From: Symbiotaphrina buchneri
Taxonomy: Eukaryota; Ascomycota; Symbiotaphrinales; Symbiotaphrinaceae
Assembly: GCA_001599915.1 (NCBI GenBank)
Contig: BCIG01000024.1
Span: 434,001 to 498,000 of the forward strand
Direction of reading: 5' to 3'
Length of the DNA: 64,000 bases
Below the pieces are notes generated by a model, which saw only the letters and a program-made list of their open reading frames with translations, had not been told where the DNA came from and searched no databases. The stretch's first letter is position 1. Each line of letters starts with the position of its first letter. The translations under genes were made by a program, and so were the position numbers. Shown here piece by piece: positions 1 through 64,000 of this stretch.

Positions 1-3000
1 CGTCTGCTCTGAGCCTTCTCGGTGACCGTTCGTACCTTGCCCTCTCTTCGGAGGTGGCCATCCGGCCACAGGGTGCCCTTGGCCAAACCAATGTACCTCA
101 CCAGCGACTCTTCCGTTAGCAAGGCTTTAGCATTGTCTCGGACACGCCTCTCAATAGTACCACCCAAGAGCTGATGAAGCACGACAACCACGGCGTTACC
201 ACGCAGCCAGCTGTTTCCTTTGTTGAGCTCGAAGACCTCTAAGAAGATGTCACAGATCGGCTTGACGAAGGGTTCTGCTTCACGATTTTCGAAGGCATCT
301 AGCTCCGCTTTCGCCTCTTCGGTGGCAGCCGGTTCAGCAACAACGTTAGACGCGAAGCCTAGCTGGTTGTTCGCCGAAGAGAGCATATTCTGACTTGCAA
401 GGGAAAGATGATCTAGCGTAGGTATGCTACCAAGAATCTCCTCCATGCTGTCTGTGACCGAATTGTAGAACTTATTGACCATACCTTTATTTGTCTGTTG
501 AGCATTCCCTCCCCCAGACGGTGCTATTGTCGTCTGCTGGGATAGGAAAGCGCGAAGCTCCAGACTGCGACAGACGTCTGGTAGTAGTAACAGTTCCTGC
601 ATGAATTGTTAATAATGAGCCAAACCGCTCGGCTGGCAGACTCACCCTGAGGTAGTTCTCAAGCGCCGTGCGGCGCTTTTCCAAAAAATCCTGCTGGAGC
701 TTCATTACGACCCGTCTCCGAGGAAAGTCTAGGTTTCGTACGGAGGGAAACCGCCTTCGCAAGCTCTGATGGAGGCCATGGAATTCGCTATACCTACGTG
801 CAACGGCCCATGTCGCCGAACGCAGTTGATCACCAGCTTTACGTTCGACTTCAATCACGTCTGCAGGATAATCAGCCTGAACATGCGGATTGAATAACTG
901 ACACTCACATAGTGCAAACTCGTGACCTTCATCGTCATTTCCCACCATGACAGACTTGATTTTCACAGTGGCTCGACCGTATAAGCTATTGTCACTTTCC
1001 TGAATAGCATACTGCTGTCGCTGCAATTCCTTCCTTCTCATCTCCCTTTGCAGACTGGATTTGGATTTCCGAAGTATCCTCAACTCCGCGACATTGTTGG
1101 TTAATTCTGCTTTCTTTGTGAGGGAGTCGACAACTGCACTTTGAGCCTGTAGCCTCTCGATATCCATGGTCAATGCAGAAATGGCTTCCGCCAAGCCGAG
1201 ATCGCCCGGGGCAGCCTCTACAATCTCTTCCTCAGAAGATGGCTCCACCTCCTGGTCACGTAAATCCTCCTCCTGCTCGTCTTCTGTGAGCCTATCTTCA
1301 CCCGGGAAAAGCTCATCTTCCGAGAAGACTCCAAAACGAGATGTAGGACTGATCAGTCCAAGCGACGCTATACTGGGCTTTTCCTTTTCCTTGTTATCTT
1401 GCAGGCTAACGACCCTACCGGATTCAAACGAACTATGTCCAGATGCGTTGTCTCTCAGCGATGTAGATCCAAAGCTCTCGTCTCCGAATTCAGGCGCTTT
1501 AGTCTCATCCGACCCTGGCTTGTCTTCTATTATGTCGTTCAATGCAGCCTCCATGGCCTGGACGATATGTCTATCAGGAACTTGGATCGCCCCATCAAAT
1601 CCTTCGTCAACACTATATGCTGATCGTGCTAAAGGATCGCCATATGCATCATCGTCGTCAAATAAGGGCCTGTCCGAGGCGGTGTCCAATGACCGCCTCG
1701 AATTCTTGTCCTGACCAATCAGACCTTGGGACTGAAGATCGCCGGCCGACGCTGCAGTCCTTCTAAGCTGGCCACTTCCGAGGTATTCTGGGGTTTTTGA
1801 TTGCTCCCTCGATATGGACTTCCAAATTTGTGGACCTTCCAAGCTCACCTCCGTAGTTGAGCGTCGGAGGGGCAATGTAGAGGTAGTGGCGGAATTTGTT
1901 GCCTCAGTGGTAAGTAACTTGTAGTACAGATCAGATTTCTTGAAACTAGCAAAATATTTGCCCTGCATCTCCTCGAGCACGGCCGTCTGCGCCTTCAGAA
2001 CAGCCTTCCGTGCATTGTAATATTCTGCAGGGCTGGCTGCACGTCCAGACCTGAGGAAAGAGCGAACAGCTCCGCGAAGGCCTTCCGGCACTTTTAGTTC
2101 CGGTCTGGAGAGGTATGCTTCGTTGATTTGAGCCAGATCTGTTCGATCTGCTTCGGTCCATGTCGAGCTTTTAGTTACTATGCCTTCGTCTTCCAACGAG
2201 TCATCTTCGAGCGGCTGGCGGAGCCCATCCACAACAATCCAAAATTGGACCAAGCTCATCAGGCCCTGGCGATCCATGTACTCCATGAAGTACGACAGTC
2301 CCGACGCATCGCGCAAGATTTCAGGAAGAGTGGCTCCCTCCAACTTGGAGACCGCGTCCATTGTTTCCCCAGGAAGCTTTCTTTGCGACGTATGCCCTGC
2401 ATCGTCCATCGCAAGCTCCACAACTCTTTTATCGAGGATCTGCTTCGCCATTTGTAGCCGGCGAATGTGTACAGACTCCGGTTTCTCGACATCTGCGGCA
2501 CGTTTCAATTGACTAGCGACCTCCGCCCGAAGGCGTCGAGCATCTGGAAGGTTGTTGCAGCGTCGAATGGCACGTATGTATTTTTCAAATCTGCGCTCAT
2601 TATCACTAGCAGTCAGCCTAGGCAAGGTAGACACTGATGCTCGCTTCGGGGCTGGTGAAGCATGTTCATCCAGTGCAGCCCGAAGTCTGCGCACAGATTT
2701 GCGATCTTGCAGCATTGTCCGGCCCTGGCAGATGGGTTAGAATGGTAGCCACGCTCTAGGTTGCTGGAGATTACATACATATGCTTCCATCCAAACGTTC
2801 CAGGTGTCTGGTTCAGAAAGCAATTGGAGAGCCGGCGAAAGCACACCACAAGCTAGGATCTCGGTGACGAGCACACGCACTGCGCGGCTTTCAATAGCAT
2901 GTGATTGGAGCAGAGCTGGAAGCAGTTTGCTCGCAAGTGACCGTAGGTACTCTTGCTGTCCCACTTTTGAGTCCGAGAAGGACAATGAAGCTGCCGGGTG

Positions 3001-3636
3001 CAACTGTCCATTGCAATACCGTCGTGCGATTGCGATGTCAAGTTCGTCGGACTCAGTGACGTTTCTGTTCAGATTCTTTCCTCGAACTGCTCTCTCTGCA
3101 TCATAGAAGTCCCTCAGGTGTGAAGTTATTATAGGCAATATTCTCGACACAATAACTCCTACGAGGTCCAAAGTCGAGGTTCTGCTTTTTAGGTTGACCA
3201 AAGCTGCACCGATGACATTGTCAATTTCGCCAACAAATGAACTGCTGCGACTGATGTCTTTGTACCATGTGGTCACGAAATCTCGAAGCAATAGCTGCAC
3301 CAAATCATTGAGGCTGTCCGACAGTTTCAATAGATCCGGAAAGAGGACGCGTTTGCAGTGCGTGGACCTGTTTGCTAATGACGTACACTCGATACTCCAT
3401 CTTTCCGGTGCAGTGAAAGAAGGTAAAGGGAGGAGGTTTGAAGCTGATCTTATAGCGAGGACCTTTCCTCTTGAGGTCGAAGATATTATGAGGATGATGC
3501 TAGCCATGGTCAAGACAACGCCGGCAGCGAAGGCATATCCCATGTAGCGAAGCAAGGAAATCCATTGTAGCAGAACAATCCAGATTATCAGAAGACAGAT
3601 GGTAGACAAGACAACACCTCGGGGACAGAAGGCCAT
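1..3636 (-). CDS. MDM1: MDM1/SNX13-like sorting nexin (PXA-RGS-PX-nexin C), 3' end cut by window edge
   Basis: The exons read 3636-2779, 2724-646 and 596 to beyond base 1. The introns are 54 and 49 nt; the first has a TTCTAAC branch site. The ATG at 3636 is chosen because two membrane segments follow at once (about residues 7-27 and 32-52). Next come a PXA domain (about 85-275), an RGS domain (about 415-540; 'GLSYFMEYMDRQG') and a PX domain (about 875-1010; 'RRYSEFHGLHQSLRRRFP', with the basic RRYSEF phosphoinositide motif). A nexin C domain ('RDNAKALLTEE') runs toward the window edge. This order is that of yeast Mdm1 and animal SNX13/14/25, which are ER-anchored tethers at ER-vacuole or lysosome contacts acting in lipid traffic. 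At least 1177 residues are present. The family assignment is firm; the contact-site role is inferred from the family. Confidence 0.93.
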
Positions 3637-4104
3637 ATTATTCTCCAGGATGCGGCCGATTTCGGACGCGACATTGCGCGAAAGGGTGTTGAGCCCGGCT
3701 TCTCTTAAATGAAGAAGCGCAGCAATTGCAATGCATGGAGCGCCAAAACTGTCCTCGTTCGTGATGGGTAACTGAACGAGAATAGCACAGGGCATAAAGC
3801 AGCAGATCATGAGGTAGCAACATTGGTGGAGCGGACGTCAATGCGAGTGACGCCCCGGCAATCGCCGTCGTGGCCGTCCTCGGCGTTGAAATTACCTCGA
3901 CCCGCCACGAAAATAGTTGGAGCTTGATGTCCAACAAACAGTTCTACGATCCATTCACCGTGTCCATGTGCACTGCGTTTCGAAAGTTGCGGCTGGGAAC
4001 GGATCACTCTATTTGTTTTGTTCGAATGTGAAGTATCGGAAGCGATGTAAAGCTGGCACAAGCTTTGTTTACCCGTCGCACATTCAATTGGATCTCAAGC
4101 TACG
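3637..4104. other. intergenic, MDM1 upstream / TRM8 downstream
   Basis: These 468 bases lie between the MDM1 start and the TRM8 stop. They hold only short overlapping ORFs without recognisable domains, and presumably carry the MDM1 promoter and TRM8 3' end. No repeat or structured RNA was seen. Confidence 0.5.
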
Positions 4105-5174
<1,070 letters not shown>

Positions 5175-5779
5175 GTGAACTGGCTGCCTGAATGTCAGGT
5201 ACCTTCAAACTTTAGGTCACCTGTAAAACTCGGGCAGGTCCCCCAGCTTAGCTCCCCACACGGGTAACAAGACCTCAGCACTGCAAGGTAAGGTATCATC
5301 TTGTACCTTATTTACCCCATGATACCTTACCTTACCTCCCGCATTAACAGGCCTCAAACACCAACCATTTCCATCATTCTCATCGTCTGCTACAGAGTAA
5401 ACTCATAGTCTCGCAACAGCAGATTCTTTAAAGGCTTGGAAGATTATTTTGACCTTCTTGACCAGATGATCTCATTTCTCTGTAGGCTCCGCTCATACGT
5501 TGAATAGCAGTTTGACTGCCACGCAGTCCGCACGACTAATGACTGATATACATGGTGGAGTGAAAGCAGAGAAGTTGGACCATCGCCAAGGGGAACATCG
5601 ACGACAGTCAAGGGTTCACCAAGAACACCGTATAGGAGAACATTCAACGCCAGCTGCAGATGGTCATCCCACACTATAATAAGAGCGTAAGCAAGATCGA
5701 TCTGCCAAAGTCCAAGTGATACCGTCAATGCACGCCGCCTTTCCGTCATTCCTACCCTAAAGTATCATGTCTCATTATA
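5175..5779. repeat. intergenic with GGTAAGGTA/TACCTTAC cluster (5282-5338)
   Basis: This stretch is upstream of TRM8 and downstream of GID4. Bases 5282-5338 hold a dense run of AAGGTAAGGTA and TACCTTACCTTACC motifs in both orientations. The same motif family recurs in most other intergenic gaps of this window. An antisense ORF of 101 codons (5444-5749) has no recognisable domain and most likely lies in the GID4 3' region. Confidence 0.55.
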
Positions 5780-6964
5780 TTATCGAAACTCCATGGCGCC
5801 CATACACCCTCGATCTTCAACATGCTCCAAGAAAAGTTGTTGGTATCTGTGATACATGCTCGTCAGTTCCGGTCGATTTCCTGACAAGGGAGGGTTGCAG
5901 ATACGAACTTTTCGCTCTTTGCATGGAAGTAGATTCCATTGATAACGCCCGCGACTTGATTGAAACAGATATAGTAGAAACCCTCAAAACTAGCACCAGA
6001 TATCGTCCTTACACGGTGATCAGGAACTAGAAAATACTCTTTCCAACGCATGAATATGCTCTCCCTTTGCGCGAAGTTCTTGTAGTTGAAGTCTGATTTC
6101 TTCGCCTGTTTGGCTATCGGTCGCCAGGCGGGAAACCTCGCCCAGTGTTGCATATCCACTCTCTCGTTCGACCCCCATTCAGGATGTTTCGTCTGGAATG
6201 TGTACTTGTTCCCGATGATTTCGCCTTCGAAGTACGTCGTCAAAGTCGGATGATCCTCCGTCAAGCCTGTATGGAAGCCTATATCAGCCGGGGTATCAAT
6301 ACAACACGCAATTACACACACCTTTGATCCGAAGGAATCCGCAAAGAAATGATTCATCCATATCAACATGCTTGATTTCCACCGATACGTCATAACTTTG
6401 ACGGTCCGATTCTTGCTTCCCTATGAATCTGCTTCCCGGCCTAAGGAAGGAAGAGGAGAATGAAGGCAGGAGCTGGCGGGACACGGTCAGCTTGTCCCGA
6501 TTTTCATCAAACTCAAGCTTATATGGGAGGAAGCCTACCCGGACGTCTGAAAAATCCTCGTCTCTCGTGGAAAGATAGGAGTGAGGGCTCGGAACTGGTG
6601 AGGTCACTGCCGACGGCGCTCTTCTTCCACGTTCCTTGGTGTCAGGAGTGGTATGTAGATGCCGTAGACCCTCGAACTTCGCACACTCTTCTTCTGCAAT
6701 AGAAGATTTTGGATGCACGAGGCCAGTATCGTTGTCGGCGATTGAAATTGACGATTCTGCTTCGGCAGGAGGGGTGGGCTGTTGCCGTCGTTCCTCGTCC
6801 GGGAGTGGTGTCATCTCCTCCCTCTCTGAGTCATCCAAGGACGTTGAGCGCCATATATTCGCTCTTCCATCATCAGGTGGGCAGGTTGTATGGACGGTTC
6901 GGGAGATGGGTGCGTCAGATACCATAGGAGGCGCATCACCAGCGTGATGGCTTGGAGTAGGCAT
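5780..6964 (-). CDS. GID4: GID/CTLH ubiquitin-ligase substrate receptor Gid4/Vid24
   Basis: Three exons read 6964-6322, 6266-5909 and 5846-5780, giving 355 residues. The N-terminal ~200 residues are Pro/Ser/Glu-rich and of low complexity. The Vid24 beta-barrel follows, with 'SYDVSVEIKHVDMDES' before the first intron, then 'YFEGEIIGNKYTFQTKHPEW' and 'FYYICFNQVAGVINGIYFH'. The last small exon restores the conserved C-terminus 'QQLFLEHVEDRGCMGAMEFR'. Gid4 is the N-degron receptor of the GID E3 complex; in yeast it binds N-terminal proline of gluconeogenic enzymes and drives their degradation when glucose returns. The last intron uses donor GTTCGT, weaker than its neighbours. It is preferred because it joins Glu-Lys directly to the conserved tail. 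Confidence 0.93.
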
Positions 6965-7460
6965 TGATGATCAATGACAAGAGGGCATGAGAAATCACTC
7001 CGCTGAGAAAGCTTAATAGAATACCGAAATGAAGCCGATGGAACGAATAAGTTCTCGACGTGATGCCGTAAGGGTTTGGTGCTAATCGACAGTGGGACGG
7101 ATGGATGATGGCAGAATGTACTTGAAGGGCTCGGCTCATTATTGCGAGATTAATTAGGCGGGGAGATCTAGATTACCATCCATCCGGTCGCAAACACAAG
7201 TAGCAATAGACCCGGGAGACGCCCGGCTGCGACATCCCACGAACAAGTACGGATTATGGCGTCTCACTGCCTCGAAATTCTTGCGATAGAAATACAACAT
7301 TGCTGAAGCGTATGCAAAGACCAGTTTCACCTCCAGCGTAACAGTCGTTAGAGCTGTCTTATTCGCATACTACGCCTGCCCCAACGCCCCAGCAAGCTAC
7401 AAGCGTTGATGCAACCAGATTGATCTTATGAATGGTATTCTTGCTTTTGTTCTCAAATCA
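6965..7460. other. intergenic, GID4 upstream / Mago nashi downstream
   Basis: About 500 bases with no ORF having domain support on either strand. It should contain the GID4 promoter and the Mago nashi 3' end. No repeat is evident. Confidence 0.45.
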
Positions 7461-8280
7461 TCAGATTGGTTTTATCTGCGCAGCGGGTCAAGTCAGTATA
7501 GGGCGAAATGAGACCGTGGATCAACATAGCATATTGCTAGACGGACCTTGAAGTGCAATGATATCAGAGAGAAAACCAGTGCTTTCAAATCTTGTATCAG
7601 ATAGTAGAAGACGCGCAATCCTTCCGGGTCTGCAGACTCCATCACGTCGGCGAGCGACCCTATTTTCGCGATCTAAGCAGTCAGCACGGCAACCCTTCGT
7701 CGTGAGACGAGAATATCTACCTCGAAGGAGATATGCTCGTTCCCCAACCGTATCTCGAGCTCCTGTCGCCCATCTTTATTCTTCTGAGGCCATTTGCTAT
7801 CGTCTTCTCTGCTCTGATCTTAGTCACATGCCAGTGTACTGCTCAGACGAAGTTATACTTCATAATCTCGCTCTCCTTGATAATTCTCTTGATTTCCGAT
7901 ATCAACAACGAGCTAACGCACACTGTCCACATGAGGTCAGCCAGGTGAAACTTTTGCAGATTCAAGGACCCCAGCTCAGGAGACTGTGCATACTTTCTTT
8001 GCGAATGAGGGAATCATTGCGATAATTGGAGTTGTTGGCATATCGGGCTGATGCGCTACGCCCGTCACCTAGAGCGCGAAAATCGAACTCTGCGGTGGAC
8101 TATCAGGAACCTGGAAAATGCTCGTACTTGTAAGACGCATCCTTACCAAGGAATTCGTGACCGAACCTGCCCTGGTGCCCCGCACTGCGGAATGACCAAA
8201 GGTTAGTAGGTGAGTATAGAGATGACCATGGGCTTGACGCACTAATAGCGAACGTAGAAGGGTTCACTCGACGCAGCCAT
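7461..8280 (-). CDS. mago: Mago nashi homologue, exon junction complex core subunit
   Basis: The gene is split into seven exons: 8280-8243, 8184-8147, 8089-7994, 7922-7859, 7808-7721, 7672-7547 and 7475-7461. They total 465 nt, or 154 residues. Individual exons are so short that no single ORF reveals the gene. The spliced protein shows family blocks in order: '[20 protein letters not shown]', '[12 protein letters not shown]', '[16 protein letters not shown]', '[14 protein letters not shown]', '[18 protein letters not shown]' and '[20 protein letters not shown]', ending FKIKPI. Mago pairs with Y14/RBM8 in the exon junction complex on spliced mRNA; Saccharomyces lacks it. The last exon holds only four codons and the stop. 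It is divergent from SEC26, with 473 bp between the starts. Confidence 0.95.
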
Positions 8281-8753
8281 TGTAGGGATGAGTCCAGCTG
8301 AGCTGGGACGATGCTGTACCTATGAGGGTTATAATCGACGATGGTGCAAGGTGTTTTGCGCTCGAATACAATATGATCACGTGCAAGAGCTCTCTCGCTT
8401 GGGTGGAAGGGAGCCAACAAGGCCAGGGAGGTCACTTGTAGCGTACGAGTAAATTGGCGAGTGGGATCCCGTTCACGCGTAGTCTGTCTGTACGATCAGG
8501 GTCCCCATCAGACACTCTCTGCGCTCCATCTGCATGCACACGACCTTCTAGGATAGTCAGCTGCTCTTGTGCCGGCGTACAGCATTCCCTGTTACAATTA
8601 CTTCCTCATTGGCAGCCGCCCGAACCCGCTTGGACGGAGCAGTGGAGAGGCTGGGCGAGTGGTCAACTGCATCGTGTCGTGGCCTGAACCAGCGACCCAA
8701 GGGCGGTGCAGCGAAGCCTTCAAGGGCGACAACGCCGAACAGTGCTGCCCAAT
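8281..8753. promoter_or_regulatory. shared upstream region of Mago nashi and SEC26
   Basis: The 473 bases between the two divergent start codons should hold both promoters. Overlapping ORFs here have no domain similarity. No clear TATA box or repeat was picked out by eye. Confidence 0.45.
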
Positions 8754-11700
8754 ATGGCTTCCTTCCTGGAGAATGCATATAGCTTGGTGCACCAGGACAA
8801 TGCAGCTGACCAACCGACGGTCCAAGAGTTAAAAACGCAATTGGAGAAAGGGACTGATGAGACAAAGCTCGAGACCATGAAGAGGATCCTTATAGTGATG
8901 CTCAACGGCGACCCCATGCCTCAACTACTCATGCACATCATTAGATTCGTTATGCCTTCGAAGAGTAAGCCTTTGAAGAAGCTACTCTACTTTTACTACG
9001 AGATCTGTCCCAAGCTGGATGCCACTGGCAAGTTAAAGCAGGAAATGATCCTCGTGTGGTATGCTACCCCTGTCTACTGCAAATTGGCCGCAGACCTGAC
9101 GGACATTACAGTAACGGAATCCGCAATGATCTCCAGCATCCTAATGAGTATATTCGTGGCAACACTCTACGCTTTCTCTGCAAATTGAGGGAACCAGAAC
9201 TGATTGAGCCGCTGCTGTCATCTGCCCGGTCATGTCTGGAGCATCGTCATGCTTATGTCCGCAAAAATGCTGTCTTTGCCGTGGCCTCCATCTATCAACA
9301 TTCCGAGACCCTCATTCCCGATGCGCCAGAGCTCATTCAAACCTTTCTAGAGTCCGAAAGCGATCATACGTGCGAGAGAAACGCATTTGCAGCTCTTAGC
9401 TCTATCAGTCATCAAAAGGCACTGGAATACCTCGTAAGCGTCTTCGATGGGATACCGAATGCGGATGAGCTACTGCAATTGGTAGAGCTGGAATTTATCC
9501 GTAAAGATGCTATTCACAACCCTCAGAACAAGGTAAGTGGCCGCATGGTTGACGGAGGGATATTCTAACGCCCTCCACTACTCAGGCTCGATATCTGCGC
9601 TTAATATTTGATCTTCTGGAAGCAAGTGCGACAACAGTAGTCTATGAAGCAGCTTCATCCTTGACAGCGCTGACTAGCAATCCGGTTGCAGTCAAAGCTG
9701 CAGCCTCCAAATTCATAGAGCTGAGCATCAAGGAGTCTGACAATAACGTTAAGCTCATAGTACTAGATCGAGTTGATCAACTACGTCAGAAGAATGAGGG
9801 CGTTTTGGATGATCTGACTATGGAGATTCTCAGAGTTCTGTCTAGCCCTGACATTGACGTACGTCGGAAAGCTCTGGGCATTGCCCTCGAGATGGTTACA
9901 AGCAAAAATGTGGCGGAAGTGGTTATGTTGTTGAAAAAGGAGCTGGCAAAGACTGTAGACGAGCAGTACGAGAAGGTATGCAAACACTCTACCTTTGTCA
10001 GGTGTGGTATGTCTAATGGTGTACAGAACAACGAGTATCGTCAACTGCTTATACATTCTATACATCAATGTGCTATCAGATTTTCTGAAGTGGCCGCCAG
10101 CGTTGTGGACCTACTCATGGAGTTCATTGCTGACTTCAATAATACCTCGGCGGTCGACGTTATCAGCTTTGTGAAGGAAGTCGTGGAAAAGTTCCCTAAG
10201 CTACGCCCTTCCATAGTAGGGCGCCTCGTGTCAACGCTCAGTGAGGTTCGAGCCGGCAAAGTCTATCGTGGAGCGCTGTGGGTAGTAGGCGAATACTCGC
10301 TAGAAGCAAACGATATCAGGGAAGCATGGAAACGCATACGGGCGAGCTTAGGAGAAATGCCCATTCTAGCCTCGGAACAACGGTTACTCGATGAACAGCC
10401 GGATGGGGCGGTCGACCAGAAGGAGCAACTGAATGGTCATGCTAAGCCATCCGCTCCGACGGGGTCGCGGAAAGTCCTCGCTGACGGTACTTATGCGACC
10501 GAAAGTGCCCTCACCAGTGAATCTGCCACGGCAGCGAAGCTCGAGGCTGTGAAGGCTGCACAGAAACCCCCTCTTCGGCAGCTGATACTCGATGGCGACT
10601 ACTACTTAGCATCCGTTCTTTCCTCCACACTAACAAAGCTTGTTATGCGTCACTCGGAAATCTCTCAAGATACCGCCAGGACGAATGCTTTGCGTGCGGA
10701 AGCTATGCTCATTATGATTTCAATCCTGAGAGTGGGCCAGTCACAATTCGTCAAAGCTCCAATAGATGAAGACTCGGTGGACAGGATTATGTCCTGTGTC
10801 CGGTCTCTCGCTGAATTCGCCGAGAAAAGAGAACTCGAGACTGTCTTCCTGGAAGATACGCGGAAAGCGTTCCGCGCTATGGTTCAAGTCGAGGAACGAA
10901 AACGAGCTGCGAAAGAGGCTGCGGAGCGAGCAAAGAATGCGGTGCAGGTCGATGACATAGTACCCATTCGGCAATTAGCTAAGAAGAGCGCTCTCGACGG
11001 AGCTGATGAGGTCGAGGTGGATCTGGAGAAAGCCATGGGAGGCGACGCGACCGTGGATGATCTCTCATCCAAGTTGAGCAGGGTGGTGCAACTGACCGGA
11101 TTCTCGGACCCGGTGTACGCCGAGGCTTATGTCAAGGTGCATCAGTTTGACATCGTGTTGGACGTCCTGCTCGTGAATCAGACGACTGATACACTGCAAA
11201 ATCTTTCCGTCGAGTTCGCTACTTTAGGCGATCTCAAGGTGGTCGAACGCCCCACAACGCAGAACCTTGGACCGCATGATTTCTTGAACGTGCAGTCCAC
11301 CATCAAAGTCTCTTCTACGGATACTGGCGTCATCTTTGGAAATGTGGTCTATGACGGGGCCAGTTCGACCGAAACCAACGTGGTCATTCTCAACGACGTT
11401 CACGTGGACATCATGGATTACATACATCCGGCCTACTGTACCGAGACTCAGTTTAGGACGATGTGGACTGAGTTTGAATGGGAGAACAAGGTCAACATCA
11501 ACTCAAAAGCGAAGACTCTAAGGGACTTCCTTTCGAGGCTAATGGCCTGCACGAACATGGGGTGCCTGACCCCTGAGGCCTCGTTACAAGGAGACTGTCA
11601 ATTTCTCAGTGCAAATCTCTATGCACGCAGCGTTTTCGGTAAGTACTGGTGGCGCATGTTGGCGGTACTCCTACTGACATTGCCAACAGGAGAGGATGCG

Positions 11701-11838
11701 CTCGCGAACCTCAGCATCGAGAAAGAGGGCGAGGATGGACCAGTGACAGGATTTGTCAGAATTCGGAGCCGCTCGCAGGGACTCGCATTAAGCCTCGGGT
11801 CACTGAAAGGTTTGGCGAAGATGGGTGAGGGATCTTGA
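8754..11838 (+). CDS. SEC26: coatomer subunit beta (beta-COP)
   Basis: Five exons read 8754-9058, 9112-9532, 9586-9975, 10027-11638 and 11690-11838, giving 958 residues, the usual beta-COP length. The ATG at 8754 begins the family start 'MASFLENAYSLVHQDNAA'. An adaptin-type HEAT solenoid fills roughly residues 20-540 ('MLNGDPMPQLLMHIIRFVMP', 'NEYIRGNTLRFLCKLREPEL'). An acidic, Lys/Ala-rich linker and the beta-COP C-terminal and appendage domains follow, ending 'SRSQGLALSLGSLKGL'. It is a core subunit of the COPI coat for Golgi-to-ER retrograde and intra-Golgi traffic. Introns 3 and 4 are each 51 nt, a multiple of three, and contain no stop codon, so their retention would insert 17 residues. 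Confidence 0.96.
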
Positions 11839-12500
11839 AGCTCCTGCCTTTCATGCGCTGGTGCTGGGCCTTACAGGGAACGCCGTCTCTTCCCTCTCCT
11901 AGGGCCGTATGCTTTTTAGCGGTTCTCTTTTGGCATGTACAATTCCAGGCATCTGCTATTGAAAAGTTGAAGCGGGTAAGGCATAGAAGAATATCAGTTG
12001 GACGATCTTCGGTTGAAGGAGTTTGTCTGCTGTCTGGTGCGGTGACGAACAGCCAAGCGGGCGCGGTGGACTTGCTTGCCTAAGGTACCTACCATACCTT
12101 ATTTACGTAGGTACATCGACTTTCCGGATTGGCCTATGTATCTTAAGGTAGCCATGAATCAGGACTTTATCCGCCCCAGAGCGAAACAATGGTGGAAGCA
12201 AATGGAGAAAGGGAAGCAAGCTACAAAGTTGCATTAAAAGGGGCTCTTGCATCAACTTCTGGCGTGAATTGTTCGGCGTGTACTGTACACAGCGTAACGT
12301 AACGTAACGTAATGTAAGGTACCTTTTCATCGTAAGGCTGCAGGACTAAGGTAAGGTAACTTGCCGAGGTCCTCCCCTGGTTTGTACAGGTACTGCCTAC
12401 TCTGGTTCGCGGACGCATCATCGCCGAACGAAACCTGATGACCGGCTTTTCTTAAGCATACAATGCCTTCGTTATCAGCCTACGTACGGTATCGCCCAGC
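11839..12500. repeat. intergenic with GGTA-type motifs and a (CGTAA)n run
   Basis: This is the SEC26 3' region and LCB4 promoter. AAGGTACCTACC/TACCTTA motifs sit at 12081-12148. A short CGTAA microsatellite at about 12292-12318 runs straight into AAGGTACC and then AAGGTAAGGTAAC up to about 12360. No gene is seen. Confidence 0.5.
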
Positions 12501-14119
12501 ATGCCAGACGTCCTAACCGCTCAAGAAGATGAAGGACCCTTCCGGGATCCAGGCCCGGAGGACCGAGGGGAGCTGGAGCCGGATCCTACGGAGTCCCGGA
12601 CGCTTGATCCTACGCTCGTTGTGGACCGGAATACGTCCTTGACTCTGGCTACTGATTCTCTCGTCCTGCTGGATGTAGCCTACGTTGGCCAGAAGGAGCC
12701 CGGTTGCTGCCCTATCTTCGCCAACCGTAAGGCAGCCCTTTCTTCTTCTTGACTGGTCATACCTGACATACTACAGAAAGGAAGGCGACTCGAGCGATCC
12801 CTTTCTTCAATATCCTGTGGGCCGAGCTTTCTGAATTCCACTTGACCATCGACTACGCCCGTCAAGTTTCTAAAAATGCCGTCACTCCTGCGTACTTCAG
12901 TTTTCTGATTGATAAGAGCAAACGAGGTGAAGCCGCCGTGTGGGTCTCGAGCCTCCTCGACCGAGCCTATGGGCGAACCAAAAGGCGACGGCGCCTGAAA
13001 GTTCTAGTGAACCCTTTTGGAGGGAAGGGAACTGGGTCAAGGTTATATTCACAGCATATCGAACCAATTCTTACCGCAGCAAGATGCACCATCGACTTTG
13101 AGCTGACCCAGTATCGCGGACATGCTCTGGAGATCGCTGAAAGGCTGGTCCTTGATGATTTCGACGCCGTCGTGTGTTGTTCTGGCGATGGTATCCCACA
13201 CGAAGTTTTCAACGGTTTCGGCAGAAGGCAGGACGCCCGACGTGCGCTCTCTGAAGTCGCCGTAGCTCAGTTGCCGTGCGGGTCAGGCAATGCCATGAGC
13301 CTAAACTGCAATGGCGCGTCAAGTGCAAGCATGGCTGCGTTGTGTATGATCAAGGGCCTTCCCATGTCATTGGATCTGATATCTGTGACTCAAGGTGACC
13401 AACGCATCCTATCATTCCTTTCGCAGACTATCGGTATTATTGCAGATGTAGACATCGGCACGGAACATCTACGATGGATGGGAGACAGCAGGTTTGCTCT
13501 TGGCTTCTTGTTAAGGATCTTCGGCAAAACCGTATATCCCTGCGACGTGGCTCTAAAGGTCGCAATTCCTGACAAACCTTCTATCAGGGAGCGTTATCGA
13601 AGGATGGCGGACTTAATGGCTCAGGAAGAAGCACACTGTGAAGAACCTCCGCATCCACATGATCCAGCAGTACTGGGTGAGGCCCTCCCGCCCTTGGAGT
13701 ATGGCACTGTCAACGATCCTCTCCCCGAAGGCTGGGAGATGCTGCCTTATGATAATCTTGGTAATTTCTACGCCGGAAACATGCCCATCATGACAGCGGA
13801 TGCGAATTTCTTCCCGGCTGCTCTTCCAAATGACGGATTTCTGGATCTGATTTGTGTCGACGGGGACATTCCTCGCCTTGCAGCAATCAAATGTCTCACC
13901 GCGGTGGAGAACAATAAGCTTTTCGACCTACCATATGTATCATATAGAAAAATATCGGCATTCAGGGTCATTCCCAAGAGCCCGAACGGCTACATCAGCA
14001 TTGACGGCGAGAGTATACCATTCCAGCCGTTTCAGGTGGAGGTCCATCGAGGGCTGGGCAAGACGTTGTCCAGAACGGGACGCATCTTTGAAGGGCCCGG
14101 CCTCGCTCTAAGATTATGA
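12501..14119 (+). CDS. LCB4: sphingoid long-chain base kinase (DAGK catalytic fold)
   Basis: Two exons read 12501-12726 and 12777-14119, giving 522 residues. The 50-nt intron (GTAAGG...CTACAG) joins 'CPIFANQRKATRAIPFFNIL'. The diacylglycerol-kinase catalytic motifs are present in order: 'VLVNPFGGKGTG', 'VVCCSGDGIPHEVFNG' and 'LPCGSGNAMS'. C-terminal blocks follow ('GIIADVDIGTEHLRWMGDSR'; 'YISIDGESIPFQPFQVEVH'). The enzyme phosphorylates sphinganine or phytosphingosine at C1, yielding the substrate of the Dpl1 lyase. Fungal LCB4 and LCB5 cannot be told apart from sequence alone. It converges with RRP1, stop-to-stop gap 262 bp. Confidence 0.94.
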
Positions 14120-14381
14120 CCTGCTTGTCTTGTTTGTCCGAGTTGTATATTTACTTGTCTGCTGGGCTGAGGCGTTACTGGTACGATTAGCTGGCTAGAT
14201 CAACAGCTACAGCGCATGCTAGACTTCACGGTTGGATGCGACTTTTAAAGTTTGTATGAATGTAACTGTTGAGATCTTTACCACTGCGCAAGCATGTTGA
14301 CGCCCCTCCTCGCTAGAAATGCAAGCACCCGACAAACTGTGATCTCCAGCCTAATGCACCTGGCGCCTACAGGAATCAATG

Positions 14382-15318
14382 CTACTCGAACCCTGACCAT
14401 TCATCCTCAGCCAAGCTTTTCTGCTGCGGCGATGCCTTGCTTTGTGTGTGGCCATCGGCGTCGTTGGCTGCAGGTCCCTGTTCCCCTAGTCTCTCATCAT
14501 CCAAAGCTTCCTTGACCCTCTGACGGACGGATTTGGTTATGCTTTTTGACTGAAGATCCTTGAGCGGCTTCAGCAAGTCTTGGAGAGGACAGCTTTCATC
14601 TTCCAAACAGTTCGACCGCTCCAACTCATCGGCGTACACATCGATCACATGGTAGCGCAGACCATCAGGTATTTTGTGGTCCGTTGGATTGAGCGGAATG
14701 TCGCTCAATATTTGCAGATACCCCTCGACCAATTGTGGCGGCCAGTCTCGTTTCAGTAGGTATCCGAATGCGGCAGAGACATAACGACGTACGAGCAGCA
14801 GATATTTGTTGATCCTGAGACGAGTCAGTTGCCAGGAAACAGTACCGCGGTACAACCCAGCGAAGCGGAGGCTCACCGTAAAACGTCGATACCGTACCAC
14901 TCCCTAGCCATTGTTCTCCAGAATGCCCTGAGAAAGAGCAATACGTTCTCCTCGGGCAAGACGTTGACCAAGTCGGCAAGATCGGATGCCAGCCTTTGCT
15001 GTGGCTTCGGCCGGTCGCTGTGCCACATGCCTGTGTCCCTCCAAATCAGATACGTTTGCCCCGAAGCAGTAGTGAAGAGAACCAAGCTCACAGAAAAAAA
15101 GGCCTTTCCATAGCTTCAAAAGCTCCTGTTCCGAGAATTTGCGCCGCCCACTCAGGAAGGTTCGAAGACTGGTGACAGCCTTATCTCGCGTTGCTCGATC
15201 TGTAGGAATATACGTGAGCATGCTTGAATTCCTTGATCGATTCGGATAAATGAGAAGACAAACCATTTGCGGCGAGTTGTTTCACGAAGGGGGCCTGGTG
15301 CAAACCGTCGGACGACAT
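14382..15318 (-). CDS. RRP1: ribosomal RNA processing protein 1 (Nop52 family)
   Basis: Four exons read 15318-15264, 15199-15092, 15030-14877 and 14814-14382, giving 249 residues, close to yeast Rrp1. The protein opens '[19 protein letters not shown]'. It carries '[20 protein letters not shown]', '[20 protein letters not shown]' and '[20 protein letters not shown]', all characteristic of the Nop52/Rrp1 helical-repeat fold. The C-terminus is a polar, probably disordered tail. Rrp1 acts in the nucleolus on 27S pre-rRNA during 60S subunit assembly. Intron 2 (GTGAGC...ACACAG) is required to join 'FFC' to 'MWHSD'. Confidence 0.94.
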
Positions 15319-16268
15319 GATGAGGTCGTTCTTCTTGTCTCCTACGGGCCATGCGACTTGAGCACGTCCGGCTTGTCGCATCTTCACCGATAATAATTAT
15401 TTTAGTCGCCGGCCGTCGGAGAAATATTTTACCTAGATGCCGACCTGTGAGGTCGAAATAAGCTTCCTGCCCCTGGTCATCCCTAGTCGCCCAATGGGGC
15501 CGTGCAACACGAAAATGAACAAAGCCCGGCAAAGAAGAAGGATAGGTGCCCCCGAGAACAAAGCACATATATGTGCGCAACGGCTCATGCCTTCTCTTCT
15601 CATTTCTTCTCCATTCTGAAAGAAAGGAACGCGGTTTTCCTCAACAGAAGATTGAAATCCTACAGTTATATGCCATGGATCAGAAGGTTCTTCTCATTCT
15701 GTTCTGCTGTGCGTAAGGTAACCTTCCTTTTCAGTAGTTTCTGCTCATAATTTTACCCCGATATTATTGGATCTGAATGATCAATATTAAAGATCATTTG
15801 ACAGTTGCAATATTACTTATTTATTACTTGAAAGTATGGTCCGACGTTGGACTTGTACAAATAAAGTAAACTTATCTGTCTATAATCCTATAAGACTTTA
15901 CTAGTAGGCTTTATAATAAGAAAAACATTCTTAATATTGTTACATTTTAAGATTCTTTGACTTGTAAAATATTATAATATACGATATAATAAGAAATATA
16001 TTTATATAAATAAAAAATATATAAATAAAATTCTCTAAAATAGTTTAATATCAAGTTACTTATGTAATGATACTAAGATAAGGTATTTAAAATAGCTTTA
16101 TTATATAAGAATTTAATTTCATTCACTTTGAATGTTATTATCTGATCAACCTCTCTGATTATCTTAAATAAGGATGATATTTTACAACACTGATGTTTTT
16201 GACATTCAACTTGAATTTTACAGCTTCAGATACTACTTTAAGTTGCTATTGCTAGTATCAGAAGCATT
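15319..16268. other. intergenic gap with extreme AT-rich block (about 15750-16240)
   Basis: Base composition changes sharply after about 15750. In 15961-16020, 55 of 60 bases are A or T, and the neighbouring 60-base rows are about 80-85% A+T, while the rest of the window is near balance. Runs of TA, TTA and ATAA dominate, and no ORF of coding character is present. The block ends where the first exons of the KMT1-like gene begin. It could be an old repeat worn down by RIP-type C-to-T mutation, or simply an AT-rich promoter and UTR. No terminal repeats or element parts were recognised. Confidence 0.6.
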
Positions 16269-18214
16269 ATGACATTCCTACAGGTAAATTGATCCAATCT
16301 TTAGGAAAGTAACCGATGATAGTAACCATCTAACTATCTACTATAGATCTTAGATCACCGACACAATCAAGTTGAGGAGGTAATACATCCGAGTCATGAC
16401 ATATCTTGATGTATTCGAACTTACTGTTGAAAGGAATATCTTGTTCAAGAAAGATTGAAAGATGGACAAGTCCGATCGTCCTGGATATTGGCCAAAGATC
16501 TGAAACATCATGCACAACAGATTCAACGATATCGCCAACGTTCTGCAACAAGGTAACACTCTGTATGACCTCTTCTTTAAGGTTGCACTGACACTATCTT
16601 GTCCAGCGAGACTATTGCATCAGCCAGGGACTCTGTTTCAAGCAGTTCTAAGTCGGGACGCAGCCGTAGTCGCGGTGATGAGCATGATGAATTTCTTACT
16701 GCTGAAGCTCCCCAACTCAAGTATCGACGCGTTGGGAAAGCAGCACAGAGCCAAACCCACGCGTCTACCTCTACTAAGATACCTGAACTCATCGATCTTT
16801 CGAAAGACGATGATGATGACGACGAGATTACGGCTCGGCGCTCTATTGGCAAACGGCGGCACAAAACAGAAAAACCTCGAGGACCCAAGTCTACTAGCCT
16901 TTCGAAGCAACGTATTGAAGTACAGATACCAATACGACCTTATGATCCATCCCAAAAAGCGCTGAGTGAGGCTCGTAAAGAGTCTCAACATACTTGGCAG
17001 GTGAGTTTATTTGTCTATAAAACAGAACATTTAGCCTCACTTGAGGTTACAGCTCCGCCCGAAGGTGGCAGATACGCAGATATCATTTATATCCGGCTAC
17101 TTTACTGTCCTCACAGCTGACATCACATGCTAGGGAGCAAATCTGCTTCGGGTTCCCAAGTCAGATATTTCGTCTGGTGGCCAGTCTCGAATCAGTCACC
17201 CTGGGCCGAAGCTCAAGCATACCCAGAAACCCCGGGATCTTCAAACTGGGCGGGCTTTCCTGGACCAATTGAGGGGTCTAACACCAGCTTTGACAGTCGC
17301 TGAGAATGCAGATATCACCCTACTACCATCGGATTTCATCTTTGTGGAAAAGAATGTTCTGCGGGAGGGTGTCTCACAACTTGACAATGCCACGCTCGTG
17401 GGTTGTACCTGCCGACCGGACAACGGCCGAGACGTCGGCTGCGAATATCTCTCCTGCAAATGTCTCGACAATTCGGCCGTGGACGAAAACGGAAAGCGTC
17501 AATTCCCCTACTTTGCAGTCGGTGCGAAGAAAGGTTGTCTACGAGAATTCTACCTGAACTCACGGCACGTGATTTTCGAATGCAACGAGCTGTGCCGGTG
17601 CCCTCCTCATTGCAAAAACAGGGTCGTCCAACACGGCCGAAATGTCCCGCTCGAGATCTTCAGAACTGCCGGCCGTGGCTGGGGTAAGTTGATCCCGGCA
17701 ACAAAGGACGAAGAAGCTTGCTGACTCGGTGAAAGGATTGCGCTGCACCCAAGATCTGCTCAAAGGCCAATTTATTGATACCTACAAAGGGGAGGTCATC
17801 ACCAGCGCCGAAGCGGACATGCGAGAGGAGGCGAATGGGCCGGAGAAGGATGTGTATCTCTACTCACTCGACAAGTACCGTGAGGAGTCGGAGCTGTTGG
17901 GCCTGGCAGAAGACGACTTCTATGTGATTGACGGACAGTACATGGGCGGCCCGACGCGGTTCATGAACCATTCGTGTGACCCCAACTGCCGCCAATTCGC
18001 CGTCACGTACAACAAGCACGAAGCACGTCTCTACGACCTCGCCTTCTTCGCCATCAGAGACATCCCGGCTTACACCGAGCTGACCTTCAACTATGTCGAC
18101 GACGACGAGGAGGATGACAACGAAGGGCTCGACCCGGCGGAGGAGAAGGACGGCGTGAAGCCAAGCAGGTGCCTCTGTGGTGCGGATAACTGCAAGGGCT
18201 GGCTCTGGCTCTGA
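16269..18214 (+). CDS. KMT1: H3K9 methyltransferase KMT1/Clr4/DIM-5 type (SET, pre-SET, post-SET) with N-terminal chromodomain-like segment
   Basis: The proposed exons are 16269-16283, 16347-16379, 16434-16552, 16607-17000, 17134-17683 and 17736-18214, giving 529 residues. The last three exons are firm. They contain a cysteine-rich pre-SET region (about 276-330; 'GCTCRPDNGRDVGCEYLSCK'), a SET domain with 'FMNHSCDPNCRQF' and 'ELTFNYVDDDEE', and a post-SET 'CLCGADNCKGW' (CxCx4C). Such enzymes trimethylate H3K9 for heterochromatin and, in Neurospora, RIP-linked DNA methylation. The first three exons are inferred. All GT/AG and phases fit, and together they read 'ILDHRHNQVEEEYLVQ', then 'SSWILAKDLKHHAQQIQRYR', like the later part of a chromodomain. 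An acidic 'ELIDLSKDDDDDDE' stretch follows and looks like a SUMO-interacting motif. The exact ATG is uncertain. Confidence 0.88.
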
Positions 18215-18719
18215 TGCGTGCAGCTGCGGTTGCGGCTGATTTGGATGGGGATTCCGTTGGTGTTGGCGTTCTGGCAGCATATCAGGAGCAATTGCGTTGG
18301 AGCGGTTATCTGCATGGCTCTGACAGCGGGAAGGAAGCAAGTACGATCAGAATTGACCAAGCGATGGCTACATGCATGACAAAGGTACCTGATTCAATCG
18401 CAGCCTAGTCTTCCAATAGTCGCTTGCGTTTTAAGACATGACGCTCCCAAGTACAGCCTGCCGTAGAATTGTTGTTTCCCCCCCGTACCAGACACAGTCT
18501 CGGAACGTATATACTCCATGTACCACCAGATCCCCACGTTGACGCCTAGAATACAAAGGCTCGCTCCACCTCCAAACCACCCGAGTAAGCTCTAGGCTCC
18601 AAACCGAATGACCAACAAGAGGACGCTACAGTCCAAGAAAGGAATATCAACTCCACTGACCGGCAGTGTGTGTCTGTGTGTGTGTGTACACATGTGTGTG
18701 CGTGTACTCGGATCTAGAT
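18215..18719. other. intergenic with GT microsatellite (18666-18706)
   Basis: This is the downstream region of the KMT1-like gene. A run of (TG)n interrupted by CTG and TACACA occupies about 18666-18706. No gene is supported. Confidence 0.5.
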
Positions 18720-19220
18720 CTAAGCAACCACAGCACAAGGTGTCGCGTCCTCGAGGATCTCGAAGATGCCACCGCAGCTCGTCTCCCGCGGTGCCATCGG
18801 CCTCGGCTCCATGAGGCTCAGGCCGTGCCCGAACTCGCGCTGCTCTTCCTGCAGCTCGAGGCCCAGCATCGAGGGGTAGGTGTGCAGGACCGGGGACCCG
18901 CAGACGCTCGATCGTTGTTGTTGGTACTGCTGCTGCTGCCGCTGCTGATAACATTGAACGTGCGGGTCCAGACAGTCGGCGGGGTCGCTGGCGCCGCGCG
19001 ACACGGGAAAGCTGGGGTTGACGGTCATGGTCATGGTCAAGGCCACGCTCATGCCCAGTAGCGGCGAGATAGATAGGCTCTCTGACGCCTGGCTGCCGGA
19101 GCGGGCCAAAGGGCTGGTCGGGGCGGCCTGCTGTTGCTGCTGCTGCTGCTGCTGGTTTGAGAGGTGCAGCTTGGTCTTCAGGGCGGACAGGATCGCAAGA
19201 CGCGGGTGCGCAGAGCGCAT
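18720..19220 (-). CDS. doubtful poly-glutamine ORF
   Basis: This open frame has 166 codons from the first ATG at 19220; the frame extends further upstream without an ATG. It reads 'MRSAHPRLAILSALKTKLHL', then nine glutamines (mostly CAG, about 19131-19157), a short hydrophobic stretch and a second Gln-rich segment, ending 'GGIFEILEDATPCAVVA'. No domain is recognised. The codons are mostly GC-ended and a TATATA lies about 190 bases upstream, which favours a real gene. Low complexity means chance is not excluded. Confidence 0.4.
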   Translation of the reverse strand: MRSAHPRLAILSALKTKLHLSNQQQQQQQQQAAPTSPLARSGSQASESLSISPLLGMSVALTMTMTVNPSFPVSRGASDPADCLDPHVQCYQQRQQQQYQQQRSSVCGSPVLHTYPSMLGLELQEEQREFGHGLSLMEPRPMAPRETSCGGIFEILEDATPCAVVA

Positions 19221-20286
19221 GCTAATTTTGGTGGAGGAAGAGTTTATTAGATTGGAAGCCCACGAGGAGACTGCCGTGGAGTTTTCAGCGCATGCAAGAC
19301 GAGGAGAGAATGACTGGCGATGAGACACCCTTGTTGGATTCAGAGCTCTACAGCAGGAAACAAAGGAAAGCGAAAAGGAAGAGAAGCTGTGCAATGATGG
19401 AGGAGGGGGCCGTATATATCATATGACGGCGGACAATGAGGGCGGGATTTACTGGTGATTAAGTTAGCAATGCGGTCAATCCATTCCAGATTGTCAGGGA
19501 GACGAAGCTGGAAGTGGTCGACGCTTGGATGCATGTTGGTTGGGAGAGGTGAAACGCATGTGCCGCAGTGTTACAGTGTCTGGCCCAGCCCTTGGTCCCC
19601 CGCCCGACTACGCCAGAAATAGGATCGAGTCCATTCCAGAGACGTCCACTGTAGCAACCAGGCTCGAGCTCCCTAAGGTACGGAGTAAAAGGGGTGAGTG
19701 AGCACTGAGCAAAAAGAAGAAGAGCGATAGTTTCAGTAGTTAATTTTCTAAGATCTCTTTGAAACTCCCTCCTACTTCCACTCTGTCTCGTCGCCTGTCA
19801 CAGATCCGCCGATTCAGCGAGGCTATGTTGCACCATCAATATGGTCCCCCTTGGCCCCCTGTTTCTCTAATTCTCCGAACCTTTATAGTGCCTTAGGCGG
19901 CCATTGCATTGCATTATTGCCGTGTCCATGTCATTGGTGCGATACAAACTCAGTGACCACTTGGCAATCGGCTTTGGCAGAACTCACTTTCCAAATCAAA
20001 GACAGTAAATGTGTTGCGCATCCAATACCTCCAATTCAAGGCTGTGTACTCTTACACATGGCTGTGCAGCCATCAATGCTACCATAACTCTGTGATATGG
20101 GACACATGTCCGCGACACGACCGGTCCGCTCCATCCCAATGCAAACCCAGGGGTATTTGTGCAAACAGAACGCCAAAAGTCAGTAAACAAAAACAGCAAA
20201 TGAAATGCTATCTATGACATCAGAACATGCCGCAAACCCTCCAAACCAGATACCCGTTATATGCAAGTACACTCCTCCAACTCCCA
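19221..20286. other. intergenic, CCH1 downstream region
   Basis: About 1 kb between the poly-Q ORF and the CCH1 stop. Only short overlapping ORFs without domains occur. One isolated CTAAGGTACGG motif of the intergenic GGTA family lies near 19674. Confidence 0.45.
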
Positions 20287-23200
20287 TCACACATCATCAG
20301 GGCGACCAGTCCGATGTGGCCTTCTAAGTGTGAAGCTGCGACGGATACTCTCTCCCCATGCCGAGTTATCCAGAACCTCAAGAACGTCCTGCGCACTCAC
20401 GTTGCTTCCTTGACGGCCATGGGTCCCACCATCAGAGCCGTAGCCTGCATCGGAGAAGCTTGGTCTAAAGGGGGACAGCTGTGGGCTGGCATCGGTGGAC
20501 CTTGTCGGGGAGCCCGATATGGATCCACCCCGGCTGCTGGCGGTGTGAGCCCGTGAACGGGAGTGAGCAAAAGGATTCACACCAGCGAACATGGCGGGCT
20601 CGGTAGGTGAGGGTGGCGCGCTCGGCTGGCGACCCCCCAGCGGTGATTCTGCAGCTTCGGCATCATTCCCTTCATCAACATAGATCTCCGGAATGGCCAA
20701 GTGTGGCACGGCCGCGAGACGGCCAGACCGTCTCTGTTCCACGATTCGTCTGAAACGCCGGGTCCAGTACATGGTGTCAAAGAATCCAATGACCACGTTC
20801 CGTCTAACCTGTTCTTCCACCCGTTGCAAGCGAGCCCGTCGTCGGAGGAATTCTTCGAGCCGTAAGCTTTTGCTATCGTTGATCACGTTGTAATGTGCGA
20901 GGATCATCAGGATCGTGCTGAAGGAGATGCCTCGGTCCGGATCAGCAGAGACCAAGACTTCCTCATAGAAGATGTTCATCCTCTGCCTACGCCGGCGAAT
21001 TTCATGGACGGGTATCTTTGACAGCTTCCGGGAAAGTTTGGCCAGGTCCACGCCGTCGACCACCCCTGGGGCGGACGCCGTAGAATTCCGTCGAGGAACA
21101 GTACAATCCTCCAGTATTCGTCCAACAGTGAATTCGCCATCATAGATACGCATCTCGAAAACGCCGGAGAGTTCCTAACATCTCCGTTAGTCCTCTGCCC
21201 CCGTCATCAAACCGAACGACTTACACCCAGCAGCCGAGGGAAGGCCTCCTTCGAAATAAAACCCGTGCCATCCGGGTCGAACATGGCCCATGCCTGCTTG
21301 AACCTGCGTATCTCCTCCCTGCTGACCACAGACAGGCCACTGCTCCTTTGATAGACGTAACTGAAGCTCTCATAGATGAGCGACACGAACAAGCTGACGA
21401 ATATATACATGCTCAGCAGGTTCCAAGAGATAAAGAGGACCTTTGCCCAAGCGTCGCTGCCACAGTCACTTGAAAAGAAGTCGGTACTGCCCACACAGTA
21501 GGGTTCTTTGATGCTTGCAAAGTCTTGCATGATTGCGTTCCAGCCTTCACCGCAGCTCATTCGGAAAAGAAGAATAAGAGCCTTGGGTACTGTACGAAAA
21601 TTCACGTTTCCGGTCTCATTGTCGCCAAACCGTGTCAGGCCGAATGTCTGCGTTAAGGCAATCGCATAGACCAGGAAGAGAACGAACCAGGTCGCAAGCA
21701 GATTACTGATAGCTGGTAGACTTGCCGCCGCGGTCTTGAACAACTGGTCAAGTTGATCGTTGCGCGGTATAAGGAGTAATGTGATGGACACTAGAAAAAG
21801 TTTGTTCAGCTGCATGTAGACCCGATCTTGGAATTCCGCCAGCACCAGGATTGTGGTAATGAATGATCCTGACACCGCCACGAGGGAGTATATATCCCAG
21901 GAGCTCTTTCGGAACCTCGTCCATGTGAGGCCGTTGATCCTGATAATGATATTGACAATGTAAAGGACGGTGAAAGCCAAAAAGACGCAGTCTGTCATCT
22001 GTCAGTATGTCGCAGGAGATATTCAAAGGGAGCGTACTTCGCGTTTGCTGCCACCAGTTTGGCTCGGGGAAGTATTCAGTCATGAGAAGTACAAGATGGA
22101 AGAACAAAACCAAAGCCACGGATCTCTGCCAACGGCCATGCTTCTTTACAGCCTGATGATAGCACCAGTGTTTCCATTTCTGATCCGGTCTGTTGGAAGG
22201 TCTCTTCGAAGGGGAGATCTGACGAAGTAGTTTCCTCAACTCCAGCCATGACCGTTGATCCGCAGTCAAATAGGCGACGCCTGTCTGTTCTGCAAAGTTT
22301 CGCATAAACACAGACACGAAAAGGGTCAGGACGAAGACAGCGCCTAGCAAGTTAAAAATGACAAAGAACACAGCGTTTCCTTGTGAGACAAAGGCCTGTG
22401 GTTGCGAGTCGCGACCTGTAATGCTCTGGGCGCTCCACATGACATCGATCCAACCTTCCTGAGACACGATCTGGAAAAGGATGAACAAGGAAGAGCCAAA
22501 GTTATCAAAACTATAATAAGGATTGGACACGGCACGAGGAGCCAGTACCTCCCAATTATAAGGCGTGCTGTTAAACTCGCCCACGCAATCAGAGAGATTG
22601 ATTATGCTAGATCCCCCATCGTTACAGCTCTGCATCTGGCCGTTGAACAGATTGAGCCCGTATATTGCAAAGGGTATCAATAGACTCAACGAAACGAATG
22701 CAGCCTAAAGTGAAGCATGAGCGATTGTGCTAGTAGCCGATGAAGGCAACGTACCGATATAATTTTCCAGCCGCCCAGAACAATGACTGAATGGAACGTC
22801 TCCTTGGCGCTATCGCTCACACTGAGCAGCCTCAACGCTCGCAACGCCTTGAAGGCTCCAACTGCGCGAGAAATGGCGTCCAAGCCATAGAGAGAGGTTG
22901 CAACATTGATCCAGAGCGTGATAAGCACTACGCCGTCGATGAAACCCCATGTGCTCCTGAAATAGGCGTTCGGTGTGAAAAATAGTCCATCCGCAATGAC
23001 TTTAATTGCCGCCTCGGCAGTGAACAGCCCAGCGAAGCCAAGATCCAGATAGTTGAACCAATTGCGCGTTGTCTCACCATGATGCTGGAAATACTCTTTT
23101 TGATATAACGGCGTAGTGACACAAGCCAGTAGGACCATAGCAACGATGGCAGCATAAATGAAAGCGGAGAAACCGAACCAGACCCACTTCACAGGCTCCA

Positions 23201-26200
23201 CTCCCTCGAATCTGCGCGGACCTCGCCCAGGGCCGACTATTGATTGGCAGAATCGTCTCACGGGGTTGTCTGGCCGGAATATGAACAGCGACACGTTGTA
23301 TTTGGGGTGTTTCAGAAGATATTCGCGTTGTGCCCTTTTGCGAGCCTCCGTAGCGGCCATCACCTCAAGTGCAAGATTCCTGGGGTCTACATCGTCGTAG
23401 GCGCGTGTGTAATGCAACCTTGAGTAGAATGGGTTGGGCTCCTTGTTGGTCACAATGCTGATTACTCTTCTCTTCAAGGAAGAGAAGAGGTCCTTCCTCT
23501 CCGGTGGGGCTGGGGTTTCCGGCCGTATTGTCTCATCAGCGGCCTTCGCATCCGACGGGTCAGGCTGGTCATCGAGAAAATCTTTAACCACTGCATCTTT
23601 CAGAAGCATCTCGAGCTGTGCGCCACCGTAGTCCAGTGGATCCCGTCGCTTCGCCCCTCGCCCAAATCTGAAGATTGTGGCCAAGGAGAGGTTTCTGACA
23701 CAGTCAGACAAACTCACAGAGCTTGACATGCACAGCACTCACCCATGATTCGAACCGCCCAGCTCTTTACGCTGAAGGAACCCCCTGACCTGTTGCAGTC
23801 GCTTTTCGTCCTCTGATACATCAAAGTTCTCTTGTATGACAGCAATAAACATGTTCAAGACGATCACTGAATGGATTTCATTAGACTGGAAGCGCATCAT
23901 CGGCAGGAACCACTTACGATTGGCGAGAATAAACCATATGACGAAGAACGTGGCACCCATCCACGCCGTTCCCCATTGGGCGTCATACTGCGTGACATTA
24001 TAGACAAGCGCAGTCCAATTCTCGCTAGAGAACACTTGATACATTCCCAGAAAGGCATTGTATATCGTAAAGAAGGTCACCTCGATAGTGTTGCCGTTGG
24101 CATCAACCGCAGGGATCTCGCCCCGAAACATTTGTACTGCGAAAATTGCAGCAAGAAAAGTGAGAAGAAAGACAAATAGGATGAGGTTCAATACACCCTT
24201 GACATTGCCGAGCACAGTCATCTGCGACCGTTAGCAAGGTCTCATTTAGAAGGATGATTTGAATGTACAATTAGATTCCGCGTCAGCGGAACAGCCAAGA
24301 CAACCCGGTATATTCTGAGAATCTGGAATATAGTGAGCCACGCATAAGGCTGCCCCGAACCGCGTATTGGGGGAAGTTGAATAACCGCCGTGATGACGGC
24401 AAGGGCAAGGTCTATGCAATTTCGCAATTTCCTGAAGAAACCGCGCCAATCGGCCACGAATCGGAAAATAATCTCGAGAAGCAGAATGATGGTGACAGCA
24501 GTTTCCGAATGATCTTCACGACGATATTAGTTACAGGCCAGGCGATAAACAGGGTCGGACCACTCACTTATGAAGTCCTGCCTTGATTCGGACATGGCCG
24601 CCGAGCGGAAGCACTGCACAAGCAGGTCGTATGTGATGAGAAGAATCCAAATCCACTTCGTCCGATCATAATACTGTTGTAGTCCGCTCGCTTTTCTAGG
24701 TTCTTCATCCTCTACGGCGAGCCGATTACTGAAAGATTGTTATTTGCGAGTTCCGAGTCAAATCAGATCCAAGGGCCGGTATATACCTATCTTCATTGGT
24801 AAAAGCGCTCTTTGCACTTTCTTCTCTTATAACTTGGAAAGAGGAAGTTATGACAGCAATAAGCTAGCAAATGTCAGCGAGAGAGGCCAAAGCTCTGCCT
24901 CTAGTTCCTCACAAGATTGGCGAGCCACAAGTACATGACAACGATACCGGCAGCAAAGACTGGCAGGGTTAGTCCCAAGCCTTTTCACTCGGTGAAGCAC
25001 TTACATAAAGCAGCCGCGAGATAATCACTATCTGTGGTATAGTACAATATGTCCGAAAACGTGTTTGAGCTCATGATGACGAAGACAAGCTCCAAACTTT
25101 GGAGGATGTTATCGAAACTGACAGTGCCATTGTAGGGATTTTCGCCCTGTACGCAGAAAGAATTCTGTGGACACAAATAACCTTTGTGCGTATCTGTACC
25201 ATTGCTTCCATCTGAAAGGACCCAAGGCATGGCAGCGCCGGTAACATTATCGAGATGGCCGCCACAGAATTGAAAGGGATCTGTGCTGGTGTAATTCGAC
25301 TGGACACCGCTCGGGTCGACCCAGACACACTTGCGTCGAAGACTGGATTTGAAGCTCTGCACGCCGATAATAGCGAAAAGAAGCCAGAAGAATCCAATGA
25401 GGAACGCTACATTCACTAGGGTCGGAGCAGCCCGTTTCAAACTTCGCAGGATGACCGCGGTGCCTTGGGTGAGCCCCAATAATCGAAGAACTCGGAGACA
25501 GCTCAACATCTGGAAAATATAGATGTGCTTTGTAGCTTCGACACCGAAACATGCCATGGCAAAGGATATCCAATAGGACAAGACGGCGACCAAATCTAGT
25601 CGGTTGAAGGAATGCCTTAGAAAAGCGCGCCGGGCAAGGCGGTGACGCTGTTGCCAATGAGCGTTTCCGAGTTCCTCAGGTCCTGATGCGAAGTTCTCGG
25701 TGAAAGACCGCAATATGGAAGGTTGTTGAGCAGAGAGCATGCTTGGTATTTTCTTCTTGTTCAAGCCCCTGTCCAGGGAGAGAAAATTCCGTCCTTTTTC
25801 AGCAAGAGCGTGCCTGAATCCCTGGCTGCGATCAATGGTGCTATACTCAGCCGCATTCAAGACAAAACCAGATACCACAATTCTGGCCAGGATCTCCAGC
25901 GTATAAACTATGAACAAAGCCAAAAGCGCGTAGTCAACCCCTGAGGAGCCCCATTTAGAAGGACGAGGATGCTCGTATACTGATCTTCGGGCACCGACGG
26001 CCAAGAGTACAGCCTGTGCCATGATGAGAACAAGGATGACAGGTTCCGTTAACGGATGGACCAGCAGTTCACACAAAAGCAGTCTGAGCTTGTTATCAGG
26101 TCCAATAAAACCAAGAGATCTACCTTTCAGAGGATTACTCGATTTCGGATCTGCACTAGGCCGGCGCAAATCGGATTCTGTTCGGCTAGGTTCCTTTTCA

Positions 26201-27102
26201 AGGGGCGAGAGCGCCTCGGCACCCTGGTCGTGAGCATAAGCAAGCATCGCAGGGAATGACGGAGGCGCATCCATCCTGGCTTCACTAAGGCGGCTCTCGC
26301 GTCGCGACTGCTCCACAACATTTGGTTCATTACTTATGTTCACCACCCGCTGTGACATCTTCCGGACCATATTGCCAGCCTTGGACAGCGGAGAGGCACC
26401 AAGCGATGGGGATAAGGACCTTTCGCGCGTACTCCGGCTTCCAGAAGGTGATATGCTCTGTCCATCGTATTGGCTCGCTCCAATTTGTCCCAGATCATCA
26501 CCTAGTCGCGCGCCAGGTGAGTCGAACCGAACACTCTGAAGACTCGGCCGTGCATGCTTAGCACCTCCACTGCCCGATTGATATGTTCCGCTGATAGGTT
26601 GTATATTGCGACTGTCCGTAAGGGGGGCCGTGTCACTATCATCAGGTGACAAGTAGTGTATGCTTGATTCAGAGGCCTCTCCAAACCCTCTAAAGGACGA
26701 AGGTGAGCGCTGCCCTCCACCTCCAGAACCAAAACTGAGCCCAGCCATTCCAGTACCAGTCTGAAAGCCTTCATCATCGAGCGGGGACATCGCATTGGCA
26801 GGCGCCGCATGAGGAACATTGAATGATGCGGCAGGGGTGACGAGACGAAGCTGAGGCGGCTGCGCAAGTCGCTCTGTAGGAATGGGGGAATGTTCTTCGA
26901 GCCGTTCATATCTCTGGTTCAATCCGCCCCGTGCACTCCCAGGCTGTCCGCTTCTTAGCAGGTTTCGTCCCCTTCCGCTGTCACTTCTGGAACGCCAGCT
27001 TCCACTGGTGGGAGACGCCTCCTGCGGGCCAGGCGGTCGCGAAAGGTTTTGTAAAGGTATGGACTGCGGAGTGGAGGGATGGCGATCGTCATGCGGGTTC
27101 AT
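20287..27102 (-). CDS. CCH1: voltage-gated high-affinity calcium channel alpha subunit
   Basis: Eleven exons read 27102-25005, 24959-24913, 24863-24787, 24728-24568, 24513-24269, 24221-23918, 23866-23743, 23694-22755, 22704-22038, 21991-21225 and 21174-20287, giving 2105 residues. A ~380-residue Ser/Pro-rich cytosolic N-terminus precedes four six-helix repeats. The pore loops read 'MSSNTFSDIL' (I), 'SSENWTALVY' (II), 'VSQEGWIDVM' (III) and 'SCGEGWNAIM' (IV). A canonical EF-hand-like 'MFDPDGTGFISKEAFPRLLG' follows repeat IV, and the tail is Ser/Pro-rich. Cch1 with Mid1 forms the plasma-membrane high-affinity calcium influx system. Exon 7 joins exon 6 by a 51-nt intron without a stop, so retention is in frame. 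The start is the first ATG before continuous coding. Confidence 0.95.
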
Positions 27103-28043
27103 CGTGGACAATGATGCCTGAGCATCCAGTCCTTCAAAGGCGTGCTGGTACAATGGCACTCTCGATAGTTGGTATGCCGAACATTGCAAGGTCCGAGCTT
27201 TCTATAGAGAAAGATGCACGAAGTCGAACTGAGACGGCGATATGTCCTTAGTAAAGCAGGGGGAACCCACGAACCTGAGCTACCGAGCACAGGCTGAAGG
27301 GATCCCTCCGAAAAGCGTTGAGAGGGAGAGTGGTCGTCTAACACTCTCGCGAGGGCGGGCGGACAATGCAATGACTAATCTATGTGATTATATTGGAGAT
27401 CGAAGCCGAGAATGGCTCGTCGTAGGCGTACGTGTCGTTGTACGTGGACGGAGAATTATCGAGTCTGAGGTACAGGTAAGGGGATACCTGCCTTTTGCGT
27501 TTACAGGTACTGCGCACCCTTGGCTTAGCTGAAAGTATCCAATATGGTGGGCTAAGGCAAGGTACAGGTTACCTCACTGCGTACCTGCCTACCTATCACC
27601 TTAAGGTACCTTAGGTAAGGTACAGTAAGGTACCTCATCTTACTCCCTTACCTTACCTTACCTTACCTAAGGTACGGTACGCAGAAGCCCCTGCCGAAGA
27701 TATTTTTAGACGCAACAGGTGGGGAGGGTTGCTGCCGTCTCAGAAGGAGAGCCGCACCCCATTGAATCTAGTCTTAGATCACACAGCCTACCTCAGTGTA
27801 TTATTTGTGACCTTGAAGCATTACCGGCTACTTCTGTTCGTTGCTATCTCAGGTTTCTGACGCACAATCGGGATATCATAAAACAACGTCTCGCTCCAAT
27901 CGCAAATCCCAAGCGCCCAGATGAAAGCCAGACAGACATTGATGCCTTGTTTACGCCGTCCTCCGTTCCCTTCCATAGAGCAGAACTGCATATGCACACG
28001 ATGAGATCCTAGCCACAACCATCAAATTCCGAGTAATATCAAA
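27103..28043. repeat. CCH1 upstream region with the densest GGTAAGGT/AAGGTACC cluster (27470-27690)
   Basis: Between the CCH1 start and the UBTD-like stop. From about 27470 to 27690 the sequence is largely built of AGGTACAGGTAAGG, CCTTAAGGTACC and TTACCTTACC units in both orientations, including inverted pairs able to form hairpins. The remainder shows nothing. Confidence 0.6.
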
Positions 28044-29112
28044 TCATTGAAAGACCAATGCATTGACAACATGACCCTGTTTCCAGCCCTGCGCTTGGAG
28101 GGATTGATGTTCATGCAGTATTTTGCCCATATATGCAATCCGGATCTTGCCCTTCCCAGTGATCTAGGGAAGAATAGTAAGCATATGAGAATGAAATGAC
28201 CTTGCTGATGAATATTACATACACCTACTTGCTCCTGTAACCTGTGAATGAGCGTTCGCACGGTTTCTTCGCTGGTCAATGATACCATGACGTCCGCATC
28301 ACCGCGATCGCTCAACCGCGCCTTCACCTGGAAGGAATCGGAACGGTCCATGACACCTTTGCCTTTTTCTTCGCGGCGCCTTTCGATTGCATCTTCGTCA
28401 TCTGACTGGCCAGATTCGTAACCTCTCACTGTGCCCTTGGGGTCAGGGTCTTCGATTGTATTTGTCGGAAAGGCCACAACATGTTCTGGGATCGGATAGA
28501 AGTTACCCGCCTCATCATATGCGCCATTTGCAAGATCACCTGGAATATTTGCTCAGCAAGTGATCGGCAAGCGGATGGAGCTAGTAGCTCTTGGGAAGGC
28601 CGGAATACCTGTCGGCAACGTGATAGCCGCCGCATCTAGGATGCTCTGCGCCGTTTCCATATCTTCTTGCATCAGTTCTATGACCATTTTCAAAGCCGTC
28701 CATATCTCTGGTCGACCGGAGACTCGGGTATCGAAGAAGTCGGTCCTTTCCCTCTCCAGCTCCACCCGTGTCCATGCTCGTTTGCTCGAGCTCCATACAT
28801 GCTGTCGCAGCGGCTTATTCACATGCTCACCCAGCGCAGTGCGATGGCCATGATGCTGACTACTCGAAGGTCTCCCATGAACCTGAGAGGAAACATTCGC
28901 GGCCGATGTGACCGCTGACTGATCAGAGGCCACAGCGCGGGAAGATGCCGCTATGGCTCGGGGCGTCAGATCCGTACGGCGACACGCCAGAGGGACCCCG
29001 ATTCGAAGAAAAACAACAGCCCTAAGGGGGTCCCGTTAGGGTCCAAAGCTCTCGATAATTGTGGGCTTTGAGTCTCGCCCAGGGCCGGCGTGCGACTCTG
29101 GGTAGTTACCAT
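28044..29112 (-). CDS. UBTD1/2-like protein (UBTD N-domain plus ubiquitin-like domain), acylated MGCC N-terminus
   Basis: The proposed exons are 29112-29110, 29021-28986, 28918-28609, 28539-28229 and 28163-28044 (259 residues). The first coding exon is just the ATG: GTAACT follows directly, with CCTAAC branch and CTTAG acceptor, and the next exon reads 'GCCFSSNRGPSG'. The MGCC start suits N-myristoylation and palmitoylation, as in animal UBTD proteins. The UBTD N-domain follows ('FFDTRVSGRPEIW', 'AAITLPTGDLANGAYDEAGN'), then a ubiquitin-like fold ('VMVSLTSEETVRTLIHRLQE', 'GKGKIRIAYMGKILHEHQSL', 'GHVVNALVF'). These proteins link ubiquitin E2/E3 pathways to signalling. The splice from 28986 to 28918 uses a weak GTGTCG donor and is the least certain part; the rest is firm. 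Confidence 0.87.
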
Positions 29113-29917
29113 GGCTCATTATTCCAGCACTGACGGTCGCACGTCAACATTCAGCTGCAAGTGAGAAGGGGCTAAGCAGATCCCGGAGGCTAACAACAGC
29201 ATGAATGGGCCGAGGGATAGCAACGACTTCAACCAGCGACAAGGTTGGAAAGGGCAAAGGATGGAACAGTTGGACGCGGGCTTTACTTCCACCTTGGCTT
29301 GAAAGATAACAAACAACGCGCGAGAACAGTAAGGGTCAAGGCTGAAGCACATGCGACGGAGTCTCTCGTCTGTTCCCCGCTTCGAGCTAAGAGCACGCGA
29401 GGCGAGACCCAATAAGGCATAAAAGGGAGCGCAAACCCCTTGGTCACGTGCGCACTCAAGACTCTTGATTAACCTGACGACCATCGTCCATTCAAGCACG
29501 GGAAACATTACGAGGTCTACAGGTCGAGTCACACATCAAGCTAATTCACGAGGCAGTGTCCAAATCCAGGTATATTAGCTATTATTTCTCTTGCCCTAGT
29601 GGCCGCTGGTACAGTCCGCATAAGGAAAGCACAGGGGTATCAGGTAAGGTACAACTGCGATGACGTTGGGAAAAGCGAGCGTCAACAAGAGTGGTATCAA
29701 TCTAGGTAGTCAACCGCAAAAGACAGGTGTGGATATCATGTGTTGTGGCCAAGGGCCCTCAATCTCGCAGAAATTGCGCTTCGATCCTAGGCAGCAAAAC
29801 GACGTTAAACCATGATCGGTCAGAGGATCCCTTACAGGTCGTTGACCAAGCCCTGCAAATGAAGGAGATGGACAACGAGCCCTGATCAGAGGGCCTTCCC
29901 GACGATCCGTAGGCAGC
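29113..29917. other. intergenic, UBTD-like upstream / PH-protein downstream
   Basis: About 800 bases. An antisense ORF of 137 codons (29119-29532) has no recognisable domain and probably overlaps the UBTD-like 5' leader. One CAGGTAAGGTAC motif lies near 29640. Nothing else is seen. Confidence 0.4.
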
Positions 29918-31834
29918 TTAGGCTGCGGCCTGGACCTCATGCGCCGCGGTGTTTTGTGCGCTAACTGCAGGCTGGGGCGCAACGTCGTTTGTGGCCTCGG
30001 GCTTTTCGGTCACCGCAGGTGCCTCAGTCGTTGGCACTTCGGCAGACTTGTCTGCCGCAGCTGTCTCAGTAGTAGCAGGCGTATGAGCGCTGTCCTTGGC
30101 CTCTGACTCGCTCTTAACTGCGCGAGACGGCTTGCGGAATAGCCCACCAAGCTTCGAGGTGGGCGACTTCTGCTTTGCCTCGCCATCCGAGGTCTCGCCC
30201 TCTGCTTTCTTTTCCTTCTTGCTGCCAAGAGTGCCAAAAAATGACGATGTACGGCGCTTCTCTTTCTGGGTCTCTGCGGGCGTTGTGGACGTAGCAGGGG
30301 CAGCAGGCGTGCTAGCTGTCACGGCCGGAGTGGCCGCAGTCGCGCCTTCCTCGGTGGCAACCGGCTCGGATGCAGATTCAGGTGCGGCAGCCGTCGTGCC
30401 AGTTGGCTCTTCTGAGTCCTTGGCAGGGACCGCAGGAGCTATTTCCTTCTTTTCTTCTGTTGGGCTCGTGACATCTTTCTTGAAGAGTGAGCCGAAAATG
30501 CTACTCCTCTTATGCGGCTTCGGCGCCGTCTCAGTTTTGGCGGTGGTCTCAGCAGGAGCAGTGGTTGCGGGCTCCGGGACGCTTGGCTCGGCTGCATTGG
30601 TGGTAGGTTCCGTCACTTCAGCCGTGGCAGGAGCACCTTCGGGGGCCACTACAGGCTCACCCACAACACGAGCGGCTGCAGAGAACTTAGCTACTCTTCA
30701 AGTATTGTGTAAAACAGGGCGTCACTTACCAACAGCGGGAGCACCGAGACCTTCGGCGGCAGGCGCCCCAGCTTCTGTCTTTGACTCCTCAGTCTCGGCT
30801 TTGGCGTCTGACTTCTCTTCCTTCTTTACCTCCTTCTTCTCTTCATGTTCCTCCTTCTTATTGAGGAGGCTGCCGAACACACTGGCCCGCTTTCTGGACG
30901 CAGAACGCTCCTTACGAGCATCAGGAGTCTTCTCGCGCTTCGTCGAGGTCGCAGCCACGACGGGTGCAGCTACGGCGGGCTTACCTAGAATGGGGCGTTA
31001 GTTCGAAGATGCTACCTCGCACCCATGAGGATGCAGCATAAGACCACTTACTGAGCTTCTCCTTGTGCTCCTTATATCCGGAGCTGCCAACCACGCCTTC
31101 GGCGAGGCCTTTGGCTTCCTCAGCCTTCGATTGCAAGGCAACAAGCCAGCCATCACGATCGGCAGTGGAACTGGCTTCAAAGAGGTACTTGTGGCCGTGC
31201 AGCCGGAAGGAGAACTCCTTGGTGGCTTCCTTCGTGATATCGGAGACGTCCGACTAACAATTGCCTTGGTGTCAGCGCCAGATTTGAAGTAGGATCAAGA
31301 ATCAAGAATTACGTACCAGGTTGAAGATGCCCGTAGGATGGGCCTTGTCCTCGGTACGCTTCGCAAAATAAAGCAAGCCCTTTCCGGTTTGGCTCGACCA
31401 GGCGGCGTTGTGGTGGGCAATCTCGGACTTCTCCTCGCGAAGATAGTGGTCTAGCTTCTCCGGCACAATAGCTTCATCGCCAAACCAGAAGAATCTCTTG
31501 GAGAAGCGAAGGGAGCTGCGGGTAAAGAAGGCTGGTCAGCTGGCTGTACATTCAAAGTCTGACGGTTGAGGAACAGTTTATCTTACCTGATGAGGCCGGG
31601 GGCCTTGTAGCCCAGAATGCCTTCGGTGATCGGCTTCGCTTCAACAGCGACCTCCTCCGGACCAACCTTTTGCTCCTTGGGCAGCTCGGCGTCAGTAGTC
31701 GTGGGTGCGGCAGTCTCAGCCTGGGTCGATTCCGCCGCAGGCGTCTCTGTTGGTGCTGCCACGGCCTCGTTTCCGATGGGTGTATCGAGCTTGGGAGCCT
31801 CAGCAGCAACCTCGGAGGGTTTGGTGTCTGACAT
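29918..31834 (-). CDS. PH-domain protein, Meu6-like, with repeated FGSL motifs
   Basis: Five exons read 31834-31587, 31515-31317, 31253-31052, 30984-30730 and 30675-29918, giving 553 residues. The N-terminus is Ala/Glu/Pro-rich. A PH domain covers about residues 85-205 ('FSKRFFWFGDEAIVPEKL', 'GLLYFAKRTEDKAHPTGIFN', 'FSFRLHGHKYLFEA'). The rest is low-complexity Ala/Thr/Pro/Glu sequence. Within it a short motif recurs: 'RASVFGSLLNKK', 'RSSIFGSLFKK', 'RTSSFFGTLGSKK' and 'SKLGGLFRKPSR'. Similar fungal proteins are annotated as meiotic-expression-upregulated protein 6 by similarity to fission yeast; a molecular role is not established. A CT-rich tract on the sense strand upstream suits a well-expressed fungal promoter. 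Confidence 0.88.
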
Positions 31835-34057
31835 AGTGATCGGTGGATTTCCGAACAAGTACAGCTACGGCGGTAGGCGAGATGACAGGTACACACGCAG
31901 GACAGTGCTCACGCGTATACAGAAGGATGGAAACTGCCGACAATAAGAGTGTATCCCTCGATGCTGGACAGTGGATAGAGACGGTACACGGTAATGGAAG
32001 GATGGGATCTTTTTCTCGAGGTGAAAGAAGTGGAGAGAGGGAGAGAGGGAGAGAGAGAAAAAGAGAGAGAGAAGAAAAATATCAGGGAGAGCTACTTGGG
32101 CTGCAGGGATACACAGGGGACAGAAATGCGGTTAGCGTGGTGTGAGGGATTGTTGTGTTGTGTGGGTGTGTGAGAGGGACAGACAACTTGCACCCTTTTT
32201 TTTGGCTCGTGAATCATCACAACAAATGTTTATCTTTTCCCTCCATTTGGCTCTAGGACGGCGCGAAAGACAGACATCGGGCCACTAACTGTTTGCTTGG
32301 CTTGGTCACTGGATCGTAGCGCGAACAGGCCACCCTTGCCCCTACGTCCAATCTCGACCCGCCTACTGGCTGTTTAAGCTGTTAGCGGACAGCCACTTTA
32401 ATTACGAGGAGCATTTCCTTTCCCCCCATATGAAGCCGGCCGCCTGCTGCGAGCCTGCGTGTCTGCGACCGGCGTCCACAGTCCAGTAGCGGTATGAGAT
32501 AGTAGTGTGCACCCCTGAGATGATAATCATAATTAACGGGTATTTTGTGTCTCTGTTAATGTCTCTTGTGTTTCGAGAGAAGCCCCCTGTTAGTAACGAG
32601 AAAACGAGAAGGAGAGGCATGTTCACCGGGTATGGTAGCGGGCTCGTACGTGTTCCATCCCCTCCAGGCTCGTGGGAAAAGCTTATTTCCTTTTCTCTTC
32701 CTCCTTCCTTCTCTCCCTTTCCACAATTTTCTCTCTTCCGGGAAAGCAAGCACGAGCCAGTCACCAGCCGTCAAGTCATTAATATGGCCAATTGGTCACG
32801 GGTCCTGACGCAGCATGACCCTGCGTAATATGCCAACATGCCAAGAATACCTGTGCTAACGGCACTGGGCTTTTACTTTAGGAAAACGGGCATTTATTAG
32901 GTAAGATACCGGCACTCGTACAGAAATTTGGGTGCTGGTAGTTGTACCTTGGGCACTACGGGCCCCACTTCCCGTTAGTTTTTCGCCGTCTTCTTCCAGC
33001 ACGTTTGCCCGTTCACCGGCTACGTACCGGTACTCGCAGTTCATAGCGTTCCACGCTCGTTTCATCTCGCCGAGGCCCGTTTTGACGTTTGGTACGTTCG
33101 TTCGCACCCTCGGTCCTCGTCCCTTAACCCGTCGCCTGACGCGCTCGCGCTGTACCGTACTCGCAAGGCACTAGACAGCAACCGAGTCAAGCTCTAACGT
33201 CGCCGAACATCACCTTATCCTGACCTCGGTCGCACACAACTGCTCATATCAAATCTCATTTGTGCAGGAGCAATCATAATCCCAAACCGTGTGAGCATAA
33301 ATTCCCCCCTAGGGCTTGCAATAGACCCATCCAGGGCAGGGTGTCCGTGATTAGTCGACGATGCCAGAATACTCTTTTTCTCTCTTCAGGAAGATGTGTT
33401 TATCGCTTATGTAAGGGTTTGGGGGGGGCGGGGGAAGAGCAGATCATGAGTGGAATGGTGTGAAGGTGCGAAGGGATGGCGAAAGGGCAGAGAAGCCGCC
33501 TAGCGATCAGCGAGCGGTGATCAGCGATTTTCCATGTACGAGTATCGAGAAAAGGGTGGCTTGGTGGGTGTCGTGTGATCAATCAATCCTTTGCTTTCTT
33601 TCTTTCCCGCAGGTGTTATGTCAGCTTGTGCTGACCCCACCTCCACCATCTCACCCTATCTTTCCTTGCGTACTCCGTAGCCTCACTCCACATCACAGTA
33701 CCTTGTAGCGGTACCAACACATTTCTCTAACCTCCTTTGCACGATTAAGGTAAATTGTATGTCGATTGATTCTTTCGCACTGGTACAGAGTACGTCCTTG
33801 AGAAGATGTCAAGAAACGTTTCCTTCCAGAAAATAAAAAGGACGATATGTTCAAGAACTCTGCTGGCTTATAGATGTCAGATTAGGTCCTTCTTCTCATA
33901 TGGACAAATGCAACTCCTTCCCACAGTTCAAGTCTAGACTCTCCCGTAGTAAATCAAACATCCAACGTGAAGTCAGCCCTCTCTATCGTCGTCCGGGTCC
34001 CAGTACGCTGCAGATGGTATAGAGCAGTACAATGTCGGCATAGAATCAATCATGAAT
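31835..34057. promoter_or_regulatory. 2.2-kb gap: upstream region of PH protein with purine tract (32019-32080)
   Basis: A GA-rich microsatellite-like tract at 32019-32080, CT-rich on the coding strand, lies about 190-250 bases before the PH-protein ATG. CT-rich tracts near fungal start sites are common in strongly expressed genes. The remaining 1.9 kb contains only overlapping ORFs without domain support and a few GGTACC-type motifs near 33690-33760. No RNA gene was found. Confidence 0.5.
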
Positions 34058-37000
34058 TCATACAGCAGCAGTCAACACATAGCTGTGCTCACGTTAGTTC
34101 CAGCATCACGAAAACTCTCATGCGGTAAGGTCGACGTACGAAGTTATGGCAGTCATCCTCTCACTTGTCAGTTTGAGCCCAATCCGGAGCAGCTCCTGAG
34201 CCACAGCTGGCTCTTCCTTCTGCAGCTTCTCCCAGTTGGCTTCGCTCAGCAACCAAGCGACGCTGTCCCTCTCCGCTACTACAGTAGCTGTACGGCTAGT
34301 CTCCGAGAAGAACGGGAGCTCGCCGCACGTCGTACCTGCCACAATACTCTCGTAATACTTGCCTTGAGGCATTTGATATTCCGCCCGAAAGATTCCATCT
34401 TCGAGCAGATAAAACCCATCGGCCCGGTCCTGACAAGGTTAGCGATGCAGCGAGCCCGATCGGAAGAGAGCCACTCACCCCCCGATGGAAGACAGTAGTT
34501 CCTGCCCGGTATTCTTTTCGTTCAAAGTACGGGACGGCACGAAACCAGAAATCCTCGTTCTTATCGCTCAGATCTTGGAATATTTGAAGTATTAACGGCA
34601 GAGGCTGCTTAAAGCTCTGCCATTTGTCTGTGGGTTGAGGAGCTTCTTTTAGGGTCGTTGTCGCTACATGCTGCAAGTATTGCCGCCTGGGGGAATTGTA
34701 TGATACCTCTTGTGGGTATGCCGAGGCCTCCGACGATGGAACGTCTAAGGAAGGATGAGCACTGCCAAGTACGGAATCTTTTCGGGACATTGTTACTTAC
34801 TGAGACGTTGTGACTGTGGATGGTTCCTTTGGCCCATAGCGTCCTTGCGGCGGTAAAATGCTTTGAGCAGCTCATTCTCGCAGTATTCTAGAGCCGAATT
34901 CAGATCGCTAAATAATTTGACCGTCTTTTCTTCGTCAAATAAACCAACATTTCGGAGGCTCTGACCGACCTCCCCCTGGAGGGAAGTGCCGCTTATAAGC
35001 ATCTCGACACCTTTGGCTTGTAATACACGATTGATACGAGTGAAAGCCTCGGCTGCCGAGAAGTCAACTCCAGTTACATGGCTGAGGTCAAGAACGAGGT
35101 ATCTAATGGGCTGTTCCCGGAACGTCTCGTCGTCAAGCAGAGCGCGAATCCGGTCCTCCACGTTTGCGATGGTACCGAAGAAGAGAAACCCTGCTAGTTT
35201 GAGCACGAGTGTCTGTCGACCCACCTCCCGGAGGTATCTCTGTTGGATAGGATGTCGTCGAACAGTTGATCCAGCGACCTCACCGGTATAGGTGGCTCTG
35301 ATAGCTGATTTCCGAGACGTTTGGACCACATAATTCACGCAGGCCAGGATGATGCCAACAAGGATCCCGTAGACAAAGTCCCATGCACCCATTGTGACCA
35401 CAATGATGACAATCTGGGAATTCGTTAACGATGTTCCATCGTCCCCGGGGAAAGTTACTCACTGTGACGTATTCTAGTCGATGTACTCTTCCCCATGTAT
35501 CAAACAGTGCTTCTCTCATAAGATCTATCCCAAGGAGAAATATGAGAGCCCCTACAACCATTATAGGAATATAACCAATTATTGTCGGACCCGCGGCGAG
35601 GATACCACATGTGCCGATAGCCAACATGACGCCGGCAATCCGGCTATCTCCTCCACTTCTCATAAAGAGTAGACTGTTGGTATAGACCAGGTAATTCTAG
35701 GCTTATGTAAGTCTCCAAATGTTCCGCAACAACAGCAGTCATATTGTCCACTTACCTGCACGCTGCCAGCTAGACCGGAAACAGCATTTGATATTCCATG
35801 TGCGATGAGTTCGCGGTCTACGTTGACATTATCTTCTCCGCATGAGAACCCTAGTGCTGGTACGTTGATCGGTACATGAAGGATTCCGAAAAAGGTCAAC
35901 GCAAACATTGCGGGAATGTTGGAGACGAGTGCATTCCAGTCCACGGCACGGAAATCTTTTTGAGTCAGTCAACGAAGTATGGGGGGGCAGTGACCTTATC
36001 ATACCATAGAGCGTATAAAAATGATAGAACGGCACTCCTGACGCGGGCATCTCAAAAACCCAGCCCCTCTGCCTCAGATCTACAAGGTCGAGCTCTGGAA
36101 TGGCTGCAACGAAGAAGTAGAAGACCGCCGGAATGACCATAAAGTAGCCAGGCACGAACAAGGGGCTTTTCACCCAGCGTTGAGCAATAAGCAGTATGAC
36201 CGCTAGCAACAATGGGACCAGCCAGAGGAATAACGTGTCGAGTTCGAAGAGTTTGCGAAGGGTGGCTATATTATAGTCCAGATTCCCTTCCAGCCGAGCA
36301 GAAACCTCAATACCAGTGGCAACCAGAAACCAGCCAACACCGCCGATGCATCCGATAAGGATATGTCGAGGGAAGAAGCCGATCAGGCGACCGAGGCGGC
36401 AGATGCCCATCAGGAAAAAGACCAATCCCGTAAGTACGGCACTGATGGCAAACGAGAGGATAGTAGTGGCAAGCACGGACTTTGAGTTTTCCTCTCCGAC
36501 CCTTTCTAGGATATTGAGGGCCATTTGATGGAAAAATGGTACCACCTCAATCTGCACAATGGGTTAGAGCTGATGAACCATGACGGCTTTTTGAGATTGT
36601 TACCATTTCCGACCCTATGCCACCTTTGAACACACTTCCACCGCAAGAATAGACCAGTTGCGAAATGATGCAGCTGACATAGAACATAGATATCCCATCG
36701 GGACCCAGTTCCGAGAATATTGGCTGGCCCAAGGGGAAGAGAATCATGCCTTCGTTTGTCAGAATGATTGGGAGGATATACGTGTATGAAGGTGTGAACA
36801 TACCATAGGACAAAGCATCGAGGATGTTCAGAAGAAGCCCTAAGATGACCGCCGGTATATAAGAAGCCGGCTGCACCACAGCACGCTTCCATACAACTCT
36901 CCGATCCCAACCCTTTGGATTTACTACAGTGCGTCTAATGGTCGATGCCCAGTCTCTAGTCCAGGCTAAGGCTCGGCCAACTTTTCTCCTCGCAGGCCGC

Positions 37001-37834
37001 ATCTGGTTCTCTAGATCCGGAATTTGTGCTCTGCCTTGCTTGTTATGACCCGAGCTCCTTTGACTGTGCAAGAGAGCGGTCGTCTCCTCAGCTTGAGGTG
37101 GATCCTCATCTGTGACCGTCACGGCAGGTGCGGCATTCTCAGGGATCATTGTGCGGTCGTTGGACTTCTGCGGAAGATCTCGGCAGTCGGGTGAAGAATT
37201 CAACAGCATCTCGGTCAGAGCAGACTGGCCCACAGGATTTGACTGTGACGACCGAGTGCTTATCGGAGACGCAGGCTCAGATAATTCCACGATGGGCTCA
37301 GGATGATGCATCGCATCCGTGGCACGCGGCGTCCGATCTTCCACATCCAAGTCATGGCTGATATGTGACTCTGTGTCTGCCGAGCTGTATGAATGCGAGG
37401 GGAGGTGGTGGGGAGGAGGCGAGGTGGCACTGCGAATCGATGCCGCATCAGAAAGTGCCCATGAAGCTAATTCGGCCGTCTGCTCTCGTACCTCCTCTGA
37501 GGTCTGTTGAGAGGGATCCTTGATTGCTGATAACCGTCAGCAGCAGCTCTGGCAGCGCAAGACCCCTGAACTTACGCAAAGGGCCATTGAACGATCGGTG
37601 AAAGAAGGACCTGGCGGGCGTCTTCGAAAACGGAGAGGATGACGTGTGGGTTCCAGACGCAGTGGACCCGGACCTTTGCCTATATGATTGGCGCCCATAT
37701 TCTGCACTGGAATTGGGACTCCCTTGTCTCAATGGATCTAAATGCCCTCCTCCGTTCAACGGCACCGGGTATTGACGAGAGGGTCGAGAAAGGACCGAGT
37801 TGCTCCTGGGACGGGATGTAGAATGGCTGGCCAT
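34058..37834 (-). CDS. VSB1: SulP-family transporter with STAS and cyclic-nucleotide-binding-like domains (Vsb1/YGR125W type)
   Basis: Nine exons read 37834-37576, 37526-36604, 36551-36005, 35955-35756, 35696-35463, 35413-34801, 34744-34479, 34429-34140 and 34082-34058, giving 1118 residues. A ~290-residue polar N-terminus precedes a SulP membrane domain (about 295-740; '[20 protein letters not shown]', '[20 protein letters not shown]'). A STAS domain (about 790-905; '[20 protein letters not shown]') and a cNMP-binding fold (about 975-1105) with '[20 protein letters not shown]' follow. The GEL and R-T-A elements of the phosphate-binding cassette are kept. The last exon has 25 nt and restores 'TSYVLTAAV'. 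Yeast YGR125W/Vsb1 has this architecture and stores basic amino acids in the vacuole; sulfate transport is not established. Confidence 0.93.
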
Positions 37835-38955
37835 ATCATCTTTCGCTTTCGGTACATGCACTTTTGACAGAATCCAATGGCAAAGGCGCTCGAGAGCAAG
37901 GACTGCAGCGTAGTGAGGGGTACCCCGATCGTGATGGGGACGGAAAGCTCGTGATCAGCGGTTTTCAGTGAACCCAAGTAGCAAGCAGATCAGCCATGCC
38001 ACAAATAATGCACCCAGCAGCTGCTATGATTGCGGAAGACCATGATGCCTGTTGTAATTCATCGTGTTCCTTTCCGCCATTTTCTCTTTTACTTGTTAGG
38101 CCCTGAAGGTGCGTTGATAAGGCGGGTCTTTTTTGGCATTTCCTTACCGGATGCTCTAACGTCAAGGTGCTTGGGCAAGCTTGCGCTTTAGGCCTAGCAT
38201 CTTTCGGTCCTGCTGCCATTATTTCCTTGGCACCCTTACCTTAGGTCAGTAAAGACGCCGGTTCACGCTCTGCATGAGAACTAAGGTACTCGTCCTCTTG
38301 AAAGTTCCAGATTGGTCTGTAGGACCTTGGCACGGTTAAGATACCTTGCGAGCTTGCTACGCTCGGTGAGGTAATAACTCTACGAACCACCGTACCGTAG
38401 CAATAAGAATAAGAAATCTCTCACGCTGCATCTGCCTTTGAGCACATGCCCCATTTCACAAAAGCTTCCCCTTTTCTCCGGACCAGCCCTACCCTCATTG
38501 CATCAGACAGCCGTTTTCTTGCGTCACCATGCAACCCCGTATTATGTATTCGAACGCATCAACGGCAGCGACGGGGATTGCGAAGTATCTGTGCGATCAG
38601 CACTTTCAACATGCTGTTCGTAGTAGTACCATGACTCTGGACTATTGATTTAACCAGGCCTCGCCCGTCTCCTTTTGCCGCCCCACATCCGCTGCCTCCA
38701 ATTGATGCATCGTACCTATCAAGCCATACCTCGCATCTTGTCAAGTAATGGCCATAGGCTTTGCCGGCCTGATCAGGGCAATACAGCCGTGCGTCGTCTA
38801 ATATCCGATGACCCAACCACGGACCCGCAACCTCTCCACCAAGGCGCAACCGCCTTGTTTGCTTCTGACTACTCAGCACGCAGAAGTTCATTTTGGAGGC
38901 CTTTTGCATTTCGACAATGCCCGTTCAGTTGTGCTGTTTTGTAGAAGAGATTCTC
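37835..38955. repeat. intergenic, VSB1 upstream / PSF1 downstream, with GGTA motifs
   Basis: About 1.1 kb. Scattered motifs of the GGTA family (CCTTACCTTAGG, CTAAGGTACTC, AAGATACCTTG) occur at 38230-38345. The ORFs at 37965-38219 and 38559-38909 have no domain support. Confidence 0.45.
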
Positions 38956-39729
38956 TCAGCCCAGCTTCTGAAGGAACCCTTGAGAGATGAGCCTCTCAAC
39001 GTCTCCTTGTCGGACGTAGAACTGGCTATTCTTGCTCAACATTATTGCGCTGCCATGAAAGCTCGAGTTAGATGACATCACACCGTAGGAGCCAAGCCCA
39101 ACAACAGCACTCACCCATATTCTGTTTGAATTTCCCCAGCGTCTTTCAAGACTCGAACGTCGATGAAAAGGTCTCTTGGTGGCTCCAGACTCCCAGTAAG
39201 GTCAATTTCCGTCCATTGGCCCTTATATGCGGCAAGGAGATCATTGTATTGCCTCATATACTCCTCCTCTTCCGGACTAAGTGAATTGCTGTCCGCGCCT
39301 TCTGCACTCAGGCCCGCTGCACCAGGGCCTTCACCGTTCCCTACCCTGTCCGTTTGCATGTCCACAAGGTCGGTGCCGTCCCAACACATCTCGTCGATTC
39401 TATCAGCCCGGGTGCGATGATAGGCAAGGAGGCAGCGTTTGTTACGTCGCATGCACAGGTGGTTCACGAGGAGCCCACAGGCAATCGCAGGGTTATCTGC
39501 TGGATTGAAAGATCCATCGAAAGGAGCCAGAATATTGGCGACGTCCTTATCTAGTTCACGCACTTCCCGAGTTACCGCGCGCACTATCTCTGTCTGGTAG
39601 GGCGGTAGGCGAGTAAGGGTCTGGGTTCTTTTTGCATGTTGCACCTTGAGTCTTAACGTCAGTGATGCTTCTTCGCAGATCTCCTGTAGTGACACTTCGC
39701 ACCAGCTTATTACCGAGCTCCCCGTACAT
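38956..39729 (-). CDS. PSF1: GINS complex subunit Psf1
   Basis: Three exons read 39729-39703, 39644-39115 and 39049-38956, giving 216 residues, the normal length. The first exon is only nine codons, 'MYGELGNKL', and leads into 'VQHAKRTQTLTRLPPYQTEI'. Other family blocks are 'LVNHLCMRRNKRCLLAYHRT', 'YKGQWTEIDLTGSLEPPRDL' and the C-terminal B domain 'FYVRQGDVERLISQGFLQ'. Psf1 with Sld5, Psf2 and Psf3 forms GINS, part of the CMG replicative helicase. The first intron's acceptor is CTCAAG, less common than the usual CAG/TAG, but the protein join is unambiguous. Confidence 0.95.
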
Positions 39730-40686
39730 CGGAGCGTACAGGACGCTTGCTAAAATAACGATTGTCGACTGGAGTGATACCGGCGTGGGAGGCCGAGGGA
39801 GTGGAAGGGCGAGATGGGCTTGTTGTGGAGTATAGACGCCCCTGCGGTTGTGAGTACCGGCTGCACTTGTGCTTTACCACGTTTTAATGCTCAAGATACA
39901 GATATGGCTTGATCTGGAGGATATTGATATGGATACCTTACCGCGATACGAATACGTACATCGAGATCACCGAAGCTAGTCGCGTCGCGTAAAGTTAGTT
40001 TTCTGGCGCGTCGACAATTCTCGAAAACATCTTGGCATTTCAACCACCCGGGCACGTTATGAGAGACGAAGCTTCATTCCCGTGTACGACACCTCCTTGC
40101 ACAACTGATCGGGCAAAGCATCCATGCATCTATTGTTATGGTCTTAGAAGTACTCCCTACAGACCAGTCAATCACCAAACAATTGAGTCAATGCACATTA
40201 GCCCACTAGATTGGAGGCTGCATAATCCCTTGGAATGCGGTTGATTCACGTCTCAATTCTGTATAGATGATGGGACCCTAGGCGTACGACACTTGCTGGC
40301 CGGGCGGCAATAGCAATGGTCGCTGACTCGGGAGTCCGGCAATGCTGAACGCAAGTTGCCGAGACCTGGAGCTGAAGGAAAATCCAATATTGAGCTTCCA
40401 AACGAAGGATTCCGCCCCAAATTACAATCAATCATAATTACAATAACCCCTTGTCGTTCAACCTAAGTTGCAGGCAACGAAGCACTTGCTCGTCGAGATC
40501 TCAGGATATAATTTAAATCAAACTGAACCGCTTGAAGATGATGCTCGTTGACCACCAATATGGCTGGTGAGCGACAGGAACGGAGCTTACAAAGTCCAGC
40601 TCCTGCTGGTTGTACAGGGCGTTTTGAGCATCAACCAACGAGCATGCTGCCAGAGTGCTTATTCTCTGTGTCTTTTTGTTGCAGCT
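39730..40686. other. intergenic, PSF1 upstream / HMG factor downstream
   Basis: About 950 bases without a supported gene. Composition is ordinary and no repeats were seen. Confidence 0.4.
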
Positions 40687-42436
40687 TCAAATCTTGTTAG
40701 GGTCCTCCATCCATTTGTCGAAGTCCGAGCCAGCATCTGCGGAATTGATATCCCGATCAAACCTCCAACCGTCAGTTCCATGAAGGTTGCTGTATTGCGG
40801 GTAAGCGGGAGCCCCCAACTGGTAGCCTTGACTGCCATCATAGCCATACCCTGATCCCATCAAGGCAGAGGAGTCAAGGTATGATTCTGTCATCACATTG
40901 TCAAATCCGAAGGCACTATTGTTGATGATGTCGCTACTACCCTGGCTCGCAAAGTTCTCGTCCCAGGCCAAGAGGGTCGGATCGAGCTGGCCATCTAGCG
41001 AAGCAGGACTGTTGCCGTATGCGGGCTGCTGCATCAGATCGTAGTGGGTGAGACCGGGAAGACCCACTACAGGCGGTGTCCCAGGGAACTGCGCTCCCGG
41101 AGAGTCTGTCTTCCGGATTGTCACATCCTCGGTATTTGGAATGATTGCGTGGGGTTGAATCATGGTTTGGTAGTATTGTCCATACATGGCGTTGTGATCC
41201 ATAGCCGCTGGCAATGGTCTTCCTGGATTGATAGTGTGATAAGACGATGTGATGGCTCCGGAGGGCACTTCCTGTCCTGGTGCAATGGCTCTATGGCCCA
41301 TACTTCTGTTAGGGCTTCGCTGTCGCTTTTGCTTCATTTTGCGCTGACCCTTTGGCGTCCAGTCGAAGTCTTCGTCACCTTCGTCGCTTTCTTGCTCGTT
41401 CCCATTCCTTTTCTTGGGAGGGGGTTGCCCCTTGCCCGGAGTGAATTTATAGTTTGGGTGAGCTTTCTGGTGGTTAACTCTCTCGATCCTCGCCAGTTCG
41501 TTGAACTTTTCGCGGATCTGCTCTGGTTCCATGCGCCAGCTCACACCGCTGACAGATGACACAACCTGATGGTTGTTCTGCAAACACCAGACTTTGGTCC
41601 GATCGGCATATGCTGACCGGTATAGCATGAATGAATTCATGGGCCGAGCGATATGGCCTTTGCGTTTCTCTGCTTCCTTGAGACGCTCCTCCGCTGGCCT
41701 GTTCACCCATGCTTCCGTGTCACCAACTGGCACATGGTTCATGTCTTTGGTGAGCTCACTCAAGGGAGCTGTCAATTTTGGTACTTTATCTTTCTCTAAC
41801 TTGGCCTTCGCAGGCTTCCCCTTCCTGCTTGGTTTCGCAATACGGTATTTGCTGATTGGGTCTGTGTCTTGTGAGCTTGGTGATCCATTGGCCCCCCCGA
41901 ATCTGTTGGCCCTAGTCCTTCGATCGCCATTGCTTAGTACCGAAGAATTAGGAGTCAAGGTATAGGGTGAGTCGAAGCGGTCATCGTTGCTGAAATACGG
42001 CTGGCTGGTGTGTCAGAACTCCTCGCTATACATGGAGGCGCGTCCGAGACAGACCTTTTGGGCGCGGCCAGTGACCATACCATACACCTCCGAATCGAGG
42101 TCGCTGTACATCTTAGGAACGGGATATCCACTCTGGCAGACAGCTGTTAATGGTAATAGGGAAGATATGTTGCTGGAGCACACTTACACCTTGTATGCCC
42201 AGGCCAACCGGATTGTGAGTGTCTCTGCCGATTGGATGGCCACTTTGGCCATCGTTTGGACCGTTGAAGGCCAGCAAGGGCTGGTATTTGCGCTCTGCGT
42301 CGAATTCCAGATGATGCACGGAACTTTCGGTATGGGGTGTCATAGCGTTGTGGTTTGCAATATGGTGGAGACCGAACTGCGGATCATCGCTGCCAGAAAG
42401 AGGCGGAGAAGGGGGACGCTGTTGGAGGTTGGCCAT
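40687..42436 (-). CDS. HMG-box transcription factor (MATA/Sox-type box)
   Basis: Three exons read 42436-42188, 42132-42055 and 42000-40687, giving 546 residues. The HMG box lies at about 225-295: 'HIARPMNSFMLYRSAYADR' begins it and 'HQKAHPNYKF' closes it. The RPMNSFMLYR start is typical of the MATA/Sox class that binds the minor groove and bends DNA. Basic patches flank the box ('KPSRKGKPAKAKLEKDK', 'PKGQRKMKQKRQR'). The C-terminal ~200 residues are Gln/Tyr/Asn/Pro-rich and look like an activation domain. Fungal HMG factors of this type regulate mating and fruiting-body development. No alpha-box or other mating-type gene lies nearby, so this is not a MAT locus on present evidence. The target genes are unknown. 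Confidence 0.9.
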
Positions 42437-45388
42437 CACCGGCGGACCAAGGCACTCTGTTGGAGCTCAAAGCTCGTACCGATAATTTGCTCTGCCTAGA
42501 TGTCGTTGTCTAAGAGCGCAGGATCCTAAGAGCTGCGCACAAGGTTCGCCTTTCGAGCGAAAGACTGTGGAACTTTGTTCTGATGCTGGTGAACCTTTCC
42601 GTGCTCGAATGATATGTGCGCGTACAGGCGAAAAGGCTGGAAATGGGAAGTGACAGTATCACAACAGACACCAAGACACTTTTCAGCCGGTCTGTATCAA
42701 GTTTCCAGTCCTTATGGTTGCCTTGCACCCCTGGAACTCAGGTGGGAGACTTGTTCAGAGCAGATATCTTGAGGAGCACGAGATACCCTTGGATCCGATT
42801 AGTGAGTGTAAGAAGCCACCATCCATGTGCAACGATCACTGCCTAGGGCGATCAGACTGGCTTCTAAGGAGCAGATTGCCATATATGATGGCAATGGACT
42901 GGCAACGAACCTTCTCTATGTTGTTTCTGCGGTGCTGCTGTTGCTCAGTATTTTCTCTCCCGGGCGGACTGTGTTGCTGTTGGAAACTGTATTATCTGAT
43001 ACCTAGTGCCCCTGAAGGATGTCTGCTTGTACTGCTAACGTCTGCGGTGTCTCAAGTCGTTCTTTGTCTCGGGCGTCAGCGCGATTGAAGGGATCCAGCA
43101 GAACCAAAGCTGGCGTACATCAATGGGGTGACCCTTTGTGCCAGATTCAACATGGGATGTTCGCTCTTTATGTATCCTACACGTCAGGATGAACGACCCT
43201 GCGACGACAGGAACCGTTGGCCTGAGATCTGCTGACCGGATCCGACTATGAGAGGGGCAGACGTCGAGTAGTGACAGTTGATAAGATTTCCGATTGCAGT
43301 CAATGAGATAGTAGGTACGGAGCATAGGATGTCTGCTGCACATCTGAAGGCAGCTGCGCTGACAGCCGTTTCGAGACGAAAGATGGAAGCGGCCTGTTTA
43401 CGAGAGCCTGCGGGGTGTACTGGGGCTAAGAACGGAGAATTGCACTGCATAAGAGTCACCATTGGCGAGCAGTGCGTCTACAGAGCCAGAACCGTCCGAG
43501 ACATTGCTCCTCTCTATGGCTATTGCCGAAAACAGGATATGACCTGGAGTGATCACCATCTGCCTACTGGGCGAATGCCAGAATATGTTGCGACGTGCCA
43601 GAAGCAAGGTTGTAAGCATTCCTAGAAGAAAGCAAATTACCCAAATCCTTGCGTCGATTTCGGAAATTTGTTGACATGGTTGTGCTCTACATGGTCTATC
43701 ATAACGCTTCTCTACCTGCTCGGACATGGGATTGTCATAGAATCTGGCAATCTAATTCTTCCCGGGAAGTTGCAGAGTGGAGGGCCGACTGCAGCAGGGA
43801 GCGCCACCATGCACAGTGTTGGGAGCAGGATAAGCACGGCCTAAAATACATTATCAACCGGGTACATTGAGTCTGACGGATGGACCTGTGCGGGGTGCAG
43901 CTTCTTTCGCGCCAGTCTCGCTTCCCTATATCTCCAGTCTATGGCTTACCAGGGAAGCAGCAGTTGTGAGCCCTTTCCGGACGGCCGTGACGCCCCAGGT
44001 CTGCGGCGAGTAAGACAAGGGCGCGCGAGCGTGGCTGGAGAAGAAGAGGGAAGGGAAGATGGGACTGGAACCTGTCGCATGGGAATGGCGCATACACTGA
44101 AGACGTCCTGAAGCGGAGCCTTGTGCAACCATCCGCCCGGTCACATTTCCGTTGCCGGCGCAAAGGCCTGCGAACAGCACCAGTTGGAACAAAAGCCACA
44201 CATCCAGGCCGCTTCCTTCGCGCCTCTGGTTGTCCAGGCAGAGTCAAGACGACCACCCACGGGAGATCGATGTTTTGGCGGTTATCCGATGTGTCGTAGC
44301 TTTCCCGCCGTCCTTCGCTCGTCCTTTCCCAGATAGCGCCAAGAGCATATTTAGTCTGACCTGTCCAGCGAATGCAAGGGGCAGATTATCGTTAAACCCC
44401 CCTGGGACCTGACAGGTCACGGGAGGACGCATCAAGGCACGCCACCGACGGCTTTGCAGGGGCGCAGGCTTCAGATGGTGCAGTCGGCATGTTGGGAGCA
44501 GGGGGGCAAAGACAGGAAGGGGTGAGATTCGGCCTGAGACCTGCCGGGTACACCTACCTACGTCAAAACAATCAAAGCAAAGCAAGATCCGCGCGTTCGT
44601 GTTGGCGTTCGCTCCCGAGATGACGCTAGCTTAGTTCCCGCCCTACCCTGGCCTTAGGGCGGTTTAGCTGGGATTACCAATTCGTCGCTTGAAGGGGGTG
44701 TAAGGGGCCCCCTTTAAAACACCTGGCCCACCTACCTGGTACCTTTGCCAACGGCCGAATGCTCAAGGTAAGGTAGGTACCTTCTTTACACCTTAAGGTA
44801 CAGTATTTCACAACACACCCGGCAATCACCCTTTCTCCCGCCCTGGCACACAACGCACTTCAGGCCCCAGGTGTCTAGGCTCCCTGCAGAAACCTTGATG
44901 TGCTTGCCGAGCTGTCACTTCAGTGCTTCAATCTGACACAAGCAATTCATCCGGTCTGAAGTGATGATGAGCTTCTATATCCAACGTCTATCTCGTCCAT
45001 CGTATCCTAAAACCCGGTCCAATGGCGCCAATATGTACTGTGAAGAAAAGAATGCGAGGCCCTCTCCAAACCCGTGATCCAAGACAACCATCTAAGCCTT
45101 CCGATGCGACAATTAACACCCAGCGCCAATCATGCCTCCATGTTGACTATCGATTTCACGCCGCAAACAATACATGTCTCTCTCATCGCGTCCGCTGCCC
45201 TGCTCGACAAGGAGATAACTCCGCTAAGTCCGAACCGTCCGGACTGCCTGGGCGTTCACAGCACGAGCACTGGCCTTCACCTGATGCGGCCCTAAATGCG
45301 CTCAAAATGCACGTTGGCCGGCGAAGACAGATGTGGCGACAGACCCGACACACCCACTGACATGTGCAACAAATACCATATTGGCCAA
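42437..45388. promoter_or_regulatory. long 2.95-kb gap upstream of HMG factor
   Basis: No ORF here has domain support or a plausible exon structure. The portion nearest 42436 is the 5' region of the HMG gene. Extended leaders with small ORFs are common in fungal developmental regulators, and many short ORFs are present. Motifs of the GGTA family cluster at 44740-44815. An unannotated non-coding RNA cannot be excluded. Confidence 0.4.
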
Positions 45389-48058
45389 TTATTGGCCCCT
45401 CACCCGCGCTGCTTCGGGTGTGGCCGCTTTCGTGGGTGATTTGACGTTCGCCGGATTTGGACTGGGAGACAAAGAAGCAACCGGTGGAAAAAGCGGCACG
45501 TTGGATAAACTCTGGCTACTCATCGGCCTTGGGGGGGAGGAGTGTTTGGTCGGAGAGACTCCCGAGTAGGATGGCGGACTTGACGGATGCAATTGTGGGG
45601 GGGATGACAATCTTCCAGGGGAGTGTTGAACCAGTGTAGGTAGCCCATCCGGTCTGCTCGTTTGGCTGAAATTATGGACGGGCCGAGCGGCAGCATCTCT
45701 GTTCTCCTGCGGCGATGAAGCCGGAAAGGGGTTCTTCACAGGCGATGGCTGAGGGGGTGACGAAGCCTGCTGTTGACGGAAGATGTGCGTTAGAGGATCG
45801 AGCGGCGTGGGCCTCCCGTCAGAGAATGGTGTAGATTGACTAGCGAACGGGCCACTGAGGTGCGGAGTATTTGCCTGAAACAAAGGAGTCTGGATCCGCT
45901 GATCAGGGGAAGCTTGACCATTGACAGGCCTGGCCGGTTGCTGGGTCGCGAAGCCGTTGACTGAAGCTGCAGGCAATCTCGCGATTCTACCCTCATCGTC
46001 GGGACGATGACCATGTAGACTGGGCGACCCTGCTAGATCTGGACGGAACCCGTTCGCCGCCGAGGCAGATGGTCCTGGCTCCTTTGGACCACCGATTGCA
46101 ACATGGCTCATGTATGGTTTATTAACATCTTCAATCGAGCGAGGTACAGCTTGAGCTGGCCTGACGCTGGAAGCAGTAAGGCCTGATTCACCCGCACGAC
46201 CACCGAGCAATGTCGGAGTAGCGCGAGTATCCTCTTGCTTCACTACCGATCCAAGATCACCGTTGTTAATCTGCTCCGGATTATGAGGTTGAGGTGGCGA
46301 TGATGATGGCGCAACTCTGAATTTGAGCGACGGAAGCTTTGGCTTTGCCGCGTCTTCAATGCGACGTTTGCAGTCTCTGCAGATGAAATGGAAATCGTCA
46401 CGTTCCGCTTCTTCCTGGCTGATTCCTAAACAGGCGCTATGTTGCCAAACGTTGCATTTCTCGCAAGCGACACTGTGAGAGCCATCGTCCTGCCATTTGA
46501 AGTTAGTAGAGTACATTCAAGCAGGTCAAGAACAGCTTACTATATTCTCCCCATGCACACCGCACACAGAGCAATCGAAAACCCACTCCTCCTCCTGCGC
46601 GATTTTTTCAAGCTCCTTCTGCCGACGCTCCATCTCCGCCTTGAGGTGGCGTTCAGACATGCGGGCTTCACCGCTGCTGAGATTCTTGCTGTCTTCCGCC
46701 AGCCTTGCAAGTTCCTGCTCGTGCAAGATCCGCCTCATCTCCCGATCCTTGAGTCTCTGCTCCCGCGTCATCATCCTTGACTCACGAGCTTCTTCCATTT
46801 CTCTTTGTCTTTGCTGCTCCTTCAATGCCCTTTCCAATTCCGCCTGCCTCCTTCGTTCGGCTTCAGCCGCTTCTTCTTCTGCCTTCTGCCTTTCAAGTTT
46901 GTCGGCGATCCTGCTCGATCGTTTTGCGGAAGCAAGCTTGTGTAGATTCAACAACTCCTTCTCCCTCCTTGCAGCCTTCCGTTGCTGTTCTTCTTCCAGC
47001 TTTTGAATGATGGGCAGGACATCATCTGTGACGGTCTTGTGAAGATATTTCTCGTTAGGATCCCTGCTCTTCCGGATCGATTCGAGAAAGTCCGTATACT
47101 GCTGCAGATTGATAGCTAAGCATTCCCAAGTATCACCGCCCAGGCCGTTGTCGACCTTATCGATCGCACTAGGGTCCTGGGTGTTACCGTCGTCGGTTTC
47201 CTGTTCTTCCTCTGTAGCCCTGGAGACTCTGCGTCGTTTTGCTGCCCTTGCCGCAGCTTTCGCCTTCTTCGTGTTCGCTTTGGGTTTCCACGTAGGTTGC
47301 GGTGGAGGTGGCGCTTCCGTGCGCCGGTACAAGCGATTATCGTCCAGGACGAAGTAACTTCGACCATTCGAGTCATATCCAATCTCCTCGACGCGCTGGC
47401 AGCCTCACGTCAGTCTAAAAGGCCCGAGGCATGATGACTGATAACATACCCATTGTGTTTGCTCACTGTCCTTCTGCTCAGGCATACGCTCCCTTATACG
47501 CTCGCTATGAATCATGGTCCACTGTGAGAGCTGCCAGAGGACGCGAATCTTGGTGAAGATGTCGAACTCCGCAAATGGGAGGGGAGCTTCATCGTCACCG
47601 AAAGGGTTTCGTTGCGGAGCTCTTGCTTGATACTGACGACGAGTATATTCATCGAACAGATCCGGTCTGCATAGCAGTCAGAGGCGCGCAAATCATAAGG
47701 GTGTAGCTCGCACAACTCACGTCAAACCACGGTGGGACGAAACGAATTTCAGGAGGGCTAGCCCAATCTCTTCGAGCTTCTGGGAGCGCTCCGGCTTCAA
47801 GCACTCTTCCTCCAGATCCTAAAAGCTTTCAGCCGCTGAGGGGGACAGTAGGAGCAATAGCCATGACTTGGCGATCAGCGGCCATACCTCGATACCGAAA
47901 TCATCATCAATCTTCACCGCCTTGCCAAAGATAAAAATGAATTGCATAAGATTTGCAAATTCCCACATGTTCCGGAGGCGGTCCAGAGTGCTGGGTTCTT
48001 TTGGTGGCTCTACCGCAGCCTCCTCCATCTCCTGTCTCCCTCGCTTCCTCGATACCAT
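45389..48058 (-). CDS. DDT/WHIM and PHD-finger chromatin protein (RSF1/CECR2-like)
   Basis: Five exons read 48058-47888, 47818-47721, 47666-47450, 47395-46541 and 46489-45389, giving 813 residues. A DDT-like helical region (about 25-115; 'LRNMWEFANLMQFIFIFGKA') is followed by a WHIM-type segment ('GRSYFVLDDNRLYRRTE'). A long charged coiled coil (about 270-430, rich in Glu/Arg/Lys) comes next. Then follows a PHD finger split by the last intron ('FDCSVCG' ... 'VACEKCNVWQHSACLGI' ... 'FHFICRDCK'). The C-terminal 330 residues are Pro/Ser-rich and disordered. DDT-WHIM-PHD proteins are accessory subunits of ISWI-type nucleosome remodellers. The partner and histone mark are not evident. It is divergent from PUF6. 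Confidence 0.88.
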
Positions 48059-48527
48059 GATGGCTTTGCTAGGATTTGCACGCCAACCTCAACGCGGGTT
48101 CCAGGAGGTCCGTTTGGGTATTCGTATAGACCGGGAATGGGGTAATGGAAACTGCAGGGGAAGGGAGCAATGTGCAATGGTGTGGTAGTTGATTGAAAGA
48201 GCATGGAGATGCAGATTGTAGAAAGTAAACGCGCGAAAGGGCGAACCATTCAAATTCGGCGACGGCACTTTCGTGATGGGAAGTGCTACCACTTACTGGC
48301 GCGTTTGCCCTCTGGCGCTAGTACCGATAGAGCAAGGCGTATCCGATACTGCCTGCACAAGCCTTGCAAGGTACATGAGTACCTGTTAATCACAGGAGGG
48401 AAACTCCATCCAAAAAGATAATTTTTGTTCGAACGTTGGCCCCCGGAAAACACCAATCTCAGTCCACCAAGAGGGCCACCTGCAACCTCCAATCAGCAAT
48501 ATAAGACCTCCGCGGGTAGCAGAGGAT
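48059..48527. promoter_or_regulatory. shared upstream region of PHD protein and PUF6
   Basis: The 469 bases between divergent start codons must hold both promoters. An antisense ORF here (48010-48249) overlaps the PHD start and has no domain. No repeats were noted. Confidence 0.45.
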
Positions 48528-50832
48528 ATGGTAGGCGTTAAACGCCGAAGCGGTGCCGCATCTGGGGCTGCGGAGTCCAGCGACCAGGTTAGCCTGAAAA
48601 AGCAGAGGCTTCAGCCTTCGTCCTCGCATAAGAACCATAATACACGAAAGACTACTAAGCACGCTGCGGGCGACTTCGATTCAGCCGACTCTGAGGAGTC
48701 AGATGTAACTGATGGTCATAGATTCAACGGCCTTGCTGGCAGCGATGATGAAGAGAGCGATGGAGACTCAGGTTCTGAGACCGGTGTCCGCATGACTGGG
48801 GCGTTGCCTGTGGATGATGCTATGGAGACTCAGGTTCTGAGACCGGTGTCCGCATGACTGGGGCGTTGCCTGTGGATGATGCTAAACAGAATAAAAAGAC
48901 AACGTCTGACACGGAGACTTCCCTCCTAAAGTGTATGTTTCAATGCGGCCCCTGCAATGCATCCAGAGCCCCTGCTGATGGCATTTTAGCTACTTCATCC
49001 AAAGAAGCCCATGCGAAGCAGAAGACACTCGCGCAGGAGCGAAAGGCTGCGAAGCCGAATGCTGATCTTATTCAGCGCTCGAAAAAGATTTGGGAGCGCC
49101 TGAGGAGGAAATCTCATGTGCCGTTGGCTGAACGCAAAAAGCTAATTGAAGAACTGTTCGGGATTATCACCGGCAGGGTCAAAGACTTCGTCCTAAAGCA
49201 CGATGCCGTCCGCGTGATCCAGACCGCGATCAAATATGGAAATCTGGAGCAGAGGAAGATGATCACTCGAGAACTCCAGGGGGAATTCCGGGGTCTTGCA
49301 GAAAGCAGATACGCCAAGTTCTTGATCGGGAAGCTGCTGGTCCATGGGTACGTCCTGGAACTCTATTCGCACTTAGCTTCCCGCGCTGATATTTGATATG
49401 TAGCGACAACGATATTAGGGATATGATTATTCCTGAGTTCTATGGCCATGTGCGCCGCTTGATAAAGCACGTGGAGGCGTCCTGGATACTTGACGACATC
49501 TATCGGACTGTTGCAACCCCGGAGCAAAAGGCCAACATCCTACGAGAATGGTACGGCCCAGAGTTTGTAATTTTTCGCGCGAATGCGGCGGAAGGTGTGC
49601 CGGTATCTGCGTTGTCGGACATAACCAAGGCGCAGCCTGAGAAAAGAGCAACAATTATGGCTTCGTTGTATGAACTCATTAACCAGCTCGTGCAGAAGAA
49701 AATGACCGGCTTAACATTGCTCCATGACGCGATGCTGCAATATTACCTCAACGTCAAGACTGACAGCGAGGATGCCACGGAGTTCTTGGAACTTATCAAA
49801 GGAGATGAGGCGGGCGATTTGCTCAAAAACCTTGCTTTCACAAAATCAGGCAGCCGGTTAGTCTGTTTGGTACTCGCCCATGGAACAGCGAAGGATCGGA
49901 AACAGATCTTGCGCACATACAAGGACATCATTCCTACCATGGCCTTTGATGCAAACGCACATCTAGTGCTGTTGGTATGCTTCGATGTCATTGATGATAC
50001 TGTCCTTACTTCCAAGGCTATCTTCCCTGAGCTTCTGGGAAAGGGCGATGTCAGTTCTTCGGCGAGCCAACAACAGACGCTTCTGGATATGATAGTGGAC
50101 CTAAACGCTCGAGTGCCCGTCCTGTACCTCTTCGCGGGTCCAGCCAAGTGGTTGGTCCCCACCTCCACCTCTGCGCTGCTGGATGAAGTTCATGACATTC
50201 GTGTGAACACTTCCAAGAAAGACGCGGATGTTCGCAGGAAAGAGCTCCTCAGGTCCTTATCTCCTCCACTGCTGGCCTTTATCGCACAACAAGCGCCTGC
50301 GCTTCTGCAGACCAGTTTCGGCTGTCAATTCATCACGGAGGTAATAATAGGTTCTCAGGCCTCGGAGGAAGAAAGGCTGCCAGCCCTGCAAGCAGTTGCT
50401 GCTGTTTGCGAAGGCAATCCAGCAGATGATGGTCATATTATTAGCAGTCCCGCCGCTGGCAAGTTGCTGAAGACGTTGGTACAAGGAGGGAAGTTCAACC
50501 AGAAGTCCGCCAAGATAGAGCTCGTTGAGCTGCCGTTAGACTTCGGAGATCTGCTCTTCGACAAGATTCAGGACCATGTTGTGGGTTGGGCGACCGGAGA
50601 TGGAAGCTTTGTCGTTGTTGGATTGCTGGAAGCGCAGTCTTTCTCGCGCAAGAAGGAATTGCTGGACACGCTCAGGAAGAACAAGAAGGCTCTGGTAAAG
50701 GCCAGCCAGCAGAACCCAAAAAAGGAAGAAGATGGCGGCGTCCAGCTGGCCAACGGGAAGAAAGGTGCCAGTAAACAGTCTGCAAAAGAAGGGGGTAATA
50801 AGGGGGCGAAGATTTTGTTGGAGAAACTGTGA
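48528..50832 (+). CDS. PUF6: pumilio-homology nucleolar protein Puf6
   Basis: The proposed exons are 48528-48771, 48834-48932, 48990-49347 and 49404-50832, giving 709 residues; phases agree throughout. The N-terminus is basic, then acidic ('ADSEESDVTDGHRF'). PUM repeats follow ('KKIWERLRRKSHVPLAERKK', 'HDAVRVIQTAIKYGNLEQR', 'SRYAKFLIGKLLVHGDND') and a CPL domain ('IELVELPLDFGDLLFDKIQD'), ending in a Lys-rich tail. Puf6 binds RNA, acts in 60S assembly and in yeast represses ASH1 translation. The first intron (48772-48833, GTTCTG...CTCAG) coincides exactly with one unit of a 62-bp tandem duplication. Without its removal the frame stops at 48857, so either it is spliced or the gene is disrupted. 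The other introns are canonical (GTATGT...TTTTAG, GTACGT...TGTAG). Confidence 0.9.
48760..48883 (+). repeat. perfect 62-bp tandem duplication inside PUF6
   Basis: Copies occupy 48760-48821 and 48822-48883 and agree at all 62 positions by eye. Each begins ATGGAGACTCAGGTTCTG and ends GTGGATGATGCT. The only AGGT in the unit gives an acceptor in copy 2 and a donor in copy 1, exactly 62 nt apart. Since 62 is not a multiple of three, the duplication shifts the frame if read through. Confidence 0.95.
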
Positions 50833-51570
50833 GGGCTAGTTACCGGACCGAACGATGTCGCATGCTGGACCAGAGACAGGCTGAATGATAGTCACGTAAA
50901 AGGAGCTTGACATGGCACCCGTATGAGATTCATTCATTTCTAGCCGATACCTAGATCTACTGCACCACGCAGTTGCTAGTCACTGTTGCGCGACCTGAGA
51001 ACCGGGGCTTTTCGCAACCAACACCCCCGGCATAAAAGCTGCGGAAGTCTGGTGGATAGCATAGACTCATCAACTATCCTGCTGGCTTCCAAGCAAGAAT
51101 CCCATAATAATTGTGCGGTCTGCCTTTCACTTACGAGAGCACGACAAGTACTAGCTTTTCCCTATAGTAAGAATAATCCATGGAGCTATCTCAGGTAGAT
51201 GTTTAGAAACAATTTATGTCCACGTACCAAGGCAAGGGAGGATATTTGGTTATGTACGGCACGGACAAGCCATTGCTGAGTACGGAGCCAGTTGGTATAG
51301 CACCCAATAGCTCGATATGGTAAGATGCATAGCAGAATGATAGGTTGGATGTGATGAACAACGCCTCCTGGCTAACGGATCGACAGACGATCGCTAAAGA
51401 TGCAATGATAAGAACGGCTCCGAGCTCCGCACGCGTGACAACGCTCCAGCTTGCGCCTTAGGCTCGAAGTCAACAACCCAAGGGGTCCTCGATATAATGA
51501 ATACATGGAAATCAAGATTAACGTATGATTTAGTCCAGATCCTGCAATGGACGAGATATAGATTAATATA
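50833..51570. other. intergenic, convergent 3' ends
   Basis: About 740 bases between the stops of PUF6 and the next gene. Only a 70-codon ORF without domain is present. Nothing distinctive is seen. Confidence 0.4.
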
Positions 51571-54134
51571 TCAGAAGTTTTCTTCTCCTTCGAGCACTCT
51601 TCTCGCCGCGTCTAGCCTCCTTCTCCACACCCGGCCCTCATAGTCTGCGCTGTGGGCGGGCAACTCGATACATGCCTTGGTTAGTGATGACAACAGCTGC
51701 TCAACAAGGAGCTCATCATCTCCCTCCAGACGGACAGAGGGGCAGGATGGATGTGAACTGAGCATAGCCGAAAGTAACACCGATATTGGCCTATGTTGTG
51801 GCCGTCGAACAGGGGGTGATGAGCCCCAGGAAGGAGTCGGGGGTTTTTCCGAAGGGTCACCGCCCGCGCCCTTGCCGCGCGACGGAGGTCTACTACTTGT
51901 AGGCGTGGGATATCTTGCAAGTGGCAGATTCGTGACGTCTTCGGCTTGTTGGGGGATCATAGGTCGCATGTAACGAGAGTAGTCATAGTCGCCCTCTTCT
52001 GAGCTCTCTTCCACGGTCCGATCTTCTTGAGCCGTTGCGAAACTGGCCAATGTCGAGACAGATACTTCGCTGTCATTTCTCTGATGCCGGATGTGCGCAA
52101 TATCGGGCATGCCAATTTCCGTACCATTGTGCTCGCCGTTCGTCAAGAGCCGAGGCAAGCCTTGGATGGTCTGGACGGACCCACTTGAGCTGTAACTGTC
52201 ACGACGGTGGGAGGAATCTGGCGTGCTGAGGTTCCCCATAGTGGAATGAAGGAAGGAGTGTTCATAGTCGAAAGCATCTGATCTATCTTCATGCCTGTCT
52301 CCTACAACGGGAGCCGCCGATATCTCGTGCAATATACTCTCCCCAGCCTCAGAGTGTGCATCAGAGTCCTCGACTTCCTGGCCGCTGTGCAGTGCAGCAC
52401 TGCTGAGCTTCTCAACAGCCCCTTCCTCTGGTCGCGATAACTGTCCGTATGTTGAGTTATAAAGAGGGCCTTCATCTGCTGCCTGAGTGTCTGCTGCAAC
52501 GTCAGCCTGTTGCCGAACATAGGGCACGTCCGAGGGCTCTAGAAGCTGATCCATGGTCTCCTCTATCGGAGGCAATCCCGCGGCTTCCGTGGGATGCTGC
52601 CTAAGATCTTGCTCCTGCAAAGCAGCACGTCCAACGCCAGCATCCCGACTCAGGGAGCCAGGGGCATATTCCAATGCGCCTTGATACCATAGTTCTGCCG
52701 CTGTGAAGGGGCTTGGAGTTCGCAGGGTCTGCATGCTGCGTCTTCGCATTACATCTTCTTTGGTACGTTTCTTCAAAGTAGACACCTTGCTCTTCAGGTC
52801 ATTCATCTGATCCTGTATTTCCCGCATTTGCATGCTTGAAAGTGACCGAGTTAATCCTCGGGAAGAGCCAGTCTCTACAGGGCTGATGGCTGATCTTTCC
52901 CCGGTGGCACTCTCGCCTTCCACTCGGCTTGCTTTAGGTTGGGCAGCCGATGTTCCCCTTCCAGGTAGCGCATGGTCTCGAGAGGTTGTCGAGAGCGCAG
53001 AACCTCCGGAGGCCGGAGACAGCGGTGTGGCCGGAAGAGGTGCACTGCGGGGTCCATGAGATATGGTACTACGACTTGCTTCATGACGGTAAAGGCTGGA
53101 ATTTCCAGAGCGATTGAGGTCAACTAACTTCAGGCGTCTAGTATCCAGGACACTGGTGACGCGTAGACCGGGCGTGGTTCTAGAAGATACCTGGGGAGAA
53201 GTATGTAGGGATGATGGGACTGATGTCTCGCTTGAGATCCGGACATGGCCAGCACCGCTTCCCTTGGCGATATCGAAGGGATGTAGTTCCCGATGCCTTG
53301 CCGGGGAGCGGCCCAAACCTGGGTACAAGATCGTAGTAGACGGTGAGTATCGGACTGGCCTCTGCGCCAAGGGGCTAGTGCTATTCTTTGACGATGTGGA
53401 AGGCGAACGGGAGATGTAGAGGGAAGACCTCGCACGGTACAGATTACCTTCCATCGTCTCCAGATGATGTTAGCAGAGAGACCGAAGGGAAGGCGCGCCC
53501 CACTCACGTCCAGTCTACGCTTTGCGTTCTCCAGTATCCGTTCGGCTTTCGTGCTAAGTGTAGCATGGGAGTGTGTATCGCTGTCGTCGTCGCCCACGTC
53601 CTCTTCATCATCCAAATTGGTCGCATCGTCGTCATCCGACAGCTTCGCGTCCATGGGTTGCCCACTGCGGGTGAAAGTCTCTTGCAAGCTGGGCCTGTCG
53701 CCGACTGAGGTGTCTTTATAGCCATCGAGCGGCGCCAGCAGGTGCAAGCCGGTCAGTGTAGGCGAGGAGCCAATTGCAGAGCTCATTCGGTCCCGATGAT
53801 TGCGGAAGCCGCCTTTCACACTTCCTCTTGGGGTACTTCCCGCCTCCTCCTCATCGTCCCAATCCACATTTGACGTCTCCGTGGCGGCCGGAGTCGCGAG
53901 GCTGGCCGGGTTATCCGCCGTGATACGTGGCGGGGTCGCCAAATTGGTGAAAGGTGGGTGGGAGTTCAGACCACTGTTGAATTGGATGGGGGACGGCAGA
54001 CGCATGGTCTGGAGAGGCGGCGATGGCGTTGAAGCTCGGGATATCTCTCCGTACGGGAGAATCATGTCCGGATTGGTGAGTGTGGGCGAAGGCAGGCCAG
54101 AGGAGATGACGGAGGAACGATGGTGTTGCAGCAT
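51571..54134 (-). CDS. conserved fungal protein of unknown function, Ser/Pro-rich with short coiled coil
   Basis: Two exons read 54134-53508 and 53457-51571, giving 837 residues. The intron is GTGAGT...CTGGAG, with CTAAC branch site. Most of the protein is Ser/Pro/Thr-rich and probably disordered. Three stretches look structured. The first spans the intron ('ERILENAKRRLD', then 'TMEGNLYRARSSLYISRSP'). The second is a short coiled coil ('MREIQDQMNDLKSKVSTLKK') followed by 'RRSMQTLRTPSPFTAAELWY'. The third is a C-terminal helical segment ('GRVWRRRLDAARRVLEG'). I recall similar blocks in other filamentous ascomycetes as conserved hypotheticals but know no function. The GAG acceptor is unusual; phase and sequence support it. 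Confidence 0.82.
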
Positions 54135-55085
54135 CTTGGGCGGCTACGGGAGGGCAGCAAGCTGCTGTGAAGCCCGTTTGTCCACAGTCAATTGGAGAGC
54201 GAGGAACTGTTTGCTTGCCCTTAGACAAACCGTGGGGAATCCAGGGTAACGGTGCCGTCGCTTCAGGGGGTGAAGGCTCATAAAGGGAAGGCCGCGGCGA
54301 GCGTTTGCGGTCTGCATAAGCGCATCGCAAGGGTAAGGTAGAAACTTGAATTGCGCTGTCGCAGGAGGAGCAGGTATCCGACGCTATCTTATAGATGGAA
54401 TTGAATGTGAGACAGGGCGCATCGAGATTACTCTCCGAATCAGCATATATCCCGGAATATAAAGTGATAAACAATACCTAGGTAAGGTATATGACCATGA
54501 GTCTGCAGGCCCGAACGAACATAAGGTCAGGGACAGTGAGGTAACGGTGTAAGGTGAAGGTACCGATCACCGACATGAAGTAAGGTATCCTACTAGGGGA
54601 CTTCGTACGTGCGGTACCTTAGCTAAGGTACCTTACCTTAGGTGCTCGACCGTTATAAGCGCTTGGCTGCTGCCCTGACAGCTCGCGTATCTTCCGATTG
54701 CCGGTGCGGGCCTCATCATCAAATCACATGGAAACGTGAGATTTGCACATTTAACAGCAACAGTCGACACAGGACGACCGACCCCGATCTCCAGTTCTTC
54801 AGAGAATCAAGACTTGTATTGTTTGCGACTTTCATGCTGCTGCCCGCTATGTAAAACTAGGCTAATGCAACCTCATCAATTTCGTAAGTCATGTCGTTCC
54901 TTCATCTTTGCAGCATGCCGTGTTATGGAAAAGATGCCAAAGAGCCAATAAACCAAGTAAAACAGGAAACCATAGGTGTAAAAGCAGTTGTGGACCAATC
55001 TGTAATCGTTAAATCGTAAAGTCTCTCCACTCTCTCCAGCCTCGGTTCAGAAACTTTCGCATCTTTCAGATGTTCAGCCAATCAC
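54135..55085. repeat. intergenic with GGTA-type palindrome cluster (54477-54640)
   Basis: The cluster at 54477-54640 contains CCTAGGTAAGGTA, GAAGGTACCGATC and GCTAAGGTACCTTACCTTAGG, a near-perfect inverted pair. The rest of this gap (to 55085) has no supported gene. Confidence 0.55.
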
Positions 55086-57228
55086 TTAGTAACGGCGGGC
55101 GTTTGAGGCAGGCAGTCCCATGGGAGGCGGTGGTGGCAGCGTCCTGGCGGAATAAGGATTGGCGTCTTGGTACATTGGTGCGTTGCCGTAATATCCCCCG
55201 CCATATGGCCCATTGCCAGACGGGCCCTGTCCCCGCTGCGAGCTGCCCTTCTGTTGCTTCATCCTCTCCTGGCGTTTTCGGCGACGCTCTTCCGCCCTTT
55301 TCTCAAATTCGATGCACTCTTGATGCTTCTTCCTCATCTCCATCCATTGAGAGACAGCCCCCTTGATCCCCAGGGCTGCCAAACCCACTGCAGCCAAGTC
55401 TTGGAATCGAGATTTGGTCTTTCTGCGCTTGGCCTCTTCTGGCGTGATCTCGCCCTCTGCCAGAGCTTTCCTCCGTTCTTTTGCTCCCTCCATTCCCTCA
55501 TACAGACTATGAGCAGCGTGAATAGTGGCAACAGTGGCTAGCCCAGCTGTGAGCAGTTCTTTCGTACGCATCTTTCTGTGACGTCGCTCTTCTTCGGAAG
55601 TGGAGATGCTCGAAGTACTACTGCTGCGACTACTGCCACCCTTCTTCTCAGCAGGTCCTCGGGCAGTTCGCCCACGTTGAGCCCCTTCTGACGGAATCAT
55701 GCTCCTTGACTGAGAGTAAGGCGCTACACGCCCTCCATTGTCGCGACGAGCAACTACCCCGTCGGCCCTACCACATGTCAGCTGGCAGACCCTTCTTGCC
55801 CACGCCCGATCACCCGTAGTCGTACCTTCGGTCGTCCCGATCGCGGTCGTTTTCTTTCAATCCGAGAGCGTTCATACCCCTGTTGACGTAGTCGCTGACG
55901 CTGCGGCTTCGCCTGCGTCGGGGAGCCGGGCTTGTGCTGTCTGACCCGGAGCTAGGAGATCGACGGCGCTGGGTGCGGTCATAGACACCCTTACCAACGG
56001 CAGCAGCGACACCAGCAGCAGCAAGCTCGCCCAGCCCAGAGCTCCGCCGAGACCGTGTACGACCTGATCTTGAACGCGAACGTGAGCGTGAACGATCGCG
56101 CAGTTCGGTCCTAGGTCCATTGATAGCCCTATTACCTGCAAGACCTCCAATAACAGCCTCTATTATGTGGCTCTTGGAATGATGATTTGGGTCGCGGTCG
56201 ACAAGAGCGTCAAGGCCCCCAGCGCCAGCGGCTGCAGTCAGAATGCGCCGGCCCTTTTCACCACCCCAGCCTCCAGGTTCTTTCCGCACCCTGAAGGCTT
56301 CCACAGCTCCAGCTGTGATGGCAGCTTTGATAGCCTGCTCAATCTTTCCTCGCGAACGGCTCCTGGAGTGATCATCAGACCTCCGGCCGCTTCCGCGGCC
56401 TCCACGCTCGTCATCGCTTGAACCATCATCATCTCTGAGCCCTAATGCGGACATGGCCCGGTCTCCGATCGACTTCTTACGGCGAGGACGAGCACCTTCA
56501 TAGTCCGACTGCGCATAGGAGGCGGCACCCGAGTCTCGATAGCGGCTATCTTCCCGATCCTCTACACGATCACGGGTTTTGACAAACTGTTTAGCCGCGA
56601 GATCCCCGGCAACGGCTCCAGCTACACCGACTGCAGCCGTAGCCAGAGGATTGCGAGTTCGTGAGCCCGACTTGCCGCTTCTGCGTTCGTACAACTCTTT
56701 GGCGCCAATGGCCAAAGCTGCTCCCCCACCGGCAGCAGCAAGTTCTTGAAAGCGGGAGAGCGACCGACGTCGGCGCCGCTGACCACGGTCATCTGGCGCA
56801 TCCCGTCTGCTACGCCTATCGTAGTAATCGTCGTCCACGGAACGCCTTGGGTCGGAGCGGTAATATGCCGCTGCCGCGTCGTCTCCATAGCCATACCCAT
56901 TGTTGTAGTCCGAATAACTACCATATCCGTCATACCCGCGTTCTAGGGAGCGGGTACGTCGGGAAGCACCTGTGCGGTTGTTTCGTCGGGGCCTTCCGTA
57001 TCCTTCTCCAGGAGGAAAATCTCGCTGGACCTCTTCAATATATTCATCGCTTTCCTCGCGCGGCCGACGGATAAGCTCCATTTGTCGCGAGCTGCGGGGA
57101 CCGTCTCGCTCGATGTAGACCGACTCAGCATAACCATCGTCACGACCACGATCCCGTTCGCGGCGAGAGCGGTATCGTCGCGGTGGATCAACATAGTCAG
57201 CAGAGCCGTACCCACCGGCGGTTGACAT
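55086..57228 (-). CDS. DUF3824-type protein: glycine-rich hydrophobic segments separated by Arg/Ser/Asp-rich linkers
   Basis: Two exons read 57228-55814 and 55767-55086, giving 698 residues. The 46-nt intron has donor GTGATC and acceptor GTGGTAG. At least six short Ala/Gly-rich segments alternate with highly charged linkers: 'FQELAAAGGGAALAIGAKEL', 'NPLATAAVGVAGAVAGDLAA', 'IEQAIKAAITAGAVEAF', 'HIIEAVIGGLAGNRAI', 'GLGELAAAGVAAAVGKGVYD', 'LLTAGLATVATIHAAHSLYE' and 'FQDLAAVGLAALGIKGAV'. Several end in a KELYERR or GVYDR-like signature, so they look like a degenerate internal repeat. The pattern is that of fungal DUF3824 proteins; function unknown, membrane association plausible. The C-terminus is Gly/Pro/Tyr-rich. 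Confidence 0.85.
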
Positions 57229-58422
57229 TTCGAGGGGTTCGAAGTTTCCAGAGCAAGAGCAAGTTCGACGGCTTATGGTGGAGCGAAGCTAGCGGGCGAG
57301 CGACGAGGCCCAAATCGTTGCCAGAATGTGCAACGGTTAAAGGCCGACTTATCCAGCCAGGGTCCAAGTTTGGTGGTCCGCGTGTGGGCAATATCTCGTG
57401 CAGGAGTAGCGGTCAGAGGCTTCGCACAAAGGTGAGTGAGACCACTGGGTTCTGAGTGGCGAAGTTTGGATAGTGAATCGCGGTAGGGGTCCTATTCAAT
57501 TTGTAGGCGGGGTACGCGGGAATCAAGCTGCTTCCTTGGATCCTGTCGCGCAAACAATGACGGCTGATAATGGTTGTGCAAGAAGCTGCGCACGCATCCA
57601 GGGAAGTTGACGTGGAACGGAAGAGCGGATGGCGGTGGGACGCCGCAGGGCGGGGCAGACCCAACTGGCACTTGTTGCAGGGCCTTCGCACATCAGTCAG
57701 TCCACCCGGAGGTTCACGAAGCTAGTACGCTGCAAATTGCCGTCATGATTGGGCTGCAGCCTTCGAGTAAAATCATGGTGGCTGTGATGCTACGTCGACG
57801 TGCATAAGCTCAAACGTTAGCTCGACAACAATCATGGCCTTGATCTGATAGGCCACACCCATTTGGCAAGAGGCGATTGTTTCTTTCCAAGTCTTAAGGT
57901 AGGAAGAATGATTGCGGCATGCACTGGACGCCACGATGTGAGGCTGCAATCATAGAGATCACTGTTGGTATAATAATTATTATCTGGTGGTGCAAGCTGT
58001 TGTTGACAGTTTTGCTTCTTGAACGCAGGTACGAACTAAAGGGAGCTACGGAAGTACTGTACTACCTTACTCAGAACAACGGTACAGTACATAAGGTACT
58101 TGTAGGCGTACCGTACGCCAAGGATCGCGCATCAATCTCCCGAACTAGAACGGATTTCTTATACTTGAAGGATGAGCTCAAAGTAGCTGTGGGGAGAATG
58201 GAGGAAGTGGAGACAATGGTGAGCCGTGATCACTGAGGAGCTGCGTCTGCTGTGACTGACAAGGGCCAGCTTCATGACCATTTGCAGTTGACGCAAAACC
58301 AAAGAGTCTTCATCCTGACTATAGCTGCAACGATATATGTCCCTCTTTCTTTCCTTTCGGTATGTAGTCTTAAACACCAGTCCGTCAGCCAGATGAACTA
58401 ACCTACAAAGGGCTTCTTCGGC
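57229..58422. other. 1.2-kb divergent upstream region
   Basis: Between the DUF3824-type gene and the membrane-protein gene. The ORFs at 57574-57807 and 57919-58236 lack domains. GTACC-rich motifs of the intergenic family are at 58065-58110. No other structure was seen. Confidence 0.4.
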
Positions 58423-59067
58423 ATGAACATATCGAATGACCAACCACACGACTTCTCCGGCCTTGGCGACTTCACAAACTCGTCACTGTCCAACCTGACT
58501 AGACCGGAATACAATCAAACGGCCATCCTTCTGAACGCCGTCACTGCGTCAGGCAGTCGCAACTGGCAGCTAAAAGACTACTTCATCTTCGCCACCCCGT
58601 TCTTCTTTACGATCCCACTGTTTCTCGTCGCCGGGGGAATATTTCGTTGGTCCGTGCAGTCAGCCGCCAGATACGCGGTCTACTGGCGCAACGTGCTCTT
58701 CGTGCTGGCGCCGCTCTTTTACGTGGGGTTCTACTGGGCGCTGCCGTGGTTCACATACCGGAAGTGGTTTACGGATCCGGACATTTCCTACTATCAAGAG
58801 TTTCTACACTGGAGCGTGTACGCGAGCGGATACCTCGCCTACGTGATCCTCAACTGCATCGGCTTCGGCCTGTTCACATTATCCAGGCTGTACGTGGCCT
58901 TTACGAGACAACGTAGGCGCCGGCTGTGGGTCTGCTTCGCGGTCGTGGTGGCTGGATCGATCACCCTCGATGACCTGGTCGTCATCCCGTACGGCTTCCC
59001 GCTCTGGATGCTGTTTCCGTACGCATTCCTCGCGTGGATCTGGTTTGTTAGGGAACGATCGGCTTGA
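58423..59067 (+). CDS. multi-pass membrane protein of unknown function
   Basis: A single exon of 214 residues from the ATG at 58423. The first 48 residues are polar with four Asn-x-Ser/Thr sites (NIS, NSS, NLT, NQT), suggesting a glycosylated lumenal or outer N-terminus. Five hydrophobic helices follow: 'YFIFATPFFFTIPLFLVAGG', 'NVLFVLAPLFYVGFYWALPW', 'VYASGYLAYVILNCIGFGLF', 'LWVCFAVVVAGSITL' and 'LWMLFPYAFLAWIWF'. A basic loop 'RQRRRRL' precedes the fourth, consistent with a cytosolic loop. No family was recognised. An additional upstream exon cannot be excluded. Confidence 0.7.
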   Translation: MNISNDQPHDFSGLGDFTNSSLSNLTRPEYNQTAILLNAVTASGSRNWQLKDYFIFATPFFFTIPLFLVAGGIFRWSVQSAARYAVYWRNVLFVLAPLFYVGFYWALPWFTYRKWFTDPDISYYQEFLHWSVYASGYLAYVILNCIGFGLFTLSRLYVAFTRQRRRRLWVCFAVVVAGSITLDDLVVIPYGFPLWMLFPYAFLAWIWFVRERSA

Positions 59068-59131
59068 GGGAAAGGTGCGGTTGTTATTCAGTCAATGAGG
59101 TTGATGAAGTTTCGCTTTTTATGCTCATATT

Positions 59132-59156
59132 ATATATATTATACTATACTATACTG
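59132..59156. repeat. TA-rich and (ATACT)n microsatellite
   Basis: A run of TATATATA followed by three ATACT units. It forms the last codons and the stop of the F-box fragment on the opposite strand. Confidence 0.8.
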
Positions 59157-59416
59157 GATTTGCAAACGATGACTACAGCCCGCCACAAAACACGGCACGC
59201 TTGGCTGTGCCACATCCTTTTGACTCCGAGACAGTAGGAGAGACTGAGCTTGTCGTGGACTTCGGTATTCCCGCTGGAGGTCGTATCGATCATGTTCTCC
59301 AGAATCATCGTCACGATTTCGGGTATAAGGAAGATTCGATGAGGGGTGGCTGGGATCTCGTTACCCGTGTCCCGGTTGCTGAGCTTGTTGCCGCCGTTGC
59401 CATCAGGGGTAGCCAT
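59144..59416 (-). pseudogene. truncated F-box-like gene fragment
   Basis: An ORF of 90 codons from the ATG at 59416. After a polar start it reads 'FLIPEIVTMILENMI', then 'CLGVKRMWHSQACRVLWRAV'. This is the usual arrangement of fungal F-box proteins: LP/IPEI helix, then an 'R.W...A...LWR' block. Such proteins normally run several hundred residues further. Here the frame runs into the ATACT microsatellite and stops, 76 bases from the stop of the convergent membrane-protein gene. A TATATAA lies about 155 bases upstream. Likely a remnant; a very short functional protein is less likely. Confidence 0.5.
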
Positions 59417-60559
59417 TGTGTTTCAGGACAGGTCTTGATCGTGGGAACCAGCTCCTCCTATCGAGCTTCTGAATCCTCGCGCACATGCCTCTCGGAGATA
59501 GACATGGCTTCATAACCCGAAACTCCTCGATCAACCCGGGAGAGAGCCCTGTCCCAAATGCCTCCTTACACTTCTTATATACCACGACCGACGGCAAGAT
59601 GAGAAGCGATATATGCTTATTCGGTAGAAACAGGCCACAGCGCACACGGCAAGTCCGGCTTGACCTTCCAGAGGTCCTTGTGGAAACAGATCTCGGCTGG
59701 TGTACCACTAACCGTCGCATCGGAGTTGATTGGGCCAGCCAGATCGAGTCTCTGGTGGAGGCATCAGCAATTCTTCATCTCAAATGTGGCCTTGGCCTTG
59801 GAACTTACGCTCTATGCACAGAGCGTTGTAGAGAACGGTGAGATCTGCAGTGGCGTTTAATCAGCTTACGTCTGACCACAGGGAAGCTGCGTCCAGCTGC
59901 GGCAATGTATGTAGCTCAAAGACTGCAGCTACAGTAGGATCATCACTCACTTCTGCCCATGTTGATCAAGCAATCATCCTACGAGGATTGCTTAGCCCTG
60001 GTACGGACCAAGATACGAACGAACACAAAGCTGGAGGTGATCAAGGTATAGATAGCAAGTACGATAAGGAGGGTGTCGTGGGACTCCTTCTCGAGCTGAG
60101 GAGTCCCGTTAAACAACCACTTCATTTTCGCGAAGCTGGATGGTGTGAAGACGAGAGCAGGGATGTTGAGCAAGAAGGACGGGTCTCCGAACGAGACGAT
60201 CCCAGGGCGCCAACGCCAAGGTTTCGAGGGAGCCGGATGCACTGGCTGAACGGCCCCTTGCCAGCCAGGCAGTGGGTGTACATGCTTCTCTGTTGTCTAC
60301 TCCCCATCCTTGTATGACCACGGTGTCTAACTGGTATCCCTGGTTCCTTGTGAGGTCTTTGGCGTTCTTCGGGGTACGTATCTTGGCTGTCAGAAGTTGA
60401 GCTCATGGAGGATGGTAAAGTTGAGCTCACGGGCAGCAACAAATGAAGTTGAGCAGACCGCAACCATCGCCCCGTATGGGCAAGCGCATTTCTCGCTTTC
60501 ACACCCAATCGGACGACTGAATTATATCTGTGTTAGTCTTTCTGGACCTCACGGTAGGT
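59417..60559. other. gene-poor stretch
   Basis: Several overlapping ORFs on both strands, none with a recognised domain. The minus-strand segment 59979-60242 has one hydrophobic helix ('DTLLIVLAIYTLITSSFVFV') and a clean stop. It could be the last exon of a small membrane protein, but no start or upstream exon was found. Confidence 0.3.
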
Positions 60560-61150
60560 TTAAATACAAGATGAAGTGGCCAGGTGTATGCTGTGTACGT
60601 ACCATGACTGTCTCGGTCCGTGGACGTCCCGCGGGGACCCCGGAGAATGGGTCATCAGGAAAAGTGCTGTGCCCAATTGTATCAGGCAAATTTGCTTGCT
60701 GCTGTTCTTTCTCCAACGGCAGCGCACAAGCCCTCTGGGTCGATGGTGAACGTCCGAGCTTCGTTCCGCGCGTTTACATCTGAATGGATCAAGCGGAGTC
60801 ACCAGTTTGATTTGGACACCCTTGATTATTCCCGTATCTGAAGGCCGGACGAAGAATTTCCACTCGTGGTCACTGGAAGACCCGGGAGACGGCCAGATGA
60901 GCCTGTGGGTGTTTCCGATGAAGATGATGATAGTTTGCATGTCATGCCGCGGCAGCACCGCCCCGTTCCCATCTCGCAGCACTTCTGCAGCTCTCTCAGC
61001 ATATTTAGCAGGATAAGTCCTCTGCAGCTGCCTAGCCAGAATCTCATCCTGCGGCCCTGTCGTGGCGTCAACCACATCGGGCAGTTGGCCCCGACCTGGC
61101 TGGTACGGGGTGAGCATGCTGGGCTGCTCATCAACGGAAACGATGGTCAT
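60560..61150 (-). pseudogene. RING/YEATS-family relic, copy B (YEATS-like segment about 60806-60925)
   Basis: After a CTCGCAG acceptor-like site the frame begins 'MTIVSVDEQPSM', nearly the same as copy A ('MTIVSVDDHPSM'). At DNA level the following ~35 bases also match copy A, including its NCPLC region. In copy B a one-base gain and a later one-base loss put that part out of frame, so the zinc-ligand cysteines are lost. It continues 'EILARQLQRTYPAKYAERAA' and 'FIGNTHRLIWPS', then 'DHEWKFFVRPSDTGIIKGV', a strong match to the YEATS-domain HxWxxFVR block. Further downstream, in another frame, 'DPEGLCAAVGERTAASKFA' resembles copy A again. No RING exon precedes it. Probably a decayed duplicate. 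Confidence 0.55.
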
Positions 61151-61201
61151 CTGCGAGGGATGGAGGCGCTGTTCTCCACCAACTTCCGTCCAGAAGGTCC
61201 T

Positions 61202-62090
61202 CTAATTATCATTTGCTCCCGAATCGCTCTTCGAATAACCGACAATCTTCCTCGGTCCAATCCAGGAGCCAGGGCGCGACCGGCATCTGGAGATGCATTT
61301 GGTTGGGGCGTGGCCGGGCGCAATGGCAGCAGCAGAAGGGCCGGCTGTGACGGGGCCGGCGGAGACTGGACCAGCAAGACCAGAGAGAATGCCAACAGTA
61401 CCGGCGAGCAAGGGCGCTGGCGGGGCCGACGGAGGGAGTCCTAGCGCAGACTGATTCACAAAGAATTCTCCTTCTGGAGTTCGTTGATATTGATGATTTA
61501 TGGCGGCGAGGGCCTTTCGATACTTCAAGGGTAGATCTCTCCACCCCCCAGAGGTGTATGGTTTCTTGGTCCGGTCCCCTCCGTCATTGAACTCCTTCGC
61601 CGCCGCCACGTTTGCCTCCGGATGGGTCTCACGTGCTTTTCGTAGTTGTATGATCAACATCAACTCTGAAAGTGTAGTTGTTCTTTCTCCAAAGGCAGCG
61701 CAGAAACCCTCAGGGTGTCTGGTCCCCGCGGAATCCAACTCTGTTGCCAGCGTTTCCTCTGGCGTCCCCGTCGTACTCGTCTGGCACAATGGACAGTTCG
61801 CCTCGACTGGGTTCACTGCTTCCATCATGCTAGGATGGTCATCTACAGACACAATCGTCATCTGGGATGTGACAGATATATCGGCCCACTTTGCCATACA
61901 GGGGGAGCATAGGACATGCCTGCATATCGTCCTGACGGGGTTTTACAGAAGCTGCTTGCATACCGGGCAAAGGTAGTTCTTGAGGTTCCGGTCCGCCGGA
62001 CGGTTGGTTCGCTGGGCTTGCCATTGTGAGTTCAAGGGAAAAGCAAAGAAGATGAATGAAGTGATATATCCAAGTGCGGATGAGGAGTGT
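61202..62090 (-). pseudogene. RING-finger gene relic, copy A
   Basis: Read on the minus strand, 'NLKNYLCPVCKQLL' (to 61946), a TAA at 61945-61943, then 'NPVRTICRHVLCSPCMAKW' and, after 'MTIVSVDDHPSM', 'NCPLC'. Together this gives the C-x2-C, C-x-H-x2-C-x2-C and C-x2-C ligands of a RING domain, with one in-frame stop between the first and second pairs. The open frame continues to 61202 with an Ala/Pro-rich tail. An in-frame ATG upstream of the RING was not found; the nearby ATG (62024) is in a different frame. The TAA could come from CAA by C-to-T change at CpA, the RIP signature. A functional splice form is not excluded. Confidence 0.55.
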
Positions 62091-62099
62091 CTACATGCC

Positions 62100-62961
62100 G
62101 ATGTAACATAAACGATGTCGACCGAACAGACATTTCTCTTTGCCACCAATGGCAGTGCAGCATTGCATTGTTGGAGCTTTTCAAGTTGTTCTCTTCATGC
62201 TGCTCTTCCTTCGACGCAACTTCTTGAGATTCATTATCCCCGTTGGCAGTGCAGCATCCGGGATGCGATATCAAAGGACAGATCCTTCCCTAAAAGGGGA
62301 CGCAAAAAGCTCCACGAGTTGGAGCAGCGTAACCTGAAGGTGGACAAATGACGGGGAACGAAGCGGGCATCTCATGCACCGCGGTGTATACGCATATATA
62401 CTGACAAGAGAGGATGCATCACCAGTTGTCGACGTATTGTCGTCCTGTCCGTGTCCTGCTTCAAAATCGGCCCAGCGTACATGTCGTGCTGGGCGTTGAC
62501 CTGGTCTTGCGAGTGCACTTCTTCTTGGCGATACCGCGTCCCAGTGATACGGCGTATGCGTTCCTGACATGCGTTCCTGACTATATAGAGGATAAGTCTG
62601 CTCAGCAGTAGCGTATATATATACAGCTACCATGGCGCATCGAGAGCTGCAAGGCGCCTGCTCCCTTCCTTGGCTTCTCAGACGTTTGTCTTTCTTGGAC
62701 AAACACAGATTCATCACACTTCAATCTGTCCACTCATGCCTCATAGGGCTGCAAATGATGGCGCTGCTGCGGCGAGACTGCTGCGGCGAGACTAAGGTTA
62801 GCACGACATCCTGAGCCTTCTGGTGTAAGTCGACGTCAAGATGGCACATGGCGTGTGACGTGTAGGGCGGTGCCACCAGTGCGTCCTGGAGCTTGTGGAA
62901 GTTGATTGTGATGTTTGACGGCTTGCTGGCCAACCTACCCGGGGGCACGAGATGTGTTTCC
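62100..62961. other. gene-poor stretch
   Basis: Overlapping ORFs up to 148 codons (62271-62717) have no recognised domain. Composition is ordinary. No repeat was noted. Confidence 0.35.
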
Positions 62962-63062
62962 TAGGGCGTTTGAAGGATTTCCCACAAAAGTCACACTTGT
63001 GCGGCTTCAACGGAACACGAACGTGGATGTGCGAGGTGATATGGTCGGCTTCCACTACGTCC
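62962..63062 (-). pseudogene. PacC/Rim101-like C2H2 zinc-finger fragment
   Basis: About 33 codons read '[20 protein letters not shown]' followed by '[13 protein letters not shown]'. This closely matches the second-to-third zinc-finger junction of the pH regulator PacC/Rim101, where I recall '[20 protein letters not shown]'. The helix that should follow (QDLKKHVKTH) is not present; after FKRP the frame gives '[12 protein letters not shown]', and the downstream sequence is unrelated. The expected first two fingers and the long C-terminal regulatory region of PacC are absent from the window. It looks like a transposed or decayed fragment. Confidence 0.55.
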
Positions 63063-63660
63063 TTTGGACCGGAATTTCGGGGAATGTCCTTGAAGAGCAC
63101 TTGCATCGCTCTCTCCATAACCCGGCGGCGCAGAGAACCTTCTGGCGATAGGAGCCAAAGTGTGCACTGACTCCGTTGGCTGATATGGTTGCCAACCGCA
63201 GGACCGGGTTTTCCTCTCTCGGATTGAATTCCAAGATGCTCTCCCTGACCGCACCCAGCCACAGCATCGGAGACGCCATGACTGGCCCAAAGTGACCCCG
63301 CTTTGGATAGTATGCTGCCAGGCGGACGGCCACGGTGCATTTCTCTCCATTGTACTGTCCCTCCGTGGCTGAGCGGTTGTAATAGTGGATTACATCAAGA
63401 AATTCGTCGAGACTGTCTCTGATATTCTCTCTTAGGCGAACACTACGCTCATAGAGAATAACTAAAACCTTGATTAGATCTCTGATGGAGTGGCATATCT
63501 CCTCGACGTCAGTGAAACTCACAAGCCAGTAAGGAGAATAGGAAGTTTCGATCCGTCCAAGGCGCTTCTTCAGCTCCTCCTTCAGCGTTGACCGATCGCA
63601 AGTTGAGCGAAACGGTGAAGCCCACCGCGTAGCCAAGACGGGAGAGCAGAGCGAGAGCAA
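63055..63660 (-). other. open frame of about 200 codons, uncharacterised
   Basis: The fr is open for 201 codons but begins at a TTG, not an ATG. It contains a helical stretch ('FTDVEEICHSIRDLIKVLVI', '[16 protein letters not shown]') and a Trp/Leu segment. It ends '[17 protein letters not shown]', overlapping the PacC-like fragment in another frame. A small ORF with ATG at 63788 lies upstream and could supply a first exon, but no clear splice was found. No family recognised. Confidence 0.3.
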
Positions 63661-64000
63661 TGCCCACTAAGCAAAGCAAGAGCTAAGAAAGAGGGGCGCA
63701 AGAGCAAAGCAAAACAAAGCGGAGTGTGTGCGGTCATGTTGGAACTCTCTGTTTCTGCATCATAGACACCCCGTGTTTGCTCCGCCATATCTGTTGATGT
63801 TGTTGAGGGGTTGCCAGGATGTTTTCTTGGATATCAATATAAAATGGAATACGTTGGAGCTGGTGCAATGAGCTATATGGCACGCGTCTTTCCATTATAA
63901 TACCTTTATGAGAAAAGTAGCGCTGAGGATGGCTGGACGTGGTGAGAAAGATGTAGCCAAAGGGATCCAGCTGGCAACCTGCTGGAGACGTGGTCTTTAT
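63661..64000. other. window end, no supported gene
   Basis: About 340 bases with A-rich repeats of AAAGCAAAGC type near 63670-63720, and no ORF with support after 63788. Confidence 0.35.

Follow-up and report, generated by a model that had tools for sequence, protein, structure and literature searches.

Whether an intron can be caught at the moment of its birth is the question raised by an exact tandem duplication in the first exon of a gene of the fungus Symbiotaphrina buchneri. A preliminary description of the stretch of DNA analysed here (64,000 bases, hereafter the window) had proposed that the two copies of the duplicated unit form a newborn intron, that is, the arrangement predicted by the tandem-duplication model of intron gain, which PMC4974935 and PMC3443670 describe and credit to Rogers (1989). 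The geometry of the locus does match this model. Taken together, the evidence set out below makes a newborn intron less likely than an error of assembly or an allele with a broken frame, and we tentatively favor a false duplication introduced by the assembly; the likelihoods given to the four readings considered are matters of judgement and were not computed.

The host gene is a fungal PUF6, a ribosome-assembly gene encoding a Puf6/PUM3 protein with a CPL domain. On the forward strand, exon 1 is open from its start codon (ATG 48528) and, before the repeat (48528-48759), it specifies an unconserved, charged N-terminus. Searches with 48528-48854 returned no match in PDB or Pfam, nor did the N-terminus match any solved structure at E values up to 10, so that homology is silent on whether relatives carry one copy of the unit. 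Downstream, an ordinary intron 2 (48933-48989; 57 nt, GTATGT ... CTGAT ... TAG, with no stop in the downstream frame) is followed by the exon in which the conserved protein starts (48990-49347; match to 8ia0_CZ, E 1.6e-47). Similarity to 8ia0_CZ, a PUM-HD domain protein that we take to be the Chaetomium Puf6, begins at the acceptor of this intron. Being a multiple of three and free of in-frame stops, intron 2 could also be retained in a manner invisible to reading-frame checks. An equally ordinary intron 3 (49348-49403; 56 nt, GTACGT ... CTGAT ... TAG), for which a rival acceptor at 49418 scores equally, leads to the last exon (49404-50832), which is open to its stop and contains the CPL domain (8ia0_CZ, E 8.5e-149; PF08144, E 2.1e-32). 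Protein scans with this exon gave 3 pattern matches in viral contigs and 17 in prokaryote genome contigs, none of which was confirmed, and 29 bases of the duplicated unit, used as an exact query, gave 0 in both; these collections are non-fungal and say nothing about single-copy relatives.

Codon usage agrees with this gene structure. The exon pieces of PUF6 score 0.149 to 0.184 per codon, exon 1 before the repeat standing at 0.149, against an average of 0.116 in the training frames and -0.108 in intron 2. The training set consists of 22 hand-cut interiors of open reading frames, which may contain short non-coding ends, and it includes the last PUF6 exon, whose score is therefore partly circular. 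On either side of the repeat, values range from 0.149 to 0.178, the two copies being identical and hence non-independent. The 11 out-of-frame codons of copy 2 that precede the stop score 0.084, and over so short a length the measure separates pieces poorly.

As far as the repeat itself is concerned, Tandem Repeats Finder reports at 48760-48884 a 62-bp unit in two head-to-tail copies, with period 62, 100% matches and no indels. Identity at an offset of 62 holds over exactly 48760-48822 (63/63 positions), which gives an array of 125 bp: copy 1 (48760-48821) is read in the exon-1 frame, and copy 2, together with one extra matching base, occupies 48822-48884. The head-to-tail repetition without any difference is thus as previously described, and so is its position, although the array is one base longer than the interval 48760-48883 given for it. 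In the assembled sequence this is a head-to-tail duplication of a purely exonic segment, with an exact microhomology of one base. The presence of the 62-bp duplication in the sequence is certain, and an exact adjacent repeat over 63 positions is no chance match, because the two further perfect arrays of the window, built of 13- and 14-bp units, are short, and the other direct repeats found are diverged (84% and 78% alike) and non-adjacent. The window yielded no second long perfect repeat. The idea that such identity implies a very recent event holds only in part, as 0 differences in 62 positions merely bound the divergence below 4.7% (95%).

The duplication shifts the frame of exon 1. Read through, the frame from ATG 48528 ends after 109 codons at a TGA (48855-48857), the stop that the preliminary description had placed at 48857. 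The downstream frame is open from 48818, and within it copy 2 encodes the same peptide that copy 1 encodes in the exon-1 frame. Moreover, the TGA overlaps an ATG of the downstream frame at 48854 (ATGA). A possible reading of these facts is a real, recent and unspliced mutation carried by the sequenced strain: the frame would end at 48857, and the conserved Puf6 would be lost or reduced, N-terminally shortened from ATG 48854. Short tandem duplications are ordinary mutations, both the stop and the overlapping ATG are there in the sequence, and the part that would be missing matches no solved structure or Pfam family, the conserved part beginning near 48990. Against this, ten ATGs lie upstream of 48854 (within 48528-48822), and a C at position -3 gives ATG 48854 a weak context. 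In addition, it should in our judgement be rare for a sequenced strain to have the frame of a conserved ribosome-assembly gene broken, and we consider this reading unlikely. A special rescue by stop and restart at the ATGA was considered and rejected, given that 1979 of 15495 simulated 62-bp duplications (13%) produce such an overlap at their first stop, which makes it unremarkable.

The alternative of direct interest is that the spliceosome removes the extra copy. In the putative newborn intron (48772-48833, forward strand, 62 nt), copy 1 would supply the donor (CAG/GTTCTG) and copy 2 the acceptor (ACTCAG/GT), the segment being excised from some of the transcripts at least, while those left unspliced would run into the stop and decay. 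The geometry on which the proposal was based is correct: AGGT occurs once per copy (48770 and 48832), donor and acceptor lie 62 nt apart, the 48771/48834 junction is exact, and excision of this GT...AG segment of one period restores the frame and joins the rest of Puf6 in phase. However, frame restoration and reuse of AGGT follow automatically from any tandem duplication that contains AGGT, and for this reason they do not constitute independent evidence. Since AGGT is present in just 3507 of 20731 62-nt coding segments (17%; 22 coding stretches of the window), the in-phase fit is worth a factor of about six and is no proof. Length is also favorable, as claimed: the preliminary description gave 46-67 nt for neighboring introns, and 21 introns tabulated in the window measure 48-71 nt, with one of 46 nt in CCH1.

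Splice signals are where the proposal weakens. The focal donor has T at +3 and T at +5, with neither a purine at +3 nor a G at +5; among 2022 Fusarium introns, T at +3 occurs in 6%, T at +5 in 3%, G at +6 in 4% and a CTRAY branch site in 91% (PMC5677156). Scored with the Fusarium matrix, which may not be that of the host, the donor reaches -5.82, below all of the 21 window introns (-1.6 to 8.1), and a donor at least as good is offered by 55% of 1060 GTs in coding exons and by 74% of 3759 simulated AGGT duplications. A branch site of the CTRAY or TTRAY type is missing from 48772-48833, where only ATGAT and ATGAC, 16 and 38 nt upstream of the acceptor, respectively, come near; 20 of the 21 window introns contain one or the other motif. 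In favor of splicing, the predicted pairing of the donor with the 5′ end of U1 (-5.6 kcal/mol) falls in the middle of the range of the 21 introns (-11.0 to -1.1) and is equalled or bettered by 6% of the 1060 coding GTs by energy, and by 19% by paired bases; among 68 AGGT sites, however, 31 pair as well, which makes the focal one ordinary for its kind. Donor accessibility (0.40, lower in 11 of 21 window introns) and G+C content (0.58, with 0.41-0.60 in introns) are uninformative.

A combined score adds branch and acceptor terms to that of the donor. With the first set of weights, the focal segment scores -8.25 against 0.3 to 17.8 for the 21 introns and ranks 95th among the 177 GT/GC...AG pairs that restore the frame; at least as good a score is reached by 63% of the 3759 simulated duplications, and 14% reach the weakest real intron. 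With gentler branch weights, which give credit to the near-branch ATGAT, it scores -1.61 against 3.4 to 17.7 and ranks 37th; of the simulated duplications, 921 (25%) then equal or exceed the segment, and 321 (9%) attain the score of the weakest intron. The segment lies under all 21 introns with either weighting, and an earlier, cruder ranking of 48 options left it outside the top six. Its standing among random AGGT duplications, at their average or above it, depends on the weights, and because its rank does so, we slightly raised our estimate for the intron and lowered that for the artefact. The weak donor lowers the chance that 48772-48833 is spliced, without excluding it. Of the interpretation as a newborn intron, then, geometry, U1 pairing and length stand, and the donor and branch signals speak against it: that the segment is an intron is possible, with no support from its splice signals.

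These comparisons have to be read with the choice of introns in mind. The 21 window introns were picked by hand, intron 2 of PUF6 by eye, and several have rival acceptors (e.g., in CLR4, SLD5 and PUF6 intron 3); candidate introns were omitted when they were overlapping alternatives, lacked gene support or were unclear. One of the searches required GT[AG]NG donors, so that these two donor features (purine at +3, G at +5) arise partly by construction. Accordingly, the set was partly chosen by donor consensus, and this exaggerates the contrast with the focal segment. Eleven of the 21 introns come instead from junctions ranked by consensus score with no donor filter, and among these G at +5 is found in 10/11 and a purine at +3 in 11/11. 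The weights for branch, distance and acceptor are our own rounding of Fusarium classes, with distance preferences drawn from general background.

The duplication could also be real and be rescued by a different intron that removes the stop, for example a longer intron 2 ending at 48989. Among the six best of the 177 options (5.5 to 3.9), all of which have weak donors, four use the acceptor of intron 2 and two use 48931. These donors are far weaker than the GTATGT at 48933; moreover, introns of 146-275 nt would be needed, compared with the 48-71 nt tabulated, and coding sequence would be deleted. We regard this as very improbable.

The window as a whole provides the background for judging the assembly. 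With introns of 46-71 nt and the proteins that it encodes, it resembles a chromosome segment of a filamentous fungus. Besides PUF6, it encodes a Cch1-like channel, coatomer beta, a PX/PXA/RGS protein, a GID4-like protein and a sulphate permease, gene names beyond Pfam families being our own reading. Frame-consistent introns occur, for example, in CCH1 (21992-22037, 46 nt) and in the sulphate permease gene (35697-35755, 59 nt). At 36552-36603 (reverse strand), the latter probably uses a GTAACA donor with no G at +5, which we chose over alternatives on the assumption of the expected protein sequence. A likely intron at 30970-31051 (reverse strand) has two candidate acceptors 15 bases apart, with GTAAGC directly after the first; alternative acceptors or adjacent introns are possible. 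An AT-rich intergenic stretch (15800-16300, G+C 23.6%) has a TpA/ApT ratio of 1.07 against 0.59-0.72 in four stretches outside it, and a (CpA+TpG)/(ApC+GpT) ratio of 0.96 against 1.16-1.47, and is possibly a relic of repeat-induced point mutation. At 60560-61942 (reverse strand), two adjacent open reading frames have in common a diverged stretch, QMTIVSVD..PSM, as well as a 45-nt match (84%, spacing 976 bases). One of them has an apparent RING-type cysteine pattern that is seemingly lost in the other, 61202-61942 has no hit in Pfam, and the pair is perhaps a decaying tandem gene copy. Short perfect tandem repeats lie at 62556-62581 and 62764-62793.

Against this background, a false duplication in the assembly is the explanation that we tentatively prefer, although we would not give it an even chance. 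The second copy would be absent from the genome of the organism and would have arisen where two overlapping assembly pieces were joined and their overlap left unmerged. The true exon 1 of PUF6 would then have one copy of the unit and read straight through, with no need for an intron at that point. The preliminary description had itself named an assembly error as an alternative, and perfect identity of the copies fits this as well. It fits, moreover, that the array is the sole long perfect one in the window, that its exact microhomology is just one base, that codon scores are normal on both sides, as expected with a single working copy, and that downstream PUF6 matches Puf6-type proteins of solved structure, broken only by two ordinary introns. 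The second copy also comes without a good intron, the best frame-restoring option scoring 5.5 when 20 of the 21 window introns score at least 8.2 (5.4 and 8.1 with gentler weights). The period of 62 equals k-1 of a 63-mer assembly, which is numerology and no test. From an exact duplication in an otherwise open coding gene with weak splice signals, we infer an origin in the assembly. Some observations pull the other way: the window contains no N; further conserved genes inspected give no hint of similar errors, the frame changes in SEC26, CLR4, MDM1 and GID4 having plausible introns, as do several of those in the sulphate permease gene and CCH1 (this leaves aside CCH1 at 24.2-25.05 kb and the last junction of the permease gene); the RNA of 48740-48900 folds in an ordinary way (z-score -0.55), with no structural feature predicting a drop in coverage; and a random 62-nt unit would contain AGGT just about 17% of the time.

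Comparison with known systems helps to place both readings. Of the routes of intron gain, tandem duplication is the one with the best documentation (PMC3443670), and its mechanism has been demonstrated in vivo elsewhere (PMC3443670, PMC4974935). The excerpted text of PMC12124190 makes no mention of it. In vertebrate ATP2A1, as in PUF6, an exonic segment with AGGT is duplicated in tandem, and excision from one AGGT to the next can leave the protein unchanged. Unlike in PUF6, the duplicated region of ATP2A1 is reported to provide a branch point and a polypyrimidine tract, and intron creation was reproduced experimentally in the paralogue ATP2A2 (PMC3443670, PMC4974935); PUF6 has a poor donor and no standard fungal branch site. 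Among fungi, fission yeasts gained introns in short exonic tandem repeats of SPOG_01682 and SOCG_00815 (PMC3629103). Most gained introns have no source that can be traced; in fission yeasts, 2 of 62 have one (PMC3629103). Those repeats are 24-nt units in several non-identical copies with partial EST support, whereas PUF6 offers two identical 62-bp copies. That these repeats are imperfect was taken by the authors to speak against an error of assembly (PMC3629103), a line of reasoning that the identical copies of PUF6 do not allow. The proto-splice site is given as AGGC in PMC3629103 and as AGGT in PMC4974935. A recent intron of a potato RdRp gene likewise stems from a tandem duplication (PMC4974935), but this crosses an existing intron boundary, inherits the 3′ signals and recruits a GTAAG donor from the exon, in contrast with the purely exonic unit of PUF6. 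False duplications in assemblies, the subject of PMC9516828, create false gene features through an extra copy, as would the very short tandem join that we propose for PUF6.

Weak sites do not by themselves disqualify a new intron. In Drosophila, the sites of new introns are weaker and stops within them more frequent, nonsense-mediated decay acting as a backup (PMC2809761); stop enrichment was not found in Aspergillus according to the review PMC3443670. A doubtful scenario would be that of an intron at birth in a filamentous fungus: an unmutated duplication whose CAG/GT pairs with U1, a makeshift branch site at ATGAT, and nonsense-mediated decay hiding the unspliced transcripts. In our judgement, a spliced duplication would also be favored by selection.

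If the genome proves to hold a single copy, PUF6 would serve as a caution, as a short assembly duplication containing AGGT always mimics a perfect in-phase newborn intron. Introns derived from tandem duplication are known, also in fungi, and a proven case in PUF6 would be an unusually young further example, that is, an intron predating any optimization of its signals. If splicing is true, the locus would offer an example at zero divergence in which to measure how efficiently an unoptimized duplication is spliced.
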